Translations under genes and position numbers: made by a program | Source: Ignavibacteriaceae bacterium | GTDB lineage: Bacteria; Bacteroidota; Ignavibacteria; Ignavibacteriales; Ignavibacteriaceae | Assembly: GCA_013359345.1 (NCBI GenBank) | Contig: JABWCA010000031.1 | Span: 1-35,819 of the forward strand | Direction: 5' to 3' | DNA: 35,819 nt | Shown here: piece after piece, positions 1 to 35,819 of the stretch | How the letters are laid out: every line of letters starts with the position of its first letter | How positions within the stretch are numbered: the first letter of the stretch is position 1 | Notes under the pieces: generated by a model | Database searches by the model: none | What the model was told of the DNA's origin: nothing | The model's input: only the letters and a program-made list of their open reading frames with translations

Positions 1-1049
1 AGATATCCTATAAAAGCACTTAAATAAAACATTCCCTGCATGAGGAGCAGACCAACAAAAGGCTTGTTATCTATTGCAAGAGGTATGTTTGAGAGGAACA
101 CCAGTATAAAGAAAAACGGCGAGAACCATCTCAGATATTTGTGCGACCATAATGCATAAGATTTGAGACCCGAAAAAGGATTTGAGATTTTATGCAGGTA
201 TCTTATAACGTTGAGATTGCCAATCTGAATTCTTATTTTTCTTTTGAATTCGGCATGAAGAGTGGGTGCTGTGTCTTCCTGTGCGGTTGCTTTTGGCTCA
301 TAAAGGAAATAACTTCCGGTTTCAAGAACCTTTACGCCAATGTAAAAATCATCCATGATTGTTTTACCGGATGGTATCATGGGGTAATATTTTCTTCTGA
401 TAGTGTAGATGCCGCCCCAGGCCCCGATAAGAACACCTAACTTACCTTCAGATTCTTTTATCCATGATTCAAAATCCCAGTAAGTTTTTTCCTTATTACC
501 GGTTTTCACAGATCCTTCGGTCTCTTTAAGGTGAAGCCTGCCGCATACTCCGCCAACCTTTTCATCCGCAAAATACTTAACCATTTCTCTGAGTGCATCT
601 TTACTGTAAAGGGTGTTTGAGTCACAGAAAGCGAGGATATCACCGGTTGCCATTCGGGAAAGTTCGTTCAGAATCTCCGGTTTGCCTTTTCTCTCCCTGA
701 AAACAATCAGATTGAGATTGGGCATGGTTTCCTTCATCTTTTCGACAATTTCATGGGTACGGTCTGTGGAGTTATCGCTTCCGATGAACACTTCGAGTTT
801 TGACTGGTCATAATCGAGGTTTTGAAGGCTGTTAAGCATATCGCCTATAACTTTTTCCTCGTTATATGCGGCTATTATGAAGCTTACGGTTGGAGTGTGT
901 TTATAGTCAACCCTGAATTTCCTTTTGAACAATCCGCTGATAAGTTTAATGCTTATCGGATAAAAAAGATAAGAATGCAGAATCAGCAGAAGTGAGACAA
1001 TAAATATCACCAGGCTGATATCTTGGATCGCAGAATGTATGGCCGACAC
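1..1049 (-). CDS. Family 2 glycosyltransferase, membrane-anchored (3' end cut by window edge)
   Basis: Transfers a sugar from a nucleotide-sugar donor, probably to a cell-envelope polysaccharide or lipid. The reverse strand stays open from a GTG at 1049 to the window edge (349 codons seen). An N-terminal hydrophobic helix (about residues 10-30, LVIFIVSLLLILHSYLF) precedes the GT-A domain. That domain begins TVSFIIAAYNEEKVIG, has the donor-binding GSDNSTDRT motif, a TIMDDFYIG acidic motif, and a YLRW motif matching the (Q/R)xxRW signature of processive GT2 enzymes. The visible C-terminus turns hydrophobic again, so more membrane segments probably follow beyond position 1. The GTG is chosen because a stop lies four codons upstream and no ATG precedes the helix; its ribosome site is weak. 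The acceptor cannot be told from sequence. Small plus-strand ORFs inside it are shadows. Confidence 0.88.
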   Translation of the reverse strand, partial: MSAIHSAIQDISLVIFIVSLLLILHSYLFYPISIKLISGLFKRKFRVDYKHTPTVSFIIAAYNEEKVIGDMLNSLQNLDYDQSKLEVFIGSDNSTDRTHEIVEKMKETMPNLNLIVFRERKGKPEILNELSRMATGDILAFCDSNTLYSKDALREMVKYFADEKVGGVCGRLHLKETEGSVKTGNKEKTYWDFESWIKESEGKLGVLIGAWGGIYTIRRKYYPMIPSGKTIMDDFYIGVKVLETGSYFLYEPKATAQEDTAPTLHAEFKRKIRIQIGNLNVIRYLHKISNPFSGLKSYALWSHKYLRWFSPFFFILVFLSNIPLAIDNKPFVGLLLMQGMFYLSAFIGY

Positions 1050-1161
1050 CGTCTGAAATTAAAAAAAATCGTTAGCTGTTAATTAACTATGAATATTTTT
1101 TATCATAAATTTAAAGATACGTTAAATCTTTCTCTTTATCAATTTTATTTACAAGAGGTTT

Positions 1162-2646
1162 ATGAGGAAGCATGCTTTCCTTCTGCTCATTTTTTCAGCA
1201 TATTTTTCGATAATCAGAGCACAGTCAGATCCCGGCATTAACGGGGCTTTCCCTCAGGGCTGGTATTCAGAAACCATCTCAAGGGACGGACGAAACATGA
1301 ACTGCCGCATTTATTACCCTGCCTTTTCGGACGGCGAAAATGCACCTGCAGATACGATTTCAGGCCCCTACCCGGTTGTGGCATTTGGTCATGGCTTTTT
1401 CATGCAGACCTCATATTATATTTCACTTTACAGAAGGCTTACTTCTCACGGCTTTATCGTGATTGCTCCTCAGTTTTCTGACACACAGCATGGCGAACTC
1501 GGCAGGGATCTTATCTACTGCCTGGGTTTCATTCAAACATCATCGTCCACCCCGGGGAACAGACTTTACGGCATCGCAGATCCGTCAAAAAAAGGTGTTT
1601 CGGGACACTCAATGGGAGGCGGTGCATCACTTCTTGCCACAACTTATGACAGCACTATAACCATAGCTGCACCGCTGGCAGCCGCCGAAACAAATCCGAC
1701 TATTATCGGTACAATACAGAACACCCGCTCTTATATATATCTCATTTCTGCTCAGAATGACGGGATAACTCCCCCGGCAACCACTCAGATCCCTATGTAT
1801 AACAACACCCCGGGCAATAAGGGACTCCTCACAATCAGGGGGGGCAATCATACAAAATTCATGGATACGGGCATCTTTGATTTTACCGATCCCAACGGAT
1901 ACCTGAGCCGCACAAAACAGATTTATCTTTCTCAGAAATATCTGACTGCAGCATTTAAGCTGTTTCTTTACGAGGAGAAAAGCTATTGGAAATATGTGTT
2001 CGGTGATTCAGTTGCTGCCGATACCTCCGTCGTTATTGAGAAATCGGTCAGCACGCTTCCCCTTGCGGAGTATTATATCACCACTCCGGGCGGCACTTAT
2101 CCCGATTCGGCAATCACTCTTAACTGGTTAAGGACTTCAACACTTAATCCGGAAGAGGAGATTTTTTATCGTGCTGAACTGGCTCTTGATTCCCTTTTCA
2201 CCCAGTTGTTTTATGTATCAGCCGAGTCACAGGATTCATCGGTAACCATTGATTCCCTGCCTTCAGGATTATATTATTTCAGGGTAATGGCACGAACAAT
2301 CGGCGGCGTTGTCAGATTCTCTTCAAACACGGTGAATTTAATTATCACTCCCTCAACCGGCGCTGATGAATCCGGAGTCATACCCTCGCAGTTTCTTCTT
2401 TCTTCACCCTATCCCAACCCTTTCAATCCCTCATTCAGTGTTATTCTGACAGTTCCGGAGGCAATGAGAGTCAGGATTAGAATTGCTGATATTACAGGTA
2501 AGGAAGTTTATAATGAATCAGGGATTTTAGGTGCCGGAAGACATGAGAAATCTTTCAGGATGGATGAATTCCCTTCAGGCATTTATTTCCTGATGGCAGA
2601 AATTAAAAATCAGCAGTTTATCAGAAAACTTTTACTGCTTAAGTAA
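1162..2646 (+). CDS. Secreted alpha/beta hydrolase with T9SS sorting domain
   Basis: A 494-residue exported esterase/lipase-type enzyme resembling the chlorophyllase/PAF-acetylhydrolase branch. Residues 1-21 form a signal peptide ending at an Ala-Gln junction. The hydrolase core carries an oxyanion loop (VAFGHGFF, about residue 76), a nucleophile elbow GHSMGGGAS (about residue 149), an acid in SAQNDGITPP and a catalytic His in IRGGNHTKF (about residue 229). A fibronectin-III-like stretch follows (about 305-395). The last ~85 residues are a type A T9SS C-terminal domain: SPYPNPFNPS, a VRIRIADITGKEV strand, GxYFL and a terminal KLLLLK. Family knowledge says this tail directs passage through the type IX system and is then cleaved. 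The start has AGAGG just upstream. Substrate unknown. Confidence 0.9.
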   Translation: MRKHAFLLLIFSAYFSIIRAQSDPGINGAFPQGWYSETISRDGRNMNCRIYYPAFSDGENAPADTISGPYPVVAFGHGFFMQTSYYISLYRRLTSHGFIVIAPQFSDTQHGELGRDLIYCLGFIQTSSSTPGNRLYGIADPSKKGVSGHSMGGGASLLATTYDSTITIAAPLAAAETNPTIIGTIQNTRSYIYLISAQNDGITPPATTQIPMYNNTPGNKGLLTIRGGNHTKFMDTGIFDFTDPNGYLSRTKQIYLSQKYLTAAFKLFLYEEKSYWKYVFGDSVAADTSVVIEKSVSTLPLAEYYITTPGGTYPDSAITLNWLRTSTLNPEEEIFYRAELALDSLFTQLFYVSAESQDSSVTIDSLPSGLYYFRVMARTIGGVVRFSSNTVNLIITPSTGADESGVIPSQFLLSSPYPNPFNPSFSVILTVPEAMRVRIRIADITGKEVYNESGILGAGRHEKSFRMDEFPSGIYFLMAEIKNQQFIRKLLLLK

Positions 2647-2689
2647 TGCTTCATTAAGCAATAATATTTATGGTGCAGATTGATTAATT

Positions 2690-2718
2690 TTGCACAGATT
2701 CCATTAATTTGTTAAATT
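2690..2718 (+). promoter_or_regulatory. Probable sigma-70-type promoter of tRNA-Ala
   Basis: TTGCAC at 2690-2695 and TAAATT at 2713-2718 are separated by 17 bases. The -10 box ends 24 bases before the mature tRNA, which fits a short 5' leader trimmed by RNase P. Position and spacing are the only support. Confidence 0.5.
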
Positions 2719-2742
2719 AGAAGTCCGGAATAAAATAATTAC

Positions 2743-2815
<73 letters not shown>

Positions 2816-2825
2816 CAAAAAAAAC

Positions 2826-2852
2826 CCTGACTTATAAAAGTCAGGTTTTTTT
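2826..2852 (+). terminator. Rho-independent terminator of tRNA-Ala
   Basis: CCTGACTT (2826-2833) and AAGTCAGG (2838-2845) form a perfect 8-bp stem with loop ATAA, followed by seven T. An A run precedes the stem, so it could also stop transcripts arriving from the minus strand, such as those of the HTH gene downstream. Confidence 0.9.
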
Positions 2853-3015
2853 GCTTTAAAGGGTTACCGGAGTGAGGGTGCATTATCAACAGTCCGCTGC
2901 GGCGAGTCAGTGTCATCAGTACCTGCAGTTTCTCCTGATTTATAAAAATCCGCTTCACATCAGAGACAATAATTTACACTTCTTTCTATATTCATCAAAA
3001 ATTTAACTATCCTGA

Positions 3016-3342
3016 CTATTTCTTCATTGACCTTCTGACCCTTCGTCTCTCTTTCATCTCCAATTTGGCAAGTAAAAGCGGACTGATAAGTTTCTCAACC
3101 CTGAATTCATCCATGATATAAAGTTTATCAAGCATTCTTAATACCCGGATCAAACTATCCAAAGTAACAGACCCGTTTTTCTCCAGCAGGACCAAAGTGG
3201 AACGGCTTAAACCTGCCCTTTTTGCCAGTTCTGCTTGCGTAAATCCTTCTTTCAGCCGATGAAATCTGACAAATGCGCCTATCTGTTGTCTCAATTCCAT
3301 ATCAGTCATCGAAACCCGGTTTTTGTCTGATTTTTCAGTCAT
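3016..3342 (-). CDS. HipB-like XRE-family HTH regulator (orphan)
   Basis: A 108-residue DNA-binding protein. A five-helix XRE domain occupies about residues 16-75, with the recognition region in GFTQAELAKRAGLSRSTL. The basic C-terminal tail reads SPLLLAKLEMKERRR. In families I know, the tail pattern SP..LLAK...K.R.R belongs to the HipB-type antitoxin side of HipBA-like modules. No HipA kinase gene is present on either side: upstream is a 740-base stretch without a convincing gene, downstream the tRNA. It may therefore be an orphan antitoxin, a remnant, or a regulator acting on distant genes. Two adjacent palindromes directly upstream suggest autoregulation. Confidence 0.8.
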   Translation of the reverse strand: MTEKSDKNRVSMTDMELRQQIGAFVRFHRLKEGFTQAELAKRAGLSRSTLVLLEKNGSVTLDSLIRVLRMLDKLYIMDEFRVEKLISPLLLAKLEMKERRRVRRSMKK

Positions 3343-3364
3343 TATGAGCCCATTTATATGATAA

Positions 3365-3395
3365 TGTATGATTTTTCATACAAAATAATATTTTG
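3365..3395 (-). promoter_or_regulatory. Two back-to-back palindromes upstream of the HipB-like gene (candidate operator)
   Basis: TGTATGA (3365-3371) and TCATACA (3376-3382) are perfect 7-base inverted arms around TTTT. Overlapping by two bases, CAAAATA-A-TATTTTG (3381-3395) is a second perfect palindrome. They lie 22-53 bases before the HTH start codon, where an autorepressor of this family normally binds. The symmetry is seen directly; the binding role is inferred. Confidence 0.55.
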
Positions 3396-4082
3396 TCTCT
3401 AAATAGTAAAATTTATAAATCCGGGTGAAGAAGAGTATAAAAAGAAGCAGATTAGTGATATTCGATTTTCAAATGATAAGTGTGGAGTTCTGTTTGAATT
3501 GTTCTTTAAATAATTCCCTTTCCCAAAGATTATATAACTTCACATATAAGTAGATATTTATGTCACGAACAACTGCATTGCGCTGTGGGTAACAGACTTT
3601 TTCGAATCTCTTTCCGAAATTTTTCCCTAAAATTCAAATCTCTCAGCGTTGAGACCAAATACGGTAAGTGTTTAAAAGATGATTCCCATGATGGAGGCAT
3701 TTCTGATTCGTATGGGCATGCATCCGTATCGCCATCTTCCCGGTACTTCACTATTTATGTCGGAAGTTTATTATCAGTAATTGTATAATTATAAAAAAAT
3801 TTCAAAAGTAACCATCACTCATTCTTGATTTACCTGAAAACAGGCAGAAATTTGTAGCAATCAAAGTACAAATTATTCTTAAGGGGCTGATTTATAGTTA
3901 AAGATCAAAGAGTTAAGGCTGCATATCCCAGACAGTGTTCAATAAACCACAAATGGGGAGATAATAGTTGCTGCAATAAAAATTGCAATTCTATTTCATT
4001 TCAGTGGAAATTAATTAGTCTGAGACCCATTATAATTTTGAAATTTCTATCAACAATGATATAATCTCAAATCGGAAAAGGA
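3396..4082. other. Gene-free AT-rich stretch downstream of mcrC
   Basis: No convincing gene is visible. Two overlapping opposite-strand ORFs of 60-67 codons (3563-3751 minus, 3585-3788 plus) lack a recognisable motif or a good ribosome site. Base composition is AT-rich except for about 3565-3750, which is noticeably more GC-rich and is bracketed by a 10-base direct repeat (separate entry). Confidence 0.5.
3555..3761. repeat. TATTTATGTC direct repeat bracketing a ~190-bp compositionally distinct patch
   Basis: TATTTATGTC occurs at 3555-3564 and again at 3752-3761. The interval between them is richer in G and C than its flanks. This could be the target-site duplication of a small non-autonomous insertion, but I see no terminal inverted repeats, so chance remains possible. 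Confidence 0.3.
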
Positions 4083-5489
4083 CTAAAGTTCATTGTAATT
4101 TAAGTCTTTATTTATTTCAAGTTGAATCACTCTTTTCTCAATTGCTGATAATTCATTCATTAAAAGCCTTTTGGCCTCATTTACGATATCCTTTTTTAAT
4201 GGTAGACCTAACACAAAAATTGAATTAATGGAATCATTTATTGAATTCTTGTACTTTGTTTCTTTAATCTCCAATTTGTGTGAAGGATAACAAAGTAGCC
4301 CATACTTTACTTCAGTTTTACTAAAGGAAGAGTATGCCATAATTTGATGTAAGTCGTGCCGATGATCATCTTTTAACAAATCACTATAATCAATTTTGTT
4401 GTACAAGTTAGATTTATATTTCGCATCAATGTATATTAATAAATTTCCTTTTTGGTAAATTGCATCTGGCTCCAAATGTTTTAGCTCCCAGGTGTAATAT
4501 TTTGATGAATTTGCATGAATTTTAAAATTAGAGAATAACTTGCCGCCAGTTTCTTTTGCAACTTCTCTTATTAAATATTGAACGTATCTCTCAAAAACAA
4601 CTGAAAAATCAACCCTCCAAGCAGTACTTTGAACAAAATTAAAGTTTAGGACTCTGTTAGCTTGTGCTTTACATAGTTTTAAAGTTGGGCTATCAGATGA
4701 ATGGATTGCAATTTGGTTAGTCTTTTTTGGTTCTTGATAATACAATTTCCCCTCTATCATGTTCAACAGTTTTTTTAATGAAAGTCTAATTCTGAGCGGA
4801 GTGTTTGAGGATAGTAATTCGCTTTGGCAAAGATCAAACACATAACGAATTTCCGCGTATTCATCATGTAATTCACTTAAAATATTTTTGCGAATTGGAA
4901 ATTTAAGTCGGTTCTCAATTTTATATTCATTAAGACAGTATTTATTCCAATTAATTTGACCTGAAGCTTGAGAAGATATTTTTTCAATTGCGTCAAATTT
5001 TCGCCATGATCTAAAGATTAGTAACTCTAGCAAATTTATGAACTTAGTTGCCTCTAAATACATAGGGGGCCTGAAATTTTTTCCTGACGCAAGTGGTAAA
5101 CTTTCAATAATTTCAGGACTTATTTCTTTTCCTAGAAGGTTCAGAATTTCTATGTAATCTCCAAATCTATCTCTTCCTGTAAACCTTGGAACTACAAAAA
5201 AATCTCCAATTTGTTTGCCTGTATCAGAAGATCGTAAAGGGATGGTCCCAATATAACTTGAGGTTCTAAAGCATAATGATGTATTTTTATCTGCGCCAGT
5301 GAGAAAAGGATACACTCCTAGAAATGTAAATCCTGACTTGTTATATTCAACGAACTTTTGAAGATACTGTCCAATGTACCTTTTATCTGCAGATTTAAAC
5401 CATTTCTTTTGTAAATCAATTCCTTTTAGTGGATTTGAATACTCGGTGAGGCAAGGGACCTCGCAGAATAAATCTAATGGCTTGTTCAT
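4083..5489 (-). CDS. mcrC: McrC-family nuclease subunit of a McrBC-type restriction system
   Basis: A 468-residue partner of McrB. In McrBC systems McrC stimulates the McrB NTPase and supplies the nuclease that cleaves modified (typically cytosine-methylated) foreign DNA. A PD-(D/E)xK active site is visible in the C-terminal third: Pro341-Asp342 and, 13 residues on, Asp355-Ala-Lys357 (LIYIDAKYK). The N-terminal half matches the usual McrC beta-rich region only loosely. The ATG overlaps the mcrB stop by four bases (ATGA), so the two are translationally coupled and should be made together. Codon use is AT-rich, unlike the genes beyond 10 kb, consistent with acquisition by transfer. Confidence 0.88.
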   Translation of the reverse strand: MNKPLDLFCEVPCLTEYSNPLKGIDLQKKWFKSADKRYIGQYLQKFVEYNKSGFTFLGVYPFLTGADKNTSLCFRTSSYIGTIPLRSSDTGKQIGDFFVVPRFTGRDRFGDYIEILNLLGKEISPEIIESLPLASGKNFRPPMYLEATKFINLLELLIFRSWRKFDAIEKISSQASGQINWNKYCLNEYKIENRLKFPIRKNILSELHDEYAEIRYVFDLCQSELLSSNTPLRIRLSLKKLLNMIEGKLYYQEPKKTNQIAIHSSDSPTLKLCKAQANRVLNFNFVQSTAWRVDFSVVFERYVQYLIREVAKETGGKLFSNFKIHANSSKYYTWELKHLEPDAIYQKGNLLIYIDAKYKSNLYNKIDYSDLLKDDHRHDLHQIMAYSSFSKTEVKYGLLCYPSHKLEIKETKYKNSINDSINSIFVLGLPLKKDIVNEAKRLLMNELSAIEKRVIQLEINKDLNYNEL

Positions 5490-6898
5490 TCAAAAAGTGA
5501 TTTATTTATTCTCTTCATAAAGTAATTATTAAACTCTTCTAGAGCTGTCTTCATTAAACCTTCTTCCAAGTACTCTTTAATAAGCGGAAATATTTCATAT
5601 CGAATTCTATTTTTCATTTCTTCATCACTTCGAGCAATAAAATAACCTTGCCCAGGCTGAAGAGACAACTCATTTGTCGAAGCATACCAATTAAAAATTT
5701 CTTGAATTGCAAAAAAATCTTCTTTATAAAAATTTTCCGGCGATGCATCAACTATTTCTTTTGGCACGAGAGTGTACCACGCAAATCTTCTTCGCAAGGC
5801 AAAATCAACAACTGCTAAACTTCGATCGGCAGTATTCATAGTCGCTAAAACATAAAAGTTTTCTGGAATACTATTTATCGAATTACCTGGTGAAATTTCA
5901 ACTTCTACATCTCGGATGTCCATTTTATGTTCAAAAAGATAAAAAATGGGTCCTAGTACATTTGATAAATTTGCTCTATTTATTTCATCAATTATTAAAA
6001 CTACTTTTTTTTGAACATCTTCACGCGCAGCTTTCAATGATTTTGTGAAAATTCCTAAATTCTCTTCATATGAAAGATTTTCACTCCTCACGTTCGGGCG
6101 TATTCCATATATAAAGTCTGAATAACTGGTTTCAGCATGAAATTGTGTGAAGAATATTGATGCATTAATTTCACCAGCAACCTTCTTAGCCATCCTGGTT
6201 TTGCCTGTGCCTGGTGGGCCTTGGAGGATCATAAATTTTCTTTCTTCTAAGAGATTCTTAATATATTCAACTTCATCTCTTATCTCTGAATTTTTAGATG
6301 CAAATGGATTTAAGGCTTTTGAAATTGCATCTCGATGTTCTTTGTTTGATGGCCAATCACGAAGTTTTGCATATGCCGCCACAAATGCTGATATTAATTT
6401 TTCACCTTCTTCGCTGGATGGGTTTTCAACAATTTGACAAACCGGCAAGACTTTAGAATATGTTTTAATAGAGTTTTTTATATGTAGTAATTTTTGATGA
6501 CCAAGAATGAATTTTGGCAAACTGGTTTCGATATCTGAAAAATCAGTTTTGCAGTATCCGTTTTCATCAACAAGTTTTGAGAAGAGTCTTCGTAAACCTG
6601 GATATGTGGCTAGTTCATAATCATTTTTAAATCCACTTGATCCTATACCCAAACAGACTAGCCAAGGTAAGTTCTGTTCATTAGGAAATATTGTGATCGA
6701 AAAATCATGAAATGGCCCTGACGGCTCTTCTTCTGGATGAATTAGTCCAAAATACGCACCATTGTCTTTTAGGGCTTCTTGACCAGTATTATTCCTCTCA
6801 ATATATGATCTTTTAGTTCCATCAAACTCTTGCGCCCCAAATTCTTTAGCTTTCTTTATAATAAATTCTCTCATTTCATCAATCATATTTATTCCCAT
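5486..6898 (-). CDS. mcrB: McrB-family AAA+ NTPase of a McrBC-type restriction system
   Basis: A 470-residue motor subunit that recognises modified DNA and translocates using GTP in characterised relatives. The AAA+ domain fills the C-terminal half: Walker A GPPGTGKT (227-234), Walker B plus McrB signature IDEINRANLSNVLG (303-316), the family motif MNTADRSL (354-361), then an arginine cluster RRR (369-371). Residues 25-135 form a separate N-terminal domain (with SGPFHDFSITIFP and GIGSSGFKNDYEL) that I recognise only as typical of one McrB subgroup. By position it should be the target-recognition domain, so the modification read by this system cannot be predicted. An in-frame ATG four codons in, with GGGA before it, is an alternative start. 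It is first in a two-gene operon with mcrC. Confidence 0.92.
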   Translation of the reverse strand: MGINMIDEMREFIIKKAKEFGAQEFDGTKRSYIERNNTGQEALKDNGAYFGLIHPEEEPSGPFHDFSITIFPNEQNLPWLVCLGIGSSGFKNDYELATYPGLRRLFSKLVDENGYCKTDFSDIETSLPKFILGHQKLLHIKNSIKTYSKVLPVCQIVENPSSEEGEKLISAFVAAYAKLRDWPSNKEHRDAISKALNPFASKNSEIRDEVEYIKNLLEERKFMILQGPPGTGKTRMAKKVAGEINASIFFTQFHAETSYSDFIYGIRPNVRSENLSYEENLGIFTKSLKAAREDVQKKVVLIIDEINRANLSNVLGPIFYLFEHKMDIRDVEVEISPGNSINSIPENFYVLATMNTADRSLAVVDFALRRRFAWYTLVPKEIVDASPENFYKEDFFAIQEIFNWYASTNELSLQPGQGYFIARSDEEMKNRIRYEIFPLIKEYLEEGLMKTALEEFNNYFMKRINKSLFE

Positions 6899-7860
6899 AA
6901 TTATATTTTGTTAATTTAATACTTATTTGAATGAAATAAATTTTATAAGTAGGATTTGTTTTAATAGTTATTAGCATCTTCTTTATTGTTCAATAATCAA
7001 TTAACAACTTCTTGAGAGTTGAAAATCAATAAACTTTTACTTTCAAACTAAATCCGCATAATCAAAATTGGCAATAATAATTCAACTCTGATTGCATATA
7101 GCAAAATATTAAATTTTTGAGTCAAATGGTACATTCTCTTAGGAGTATAAGTTAGATTACAATTTTATTTTCAATATTTGAATTGATTCTTTGCTTTCCA
7201 TTTAACCCTAATAGATGCGGGTCTGGTATCTAAGTTGAAATATTAAACCTTTTCGATTAGAGTTTACATGTACAAAACGTTATGGGTACTTCCTCCACGT
7301 CAATTTTTGACATGAGCTATATTTGCGGCTAAATATCGTTTCAATGTCTTAAAAATTAGCACATTATTAGGAACCGAGACCAGCACATGTCGAAATGGTT
7401 GAGTTGCACCATAATTTTAAGTATATGAATAAAGGTTTTGTCCATATTCAACAACTAAGGATTACCCAAAACAGATCAGTTCTCAAAACGAAACAAGTTC
7501 AAACTTAATTTAAGCGCTATCGAAATTCAAAATTATTTTTCATGATGACTAAACGTCTATTTAATCAACAATTCATAAGTATTTTAATCGCACTACTTCG
7601 TTAATATACAATAGAAATTACACCGTCTCCCCTCATTTTTACAATGGTATTTCAATTTTTTTTGTGCATGAAACTTATGAATGTACTAATGAACGTAAAG
7701 ACTTGAATTCCATCCCGACAATCATGGTTCGGACAATTAACCAGTTATCCCCCCGTTCAGGAAGAAGCTGTGACAGGTGAATATTATTCGCAGGATAATA
7801 AATTCACAATACATGTAAAAGCAGTATAAAATGTAAATTTACACATTATAAAACAATATA
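6899..7860. other. Long AT-rich gene-free region between mcrB and the AbiE-like pair
   Basis: Nearly 1 kb with no ORF of 60 codons and no recognisable RNA gene. It must contain the divergent promoters of mcrBC (right end of that operon) and of the regulator gene that follows. The length is unusual for this otherwise compact window. It may hold decayed sequence or an unrecognised small RNA, but I cannot support either. Confidence 0.45.
7832..7843. promoter_or_regulatory. Perfect 12-bp palindrome upstream of the AbiE-like operon
   Basis: TGTAAATTTACA is a perfect palindrome 80-91 bases before the regulator start; the half-site TGTAAA recurs about 20 bases upstream. It could be part of a promoter or a second operator. 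Because the region is AT-rich, chance is not excluded. Confidence 0.3.
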
Positions 7861-7916
7861 ATAAACTTGTATTTTGTTAATAAACTAAGTAAGTTTATCA
7901 TCTGTTTTAAGTTTAT
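7861..7916 (+). promoter_or_regulatory. Nested inverted repeats: four ATAAACT half-sites (candidate operator)
   Basis: ATAAACT occurs at 7861-7867 and 7880-7886, and its reverse complement AGTTTAT at 7892-7898 and 7910-7916. Centres are spaced 19, 12 and 18 bases, so the array is nearly symmetric about 7889. It ends six bases before the ATG of the regulator gene. In characterised AbiE systems the first-gene protein binds inverted repeats in its own promoter and represses the operon; this layout fits that logic. Confidence 0.6.
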
Positions 7917-7922
7917 TATTAT

Positions 7923-8924
7923 ATGACAGATAACAAAAGACTTTCTGATTACATTTATTTTCTTACAGGAGAAAGACCGGGATTCAGTAAACCTGATTCA
8001 GTTTCACTCAGCAAACTGCCTCTTCTCATTCTGAACAGCTTTGAAATTCAGGTCATTGAATTTCAGGGGGCCGAAATGTTTCTTGCCATTCAGAAGAATC
8101 CGGTTATAACCACCGATTCAATGATCCGGCAGATAAACCGGATCGAAGAAATTCTGGATTTGCCTGTCCTGCTTCTTCCTGCTTCATTACACAGTTCAGC
8201 GAGAAGAAAGCTGATTGCCGCCAGAATTAATTTCGTGCTTCCGGGCAGCCAGTTGTCATTGCCTGATTTAGCAATGTACTTATCTGAGAGATTTAAAAAA
8301 AGAAAACAAGCTGAAGCCGAATTGAAACTGCTCCCCTCTTCTCAGTTAGTTATAATTTACTCCATACTTCGCAAAGACTTTAAGCCGGAAGTTTACAGTC
8401 TGAAAGAACTTGCCGGATTCTTTGGTTACAGCGCAATGGCTTTCTCAAAATGCTCAGATAACCTCGAAAAACTCGGGCTTGCGGATATATACGGCGGAAA
8501 AGAAAAAAGAATAAAATTTAAGGCAGCCGGAAGGAAGTTATGGGAATTGAGCAGAAACCATTTCAGATCCCCTGTGAAAAGGGTATTCTGCTGTGATCTG
8601 ATTAACAGGAATTTACCGTTATTTAAGTCGGGTGAAAGCGCGTTATCACACTATTCTGATCTTGCCGGGAGAATTGATGAAACATATGCAATTTCAGCCG
8701 CAGAGTTCAGGAAAACAAACAACGAATCTGATTTCACAAATTATGATCTGACTGAAGGAAAATACAGGATTGAGATATGGAACTACAACCCTGCAATAAC
8801 TGCTGTTAAGGTGGGTAAAACTGACTTATGCGATCCTCTCTCTCTGGTTCTCACACTGGACCGTATTGAGGATGAGCGACTGATACATGCCTGCAACAAT
8901 GTGCTGGAGGATTATCTGTGGTAA
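7923..8924 (+). CDS. Winged-helix regulator / candidate antitoxin of an AbiE-like pair
   Basis: A 333-residue cytoplasmic protein. Residues about 130-200 look like a winged helix-turn-helix (SLKELAGFFGYSAMAFSKCS, then EKLGLADIYGGKEKRIKF as the wing). The N-terminal ~110 residues form an alpha/beta region (IEFQGAEMFLAIQ, LPVLLLPASLHSSARRKLI) that I recognise from proteins usually found directly before nucleotidyltransferase genes in Bacteroidota and Clostridia. Its stop overlaps the next gene by seven bases. Four symmetric half-sites lie immediately upstream. I infer an autoregulating antitoxin or co-repressor. It is not a canonical AbiEi by sequence, so the function is a model. Confidence 0.7.
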   Translation: MTDNKRLSDYIYFLTGERPGFSKPDSVSLSKLPLLILNSFEIQVIEFQGAEMFLAIQKNPVITTDSMIRQINRIEEILDLPVLLLPASLHSSARRKLIAARINFVLPGSQLSLPDLAMYLSERFKKRKQAEAELKLLPSSQLVIIYSILRKDFKPEVYSLKELAGFFGYSAMAFSKCSDNLEKLGLADIYGGKEKRIKFKAAGRKLWELSRNHFRSPVKRVFCCDLINRNLPLFKSGESALSHYSDLAGRIDETYAISAAEFRKTNNESDFTNYDLTEGKYRIEIWNYNPAITAVKVGKTDLCDPLSLVLTLDRIEDERLIHACNNVLEDYLW

Positions 8925-9688
8925 GGGGTCTTGATAAATTTGAAGAGTATTTTGCCGGGTTTGGTGACGCTTACATTATTATTGGCGGAACTGCATGTGA
9001 TCTGACCCTGAGCGATGCCGGTCTGCGATCGAGAGCAACTAATGATATAGACATCATTCTTATTGCTGAGAATCTCAGCAGGGAATTCATTCAGGTTTTC
9101 TGGAAATTCATTTCAGAGGGCAGGTATAACAAAAAAGAAAGAAGTTCAGTCAGGAAAAATAATTTCAGATTCAGTGATCCTCTTCAAACGTCTTTTCCAT
9201 GGCAGATAGAGTTGTTTTCGCGGAAAGCAATATTTGACTTACCGGATTACAACATTCACATCACACCAATTCCTCTGGATGAGGATCTTTCGAGTCTGAG
9301 CGCCATTCTTATGAATGATGATTATTATAATTTTACAATACAGCACAGCTCAGGCCTCGGGAGACTGCATCTTGCCGACATATACTCATTAATTATACTT
9401 AAAGCTGCTGCCTATATTGATAACAAGGCAAGAAAATCAATGGGTCAGAATATAAGTTCCAGGGATGTAAACAAACACAAGAATGACATTTTCAGGTTAA
9501 TCCCCTTGATCCCGGCCGATCAGAATATTGCACTGCCCTCAGCAATTAAATCCGATATGACTGAGTTTTGCAGGTTGATTCAGAATGATCTGCCTGCCTC
9601 CTCTTTGTTTAAGGAGCTCGGGGCTCCCGGTTTGAAGAGCGAAGACCTCTTTGAAACTCTAAAGTCAATTTTCACGCTGAGCAACTGA
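8918..9688 (+). CDS. Nucleotidyltransferase-fold protein / candidate AbiEii-like toxin
   Basis: A 256-residue protein with a DNA polymerase-beta-type nucleotidyltransferase core. It has a Gly23-Gly24 loop (IIGGTACDL), the metal-binding Asp43 and Asp45 in TNDIDIIL, and a probable third acid Glu98 in WQIELF. The C-terminal half is helical, with a conserved-looking KHKNDIFRL segment. Enzymes of this fold transfer nucleotides to RNA, protein or small molecules; AbiEii-type members act as toxins by modifying essential targets. The GTG start is supported by GGAGG seven bases upstream and overlaps the regulator stop by seven bases, a tightly coupled pair. Whether it is a toxin, and its target, are inferred only from this arrangement. 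Confidence 0.75.
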   Translation: MVRGLDKFEEYFAGFGDAYIIIGGTACDLTLSDAGLRSRATNDIDIILIAENLSREFIQVFWKFISEGRYNKKERSSVRKNNFRFSDPLQTSFPWQIELFSRKAIFDLPDYNIHITPIPLDEDLSSLSAILMNDDYYNFTIQHSSGLGRLHLADIYSLIILKAAAYIDNKARKSMGQNISSRDVNKHKNDIFRLIPLIPADQNIALPSAIKSDMTEFCRLIQNDLPASSLFKELGAPGLKSEDLFETLKSIFTLSN

Positions 9689-9959
9689 AGAATCTTTATG
9701 TCTGAGAAAAACATAAACATAGTTAAAGGATTTGAATTTTCTCATCTCTGACAATTATCTTCTGATCCCCGTGCCGGGAGAGATACTTTCATTTGCAATC
9801 TCTGCAGGGGCATGAATTTACGGGTTCACTTTTCTGAATCAACTATTTACGATTATAACTGATATATCAGTAATAATCTCTGCTGCCCTGTTTCAGAACC
9901 TTGCCATGATTCCGGTTGTTAATAAGACAGATTTACATCAAGAAATTAAAGAGATTACT

Positions 9960-10406
9960 ATGCTTAAATGGAAAGATATTCTTGCTTTTGCGCTTCACGG
10001 TAACCCTGCACCGGACCGCAGAGTGGAAAAGTCTGCAGATGAGTGGAAGAAGGAATTAAACGACGCACAGTTCAGAGTTACCCGTATGCATGGCACAGAA
10101 AGACCCTTCACGGGCGAATACTGTGAGTCTTTTGAACCAGGTATCTATGCCTGCGTTTGCTGCGGAACAGAGTTGTTTGACAGTTCTGAGAAATTTGAAT
10201 CGGGTACGGGGTGGCCGAGCTTCACTCAGCCTCTGAAAGAAAATGCGATAAAATATATCAGAGACACCGGCTACGGTATGATAAGGATTGAGACTCTCTG
10301 CAACACCTGCGATGCCCATCTGGGACACGTCTTTGAAGACGGACCCAAACCCAGCGGACTCAGGTACTGCATGAACTCGGTTGCTCTGAAGAAGATTGAA
10401 AAGTAA
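9960..10406 (+). CDS. msrB: Peptide-methionine (R)-S-oxide reductase MsrB
   Basis: Repairs oxidised proteins by reducing the R epimer of methionine sulfoxide with thioredoxin-derived electrons. The 148-residue form carries all family marks: structural zinc ligands Cys65/Cys68 and Cys114/Cys117, GTGWPSF in the substrate pocket, HLGHVF, and the catalytic Cys137 in RYCMNSVAL. I place the start at 9960, giving MLKWKDIL, because AAAGAGA sits upstream and relatives begin there. An in-frame ATG at 9906 would add 18 residues but has no ribosome site. No msrA is in the window. Monocistronic by spacing. Confidence 0.95.
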   Translation: MLKWKDILAFALHGNPAPDRRVEKSADEWKKELNDAQFRVTRMHGTERPFTGEYCESFEPGIYACVCCGTELFDSSEKFESGTGWPSFTQPLKENAIKYIRDTGYGMIRIETLCNTCDAHLGHVFEDGPKPSGLRYCMNSVALKKIEK

Positions 10407-10504
10407 ACTGCTGATATGAGCTTTGGCTGAAGTATATCCTGAATAACCGGTGGTAAAAGTTTATATCAGGTTTACCTGAAAATCCGCACCCTTGTCTTTG
10501 AAAT

Positions 10505-10532
10505 AAAAAGGGGGAGCCTTTAAAGGTTCCCC
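10505..10532 (-). terminator. Terminator of ada, overlapping its stop codon
   Basis: Read on the minus strand, GGGGAACC and GGCTCCCC (10532-10511) form a strong stem with one mismatch, followed by five T (10509-10505). The ada stop codon TAA (10522-10520) lies in the loop region of the hairpin. Confidence 0.75.
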
Positions 10533-11560
10533 TTCTCAAAATCAATCAGCCAGCGCTTTCTGGCAAGACCTCCTCCGTAACCGCGGAGTTCTCCATCCTC
10601 GCCTATCACCCTGTGACACGGAATCACAATTGAAATCCGGTTCGCTCCGTTTGCCGATGCAGCGGCTCTTACAGCTTTTGGGTTACCGCACAGCGATGCC
10701 TGGTGCGAATATGACCTCGTTTCGCCGTAAGGAATCTCTCTCAGCTTCTGCCAGACCAGCTTCTGAAAGTCTGTGCCGGGGGCATTTATTTTCACTGTAA
10801 AGATTTTTCTTTTCCCCGCAAAATACTCTTCCAGTTCACTTTTCACCTGATCAATGTGTTCATTTACACCCGGAAGCACTTCTGCTTTGAGTCTTCTGCG
10901 CAGGTCTTTTATCTCTGATTCAAGCATTATGCGGTCGCTGTACTCAAGAAGGCACAATCCCTCTTTATCCGCTCCGGCATACATGGGGCCAAGCGGCGTT
11001 ACTATTCTTTCAATATTAATGATGTTTTTTAAGGCCGATTTCCTGGGCGACTCTCCGAACACTGCCTGAATACCCGCCGAAAATCCGCTCAAAGATTCAT
11101 AACCCGAATCAAATGCTGCTCCCGTTACGGTTTCACCCGAATTAATTTCTTTGAGTGCGGTGTTGATCCTCAACATCCTCTGATACGCAGCAAAAGTGAG
11201 ATTATGATGTTTTTTGAACCATCTTCTTACCGTTCCGGGATCGAGTCCCCGTTTTATCAGATCTGCCTCACGGAGCCTGAGACCCGGATTTTCATTCAGT
11301 TCGGAGATTAATTCTGAAACGGATGGGGGTGTATCTGACGGAAGTTCTGTCGGCCTGCATAATTTACAGGGCCGGTAGCCGTTTGCAAGAGCCTCATTCA
11401 CAGAATTGTAAAATGTTACATTATGAGGCATCGGCTTTTTGGCTTTGCATGTGGGGCGGCAGAATATGCCTGTTGATTTTACGGCAGTGAAGAAGATTCC
11501 TTCATAACCTGAATCTCTCCTCACAACAGCATCATACATTTCATTAAAAGTAAGTTTCAC
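10520..11560 (-). CDS. ada: Ada: bifunctional methylphosphotriester/O6-alkylguanine repair protein and regulator
   Basis: A 346-residue suicide DNA-repair protein and transcriptional activator of the adaptive response to alkylation. Three domains are in the usual order. The N-terminal zinc domain has Cys34, Cys38, Cys65 and Cys68 (FCRPTC...CKLC), Cys34 being the expected phosphotriester acceptor. An AraC-type HTH lies at about 80-172 (FDSGYESLSGFSAGIQ). The methyltransferase domain ends with acceptor Cys315 in IPCHRVIG followed by GYGGGLARKRWLI. The GTG start has GGAG 9 bases upstream. It is the last of three minus-strand genes (M28 peptidase, MFS, ada) with 51-76-base gaps, so joint transcription is possible but unproven. 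Confidence 0.96.
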   Translation of the reverse strand: MKLTFNEMYDAVVRRDSGYEGIFFTAVKSTGIFCRPTCKAKKPMPHNVTFYNSVNEALANGYRPCKLCRPTELPSDTPPSVSELISELNENPGLRLREADLIKRGLDPGTVRRWFKKHHNLTFAAYQRMLRINTALKEINSGETVTGAAFDSGYESLSGFSAGIQAVFGESPRKSALKNIINIERIVTPLGPMYAGADKEGLCLLEYSDRIMLESEIKDLRRRLKAEVLPGVNEHIDQVKSELEEYFAGKRKIFTVKINAPGTDFQKLVWQKLREIPYGETRSYSHQASLCGNPKAVRAAASANGANRISIVIPCHRVIGEDGELRGYGGGLARKRWLIDFEKGNL

Positions 11561-11636
11561 AAAAATTCTCCGGTTTTTGACCCCAATATATCATCTTCAT
11601 CACGGGGGCTGCCACCTGAAATCAGTCAACAAATTT

Positions 11637-12851
11637 TTAAGCGCCTGCTGATACTGCCTTTTTTTTATCCATATCACGAAGGAAGTACATCAGTCCGACA
11701 GTGATCATCGCCATAAAGAAAGTTGAAAGCCATAACATCTGCGCACCCAGCCCTTCATAAATAAGGGTACCGAGCGGTGCTGCCGTTGTGAATGAGATAT
11801 TAAAAAGCACCTGATAATAGCCCATATATTCCCCGGTGTTTTTTCCTTCGGAGATCTGGGCGATAAAATTTGTGGAGGCGGGGAAGAATATCATTTCTCC
11901 GAATGTCCAGATAACAATGGTCAGAATCAGCAGTGCAAAATCATGAGAGATTGTCATCATGCCGAATCCGATGCCGGTAAGCACCGAACCCACGGCAATT
12001 GACTTAATATCACTCCAGTGACTCAGATATTCATTCAGAGGCACTTCCACTATAATGATAATTATTGTATTCACCAGGAAAAGTATGCCCAGCATCTTCT
12101 CACTCATGGCAAGATCTTTTGTAATGTAAACAGGCATCATGGCAAAGTGCTGAAAGAATACAAGAGTGACCGGAAACATCGCAATCAGGTAAAGCATATA
12201 CCGGTGATCTCTGAACGCCTGCTGAAACTTCTTTTTCTCAGGAGTTCCCTCCCCTGATCTGACATTGTAATGCTCACCCGTTTCAAATTTCTTTGCATGA
12301 TAAGCCAGGTACAGCCAGGCAGCAAAGTGACCAAGTCCGTCAATATAAAAAATGAAATGGGGATCAATTGCAAAAATGAATCCGCCGATCACCGGACCTA
12401 TACTGAACCCGAGGTTGATTGCAAGCCTGTTAACCGCATAAGCTGTTTTTCTCTGTTCATGCGGCACAATATCAGCAATTAGTGTCAGGTTTGCGGGCCT
12501 GAATGCCTCGTTGACGGCAGAAAGAACCGCTGCCATGACCAGTATGACGTAGTAATTGTTAAAAAACGGGAAAAGGACAAGCAGAATTGCCGTAAAAAGA
12601 AGCGAGTATTTCATAACGTTCACGGCACCGAATTTATCACAGAGTCTGCCGCTGAACGGTGAGGCAACCATAGACCCGATACCATACGCCGCAACAATGA
12701 GACTGGCCTGAGAAAGCGGAATTCCCACCCCTTTGGTAAGATACAGCACAAGGTATGGCACTACCATTGAACCGGAGCGGTTTATCAGCGTGGTTGCTGC
12801 CAGAATCCACATATTCTGCGGAATCTGCCTGAAGGATTTAAGCAGTCTCAT
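11637..12851 (-). CDS. Major facilitator superfamily transporter
   Basis: A 404-residue inner-membrane secondary transporter with about 12 hydrophobic segments, the usual MFS length. Signature motif A (GRLCDKFG, about residues 68-75) sits in the loop between helices 2 and 3. The overall look is that of drug-efflux-type (DHA1-like) members, but nothing identifies a substrate. It lies between an M28 peptidase and ada on the same strand. The C-terminus is lysine-rich and cytoplasmic by the usual topology. Confidence 0.9.
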   Translation of the reverse strand: MRLLKSFRQIPQNMWILAATTLINRSGSMVVPYLVLYLTKGVGIPLSQASLIVAAYGIGSMVASPFSGRLCDKFGAVNVMKYSLLFTAILLVLFPFFNNYYVILVMAAVLSAVNEAFRPANLTLIADIVPHEQRKTAYAVNRLAINLGFSIGPVIGGFIFAIDPHFIFYIDGLGHFAAWLYLAYHAKKFETGEHYNVRSGEGTPEKKKFQQAFRDHRYMLYLIAMFPVTLVFFQHFAMMPVYITKDLAMSEKMLGILFLVNTIIIIIVEVPLNEYLSHWSDIKSIAVGSVLTGIGFGMMTISHDFALLILTIVIWTFGEMIFFPASTNFIAQISEGKNTGEYMGYYQVLFNISFTTAAPLGTLIYEGLGAQMLWLSTFFMAMITVGLMYFLRDMDKKKAVSAGA

Positions 12852-12902
12852 TATTCTCAGAATTATACAAGAAATTTGAGACGTGCTGATCAGCTATATG
12901 TT

Positions 12903-14273
12903 TCAGTCGAGCCCAACCTCACTTAAAAGCATGGTAAGTATTGCCATTGATGCCGAACCCAGTTCCATTTCACGGGCATTCACGGCGCTGTAAACATCAT
13001 TATCTGAGTGGTGAACATCAAAATATCTCTGACTATCGGGAACGTAACCTATAAGTGCTCTGGCGCCTTTGATTCTTGAAATATCAGCACCGCTGCCCCC
13101 TTTTTCAACCCACTCAATCCTGCTGCGTCTCAGTACAGGCAGCCACTCATTTATCCTGGCAATTGTTGCTGAATCAGCATCAATGTTAAAGCCGAGTGGT
13201 GCAAAAACCCCCCTGTCAGATTCTATGGCGGCATAATGATATTCGTTATTTTTCTCTGCAAGTCCGGCATACTCAATGGCACCCTTCAGTCCGTTCTCTT
13301 CATTTGCGAAAAGCACACATCTGATTGTCCTCTCCGGCCGGCCAATAACCTGTTTAATAAGTTTTAACACCTCAACAGACTGCACGCAGCCTCCTCCGTC
13401 ATCATGAGACCCGTCTCCTTTATCCCATGAATCAAAGTGTCCGCCAACAACAATAATCTCATCCGGTTTTGATTTTCCTCTTATTTCACCGATGATATTA
13501 TGCACAGTTGCTTCACCACGGTTTACGCAGTTCATTTTAAGAGTGATCTGTAACGGTTTGCCTGCTTTAAGCTTTTCGCTAAGGTAAATGGCGTCCTGAA
13601 CACCAAGTGCGGCACCGGGAATCTGTTTCACAGAATCGGCATACCTTAATGTGCCGGTGTGGGGTACATTGTCATACAAAGAGGTCACCGACCGTATCAA
13701 TACGGCAACGGCACCATATTTTGCTGCCCTTGACGGACCTGAAACGCGGTATCCCACCGGTTCACCGTACGAAGCAAATGTGTAGAGATTTTTCTGATTA
13801 AACGGAACATTGAAAAAAACAATCTTACCTGCAACCTGATCCTTCTTCTGCTCAAGATCATCAAAGCTGCTTAATTCTATTACATCAGCCGTGAGATCTG
13901 CGGCAATACTTCCGCCCAGCGCTGCAATACTGAGGTTTTTATCAGTTTTGCCGTCACTCTTAAGAATACAGATTTCCTGATCCCCTCTTTCCCACCAGGG
14001 AGCTTTCACCTCCTGCATATAGACGGTATCAAAACCGCATCCTTTCATATACTCAGAAATGAATTTTTCGGCTTTCTGAAGATTTTCTGAGCCTGAGAGT
14101 CTTGGTCCTGCTTTACTCAGTTCACCAAGGATTTTATAGCCTTCCATTTTGTTCATGGCTATTGAGACAATGCTGTCGGCAAGCGGGATGTACCGGCTGT
14201 CAGTATCTTTTGCCTGTCTGTAAGTAAAATTCACGGCGAAGATTGTGACAGCGAAAATTATTAATTTTTTCAT
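12903..14273 (-). CDS. Secreted M28 zinc peptidase, carboxypeptidase Q-like
   Basis: A 456-residue exported exopeptidase resembling plasma glutamate carboxypeptidase/carboxypeptidase Q. Residues 1-21 form a signal peptide. A PA-type insert precedes the catalytic core (about 110-240). Metal and catalytic residues are visible: His and Asp in GGHFDSWDKGDGSHDDGG (about 273-290), the Glu pair in ANEENG (about 324), Asp in ESDRG (about 349) and His in DVHHSDND (about 416). It likely degrades peptides in the periplasm or outside the cell. Only 47 bases separate it from the divergent subtilase gene, so their promoters must overlap. Confidence 0.92.
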   Translation of the reverse strand: MKKLIIFAVTIFAVNFTYRQAKDTDSRYIPLADSIVSIAMNKMEGYKILGELSKAGPRLSGSENLQKAEKFISEYMKGCGFDTVYMQEVKAPWWERGDQEICILKSDGKTDKNLSIAALGGSIAADLTADVIELSSFDDLEQKKDQVAGKIVFFNVPFNQKNLYTFASYGEPVGYRVSGPSRAAKYGAVAVLIRSVTSLYDNVPHTGTLRYADSVKQIPGAALGVQDAIYLSEKLKAGKPLQITLKMNCVNRGEATVHNIIGEIRGKSKPDEIIVVGGHFDSWDKGDGSHDDGGGCVQSVEVLKLIKQVIGRPERTIRCVLFANEENGLKGAIEYAGLAEKNNEYHYAAIESDRGVFAPLGFNIDADSATIARINEWLPVLRRSRIEWVEKGGSGADISRIKGARALIGYVPDSQRYFDVHHSDNDVYSAVNAREMELGSASMAILTMLLSEVGLD

Positions 14274-14320
14274 TCCGTTATTATGTTAAATTTATCAGTC
14301 TGTTATTTAAAAGATTTGCG

Positions 14321-15814
14321 TTGAAAAGTACCAAAAATAAGAAGAATCCTGAAAATATCGGTATACTGCGGTTCAAAGAAATTGCCGCCGGCAATAAAAT
14401 ACTTCCGCTTTATGAAAGACTTCCCTCCTCAACTGAATATTCAGGAAAGGGTGTGACAATATGTATAATAGACAGCGGATTCTACAGCCATCCTGATCTC
14501 ACCAAGCCAAAAAACAGAATTCTGACCGTATTTGATATCAACAAGCCCGCGTCAAAAAGAATATTCAGAACCCAGCATCCTGATAACTGGCACGGAATGC
14601 TCACTTCATGCGTCGCTGCCGGAAACGGATTCAGTTCTGACGGCTATTACAAATCTCTGGCAGGCAATGCCGATGTGGTGCTGATAAAAGTCAAAAGCCT
14701 TAAACGGATTTCAGGCAGAAGTATAACAGCAGCTATAAGATGGGCAATTGAACACAGGGAACAATATAATATAAGAATCATTAATCTTTCTGTATATGAT
14801 GATTTTGATGAATCATATAAGATTAATCCCGTAAGCAAAGCAGCTGAAGATGCCGTGAATGCAGGAATTGTGGTTGTTGCGGCAGTCGGGAATGATCCTT
14901 CAGCACCTGTAAGGCCCCCGGCAAGCGCCCCGGGCGTGATAAGCGTGGGCGGAATAAATGACAATAATATCCCCGGCTTCAGGCGCGTTGAAATGTACCA
15001 TTCAAACTTCGGGCACACTGTAGACGGGTTCATAAAACCTGAAGTGATTGCACCTGCAATAGCTGTACCTGCCCCGATACTCCCCGATACCACAAATCAT
15101 AAAACGGCTCTTGCCGTGTGGGATATTCTTTCAAAACCTGCATCTGAGATGAATGAGGCACTTATAGCCCACATCCGCGCCGGGAATCTTCCCGCTCCCG
15201 GATATGATATAACAAGCACTGTAAAACTGAAAAAGTATCTGTATGAGCAGATGGCCCGGTTTCAGATCATACACCCCCACTACCAGCTCACCGAGGGGAC
15301 ATCAATGGCTTCTCCCTTTGTATGCTCGGTGATTGCCCAGATGATTGAGGCCGATCCCGAGATAACGCCACAGGAGGTGAAAAATATTCTTTTCGAAACT
15401 GCGCTGAAGATTCCGGGGGTGGATAAAATGAAACAGGGGTTCGGAATTGTGAATCCTGCAGAAGCGGTTAAAAGGGCTGTTATTGAGGCAGTTACCAAGG
15501 CTGCCCCTGTTTATGACAGCAACCCCGTAATCAGCACCGAAGAAAATATAATCATATTCACCTATCATGATCATAACGCCGTTAACGTTGCACTCACCGG
15601 TTCTTTCAACGGATGGAATAATGAAGGCCTGCAGCTCAGAAAAGGACGCGCAGGAGTCTGGAAAGCAGAACTTCCGATGCTTGCTGAAGGCAGCTATGAG
15701 TATAAATTTATTATAAACGGCACCAGATGGGTCTATGATCCGGCAAACAACCACAGAACCGATGATAACCACGGCAGTTTTAATTCAGTTTTTGAAGTAA
15801 AATATCCGGCTTGA
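14321..15814 (+). CDS. Subtilisin-like S8 protease with C-terminal glycogen-binding-type (CBM48/AMPK-beta-like) domain
   Basis: A 497-residue serine protease. The triad is intact: Asp51 (CIIDSGFYSHPDL), His91 (DNWHGMLTS), Ser328 (GTSMASPF), with oxyanion Asn191 (AAVGND). About 75 extra residues (245-320) are inserted before the serine motif. Residues about 408-497 form a beta-rich E-set domain (VALTGSFNGWNN, SYEYKFIINGTRWVYDP), the pattern of CBM48/AMPK-beta glycogen-binding modules. There is no signal peptide: the protein begins with lysine-rich hydrophilic sequence, so it is probably cytoplasmic. The TTG start is the only plausible one: no ATG precedes the Asp motif in frame. A protease tethered to glycogen is suggested, not shown. 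Confidence 0.88.
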   Translation: MKSTKNKKNPENIGILRFKEIAAGNKILPLYERLPSSTEYSGKGVTICIIDSGFYSHPDLTKPKNRILTVFDINKPASKRIFRTQHPDNWHGMLTSCVAAGNGFSSDGYYKSLAGNADVVLIKVKSLKRISGRSITAAIRWAIEHREQYNIRIINLSVYDDFDESYKINPVSKAAEDAVNAGIVVVAAVGNDPSAPVRPPASAPGVISVGGINDNNIPGFRRVEMYHSNFGHTVDGFIKPEVIAPAIAVPAPILPDTTNHKTALAVWDILSKPASEMNEALIAHIRAGNLPAPGYDITSTVKLKKYLYEQMARFQIIHPHYQLTEGTSMASPFVCSVIAQMIEADPEITPQEVKNILFETALKIPGVDKMKQGFGIVNPAEAVKRAVIEAVTKAAPVYDSNPVISTEENIIIFTYHDHNAVNVALTGSFNGWNNEGLQLRKGRAGVWKAELPMLAEGSYEYKFIINGTRWVYDPANNHRTDDNHGSFNSVFEVKYPA

Positions 15815-15908
15815 TAATTTCGCTGAGAAGGCGGATGAATAATTTTCACTCTCCTGAATTCAGCGCGCCGGTTTCATTTTCCTGTGCCTGATTTAATACC
15901 CCGATACC

Positions 15909-16475
15909 TCAGATATCCCAGAAATACTGTCTTGCCTCCGCACTCCCGGGGTCTGCATTTCTGATGCCTGAGAGTATTTCTCTTATGATGTCACTTCTGC
16001 CCGATTTAAGCAGAATTATTTTTCCTTTATAGACCGTAAAAGAGGGATAGAGAGGGCTTAACTTCTCGGCTTTCGGGACCGATTCAAACAACTCGAGTCC
16101 GTCATCATATCTCCCCCTCGGAATAAAATACTCCATCAAACCGGATTTAAGTTTAAGCAGAAAATCCGGTGCGTTAAAATACCCCTCAAACTTATAAAAC
16201 TGCTTTCCGTTATGATCAGAGATGTAAAACGAGGGAGTCCAGTAAGCGGAGAAATCTGATCTGTCCTTTTTATCACGGAAAATATCAAGCCTCACGGGTA
16301 TTATCCTCTCCCCGATGAAATCAATAACGGCATCATTATTGAAAGTGGTTCGCTCCATTGCCCTGCAACCGCCGCAATCCTCCCTTTCAAACATGATGAG
16401 TACAGGTTTACGCGCAACTGAGGCAAGTGATCTTGCATCATCACTGCTGTTCAGCCAGTTAATCTTATCAGCCAT
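15909..16475 (-). CDS. Thioredoxin-fold protein with CGGC motif
   Basis: A 188-residue protein of the thioredoxin-like (DUF255/thioredoxin_7-type) group. Cys34-Gly-Gly-Cys37 follows VLIMFERED, and the cis-proline region reads WTPSFYISD. There is no signal peptide, so it is cytoplasmic. The C-terminal ~70 residues are helical, possibly TPR-like. It is last in a tight operon behind an AddB-like nuclease (28-base gap) and a methyltransferase. An iron-sulphur nuclease next to a redox protein may be meaningful, though it could be coincidence. Confidence 0.8.
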   Translation of the reverse strand: MADKINWLNSSDDARSLASVARKPVLIMFEREDCGGCRAMERTTFNNDAVIDFIGERIIPVRLDIFRDKKDRSDFSAYWTPSFYISDHNGKQFYKFEGYFNAPDFLLKLKSGLMEYFIPRGRYDDGLELFESVPKAEKLSPLYPSFTVYKGKIILLKSGRSDIIREILSGIRNADPGSAEARQYFWDI

Positions 16476-16503
16476 AAATCATATCCCGGAAATCTTAAAA
16501 ACT

Positions 16504-19500
16504 TTAAATCTTTTCATTCACTCTGCAGATACTTTTTTTATCGCAGTATTTACAGGGGGCATCGCCCGAGCCGGGTTCGGCCGTAAGAGGAAAGTTACCC
16601 TCAGTAAAGTTTGAAACAAGATTTTCAACTATTTCAAAAACCGAATCATCATCCCAGCCCTTATCAATATCCTTATACCCGAATTCTTTGGGGTCTCTCT
16701 TAAATGAAAATACGTGAGGAACAAGAATTTCAGGCTCCTCTGTTTCAGTCATAAATAATTGCCGGAGAGCCCGTGAATAAAACTGAAGCTGAAATGACCT
16801 CCCCTTCTCAAACTCAACCGGAGCAGGACTTTTCCCGGTTTTGTAATCGATCACTCTGAAAGCATTCTCTCCCGCGTCAGCTGCTGTATCTACTCTGTCC
16901 ATCTTCATGCTGAACTTGTAACCGGCAAGTTTTTCGTTCTCAGGTTCAAACTCATTGAACGCCTCTTCAAATAATGACGGCAGATCATCCCCTGCTTTGC
17001 TTCTCTCTTCAAGCAGAAAATGAAACAGGAGACTCTCATTGAAATCTCCTTTGATCCCCAGCATTTCTTCGGTGATGGTTGTCCTGTCAAGATCTTCAAG
17101 CTCTTCAAATTCACTGATTCTGCTTTTAGCAATCTCCTGAAGTATCACCGCAGCGCGCTCAAATTCAGAATCAGTGCAGCCCCTTATCACAAGTCCCTTT
17201 TCCCTGTTTTTCAGTCTTGTAAAGAAATCACTCATTATTTTATGAATCAGGGTGCCTTTCTGCCTTGCGGTTATTGTCTCTTCCGGCTCTTCCTCCTGTT
17301 CAAGTTTCAGGAGAAATTCAACAAGATGCCTGAAGGGGCAGCCCGCGTAACTTTCAAGTGCTGTTATGCTGAAACTATTTTTGCCGGTCAGCTTCGGATG
17401 TGAAATTTTGCCTGTGTATTCATTAAGTTCACCATCCTCCCTTAACACAATTCTTTTACCCGTCCTTTTATCGGCAGCACGGTTTTTCAATATTTCAATT
17501 GATCTTTCAACCTTGTTCCGATACTCTTCTCCGAACTCTTCTGATATGAGCTCCTTCAGATTTGAGGCCTTTATCAGAAGATCATCACCGCTTATAATCA
17601 CAGGGTTGTAAAACTCACGGGTTGCATTGCGGAATGCGGCTGTCTCCTCATCACCGGGATTAATTCCGGCTTTTACTCCCGTTATTGCATACACCGAAGT
17701 GATCTGTTTTAATTCGCGGAGAAAGTGAGACACTGCAAATTCACGGTCGCCCTCAGTCACAGGGTAAGAGAAGTAAACCGTTTTTTCAGCAGCCGCAATC
17801 GTCTGATAAAAAAGATTTCTTTTTTCATGGTAGTGGTTATTTTCAGATCTGTGATATTCACCGTCAAGAATAAGGGCGGGCCGGTACCTGCCCGGGAAAA
17901 CCTGTTCTGTTAAGCCGCAGATAAAAATGTAATCAAATCTGAGGCCTCTTATTTCTTCAGGCGATGTAACCAGCACACCGCTTTCAGGTCTTTCTTCAGT
18001 ATTAAACCTTACGGTAGCCGAAATGTCTTCAAGCACCTTCAGAAACTCTGCACAGCTCAGCTGATTCTTTTTACCAAATGCTTCTTCTGCACTCAGAACT
18101 TCACGGAGCTGGAAAAGAAATGCCCGCAGTCCCCCGAAATCAACTTCAACAGCCGGGTGCTTCAGCCTGATAATTCCTTTCACCATCCCAAGCTTCAAAA
18201 CAAAGCTTTCAAATTTCTCTTTCCACTCTTTAACGGTATAAGAGCGGCTGAACTCTTCCCTGAACCGGGAGAGCATCTCAATACTTTTTTCAACTTCCTC
18301 AGGGGTTGTGCCGGCCGCTTCAAGTCCGGCTGCCTCAGCTTCAGTTAGAATCTTCACAATTTTAGCGAAACCCCTCTGAATGGCCCTGCGGTGCATAAGT
18401 TTTCTGATAACATCAAACCTGACCGGCATGAGCGATCTGTAACGGCTGTAAGATAGTCTTGATACATCACGGTAGCTGAAATCACTCACCAGAACCGAGA
18501 ATAATCCTGTAATGAAGTTAACCGCTTCACTGTCATCGCCATGGTACTGATATGTCAGATTAAGCGGAATTCCGTACCGTGAAGATTTATTTCTGAATAC
18601 AGGTGCGTATGTTTCTGAATCAGGGGTGACGATGCAGATATCCCTGTAAGATACATTCTTTTCCAGAATGAGAAGTTTTATTTGCTTGAGCACCTGATCC
18701 GTCTCACTCCTGATATTAAAGCCGGGCATCTCGTAAAGAACAGGAGCGTTTTTAAGCCCCGGAGCTTCTGTTGCCTTTCCGCCGATCATGAAAAGATTTC
18801 CCCTCAGATAACCCGCAAAGGTGTGGTCATCAGATGTTTCATCCTCAATCTTCATAAATCCCAGACGTTCAAACTGCTCGGCAGACCGAAGATTGATACT
18901 GAACAGCGGGCGGTTTCTGCTGATGCAATCAATATTAATAATTATTTCCGTTCCGCTGCTCTCAGAAACTGTTCTGAATACCTGAGATTCAGGGAGAGTG
19001 AACTCAGAAATGCCCGCGGCATATATGGTTTTAACTTTCGGATATAATTTTCCGAAGGCGGCGCCCGCGGCCTCGGGTGATGCTATTATTTTTCTGTAGA
19101 GATCACCGTAATCTGCTATGTTATTTTCATCAAACACACGGTTAAGCTCTGCATAGATCCTGGCAAAATCACGCGCCTTGCCTTTGTCATATTCTGATAA
19201 CCCGCCGGCAGCACCAATTTTTTCATAAATATCGGAGGGATAAATTCCGTACCGTTTATACTCGGAAATCATGTTTCCGAACATCCTGACGGTTCCCTGC
19301 GGCAGTTCTGTTTTCTGTTTACTGATAAAATTAAGTTCCTCTGAAAACGCGTCTGCAAGCTGACTTATAAATATTGAGTTGATTGTATCATTGGTTAGCC
19401 TGAACCTGAATCCGGCGGCTTTGGCAATTTTTGAAACAAATGAGTTAATGCCTTCAGTGTTGATTCCTGTTGCGGCTGAAACGGTGAGCTTTCTTTTGAG

Positions 19501-19617
19501 ATCCCTTGATTTTCTGTTAGTGGGCACAATCACAAGAAAATCCTCTGAATTGTAATCCCTGAAAAATTTTGTCTCATCCCAGCTTTGCGGAGGGTTTTTC
19601 CCCTTGTAAAGTATCAT
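16504..19617 (-). CDS. addB: AddB-like helicase/nuclease subunit with Fe-S-linked PD-(D/E)xK domain
   Basis: A 1037-residue protein of the AddB/RexB-type recombination nucleases that process double-strand breaks with AddA. The helicase-like N-terminus starts with VIVPTNRKSRDL but shows no Walker A, as in Bacteroidota forms. The C-terminal nuclease has VIDYKTGK (about 922) and QLQFYSRAL. Four iron-sulphur cysteines are in AddB spacing: one in YAGCPFRHL (about 757), then CKYC-x5-C near the end. AddA is not in the window. The start follows the methyltransferase stop by one base, so the two are co-translated. Confidence 0.88.
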   Translation of the reverse strand: MILYKGKNPPQSWDETKFFRDYNSEDFLVIVPTNRKSRDLKRKLTVSAATGINTEGINSFVSKIAKAAGFRFRLTNDTINSIFISQLADAFSEELNFISKQKTELPQGTVRMFGNMISEYKRYGIYPSDIYEKIGAAGGLSEYDKGKARDFARIYAELNRVFDENNIADYGDLYRKIIASPEAAGAAFGKLYPKVKTIYAAGISEFTLPESQVFRTVSESSGTEIIINIDCISRNRPLFSINLRSAEQFERLGFMKIEDETSDDHTFAGYLRGNLFMIGGKATEAPGLKNAPVLYEMPGFNIRSETDQVLKQIKLLILEKNVSYRDICIVTPDSETYAPVFRNKSSRYGIPLNLTYQYHGDDSEAVNFITGLFSVLVSDFSYRDVSRLSYSRYRSLMPVRFDVIRKLMHRRAIQRGFAKIVKILTEAEAAGLEAAGTTPEEVEKSIEMLSRFREEFSRSYTVKEWKEKFESFVLKLGMVKGIIRLKHPAVEVDFGGLRAFLFQLREVLSAEEAFGKKNQLSCAEFLKVLEDISATVRFNTEERPESGVLVTSPEEIRGLRFDYIFICGLTEQVFPGRYRPALILDGEYHRSENNHYHEKRNLFYQTIAAAEKTVYFSYPVTEGDREFAVSHFLRELKQITSVYAITGVKAGINPGDEETAAFRNATREFYNPVIISGDDLLIKASNLKELISEEFGEEYRNKVERSIEILKNRAADKRTGKRIVLREDGELNEYTGKISHPKLTGKNSFSITALESYAGCPFRHLVEFLLKLEQEEEPEETITARQKGTLIHKIMSDFFTRLKNREKGLVIRGCTDSEFERAAVILQEIAKSRISEFEELEDLDRTTITEEMLGIKGDFNESLLFHFLLEERSKAGDDLPSLFEEAFNEFEPENEKLAGYKFSMKMDRVDTAADAGENAFRVIDYKTGKSPAPVEFEKGRSFQLQFYSRALRQLFMTETEEPEILVPHVFSFKRDPKEFGYKDIDKGWDDDSVFEIVENLVSNFTEGNFPLTAEPGSGDAPCKYCDKKSICRVNEKI

Positions 19618-19618
19618 T

Positions 19619-20236
19619 TTATAACCTCACAAACTGTAAAAATACTTCCTTGTTTTTTCTCGGTTTAACTGAATTAATCCTTTTATCCAGAATTTTAAGC
19701 TTCATGTAAGGCGAGGCCGTTCTGATGAACTCTTTCAGATCTATACTGAACGGGGGTCCCCCGGGTCTGCCGTCAACGGGAAAGAGCACAGTGTTCAGAG
19801 TTCCTCCGGGCCTCAGAATAAGGCTCACCATTCTCAGCATCTCTTCACGCTGTTCAGGAAGCACCGCACAAAAGGTGACGTATTCATAGACCTGATCAAA
19901 CTCTGCCCCGAAATGCTTATTCAGCTCAAAAATATCCGCGCAAATGAACACAGGTTTTTTTATGCCGTTGCCCGCAATAATATTTTTAGACTGTTTAATG
20001 GCCATTTCGGAAAAATCGACCGCCGTCACATCAAACCCCTCGCCTGCCAGATAATGAGCATCGTACCCTTTTCCCGATCCCAGAACCAGTATATTCCTAT
20101 TTTTATCAATGTAATTCTGCCTTATCATGTAACTTAATACAGGATTAGGGGTCTTAAGATCCCAGGGGGTATCATTATCACGGTATTTTTGCTCCCAGAA
20201 TATTACATCGGGAACTGTGGCAAGGGTATTGAACAT
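19619..20236 (-). CDS. TPMT-like class I SAM-dependent methyltransferase
   Basis: A 205-residue Rossmann-fold methyltransferase of the thiopurine-methyltransferase-like group. The entry motif WEQKYRDNDTPWDL matches the family, motif I is NILVLGSGKGYDAHYLA with the acidic end of strand 2 in TAVDFSE, and motif IV surroundings read YEYVTFCAVLP. Relatives methylate small thiols, selenols or halides; the substrate here is unknown. It is the first gene of a three-gene minus-strand operon with addB and the thioredoxin-fold gene, and is divergent from the barrel protein 69 bases away. Confidence 0.85.
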   Translation of the reverse strand: MFNTLATVPDVIFWEQKYRDNDTPWDLKTPNPVLSYMIRQNYIDKNRNILVLGSGKGYDAHYLAGEGFDVTAVDFSEMAIKQSKNIIAGNGIKKPVFICADIFELNKHFGAEFDQVYEYVTFCAVLPEQREEMLRMVSLILRPGGTLNTVLFPVDGRPGGPPFSIDLKEFIRTASPYMKLKILDKRINSVKPRKNKEVFLQFVRL

Positions 20237-20305
20237 TAAATTATGTATAATTGGATTGATTTTTTAATCAAATAATCTAATATTAAAATAAAAATTTATG
20301 AGTTT

Positions 20306-20944
20306 ATGAAAAAGCTATTTTTATCTCTGATTCTTCTCACAGCGGTTAATTTTGCTCAGGGCATCGGTGAACTTGCACCCGATCCCGATCCGATTACATT
20401 CCCTGAACATTCAATAGGAATTGATCTGATGTTTGGCGAGGGCGGTTTCGGGCTTGGCGGATTTTACCGGAAAGAGATCAGCAAAAATCTCACCTGGTTT
20501 GCAGATTTTTCAGTCTCCGAAGCCAAGGATGATAAAGAGATAGAATATTATGACATTTTTGGCAGACCGGTGGTATTCGGGAAGAAAAACAGAATATTTT
20601 TGCTTCCGCTGAACACAGGACTGCAGCTGAGACTTTTCAGTGATGAACTCACAGATAACCTGAGACCTTATGTAAACTTTGGTGTGGGGCCCTCACTGGT
20701 TTACACCACTCCGTTTGAGAAAGAGTTTTTCTCCGCTTTCGGTTCAGGGCAGGCGCATTATACAATTGGGGGTTATATCGGGTTCGGGGCAAATTTCGGA
20801 CTGAACCAGAGCAGCCTTATAGGCATCAATCTGAGATATTATGTCATACAATTTTTTGATGACGGTGTGGAGGGAATGTATAACTCCTATAAGAAATCTC
20901 TCGGCGGATTTTATCTTACGATTAATATCGGAAGTATGTATTAA
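20306..20944 (+). CDS. Small outer-membrane beta-barrel-like protein
   Basis: A 212-residue exported protein. Signal peptide 1-19 ends AQG. The mature part alternates glycine- and aromatic-rich strands (GGFGLGGFYRKEI, TIGGYIGFGANFG, LGGFYLTINIG) and ends in an amphipathic strand, typical of 8-stranded OmpA/OmpX-like barrels. No enzymatic motif. A bidirectional terminator follows. Confidence 0.75.
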   Translation: MKKLFLSLILLTAVNFAQGIGELAPDPDPITFPEHSIGIDLMFGEGGFGLGGFYRKEISKNLTWFADFSVSEAKDDKEIEYYDIFGRPVVFGKKNRIFLLPLNTGLQLRLFSDELTDNLRPYVNFGVGPSLVYTTPFEKEFFSAFGSGQAHYTIGGYIGFGANFGLNQSSLIGINLRYYVIQFFDDGVEGMYNSYKKSLGGFYLTINIGSMY

Positions 20945-20960
20945 CAGAAACTAAACAAAA

Positions 20961-21004
20961 AAAAGCCGGCTTACAGATAAACTTAACTGTAAAGCCGGCT
21001 TTTT
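20961..21004. terminator. Bidirectional terminator between convergent genes
   Basis: AAAAGCCGGCTTACAG and CTGTAAAGCCGGCTTTT pair over 16 bases with one bulged T and a 10-base loop. An A run on the left and a T run on the right serve both the barrel gene (+) and the 164-aa gene (-). Confidence 0.9.
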
Positions 21005-21009
21005 AATTT

Positions 21010-21504
21010 TTAAACCAGTTCAGGCGAATAGTTTTTAGGATAGCCTTTGTTGACTGATTCATTAAACTTCTGTTTTACATCCTCTTCCGAATTTCCTACC
21101 CTGTCCCAGGTGTAGTAGGTTCTGTTACCATTTTTGTCTTTGGCAACATATCTGAGTGTGTAAATTTCTTTTCCAACCAGATCTTCTATAGAATCAGCTC
21201 CGAGTTCACCAGAGTTGTCATATTTCACATCAACACCGGCGCAGTCAAATACTTCACGAATTCTGAAAGCTGAACCCCAGGCACTGACGCTGCCGTTATC
21301 TCTCTGGAAATTTCCTGAAAGAGTAAGCTTCGGGGTGAAAGTGTTCCCCTTCCGGGTTGTGATTTCAGGGAACGTCAGCTCCAGCGAGAGATCGCGGGTG
21401 TATTTGGTTGTCGTAACATTGTATGATACAACTGCTGTACGGATAACCTGTCTTTCAACATAGTAAGGTTTTGCACCTTGTGATTCTTTGTTTGAGGATG
21501 TCAT
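21010..21504 (-). CDS. Uncharacterised 164-aa soluble protein
   Basis: Not recognised. It has no signal peptide or membrane segment. The predicted strand-rich middle (LSLELTFPEITTRKGNTF, LTLSGNFQRD, FRIREVFDCAGVDV) and the later IEDLVGKEIYTLRYVAKDKNG recall the layout of phage-type single-strand-binding OB-fold proteins (a strand-rich half, then 'D-DL-GK'), but this is a weak impression only. The C-terminus (GNSEEDVKQKFNESVNKG) is helical and charged. It is transcribed alone and shares a bidirectional terminator with the convergent barrel gene. Confidence 0.65.
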   Translation of the reverse strand: MTSSNKESQGAKPYYVERQVIRTAVVSYNVTTTKYTRDLSLELTFPEITTRKGNTFTPKLTLSGNFQRDNGSVSAWGSAFRIREVFDCAGVDVKYDNSGELGADSIEDLVGKEIYTLRYVAKDKNGNRTYYTWDRVGNSEEDVKQKFNESVNKGYPKNYSPELV

Positions 21505-22082
21505 AAATTTATACCAGGATAAATGAATTTGTTAATTAATCCCGGCCTTCTCACAGCCGGAAATATATTAGTTAGATTTTAAATGAGATTTTATTTTAAT
21601 TCTTAAATACGAGTTCGAAAACAGCCGGACATCCGTGATGGTTGAATAGAGTAAGAGTAATATTTGCGAAAGGAAAAATCAGAATATACTGTCAACACCC
21701 TATTACCGCTGGGTCAGAATGATTTAGCTATATTTTTTTTCGATAATCTGTTAACAGTATGTAATTGTCTTCAAATTAGTTAAAAGAAAGCGCATTAAAT
21801 TCATGATTTAATCTCAAGTGCCAAAAATATAGCCATTTATTCAAATAAGCAAATATTTTTACCCCCTTTTTATCATAATTTGCGGCCATTCTGAAAAAAT
21901 AATCACAAAATTGGCACTGAGCGCTCTTTTCAGCCCTAACTGACTTAATATGAATGGTTTAAGCAGTTTTTACAGTCTGATTTCAGGCACCCCGGCCGGG
22001 ATGATGCCGGCCGGATTACTGAGTCTGATGTTAAACTAATTTCAGCCGCCCTGAAGCGCTGTAAAAAGGATCTGACACCCGA
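21505..22082. other. Gene-free region with a GC-rich hairpin
   Basis: No gene is seen. The stretch is AT-rich with a few T runs (for example near 21731). At 21992-22014 CCGGCCGG-GATGATG-CCGGCCGG forms a strong 8-bp hairpin about 70-90 bases past the stop of the minus-strand gene to its right. It lacks a T run, so it may stabilise the 3' end of that mRNA rather than terminate it alone. Confidence 0.5.
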
Positions 22083-22565
22083 TTAAAGTTTTTTGATGGA
22101 ACTTATAATCTCTTCCATTTCCCGGTAAGAGCCTTCGGTCACTTCCGGTTTCAGCTCGCAGGCCACTTTTATTATCATCTCGTCTGAGATATGAAATAAT
22201 ACTATCAGAACACCCACTCCCGCATCACTATCCTGAGGATAAGCGTCTGCCATGATAACAGTGACAGGCATACCATTTAATACGTCTTCAACCTCCTCAT
22301 AGTTATCGATTCTTGCATAGTTGAACGAGAGATCATTACCTGTGGTCATTTTAACATCTTCAAGAGTTGCGGGGAGTTCATAGACCAGCATATCAATCTG
22401 CTGATCCTGGCTTCGGGCAAATATTCCTGAGGGGTGGTCGGGGTCATAAGCCGCATCCCAGCCATCAGGGAAGGTTACACTGTACTGCTGAGAACCCATT
22501 ATCATCTCGTTCTGTGAAAATGCTGAAATTGTAAAAAGTATAAATGCAGCAAGAGTTTTGAGCAT
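22083..22565 (-). CDS. Secreted protein of unknown function, paralogue A
   Basis: A 160-residue protein with a clear signal peptide (MLKTLAAFILFTISAFS, cleavage before QN). The mature part starts MIMGSQQYSVTFPDGW and alternates strands and helices. This 'strand - FP.GW' opening is reminiscent of PsbP/DUF1795-type periplasmic proteins, but I would not assign it. It is about half identical to the gene at 23018 and shares the same ribosome site (AAAGG). It ends EMEEIISSIKKL, which shows what the paralogue's C-terminus should look like. The two are tandem, same strand, 450 bases apart: a local duplication. Confidence 0.8.
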   Translation of the reverse strand: MLKTLAAFILFTISAFSQNEMIMGSQQYSVTFPDGWDAAYDPDHPSGIFARSQDQQIDMLVYELPATLEDVKMTTGNDLSFNYARIDNYEEVEDVLNGMPVTVIMADAYPQDSDAGVGVLIVLFHISDEMIIKVACELKPEVTEGSYREMEEIISSIKKL

Positions 22566-22980
22566 TATTATTCCTTTCGGTGTTTGTTTTGATTTATGAT
22601 AATTAAAAAGCGGGAAGCAAATTTAAAACAAAAAATATTTTTATCCTGATGAATATCTCACGTCCCTGATGAAGATACTCTCAGAATCCGGTTTAATGCC
22701 GCTCCCATCGGGCTGACGGAATACTGCTTCAGGATGTGAAAAAGATCATCTGATTATATTCAGACTGCCCGGTAACTTAAATCCCCGGTATCCGGGTATC
22801 CGGATTATTTTTTTGAGGCAGCCTGTATCAGTTTGTAATGAATTTAACGAAATATAAAATGTCTCAGAGGGTACTTTTCCCGGAATGCAGAGCCGGATCT
22901 ACAAAAAATCCGGCCGTTTGCAAACTGTCAGGAAAATCTGCACAGCAAAGATTAATGCAATTTCTCCGGGTGAATTCAGT
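22566..22980. other. Spacer between the two paralogues
   Basis: No gene is seen. It contains a short tandem GGTATCCG doublet within about 22785-22803, followed by a T run (22808-22814). This could fold, but it matches no gene on the plus strand. The promoter of paralogue A should lie at its left end. Confidence 0.4.
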
Positions 22981-23000
22981 CTAGAGCTTTTTTAATGAGT

Positions 23001-23050
23001 CGATGATTAATTCCATTTCAGAATACGATGATTAATTCCATTTCAGAATA
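23001..23050. repeat. Exact 25-bp tandem duplication at the 3' end of paralogue B
   Basis: 23001-23025 and 23026-23050 are identical (each begins CGATGATTAATTCC and ends CAGAATA). Twenty-five is not a multiple of three, so the second copy shifts the frame and brings in an early TGA. Confidence 0.97.
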
Positions 23051-23488
23051 TGTCATTCCCGATACATCAGCTTTCAGTTCACAGTATATTTTTATTATCA
23101 TCTCATCCGAAACCTGGAACAGCATGACCGTTAAACCCGTGATGACATCTGAATTCGGCAGAACAACAGCTGCATTGATAATCTTAACCGGAATTCCGTT
23201 CCTGACATCATCCGAGGCCATATAGTCTTCCACACTTTCGTAATTGTCACTGATTTCAGTTCCGGTTGCCGCTAAAACCTCTTCCATAGTTGCCCTGAGT
23301 TCGTAGATTGCCATATCAATCTCTTTATTCTGGCTGAGGGCAAGTATTCCCGAAGGATGATCAGCATCATAGTTAACTTCCCAGCCTTCGGGGAAAGTGA
23401 AACTGTACTGCTGTGACCCCATTATAACTTCGTTCTGTGCGAATGCCGCGGTGGCAAGAAAGATAAAAAGTGCCAGTGTTTTTAACAT
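23018..23488 (-). CDS. Secreted protein of unknown function, paralogue B, C-terminus frameshifted
   Basis: The current frame gives 156 residues: signal peptide MLKTLALFIFLATAAFA, then QNEVIMGSQQYSFTFPEGW, collinear with paralogue A. It ends SEMELIIVF and stops. Removing one copy of the 25-base tandem duplication at 23001-23050 restores SEMELIIDSLKKL followed by TAG at 22983-22981, matching the ...IISSIKKL end of paralogue A. The duplication is therefore the mutation, and it replaces the last six residues by two. The rest of the protein is intact, so it may still fold. AAAGG lies 8 bases upstream of the ATG. Confidence 0.82.
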   Translation of the reverse strand: MLKTLALFIFLATAAFAQNEVIMGSQQYSFTFPEGWEVNYDADHPSGILALSQNKEIDMAIYELRATMEEVLAATGTEISDNYESVEDYMASDDVRNGIPVKIINAAVVLPNSDVITGLTVMLFQVSDEMIIKIYCELKADVSGMTYSEMELIIVF

Positions 23489-23829
23489 TTTATCAGCCTT
23501 TCAGGATATGTGATTAAATGAATATCGGGAAACTATTAATCAATATAAAGAATTTTTCGGTCTGCAGTCTGATTTTAAATTAGATACGGTCAATAAATAC
23601 AAACCGTTAGGGAATTCTGCCCTCTTTCAGAATATCCCCGCAAAGAGTCAATCAGTAATTACCCCGGTTTCTCTGAATGCATTCTGCGGTATTTTAACAC
23701 CCTGATAAACTGACACCTTTAACGAGACCTCCTGATCTGCCATGTAATGATCTCAATAAAGCTCTTATGTCAGAATTATTTTTCTTATATTCAGCAAGTT
23801 AAATAATCAACTTAAACGATCCGGATTTT
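23489..23829. other. Divergent promoter region, paralogue B / M14 carboxypeptidase
   Basis: No gene is seen in these 341 bases. Both flanking genes start at its edges, so it should hold both promoters; I see no convincing operator symmetry. Confidence 0.45.
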
Positions 23830-25269
23830 ATGAAGATTCTGTTCTTCCTCATAATCATCAGTTCCATTTCTTTTTCGCAGGAAAAAATAATGTCTTGGCG
23901 GTTGTATTACGAATATGAAAATTTCAGGGAGCCTGAAATAACTCACAGGCGGGTTAAACATAACCTCATTGAATCCCTTATTAAAAATTATGCAAAAAAT
24001 CCTCTCTTCACAGTGAGAGAGCTCGGTAAATCTTATGAAGGCAGAAGCATTTACCTCATGAAGGCAGGCACCGGCAAAATCAAAGTGTTCCTCTGGGCAC
24101 AAATGCACGGTGACGAGCCGACAGCCAATGCCGCACTTTTTGATATTTTCAGGCTTCTCACACAACCGGGAGAATTTTCGGCTTTGCGGGATACAATACT
24201 GAATAATCTCTCCCTATATTTTATTCCGATGCTCAATCCCGACGGCGCTGAGCGGTATATCCGCGAAACCGCACTGGGCATAGATATGAACCGGGATGCG
24301 GTGCAGCTTGTAACCCCCGAGGCATATATTCTGATGAACACTTTTAAAGAGCTCAGGCCTGATTTCGGGTTCAATCTGCATGATCAGAGTATCAGGCACG
24401 CGGCAGGATTTACACCGCGGCAGGCAACAATCTCATTTCTTGCGCCTCCTTTTGATTATATTAAAACCATGAGCAAAAACAGGATGAGAGCGGTGCAGGT
24501 TATCAGCCAGCTCACCGATATACTTCATCAGTTTATACCCGGTCATATCGGTAAGTACTCAGATGATTATGAACCGAGAGCCTTTGGTGATACATTTCAG
24601 GGGCTGGGAGCATCAACCATACTTGTTGAAAGCGGCGGCTGGCCTGATGATCCTGAAAAGCAGTCGATCAGGAAAATAAATTTTATAACACTTCTTTCAG
24701 CATTCAGCTCAATAGCAACGGGAAGCTACAATAAATATTCTTCTGCTGAATATGACAATCTCCCATTCAACAAGAGAATGCTTTACAACATCATTCTGAG
24801 GAATGTTAAACTGAACGGAGCCGTAACCGATATAGGAATTGATCATGAAGAGGTTAACTATGACAATGCCAGAACTTTTTATTACCGCGGCGTTGTGAAA
24901 AAGACCGGCAAACTCAATGAAAATATCGGGATAACAGAATATGATCTCAGTGGTTACGAGGTTAAGCCGGGCAAGGTGTATGATGCCACAGCAGAAAACA
25001 TTGAGGCAATTGATAAAAGGAAACTCTGGTCAGAGGGGTATCTGACTGTAAAAACAGGCAATAAAGAGATACTTGCACGCAAATTTATGAAGACGGGATT
25101 CAATTTCACCGGTTCTTCAGCGCTGAAACAGACTCCGGTGAATACTGATTCGGAGGCTAATTTTGTTTTGGTGAGAAACGGAAAAGTTGACTATATTATT
25201 TTAAATGGCTTTTTTATCAATTTAAAGAGTGATTCAGGCGATTTGCCCAATACTTTAATATTACAATAA
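23830..25269 (+). CDS. Secreted M14 zinc carboxypeptidase
   Basis: A 479-residue exported metallocarboxypeptidase. The signal peptide ends at about residue 17 (SSISFS-QE). Zinc ligands are His and Glu of AQMHGDEPTAN (about 94-97) and His of NLHDQ (about 183). IDMNRDA supplies the Asn-Arg pair that binds the substrate carboxylate. The catalytic Glu lies in ILVESGGW (about 268). The C-terminal ~150 residues are beta-rich and lack a T9SS-type tail, so the enzyme may stay in the periplasm. With the M28 and S8 genes upstream, it makes this window rich in peptidases. No operon partner. Confidence 0.92.
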   Translation: MKILFFLIIISSISFSQEKIMSWRLYYEYENFREPEITHRRVKHNLIESLIKNYAKNPLFTVRELGKSYEGRSIYLMKAGTGKIKVFLWAQMHGDEPTANAALFDIFRLLTQPGEFSALRDTILNNLSLYFIPMLNPDGAERYIRETALGIDMNRDAVQLVTPEAYILMNTFKELRPDFGFNLHDQSIRHAAGFTPRQATISFLAPPFDYIKTMSKNRMRAVQVISQLTDILHQFIPGHIGKYSDDYEPRAFGDTFQGLGASTILVESGGWPDDPEKQSIRKINFITLLSAFSSIATGSYNKYSSAEYDNLPFNKRMLYNIILRNVKLNGAVTDIGIDHEEVNYDNARTFYYRGVVKKTGKLNENIGITEYDLSGYEVKPGKVYDATAENIEAIDKRKLWSEGYLTVKTGNKEILARKFMKTGFNFTGSSALKQTPVNTDSEANFVLVRNGKVDYIILNGFFINLKSDSGDLPNTLILQ

Positions 25270-25342
25270 AACAGATTTTATTATATTAGGGTATGGCTAT
25301 TTCAGCACAATTTTGGAACTACTAATCAAAGATCAATTATTA

Positions 25343-25921
25343 ATGACCAATAGTAAAGCCCTCTACGCAGATTTTGAACGGGAAGCCGTGCCACACATGG
25401 ACGCGCTCTTCAACTTTGCCCTGAGGATGACGGGCGACTCGGATGAGGCGAACGATTTAGTACAAGACACCTACCTGCGCGCATTCAGATTTTTCGACAA
25501 ATTTGAAAAGGGAACAAACTGTAAAGCATGGTTGTTTCGTATAATGAAGAATACGTACATAAACACTTACAGAAAAAGAACAAAGGAACCCGAGAAAGTT
25601 GACTATGAAGAGGTAGAGAATTTCTACGAGAATATCAAACCCTCTTCAACCGATGATGCACATCTTGATAAGGAAATATTTGATAACCTGCTTGATGATC
25701 AGGTTTCAAACGCAATTTCCGCTCTCCCTGAAGATTTCAGAACAGTTGTGATTCTGGCAGATATTGAAGGCTTCACTTACGATGAGATTGCAGACTTTAT
25801 TGACTGTCCCGTTGGCACGGTGAGGTCAAGATTGCACCGGGCAAGAAAAATGCTTTTTGCACAGTTATATGAGTATGCCGGGTCAAAAGGTTATAAGATA
25901 AGCACAGATGAAGAAGAATAA
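25343..25921 (+). CDS. ECF-type RNA polymerase sigma factor
   Basis: A 192-residue sigma-70-family factor that redirects RNA polymerase to a specific regulon. Region 2 reads LFNFALRMTGDSDEANDLVQDTYLRAF (in parts) with the GTNCKAWLFRIMKN end. Region 4 has ALPEDFRTVVILADIEGFTYDEIAD and the recognition helix VGTVRSRLHRARK. ATG at 25343 is preferred over an in-frame TTG ten codons earlier because relatives begin MTNSKALYADFE. The anti-sigma gene follows after 11 bases, the usual arrangement for stress-responsive ECF factors. Confidence 0.93.
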   Translation: MTNSKALYADFEREAVPHMDALFNFALRMTGDSDEANDLVQDTYLRAFRFFDKFEKGTNCKAWLFRIMKNTYINTYRKRTKEPEKVDYEEVENFYENIKPSSTDDAHLDKEIFDNLLDDQVSNAISALPEDFRTVVILADIEGFTYDEIADFIDCPVGTVRSRLHRARKMLFAQLYEYAGSKGYKISTDEEE

Positions 25922-25932
25922 GATATACGGAT

Positions 25933-26742
25933 ATGTTAGATAAGATTTCAGCTTTAATAGATAATCAGTTATACAAATCTGAGAGCCGCTCTGAAATTGA
26001 GACTCAGATAAATTCTGACCCGCAGCTCAGATTTGAATATGAAATTCAGCTTACGGTCAAAAATACAATTAAAAGTAAATGCCACAGAACCATGTGCCCC
26101 GCGGCCCTGAGAGCAAAAATCCTTGAAGGTATACAGTCGCAGAGAGAGGTTCGGGAACCGGTCAGACAGGATAAACCCTCATTCTTTTCGTTTATGCGGA
26201 GACCGGTGTTTGCATTCCCTTCAGCAATTGCAGCCGTTCTGGTTGTTTATATTCTCGTTTCATCTGCTCTCACAGGCAACCCTGATCTCCCCGCATTTGA
26301 TGCAATGGCTCAGAACAACTTCAAAAGCATACTTGAGGGCAACCTTAAACCGCAGATGCTTTCAAGCAGCCCCGCAGTGCTTGCTGATTTTTTCCGCGAG
26401 AAAGGGGTTGATTACGAAGTTCACCTCCCTGATAACGGCAAATGGGATCTTGTTGGCGGTGTTGTTTCGAAAGACGGAGGCAGGAATCTCGCTCATTTTG
26501 TCATGAAAAGCAAAACAGGCGGACTCATTTATGTGTTTGAGATAAGCAAAAAGTACCTCACTGATGATAAGGTGCTCAGGCTTGACAGCGGTAAACTTGC
26601 CGTGCTTAACACAGGCAACTGCTATACAAAGTTCGTTGATGATTATTGTCTGATGGTAACCAAAACAAATGATAATTATATTGCAATTGCAACAAATTGC
26701 GACCCCACTGAAATAAAATCATATTTCTGCAGCATTAAATAA
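25933..26742 (+). CDS. Membrane-bound anti-sigma factor
   Basis: A 269-residue protein that presumably sequesters the sigma factor encoded just upstream. The cytoplasmic N-terminus has the helical anti-sigma look (SALIDNQLYKSESRSEIETQ) and a possible zinc site Cys50-His51-x3-Cys55, a shuffled version of the usual H-x3-C-x2-C motif. One transmembrane helix spans about residues 92-112. The ~155-residue outer part (NGKWDLVGGVVSKDGGRNLAHFV) is the likely sensor. The signal is unknown. It overlaps nothing and lies between the sigma and usp genes in one short-gapped operon. Confidence 0.82.
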   Translation: MLDKISALIDNQLYKSESRSEIETQINSDPQLRFEYEIQLTVKNTIKSKCHRTMCPAALRAKILEGIQSQREVREPVRQDKPSFFSFMRRPVFAFPSAIAAVLVVYILVSSALTGNPDLPAFDAMAQNNFKSILEGNLKPQMLSSSPAVLADFFREKGVDYEVHLPDNGKWDLVGGVVSKDGGRNLAHFVMKSKTGGLIYVFEISKKYLTDDKVLRLDSGKLAVLNTGNCYTKFVDDYCLMVTKTNDNYIAIATNCDPTEIKSYFCSIK

Positions 26743-26757
26743 TCAGGAGAATCTGTT

Positions 26758-27213
26758 ATGCCAGGCGTAAAAAATGTTCTGATCCCGACCGACCTGAGTA
26801 AATTATCAATGTCGGCTATGCCTTTTGCCCTTGACCGTGCCGAAAAATATGATGCTGTGATACACATTCTTCATGTAATAGATACATACACACCCATTCT
26901 CACAATCAGAACGGTTGAGCTCACTCAGGAATCAATCAACGAAGCATTGTTTGAGAACGCAAAAAAGAATCTTGAAGCTCTGCTTGAAGAGCACGCTCCC
27001 AATGCCCCCGTTAAGATTGTGACTGCCATTAAAAAGGGTGTCACGCATGAAGAGACAATAAAGTATGCAAACGAAAATAATATTGATCTGATCACTCTTG
27101 CCACTCACGGAAGAACCGGACTGCTTCACACACTTATAGGAAGCGTGGCCGAAAAGGTGATAAGATACGCAAAATGCCCTGTTCTTGTAATCAAACCGCA
27201 GGAAAGTAAATAA
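26758..27213 (+). CDS. Universal stress protein (UspA family)
   Basis: A 151-residue single-domain USP, cytoplasmic. It starts VLIPTDLSKLSMSAMPFAL and ends with the nucleotide loop ATHGRTGLLHTLIGSVAEKV, where the first Gly of the ATP-binding G-2x-G-9x-GS pattern is Ala. ATP binding is therefore likely but not certain. AGGAGA lies 7 bases before ATG. The 15-base gap to the anti-sigma gene makes it the third gene of a sigma/anti-sigma/usp operon, so it is probably part of the regulon's output. Confidence 0.93.
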   Translation: MPGVKNVLIPTDLSKLSMSAMPFALDRAEKYDAVIHILHVIDTYTPILTIRTVELTQESINEALFENAKKNLEALLEEHAPNAPVKIVTAIKKGVTHEETIKYANENNIDLITLATHGRTGLLHTLIGSVAEKVIRYAKCPVLVIKPQESK

Positions 27214-27228
27214 TTTTTACTTTCCTTT
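27201..27228 (+). terminator. Hairpin across the usp stop codon
   Basis: GGAAAGTAAA (27201-27210) and TTTACTTTCC (27216-27225) form a perfect 10-bp stem with loop TAATT; the usp stop TAA is in the loop. Only a short T run follows. A weaker hairpin (CTTAAT/ATTAAG, 27251-27269) followed by eight T at 27274-27281 may complete termination. Confidence 0.55.
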
Positions 27229-27315
27229 GCCCGGTTTGGCCTCACACCTGCTTAATTTTTTTGATTAAGTCCCTTTTTTTTCTTATCTTAGAAGTCTTAA
27301 TTTTCTTCGGATATT

Positions 27316-27684
27316 ATGGCAAAGACTAAAAATATAGAAGCATATTGTTCCTTTTGCGCAGTTGTGACAAAAATGGAAGTATCAGGCGTTAATCCTGCTG
27401 ATGAAAAGGTATGGGCAAAATGCAAAAAGTGTAAACAGACCATGCTGATTGAACCTCAGGATGCTGAGAAGGCTGTCAAACTGTCTGCAAAAACAATGTC
27501 GACCGATAACCTTCTGACTTACTCCCCCAAAGACAGCTTTGAGGTGGGAGATACTATATTTCATCAGAAGTGGGATGACTGTGGTGTTGTTTTATCCAAA
27601 GAATCACTTGCTGACGGAAAGACATCCATAACCGTTGATTTCCAGAAATCAGGACTAAAAAAACTTTTAACTAATATAAATTAA
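27316..27684 (+). CDS. Zinc-ribbon protein with C-terminal Tudor/CarD-like small barrel
   Basis: A 122-residue small protein. The N-terminal zinc ribbon has Cys11-x2-Cys14 (YCSFC) and Cys36-x2-Cys39 (KCKKC). Residues about 72-122 (FEVGDTIFHQKWDDCGVV, then TSITVDFQKSGLKKLL) match the small SH3/Tudor-like fold found in CarD and at the UvrD C-terminus, which bind RNA polymerase. A role around transcription or ribosomes is a reasonable guess, since rpsU follows 18 bases later. The exact function is unknown. Confidence 0.7.
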   Translation: MAKTKNIEAYCSFCAVVTKMEVSGVNPADEKVWAKCKKCKQTMLIEPQDAEKAVKLSAKTMSTDNLLTYSPKDSFEVGDTIFHQKWDDCGVVLSKESLADGKTSITVDFQKSGLKKLLTNIN

Positions 27685-27702
27685 AATAAGAAAGGCAATA
27701 AC

Positions 27703-27900
27703 TTGATAGGTATCACCGTACAGGAAAATGAATCAATTGATAAAGCACTAAAGAGATTCAAGAAAAAATACGAAAGATCGGGTATTCTTAAAGAGTTTAA
27801 AAAACGCACTTTCTATGTGAAGCCTTCAATCAAAAAAAGAATGGACAGACTTAAAGCCATCAGAAGAGCACATAGAATGGACTACTTGAATAACCAGTAA
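27703..27900 (+). CDS. rpsU: 30S ribosomal protein S21
   Basis: A 65-residue basic protein of the small ribosomal subunit involved in initiation. It has the S21 core ESIDKALKRFKKKYERSGIL and the FYVKPSIKKR segment. The TTG start is fixed by homology (GITVQENES) and by AAAGG seven bases upstream. It sits 18 bases after the zinc-ribbon gene, probably co-transcribed. Confidence 0.95.
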   Translation: MIGITVQENESIDKALKRFKKKYERSGILKEFKKRTFYVKPSIKKRMDRLKAIRRAHRMDYLNNQ

Positions 27901-27927
27901 TTTATATAAAAGTTTTGCCTTGTTTTT

Positions 27928-27951
27928 GAGGCTGTCATTACCGGCAGCCTC
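27928..27951 (+). terminator. Hairpin downstream of rpsU
   Basis: GAGGCTG and CAGCCTC form a perfect 7-bp stem with a 10-base loop, 28 bases after the rpsU stop. Only a short T run (27957-27960) follows, so termination is plausible but not strong. Confidence 0.45.
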
Positions 27952-28413
27952 CACTATTTTAAAGGGATTAGTGTAAGTTTCCGGTGTTAAAACAGAAATC
28001 ACCGCGCATAAAACTGTAACTGTATATCCACTCCCATTCTCTTGTTTAAACCTGCATTTTTAATAATTCCCGGGCACATTAATTCCCGTACTCCTCTGTA
28101 CTGTTCCCCGTTTCTGAATCCCTATTATCACAATCATTATCCTCTTTCATACACACTTTGTGAGAGATCCCTTTTTGCCTCACACTTTCTTTTCAGGTGC
28201 TGCGGCATATGATAACATCCACCGCAAATCATGCGGATTGTGAACCACTGCTTTAAAAGCATTCACGCCCCCTGCATCAATGCCGGGAGCGTGAAAAACT
28301 ATAATCAGAAAGAGTAAGGAGCCGCAGGGCTGTATTAATTTTACCACAATTAATGTGATATATTACCTGACCGGTTATGCTGCTGCTGAATCCGGAATAA
28401 TAAAGCCTTGCTT
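27952..28413. other. Gene-free region between rpsU and the LOG gene
   Basis: About 460 bases between convergent genes with no ORF, RNA gene or strong repeat that I can support. It is unusually long for a convergent junction and may hold decayed sequence. Confidence 0.45.
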
Positions 28414-29247
28414 TTACTCCTCGTTCATCCTTTTTGAGAATTTCCTGCTCAGGTACTGTGTGGTGTAATCAAAAACCTCATCAACAGATGAAGCAAACTT
28501 AATCAGGTTAAGATCTTCGGGTGAGATCATTCCTGATTCTGCAAGTCCGTCAAAATTGAAGATTTTTTTCCAGAAATTATCGTCATAAAGCACTATCAGA
28601 ATATCCTTCTTAATCTTGGTGGTCTGCACCAGAGTCAGCACTTCAAACAGTTCATCCATTGTGCCAAAGCCACCCGGAAAAACAACCACAACCTTTGCCA
28701 TGTAAACAAACCAGAACTTGCGCATGAAGAAGTAATGGAATTCAAAGCCCAAGTGCTCGGTAACATAATTATTAATATGATTTTCATGCGGGAGGCTTAT
28801 TCCAAGCCCTACAGAATCGCCGCCGCCAAGATATGCCCCCTTATTAGCTGCCTCCATGATTCCGGGTCCTCCTCCTGTGCACACCACAAATCTTTTATCA
28901 TCCTTATCCACATTCTGAAGCCATTCGGTAATCCTTTTTGAGCACTGCACACAATCTTCATAATATTTTGACATCATGACGTCTCTTCTTGCCTTTGCGA
29001 GCTCTTTTTCATATCCGGGAGCTTCCTTATCACCCGTTTCCTCCATTTCCTGAAGTTTTGCAGTGGTATGCTCAAGCGGCCGCAGTCTGGCACTCCCGAA
29101 AAACACCACCGTATCAGTAACCCTGTACTTGTTAAACCTTGCTTCGGGATCAAGATACTCTGAAAGTATTCTGATGGTTCTCGCATCTGATGAATTAAGG
29201 AATTCCTGATTCTTATAGGATTTTGGCGGCTGTTTATTTTCTTTCAT
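28414..29247 (-). CDS. LOG-family nucleotide 5'-monophosphate phosphoribohydrolase-like protein
   Basis: A 277-residue Rossmann-fold protein formerly annotated as lysine decarboxylase-like. The diagnostic motif PGGFGTMDE and the upstream VVCTGGGPGIMEAANKGA are present, with MRKFWFVYMAK supplying the usual Arg. Family members cleave nucleoside monophosphates to base plus ribose-5-phosphate (cytokinin activation, purine turnover). An N-terminal ~85-residue extension (to ARRDVMMSKYYED) makes it the longer type. Transcribed alone. Confidence 0.88.
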   Translation of the reverse strand: MKENKQPPKSYKNQEFLNSSDARTIRILSEYLDPEARFNKYRVTDTVVFFGSARLRPLEHTTAKLQEMEETGDKEAPGYEKELAKARRDVMMSKYYEDCVQCSKRITEWLQNVDKDDKRFVVCTGGGPGIMEAANKGAYLGGGDSVGLGISLPHENHINNYVTEHLGFEFHYFFMRKFWFVYMAKVVVVFPGGFGTMDELFEVLTLVQTTKIKKDILIVLYDDNFWKKIFNFDGLAESGMISPEDLNLIKFASSVDEVFDYTTQYLSRKFSKRMNEE

Positions 29248-29336
29248 AATATACCAAACTTTGAAAAATGGATAAAAACTTTATATTGGGTCTGCAACTA
29301 ACAATTTTTCCCAAATACTGATGACAGGACTGACGT

Positions 29337-30581
29337 ATTAAAACACTAAAAGTTCTTCTGGTTGTACTGCTCCTGCCCCTGGCCTTATCAGCCCAAAAAG
29401 AAATTGCAGATGCAAAAATAAAAAAAATACTCGAAAAGGTACCCAAAGGAACAGATTATACCATACTGATTTTTGATCCTCTTGTTAATGATACCTTTTT
29501 TAACTACAACACGCATAAACCTCTGATACCCGCCTCAAATAATAAGCTGTTCAGTTCGGCTGCGGCTCTCTATATCCTCGGGCCCGATTTCAGGGTATAC
29601 ACCAGGATATTTTCGGATGATAAAAACTTTAATGACGGGGTGATTAACGGAAATATCTACCTTAAGGGGTATGGTGATGCATCATTCAAATCGGAAGATC
29701 TTGATGAAATGATTCAGGATCTGAAAGCATCGGGAATTAAAGAGGTGACCGGAAACGTCTGCGGAGATGACACTTATTTCGATAAAGAATATTACCGCCA
29801 TGAATGGATGGAAAATGTCGAGTATGAGGGTGAACTGCCTCTTATTTCGGCTCTGGTTCTTGATTATAACAGAATAAAAACAGAAGTTACCTGGCGCGGC
29901 AGAAAGAGCTACAGGGAAGAAAAGATACTCAACCCGCCGCTTCAGATAGCAGAGATTTTTTATAAAAAACTCATAGCGGCAGGAATTGAGGTAAAGGGAA
30001 AGGCTGCAGAAGGGGCCATACCGGCAGGATCCGTTCTCCTTTCCGAATTCTACTCCCCCATTATGGAATTGCTCAGAAGAGTTAATAAAAACAGCGATAA
30101 TTTTTATGCCGAAACGGTTTTTAAGATTCTCGGAGCAGTTTCAACAGGTCAGCAGGGAACCGCTATCAACTCATATCAGGCTCTTTACAGCTGCCTGAAG
30201 GGTCTGGGCATCAATATGAAAGGAAGCTCCATTGTTGACGGATCCGGACTTTCAAAAAGCAATTATGTCACCGCCGAAACCCTGGGTGATCTTCTTAAAG
30301 CAGTCTATCTTGATCTCGATATTTATGAATGGTACTATAAAACCCTGACTATTGCCGGGGTTGACGGAACACTGGGCAAAAGAATGAAAGGTACTGCGGG
30401 AGAGAATAACTTCAGGGGCAAAACAGGAACACTGAACGGAGTTTCATCACTTTCAGGTTATATGCAGTCTAAAAGAGGTTCTGACCTGATTCTTGTAATG
30501 ATATTTAATTACAGCACTTACAACTGGACTTATTACAGGAAGTTAAAAGATGAGATTGTGGATGCGGCAGCAGATTATTAA
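29337..30581 (+). CDS. dacB: PBP4-type D-alanyl-D-alanine carboxypeptidase/endopeptidase (S13), apparent ATT start
   Basis: A periplasmic cell-wall enzyme that trims or cleaves peptidoglycan cross-links. With a start at ATT 29337 the protein has 414 residues, beginning with a perfect signal peptide (KTLKVLLVVLLLPLALSA-QK). The active-site triad motifs are intact: Ser67-x-x-Lys70 (PASNNKL), Ser243-Asp-Asn245 (NKNSDNFYAE), Lys352-Thr-Gly (RGKTGTLNG). No ATG, GTG or TTG exists in frame between the upstream TGA (29331) and the signal peptide; the first, a GTG at 29640, would delete the catalytic Ser. AGGA lies seven bases before the ATT, which supports initiation there. An out-of-frame ATG (29321) hits TAA after six codons, so a one-base error in that stretch is the alternative. 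Confidence 0.87.
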   Translation: MKTLKVLLVVLLLPLALSAQKEIADAKIKKILEKVPKGTDYTILIFDPLVNDTFFNYNTHKPLIPASNNKLFSSAAALYILGPDFRVYTRIFSDDKNFNDGVINGNIYLKGYGDASFKSEDLDEMIQDLKASGIKEVTGNVCGDDTYFDKEYYRHEWMENVEYEGELPLISALVLDYNRIKTEVTWRGRKSYREEKILNPPLQIAEIFYKKLIAAGIEVKGKAAEGAIPAGSVLLSEFYSPIMELLRRVNKNSDNFYAETVFKILGAVSTGQQGTAINSYQALYSCLKGLGINMKGSSIVDGSGLSKSNYVTAETLGDLLKAVYLDLDIYEWYYKTLTIAGVDGTLGKRMKGTAGENNFRGKTGTLNGVSSLSGYMQSKRGSDLILVMIFNYSTYNWTYYRKLKDEIVDAAADY

Positions 30582-30590
30582 TCTGCCGCC
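30566..30590. terminator. Hairpin over the dacB stop codon, between convergent dacB and secG
   Basis: GGCAGCAGATTA (30566-30577) and TAATCTGCCGCC (30579-30590) are complementary except for one position (A/C on plus, G-T wobble on minus). The dacB stop TAA begins the right arm. There is no T run on either side. Confidence 0.45.
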
Positions 30591-30602
30591 GTCAGAAAAT
30601 TA

Positions 30603-30923
30603 TTATTGCTGGGGTGGAACCGCAGGGGCTGACTGAGCAGGTCTTCCGCCCTTCTGAATGATACTTTCCTTGTCACCTGATGCAGATGAACCGGGAAGGA
30701 AGAAAAGATTGATAACAAGAGCAAGTATTGCCAGAGCGCCTGCCAGATACCATGTTGTCTTGTTAAGAAAATCTGCAGTTCTTCTGGTACCAAACATTGC
30801 TCCGACGTTTCCTGCACCACCAAATGTGCCGGCAAGCCCGCCTCCCTTGCTTGACTGCAGGAGAACAACTACCATTAAGAAAAACGCAACAATGATGGAT
30901 AAAACGATTAACAGAGTGTACAT
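30603..30923 (-). CDS. secG: Preprotein translocase subunit SecG
   Basis: A 106-residue inner-membrane protein that assists SecYEG-driven export. Two hydrophobic helices (MYTLLIVLSIIVAFFLMVVV and WYLAGALAILALVINLFF) flank the conserved loop LLQSSKGGGLAGTFGG. The Pro/Gln-rich tail is typical of longer SecG forms. Monocistronic. Confidence 0.95.
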   Translation of the reverse strand: MYTLLIVLSIIVAFFLMVVVLLQSSKGGGLAGTFGGAGNVGAMFGTRRTADFLNKTTWYLAGALAILALVINLFFLPGSSASGDKESIIQKGGRPAQSAPAVPPQQ

Positions 30924-31218
30924 CTGATCCTCTATGATTCAAAAATTTTTTGAGATAAAACTTAAAGATAAGGTTTTTTATTTTCTTTTACTAAATATTT
31001 TTAAGGTCTGCGGGGCTGCTTTGTGATCTGCTGACACCGTGGGATTAGCAAATAATCTGTACTCTGCCACTCCCCCATCAACCATATATTTCGGGCCGGA
31101 AAAGTTGCCTGAATCACATATCCGCTCCTTTTTAATTTGCTTCTGTAACAAATCATGAGTAAAGTTGTATAACTGATATTGCTTTATATTTAATTAAATC
31201 ATTCTTCAGTTTTACAGT

Positions 31219-33204
31219 ATGAAATCTCTGATCAGGATATTGCTGATATTTTCGGCAATTCTTTATACAACCGGTTTTGTTGCTCAGGATCAGCCCTCTG
31301 CAAAAAGGAGCCTGATAATTGCAATCGGGAACTACCCCTACCTGGGTTTCCTTAACTCAGCAAATGACGTGCCTCTCATTAAAACAGCGCTTGAATCACA
31401 GGGGTTCACTGATTTCAGAATCCTTACAGACAGTTCTGCCACCCTCTCAAATATACTTGCCCGGTTGGATGAACTTGCTGCTGATACCCGCCGGGGTGAT
31501 ATTGCAGTTATCCATTTTTCGGGACACGGACAATCGATCCCCGATGACAACGGCGATGAGCCCGATGGCGTTGATGAGAGTTTCTGCGCATACGGGGCAA
31601 AACCATGGGTCACAGATGATTATCATGGTGAGGAACACCTTCGCGATGATGTTTTTGGCAGATATATAGACAAAATCAGAGAAGCAGCCGGGCCTGAGGG
31701 GCAGGTTCTCGTGATACTTGATGCTTGTTACTCCGGCTCCGGTACAAGGGCAACAGATATTATCACGAGAGGGGTCGATAATGTCCTCACTGAAAGGAAT
31801 TCCCCGAAAGATTTCACAATAAAAGATGAGACCGCATTATACCCCGCGGGAGTTACTCTGAATGAATCGGGTTTTGCTCCGTTGATTGTGTTTTCGGGTG
31901 CGCGGGCAAATGAAAAAAATGCCGAATACAAAGGGGCCGGCTCTCTTTCTTATGCGTTCAATAAAGCTCTTACAAATCCACGGGGGAGTGACATTTCATA
32001 CAGAGGGCTGTTTGCCGAAATCAATTCTGTAATGACAGGCATTGCACCTGCACAGAATCCCGTTGCTGAGGGGAACGGACTCGATCTGAAAATTTTCGGG
32101 CAGGGATACATTGAACCGCCCGCCTCTTACCCCGTTACAGATATCATAAATGACACTCTTATAATAGGTGCGGGCACAATAGCAGGCATTCACCCCGGGG
32201 CAAGGGCAGTATTCTATCCCGCCGGAACCACCGACACTTCAAAAACAGCACCGCTGTTCACCGGAGAAGTTGTCTTTTCGCATCCCCTTTTTGCAAAAGT
32301 GAAACCTGATTTCAAACCTGCAAACTTCGGGGGAGCTGCCTATACTGCCTGTATCACTGAGGCGGTTGTTGCGCTTGATACTGTCAGGATCTGGTACGGA
32401 GGAGCATCTGGCAATAGTGATACCGAAACATTAAAAAAGGCACTTGGTACAAGCAGCCTCATCCGATTCGTCAAAGAAAATGAATGGCATGATCTTGCCG
32501 TTACAAAATCAGCCGGAGCTAATCTTTACACCCTTACGGAAATAAGCAGCGGAACAGTCCTTGCTGATTCCCTAAGGATTGGTGATGAACTCACAACCAG
32601 GATAAGGCAATACCTGATCTCCCGACAGTTTGCCATGCTTGATCTTAAAAATGAGAGAATCGCACTGGAAATTGAGCTTATACCCGTTACTTATGACAGC
32701 AAAACAGGAAAGACTGAGGAAATAGCCGATATAAACAAATACTACGTTAACGGAGTGTTCACGGCGGGCAAATCTGACTTCTTCAAAATTAAAATCAGAA
32801 ACACCGGCAAAATCAGGGCTTATTTTAACATCATGAGCATTGAGGAAAACGGCAAGATAGATCTGCTTATTCCGTATGTCAGGAAGAATGAAGATCCTTC
32901 CGGCTATTTCATAAAGCCGGGAGATGAATTTATCATCCCTAATTTCCTTTACAGATTCCGGAATAAATCAGGCAAACCTGTTGCAAATGAGATACTGAAG
33001 GTTATCGCATCTGCAGAACCAATTGACCTCAGATACGCTCTGCTGAAAAGGCGCGGAGATGACCCGGGAGAAAAGAAGGGGCAGAGTTCTGTGCTTGAGG
33101 AGATATTCGGTCTGGCTGATGATTCACAAAGGAGCGGTCCCCTTAAGGCACTCAGGAATGAAATGATTTCAACATACACATTTACAATAAGAAAAGTGAA
33201 ATGA
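31219..33204 (+). CDS. Secreted caspase-like (C14) peptidase with DUF4384-like C-terminus
   Basis: A 661-residue exported cysteine peptidase. After a signal peptide (1-23, ending VAQ), a caspase-fold domain spans about 28-290: first strand RSLIIAIGNYP, catalytic His103 in HFSGHGQ and catalytic Cys170 in ILDACYSGSG. Both dyad residues are intact, so it should be active, with Arg/Lys or Asp specificity unknown. A beta-rich middle of no clear family follows. Residues about 505-625 (FKIKIRNTGKIRAYFNIMSI, IDLLIPYVRKNEDPSG, IKPGDEFIIP) fit the DUF4384 pattern often seen behind bacterial caspase domains. Its stop overlaps the next gene's start (ATGA), so the two are translationally coupled. Confidence 0.88.
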   Translation: MKSLIRILLIFSAILYTTGFVAQDQPSAKRSLIIAIGNYPYLGFLNSANDVPLIKTALESQGFTDFRILTDSSATLSNILARLDELAADTRRGDIAVIHFSGHGQSIPDDNGDEPDGVDESFCAYGAKPWVTDDYHGEEHLRDDVFGRYIDKIREAAGPEGQVLVILDACYSGSGTRATDIITRGVDNVLTERNSPKDFTIKDETALYPAGVTLNESGFAPLIVFSGARANEKNAEYKGAGSLSYAFNKALTNPRGSDISYRGLFAEINSVMTGIAPAQNPVAEGNGLDLKIFGQGYIEPPASYPVTDIINDTLIIGAGTIAGIHPGARAVFYPAGTTDTSKTAPLFTGEVVFSHPLFAKVKPDFKPANFGGAAYTACITEAVVALDTVRIWYGGASGNSDTETLKKALGTSSLIRFVKENEWHDLAVTKSAGANLYTLTEISSGTVLADSLRIGDELTTRIRQYLISRQFAMLDLKNERIALEIELIPVTYDSKTGKTEEIADINKYYVNGVFTAGKSDFFKIKIRNTGKIRAYFNIMSIEENGKIDLLIPYVRKNEDPSGYFIKPGDEFIIPNFLYRFRNKSGKPVANEILKVIASAEPIDLRYALLKRRGDDPGEKKGQSSVLEEIFGLADDSQRSGPLKALRNEMISTYTFTIRKVK

Positions 33205-35819
33205 GACCGGCATTATTTTGCGCCGTATTTCTGACCTTGATCACCTGCATCATTAATGCACAGGATGCAGAGGGCTATGCACAAAAAGCACTTGAATCCA
33301 TACAGGCGGGGGATCTGAATAAAACCGTTTTATATGCAGAAAAATCTGCAGCGCTTTTTGAATCGGAGGGATGGTTTCCTGAAGATTATTTTGCAGTGCT
33401 ATTTATCGGGGGGAAAGCGTATAACGGACTTGGCAGGCCTGACGAAGCCAGAAAGCTGCTGGAACGGGGCTCAAACAGGATTCAGACTGAACCCTCACTC
33501 ATCTTCGGACTTCTGATCAATGAACTGGGGCTTGCTTATAAAACGCTCGGTGATCTCGGGACAGCAGTCTCCCTCTTCAGGCGCGGTCTCGGTATTTTCG
33601 GAAAGACAGGGGACGAGGGCAAAAGATTTGCAGGAATCACGACTTACAATATCGCGTTATGCGAAATGTCGGCCGGTAATTACAGTGAAGGACTTTCCAG
33701 CCTTAAGAAAGCTGAACAGGCAATATCTGAAACCGGCGGCAATGAAGATCCCATGTATCCTCTTATATTTAATCTTTACGGTCTGTATCACTATTACACG
33801 GGTAACTTCACCGAAGCGGAATCATATTATAACCGCGCTCTCTCGCTTCATAAAAAGATCTCCGGTACTGACACTTATGAATATGCCACAACCCTTAACA
33901 ACCTTGCACAGCTTTATCTGCAGCAAAGCAAATATGCCGAAGCGGAAATTTACACTAAAAATGCACTGCGCATATACACGAAAACCATCGGGGTTAAACA
34001 TCCCGATTACATCATATCGGTTAATAATCTCGGCCTGATATACCGGTACCTCGAAAGGTTTGCCGGGGCCGAAAGCCTTTATCAGTTTTCAGCCGACCTG
34101 AACAAAGAGCTGTTCGGTGATAAAAGTCCGCAGTATGCATTGAGCCTCAATAATCTTGCTGACCTTTATCTTTATCTGGGTGACTACAAACTGGCCGAAT
34201 CGTATTTCACAACAGCAGTAAATATTTATGCTGATATGTACGGCACCGAAAATCCCGATTATCTGCGCGGGTTGAGCAATCTGGGGCTTCTCTATAACGC
34301 CAAAGGTGATTACACGAAGGCTGAAGCACTCTTCAGAAAAGTCATTGAGGTACGAGAGAAAATCCTGGGGCTCACTCACCCGGATTATGCCACATCGCTC
34401 AACAATCTGGGAATGTGCCTATTTAATCTGGGGCGCTACCGTGAGGCAGAAGATCTGCTGAACAGATCACTTGCAGTCTATAAAATGAATTTCGGTGAGT
34501 ATCACACAAATTATGCGATGGCTCTTGGTAACCTTGCCCAGCTCTACAGCACCTCAGGGAATTATAAAGCAGCAGAAGAACTTCTCCTTAAGTCTCTGGA
34601 AATCAGAGAAAAAATTCACGGTAAACATCACAGCAATTATGCCCTCGGGCTCATAAGCCTCGGGCAGCTTTATTACCTGACGGGTGATTACGCAAAATCT
34701 GAATTTTACTATCAGTCAGCACTTGATCTTACTGAAGCAATCACCGGAAAAAACCACGTTTCTTATGCGGCAAACCTTGCAAGCATGGCTAAACTATGGT
34801 TTGCACTCGGCAATTTCAAAAAAGCCTTTGAATTCATGGATGTGGCAATTGAGATTTACAAAAGGCTGAATGCGGTGAAGCAGCTTGATTACGCTATGAC
34901 TCTTAACAGCTTCGGGGAAATGCTGGTGCAGGCCGCTTACTTTGATGACGCGGAGAAATATTTCTCCGAGGCCCTGCAGCTCGTGAAAGAATCGGTGGGC
35001 ACAAAACATAATTTTTATGCAACCTGTCTGAACGGACTCGGACTCACATACAGTTTTTCGGGCCGGCCTGAAAAGGCACAAAAGTATTATGCTGAGGCGC
35101 TTGAGATTATTAAGGAACAATTCGGCACACAGAATCATAATTATCTCCTTCTGAACAACAACCTCTCTCTTACATACTCGCTTCTTCATGACTATGACAA
35201 CGCATTGAAGTATATAAAAGAAGCTTATGAAACCGGTAAAGAGGTTCTGGGAGAAAATCATCCTGATGTTATTTTATCGATGATTAACATGGCAGATATA
35301 ATGATGGCAAAGGGTGATAACGAGGATGCCGAAAAGGTGGTGACTGATATGTTCACCATAAAACAGAATATGGCAAGAAAGCTGCTGCCCGCGCTGAGCG
35401 AATCTGAAAAGGCTGACTTCCTTACCAAGGATGACTACATTTATGATATGGCATTTTCATTCAGTTCTGCCTCAGACCCGGTAAGCTACAAAGATATTTA
35501 TGAGAAGGCTCTCTTCAGAAAAGGTCTGCTCCTGAACTCCTCAACGGGTACACGGGCATTCATAACAAGATCAGGGGATGAAAACCTTAAAAAGAAATAT
35601 TCGGAATGGCTCAGCGTAAAACAGCTCCTTTCAGGCCTGTATAATCTTACCGCCGTACAGAGATCAACTTCAGGATATGACACTGATTCACTTGAACAAC
35701 TCGCAAACACACTTGAAAAGGAGATATCCGGACTTTCAGCATCCTTCCGTGATTTTGTCCTCGTTCCCGATGTTAAATGGACTGAATTGAGGGATAATCT
35801 CAGAGAAGGTGATATCCTG
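33201..35819 (+). CDS. Secreted kinesin-light-chain-type TPR protein, probable CHAT peptidase (3' end cut by window edge)
   Basis: An open frame of 873 codons to the window edge. The start ATG overlaps the caspase gene's stop. A signal peptide (RPALFCAVFLTLITCIINA-QD) is followed by at least a dozen TPR units of the 42-residue kinesin-light-chain type, with recurring HPDYATSLNNLG and GDYTKAEALF patterns (about residues 95-700). From about 765 the sequence (YEKALFRKGLLLNSSTGTRAFI, then WTELRDNLREGDIL) is the region that normally precedes a CHAT domain in TPR-CHAT proteases. The CHAT catalytic His and Cys would lie beyond the window, so that assignment is a prediction. Confidence 0.85.
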   Translation, partial: MRPALFCAVFLTLITCIINAQDAEGYAQKALESIQAGDLNKTVLYAEKSAALFESEGWFPEDYFAVLFIGGKAYNGLGRPDEARKLLERGSNRIQTEPSLIFGLLINELGLAYKTLGDLGTAVSLFRRGLGIFGKTGDEGKRFAGITTYNIALCEMSAGNYSEGLSSLKKAEQAISETGGNEDPMYPLIFNLYGLYHYYTGNFTEAESYYNRALSLHKKISGTDTYEYATTLNNLAQLYLQQSKYAEAEIYTKNALRIYTKTIGVKHPDYIISVNNLGLIYRYLERFAGAESLYQFSADLNKELFGDKSPQYALSLNNLADLYLYLGDYKLAESYFTTAVNIYADMYGTENPDYLRGLSNLGLLYNAKGDYTKAEALFRKVIEVREKILGLTHPDYATSLNNLGMCLFNLGRYREAEDLLNRSLAVYKMNFGEYHTNYAMALGNLAQLYSTSGNYKAAEELLLKSLEIREKIHGKHHSNYALGLISLGQLYYLTGDYAKSEFYYQSALDLTEAITGKNHVSYAANLASMAKLWFALGNFKKAFEFMDVAIEIYKRLNAVKQLDYAMTLNSFGEMLVQAAYFDDAEKYFSEALQLVKESVGTKHNFYATCLNGLGLTYSFSGRPEKAQKYYAEALEIIKEQFGTQNHNYLLLNNNLSLTYSLLHDYDNALKYIKEAYETGKEVLGENHPDVILSMINMADIMMAKGDNEDAEKVVTDMFTIKQNMARKLLPALSESEKADFLTKDDYIYDMAFSFSSASDPVSYKDIYEKALFRKGLLLNSSTGTRAFITRSGDENLKKKYSEWLSVKQLLSGLYNLTAVQRSTSGYDTDSLEQLANTLEKEISGLSASFRDFVLVPDVKWTELRDNLREGDIL

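Follow-up and report, generated by a model that had tools for sequence, protein, structure and literature searches.

Most discussion of bacterial caspases and CHAT proteases treats them as cytoplasmic enzymes of cell death or defence. The last two genes of the window, i.e., the whole 35,819-nucleotide stretch of Ignavibacteriaceae DNA considered here, raise the question of whether such peptidases may also form a team outside the cytoplasm, and which role it would have. The window corresponds to the entire contig C128 of a host genome of 4.26 Mb, assembled in 454 contigs; the features that bear on the question are collected in Table 1.

Table 1. Features of the caspase and TPR genes at the 3′-end of the window
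Feature	Position	Strand	Basis or remark
Putatively exported metacaspase-type peptidase, 661 aa	31219..33204	+	Pfam C14 and DUF4384; AF2 model; 24-member family
Caspase N-terminus, signal-peptide-like, MKSLIRILLIFSAILYTTGFVA	31219..31284	+	Hydrophobicity heuristic; helix 2-23 in model
C14 caspase domain, aa 30-284	31306..32070	+	Pfam
Asp50, equivalent of the TbMCA2 S1-pocket Asp95	31366..31368	+	Invariant; aligns with the metacaspase C-x-N-D motif
Catalytic His103 (HFSGHG)	31525..31527	+	Invariant in family alignment
Asp168, equivalent of the TbMCA2 S1-pocket Asp211, two residues N-terminal of the catalytic Cys	31720..31722	+	
Catalytic Cys170 (DACYSG)	31726..31728	+	Invariant in family alignment
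DUF4384 of the caspase, aa 523-601	32785..33021	+	Pfam
Putatively exported TPR protein, 873 aa up to the contig end, where the frame is open; probable first portion of a TPR-CHAT gene	33201..35819	+	
ATGA stop/start overlap, caspase gene to TPR gene	33201..33204	+	
TPR protein N-terminus, signal-peptide-like, MRPALFCAVFLTLITCIINA	33201..33260	+	Hydrophobicity heuristic
Final residues ahead of CHAT, KWTELRDNLREGDIL	35775..35819	+	Alignment with G067

The two open reading frames lie on the same strand, as the last genes of the contig, and share the 4-nt overlap reported by the first-pass annotation, an operon-like spacing that suggests a single transcription unit. The upstream neighbour, a secG-like gene, is read in the opposite direction 295 bp from the pair, which can therefore have its own promoter. 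The overlap is not a fixed property of the system: in the two orthologous loci described below, the partner's likely start lies about 33 nt past the caspase stop, and the 4-nt overlap was found only in the window and in L100, where the gene order is reversed. The nearest ECF sigma factor gene of the window (25313-25921) is about 5 kb off, with unrelated genes between. Elsewhere in the window, two small exported proteins (22083-22565 and 23018-23488) have near-identical N-termini (NE.IMGSQQYS.TFP) and are likely products of a local duplication, and the frame of an S13 D-Ala-D-Ala carboxypeptidase (29290-30581) remains open upstream of its listed GTG, the extension containing a signal-peptide-like stretch without a usual start codon.

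The caspase is composed of a signal peptide-like segment, a C14 domain with p20 and p10 parts, a beta-rich middle region and DUF4384 at the C-terminus. Pfam recognised Peptidase_C14 with an E value of 1.4e-12 and DUF4384 with an E value of 8.7e-6, the latter at 26.2 bits, slightly below the 27-bit cut-off; DUF4384 is present in 21 of the 24 family members, and its association with orthocaspases has already been reported (PMC6426788). The AF2 model (pLDDT 78.9) displays a metacaspase fold, for which Foldseek gave GSU0716 as top PDB match (3bij, E 2e-12), followed by AtMC9, AtMC4 and the Candida and yeast metacaspases. Model and Foldseek matches comprise both the p20 and p10 parts of the caspase-haemoglobinase fold, and the profile alignment also takes in the p10 region of AtMC4 and Yca1. 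The His103/Cys170 dyad, which had been described as intact, is located at exactly these positions and is unchanged in all 24 aligned family members, as are Asp50, Ser101 and Asp168. The last three correspond to Asp95, Ser156 and Asp211, which TbMCA2 uses in its S1 pocket (PMC4357240), while the site of TbMCA2 Cys92 is occupied by Ser47. Arg or Lys at P1 is the cleavage preference of metacaspases and paracaspases (PMC4357240), and cleavage after these residues is also predicted for the window caspase. Arg177 and Arg184 are likewise unchanged in the 24 homologs; the former lies within a low-confidence loop of the model that follows Cys170, the latter C-terminal of it, and this region may represent a processing site.

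Both window proteins begin with N-termini resembling Sec signal peptides, in agreement with the first-pass annotation, and their export is well supported by the simple hydrophobicity rule, rather than a trained predictor, on which the call is based. By the same rule, signal-peptide-like N-termini were found in 66 of 71 proteases of the clusters described below, versus 88 of 180 other ORFs, and several of the cluster proteases devoid of one look like start-codon errors. No match to a T9SS sorting domain was obtained in the caspase with NCBIfam models.

The TPR protein contains 11 TPR_12 stretches (Pfam), with a period of 42 residues, and is 34% identical to complete TPR-CHAT proteins encoded beside the orthologous caspases of G067 and G068. 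The CHAT domain is absent from the window itself, as the contig ends first; its last residues, KWTELRDNLREGDIL, align to those directly preceding CHAT in the complete orthologs. Thus, the earlier designation as an exported TPR(-CHAT) protein holds within the window for the TPR portion, whereas its CHAT portion lies outside and comes from the orthologs and from a probable continuation on another contig. Among the seven CHAT matches in the host genome, those on C105 and C35 start at contig ends. C105:1-805 opens mid-CHAT (E 2.5e-49), and both catalytic motifs, which the first-pass annotation had proposed to look for past position 35,819, are intact (STHGYF for His and SACETG for Cys); the two residues are invariant and are found in C105 and in both orthologs. 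The C105 domain and the CHAT domain of the G067 partner share 60% identity, and the former clusters with G067, G068 and G065 in the CHAT tree (support 100/99). The window tail and C105 also rank their relatives alike (G067/G068, then G065, then C335), while C35 differs. C35 was rejected as the continuation, because its identity to the ortholog CHAT is 37% and its closest relative is C335. Between the window end and C105 about 150 residues would be missing: no bridging piece was found in the assembly, where only C335 and C35 were matched, and neither C105 nor C35 has an exact contig-end overlap with the window. C105:1-805 is therefore only the probable continuation of the TPR gene. A TPR protein on C5 was discarded as bridging piece, since it is internal to its own contig; this exported-looking protein of 673 residues (L114:2285-4306, G000:C5) is TPR-CHAT-like and ends ahead of the catalytic part, and it may be a natural relative without CHAT. 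The position of the CHAT end outside the window and the existence of C35 as a second possible continuation would leave room for a chance adjacency combined with a wrong contig assignment, the TPR gene being devoid of a CHAT end. The orthologs, however, have complete TPR-CHAT genes in the same order, C105 and C35 alike encode CHAT, and the pairing is strongly enriched across independent lineages, making such a coincidence extremely improbable.

In Foldseek searches the model of the complete G067 TPR-CHAT protein resembled separase, the Craspase protease Csx29 and DdvA; the 50 VIA-align matches listed for the TPR-CHAT model were taken up by TPR domains, with no CHAT match among them. The most likely role of the TPR superhelix is to bind a peptide or partner, with the CHAT protease being positioned or gated by these repeats. 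Csx29 of the type III-E CRISPR system has the same arrangement, a TPR array followed by a CHAT domain with His and Cys, and is recovered by both Foldseek and profile matches; unlike it, the window system is predicted to be exported, has a longer TPR array and has a caspase as neighbour. DdvA is a transmembrane anti-sigma factor whose structures (8rot, 8rw5) were deposited under the name CHAT domain-containing protein. It matches along the TPR-CHAT model, and its CHAT domain is matched weakly at the profile level (E 0.029), but the window TPR protein begins with a signal peptide-like sequence and shows no N-terminal anti-sigma part. The resemblance to Csx29 structures, and the presence of TPR-CHAT proteins and caspases in conflict and defence systems (PMC10028731, PMC7159879), could suggest an anti-phage or programmed-cell-death module similar to Craspase or to the caspase-bearing conflict systems. 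This appears highly unlikely: judging from the signal peptides called by the heuristic, the proteins would reside outside the cytoplasm, only weak generic caspase and TPR matches were obtained with PADLOC, and the NCBIfam Csx29 model scored 21.5 bits with C105 and 15.3 bits with the G067 ortholog, against a cut-off of 300.

The recurrence of the pair was analysed in 147 genomes of the order, of which 41 contain caspase genes and 63 contain CHAT genes. A full orthologous pair, in the same order and on one strand, is present in G067 and G068, two species of another genus, with a caspase 46% identical to that of the window. Its surroundings are unrelated to the window: it is flanked by an S8 subtilase and by a divergently oriented exported WD40 protein that itself carries an intact caspase dyad. 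The WD40 proteins (L047:10977-14621 and L048:10797-14441) have 1214 residues and a C-terminal caspase domain, the dyad being intact in the former; exported WD40-caspases also adjoin the caspase family in L069, L072, L085, L086, L096 and L097. In the host genome, the sole other caspase follows another exported TPR-CHAT gene at a distance of 95 bp (C15), and a further locus (L010:1832-9884, G000:C218) carries tandem exported CHAT proteins of 1851 and 826 residues. A search of GTDB genomes that was based on the caspase alignment only, and on no CHAT information, yielded 28 caspase loci, nearly all in Bacteroidota; members were added from 392 genomes of the phylum, and clustering at 60% identity left 27 independent lineages outside the host as the basis for neighbour counts. 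In six of them a CHAT gene immediately adjoins the caspase gene on the same strand: G067/G068, Larkinella knui, Paraflavisolibacter, a Cyclobacteriaceae MAG, two related Bacteroidota MAGs counted as one, and G364, where the genes overlap by 4 nt in the reverse order. CHAT was found within three genes in two additional lineages, versus none of 144 distant genes of the same loci. With a base rate set generously at six CHAT genes per 2500-gene genome, i.e., 0.5% direct adjacency per locus, the binomial probability of the direct adjacencies is about 3e-9. The conserved adjacency and the excess over other genes that had been proposed as checks are thus both observed, and the caspase-CHAT coupling is conserved well above chance. 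A continuation into CHAT very probably exists and the pair is adjacent in other genomes, so that neither of the refuting outcomes named by the first-pass annotation applies.

The association of the caspase is nevertheless broader and less strict than an invariable pairing. Links of the family to exported WD40-caspases are just as frequent, and trypsins occur beside it as well; CHAT, WD40-caspase, trypsin or an extra caspase occurs at most three genes away in 19 of 27 lineages, versus two of the 144 distant genes for any of the four classes. A recognised protease neighbour is missing in 8 of 27 lineages, in some owing to short contigs, and no caspase gene adjoins the TPR-CHAT ortholog of G065, indicating that each partner can occur without the other. 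The CHATs that accompany the caspase fall at four or more positions of the tree and were therefore repeatedly recruited; a single origin of the partnership was rejected, as the distribution of these CHATs requires six label changes, no fewer than four of which are imposed by supported branches. The protease-cluster theme extends beyond Bacteroidota, since a parallel cluster is found on an alphaproteobacterial plasmid (L117:6813-20037, NZ_CP085162.1, Pseudosulfitobacter), where a trypsin, a two-component system, a patatin and exported caspase, trypsin, TPR and CHAT proteins lie together. A caspase cluster on a Calothrix plasmid was not retained as the same system, because its proteins lack signal peptides.

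A physical or functional interaction of the caspase with the TPR-CHAT protein would be in keeping with these data, while activation of one protease by the other is speculative, linkage being the one observation that points to it. The role of the TPR protein as a scaffold or sensor and the action of the two proteases in series, both put forward by the first-pass annotation, are hypotheses. In its strict form, a two-step zymogen cascade in which one of the two, TPR-CHAT protein or caspase, activates the other by cleavage would agree with operon coupling in either gene order, and the invariant Arg177, in its low-confidence loop, and Arg184 would be plausible sites for an Arg-specific enzyme. The partners vary, however, caspase being found without CHAT and CHAT without caspase, and a second protease would be unnecessary if the caspase matures by intra-chain cleavage with calcium, as is known for metacaspases (PMC9622860). 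A dedicated cascade is improbable, and interchangeable modules fit better the varied tree positions of the CHATs and the solitary TPR-CHAT of G065.

In three other genomes (L083, L092 and L075) genes for an ECF sigma factor and for a protein with one transmembrane segment (one-TM protein) are next to or near the pair: in Paraflavisolibacter and Prevotellamassilia they belong to one run of genes with it, and in Larkinella knui they are found close by. In these loci (L083:6253-13658, L092:7974-12920 and L075:2-9977), which carry an exported caspase and TPR-CHAT, the one-TM protein is predicted to have a cytosolic N-terminus and a periplasmic, TPR or helical, C-terminus. Csx29, itself a TPR-CHAT protease, cleaves a sigma-factor inhibitor (PMC10028731), which makes protease-controlled sigma release plausible in the sigma-bearing relatives; in some of them, an ECF sigma factor held by the one-TM protein would probably be the output.

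The sigma linkage favours regulated envelope proteolysis, and also bears on a simpler possibility: scavenging or processing proteases that share a promoter and act independently on exogenous or envelope protein, with no regulatory unit. As a rule, metacaspases and CHAT enzymes are peptidases that act specifically and under regulation, and large TPR, WD40 and ankyrin repeats, together with the ECF sigma linkage, suit regulation rather than digestion; conversely, unrelated exported proteases adjoin the caspase elsewhere (trypsins, and the S8 subtilase of G067/G068) and the partners are interchangeable. On balance, independent scavenging is rather unlikely. We consider it probable, although far from certain, that the window encodes in one operon two exported clan CD cysteine peptidases sharing an envelope compartment and devoted to regulated proteolysis. 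The pair would be one of several forms taken by a modular extracytoplasmic protease cluster in Bacteroidota, in which the repeat protein would recognise a signal or a substrate and both peptidases would then cut envelope or external targets. As a more tentative and less likely extension, exported metacaspases, TPR- or ankyrin-CHAT proteins, WD40-caspases and trypsins of Bacteroidota and related bacteria could be interchangeable modules of a so far undescribed network, perceiving envelope events by means of repeat superhelices and acting by sequential cleavage, with sigma release in some genomes.

The individual parts of the system are known. Bacterial orthocaspases and metacaspases (MEROPS C14B; GSU0716, Yca1, AtMC4/9 and TbMCA2) share with the window caspase the p20 and p10 parts, the His/Cys dyad, the acidic S1 residues and the metacaspase fold; unlike them, the window caspase has a signal peptide-like N-terminus and a beta-rich C-terminal region with DUF4384, and its family lies in operons with TPR-CHAT or WD40-caspase genes. 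A survey by Asplund-Samuelsson et al. (2012) described multi-metacaspase operons in Bacteroidetes and Alphaproteobacteria, some with proteolysis domains and possible signal peptides, WD40 and TPR being the commonest extra domains (PMC3501461), but CHAT is never mentioned there and no exported caspase/TPR-CHAT pair is described. In the open-licence papers searched, no description of such operons was found, in line with the initial impression of novelty, and the combination of caspase and TPR-CHAT seems to be undescribed.

The recurrent exported operon points to the cell envelope as a second setting for clan CD peptidases, and its occurrence in distant bacteria suggests a little-studied protease team working there and not inside the cell. 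A network of interchangeable modules, if it exists, would amount to caspase signalling transposed to the envelope side. The pair itself provides a small, concrete and testable system for asking which role exported bacterial caspases have.
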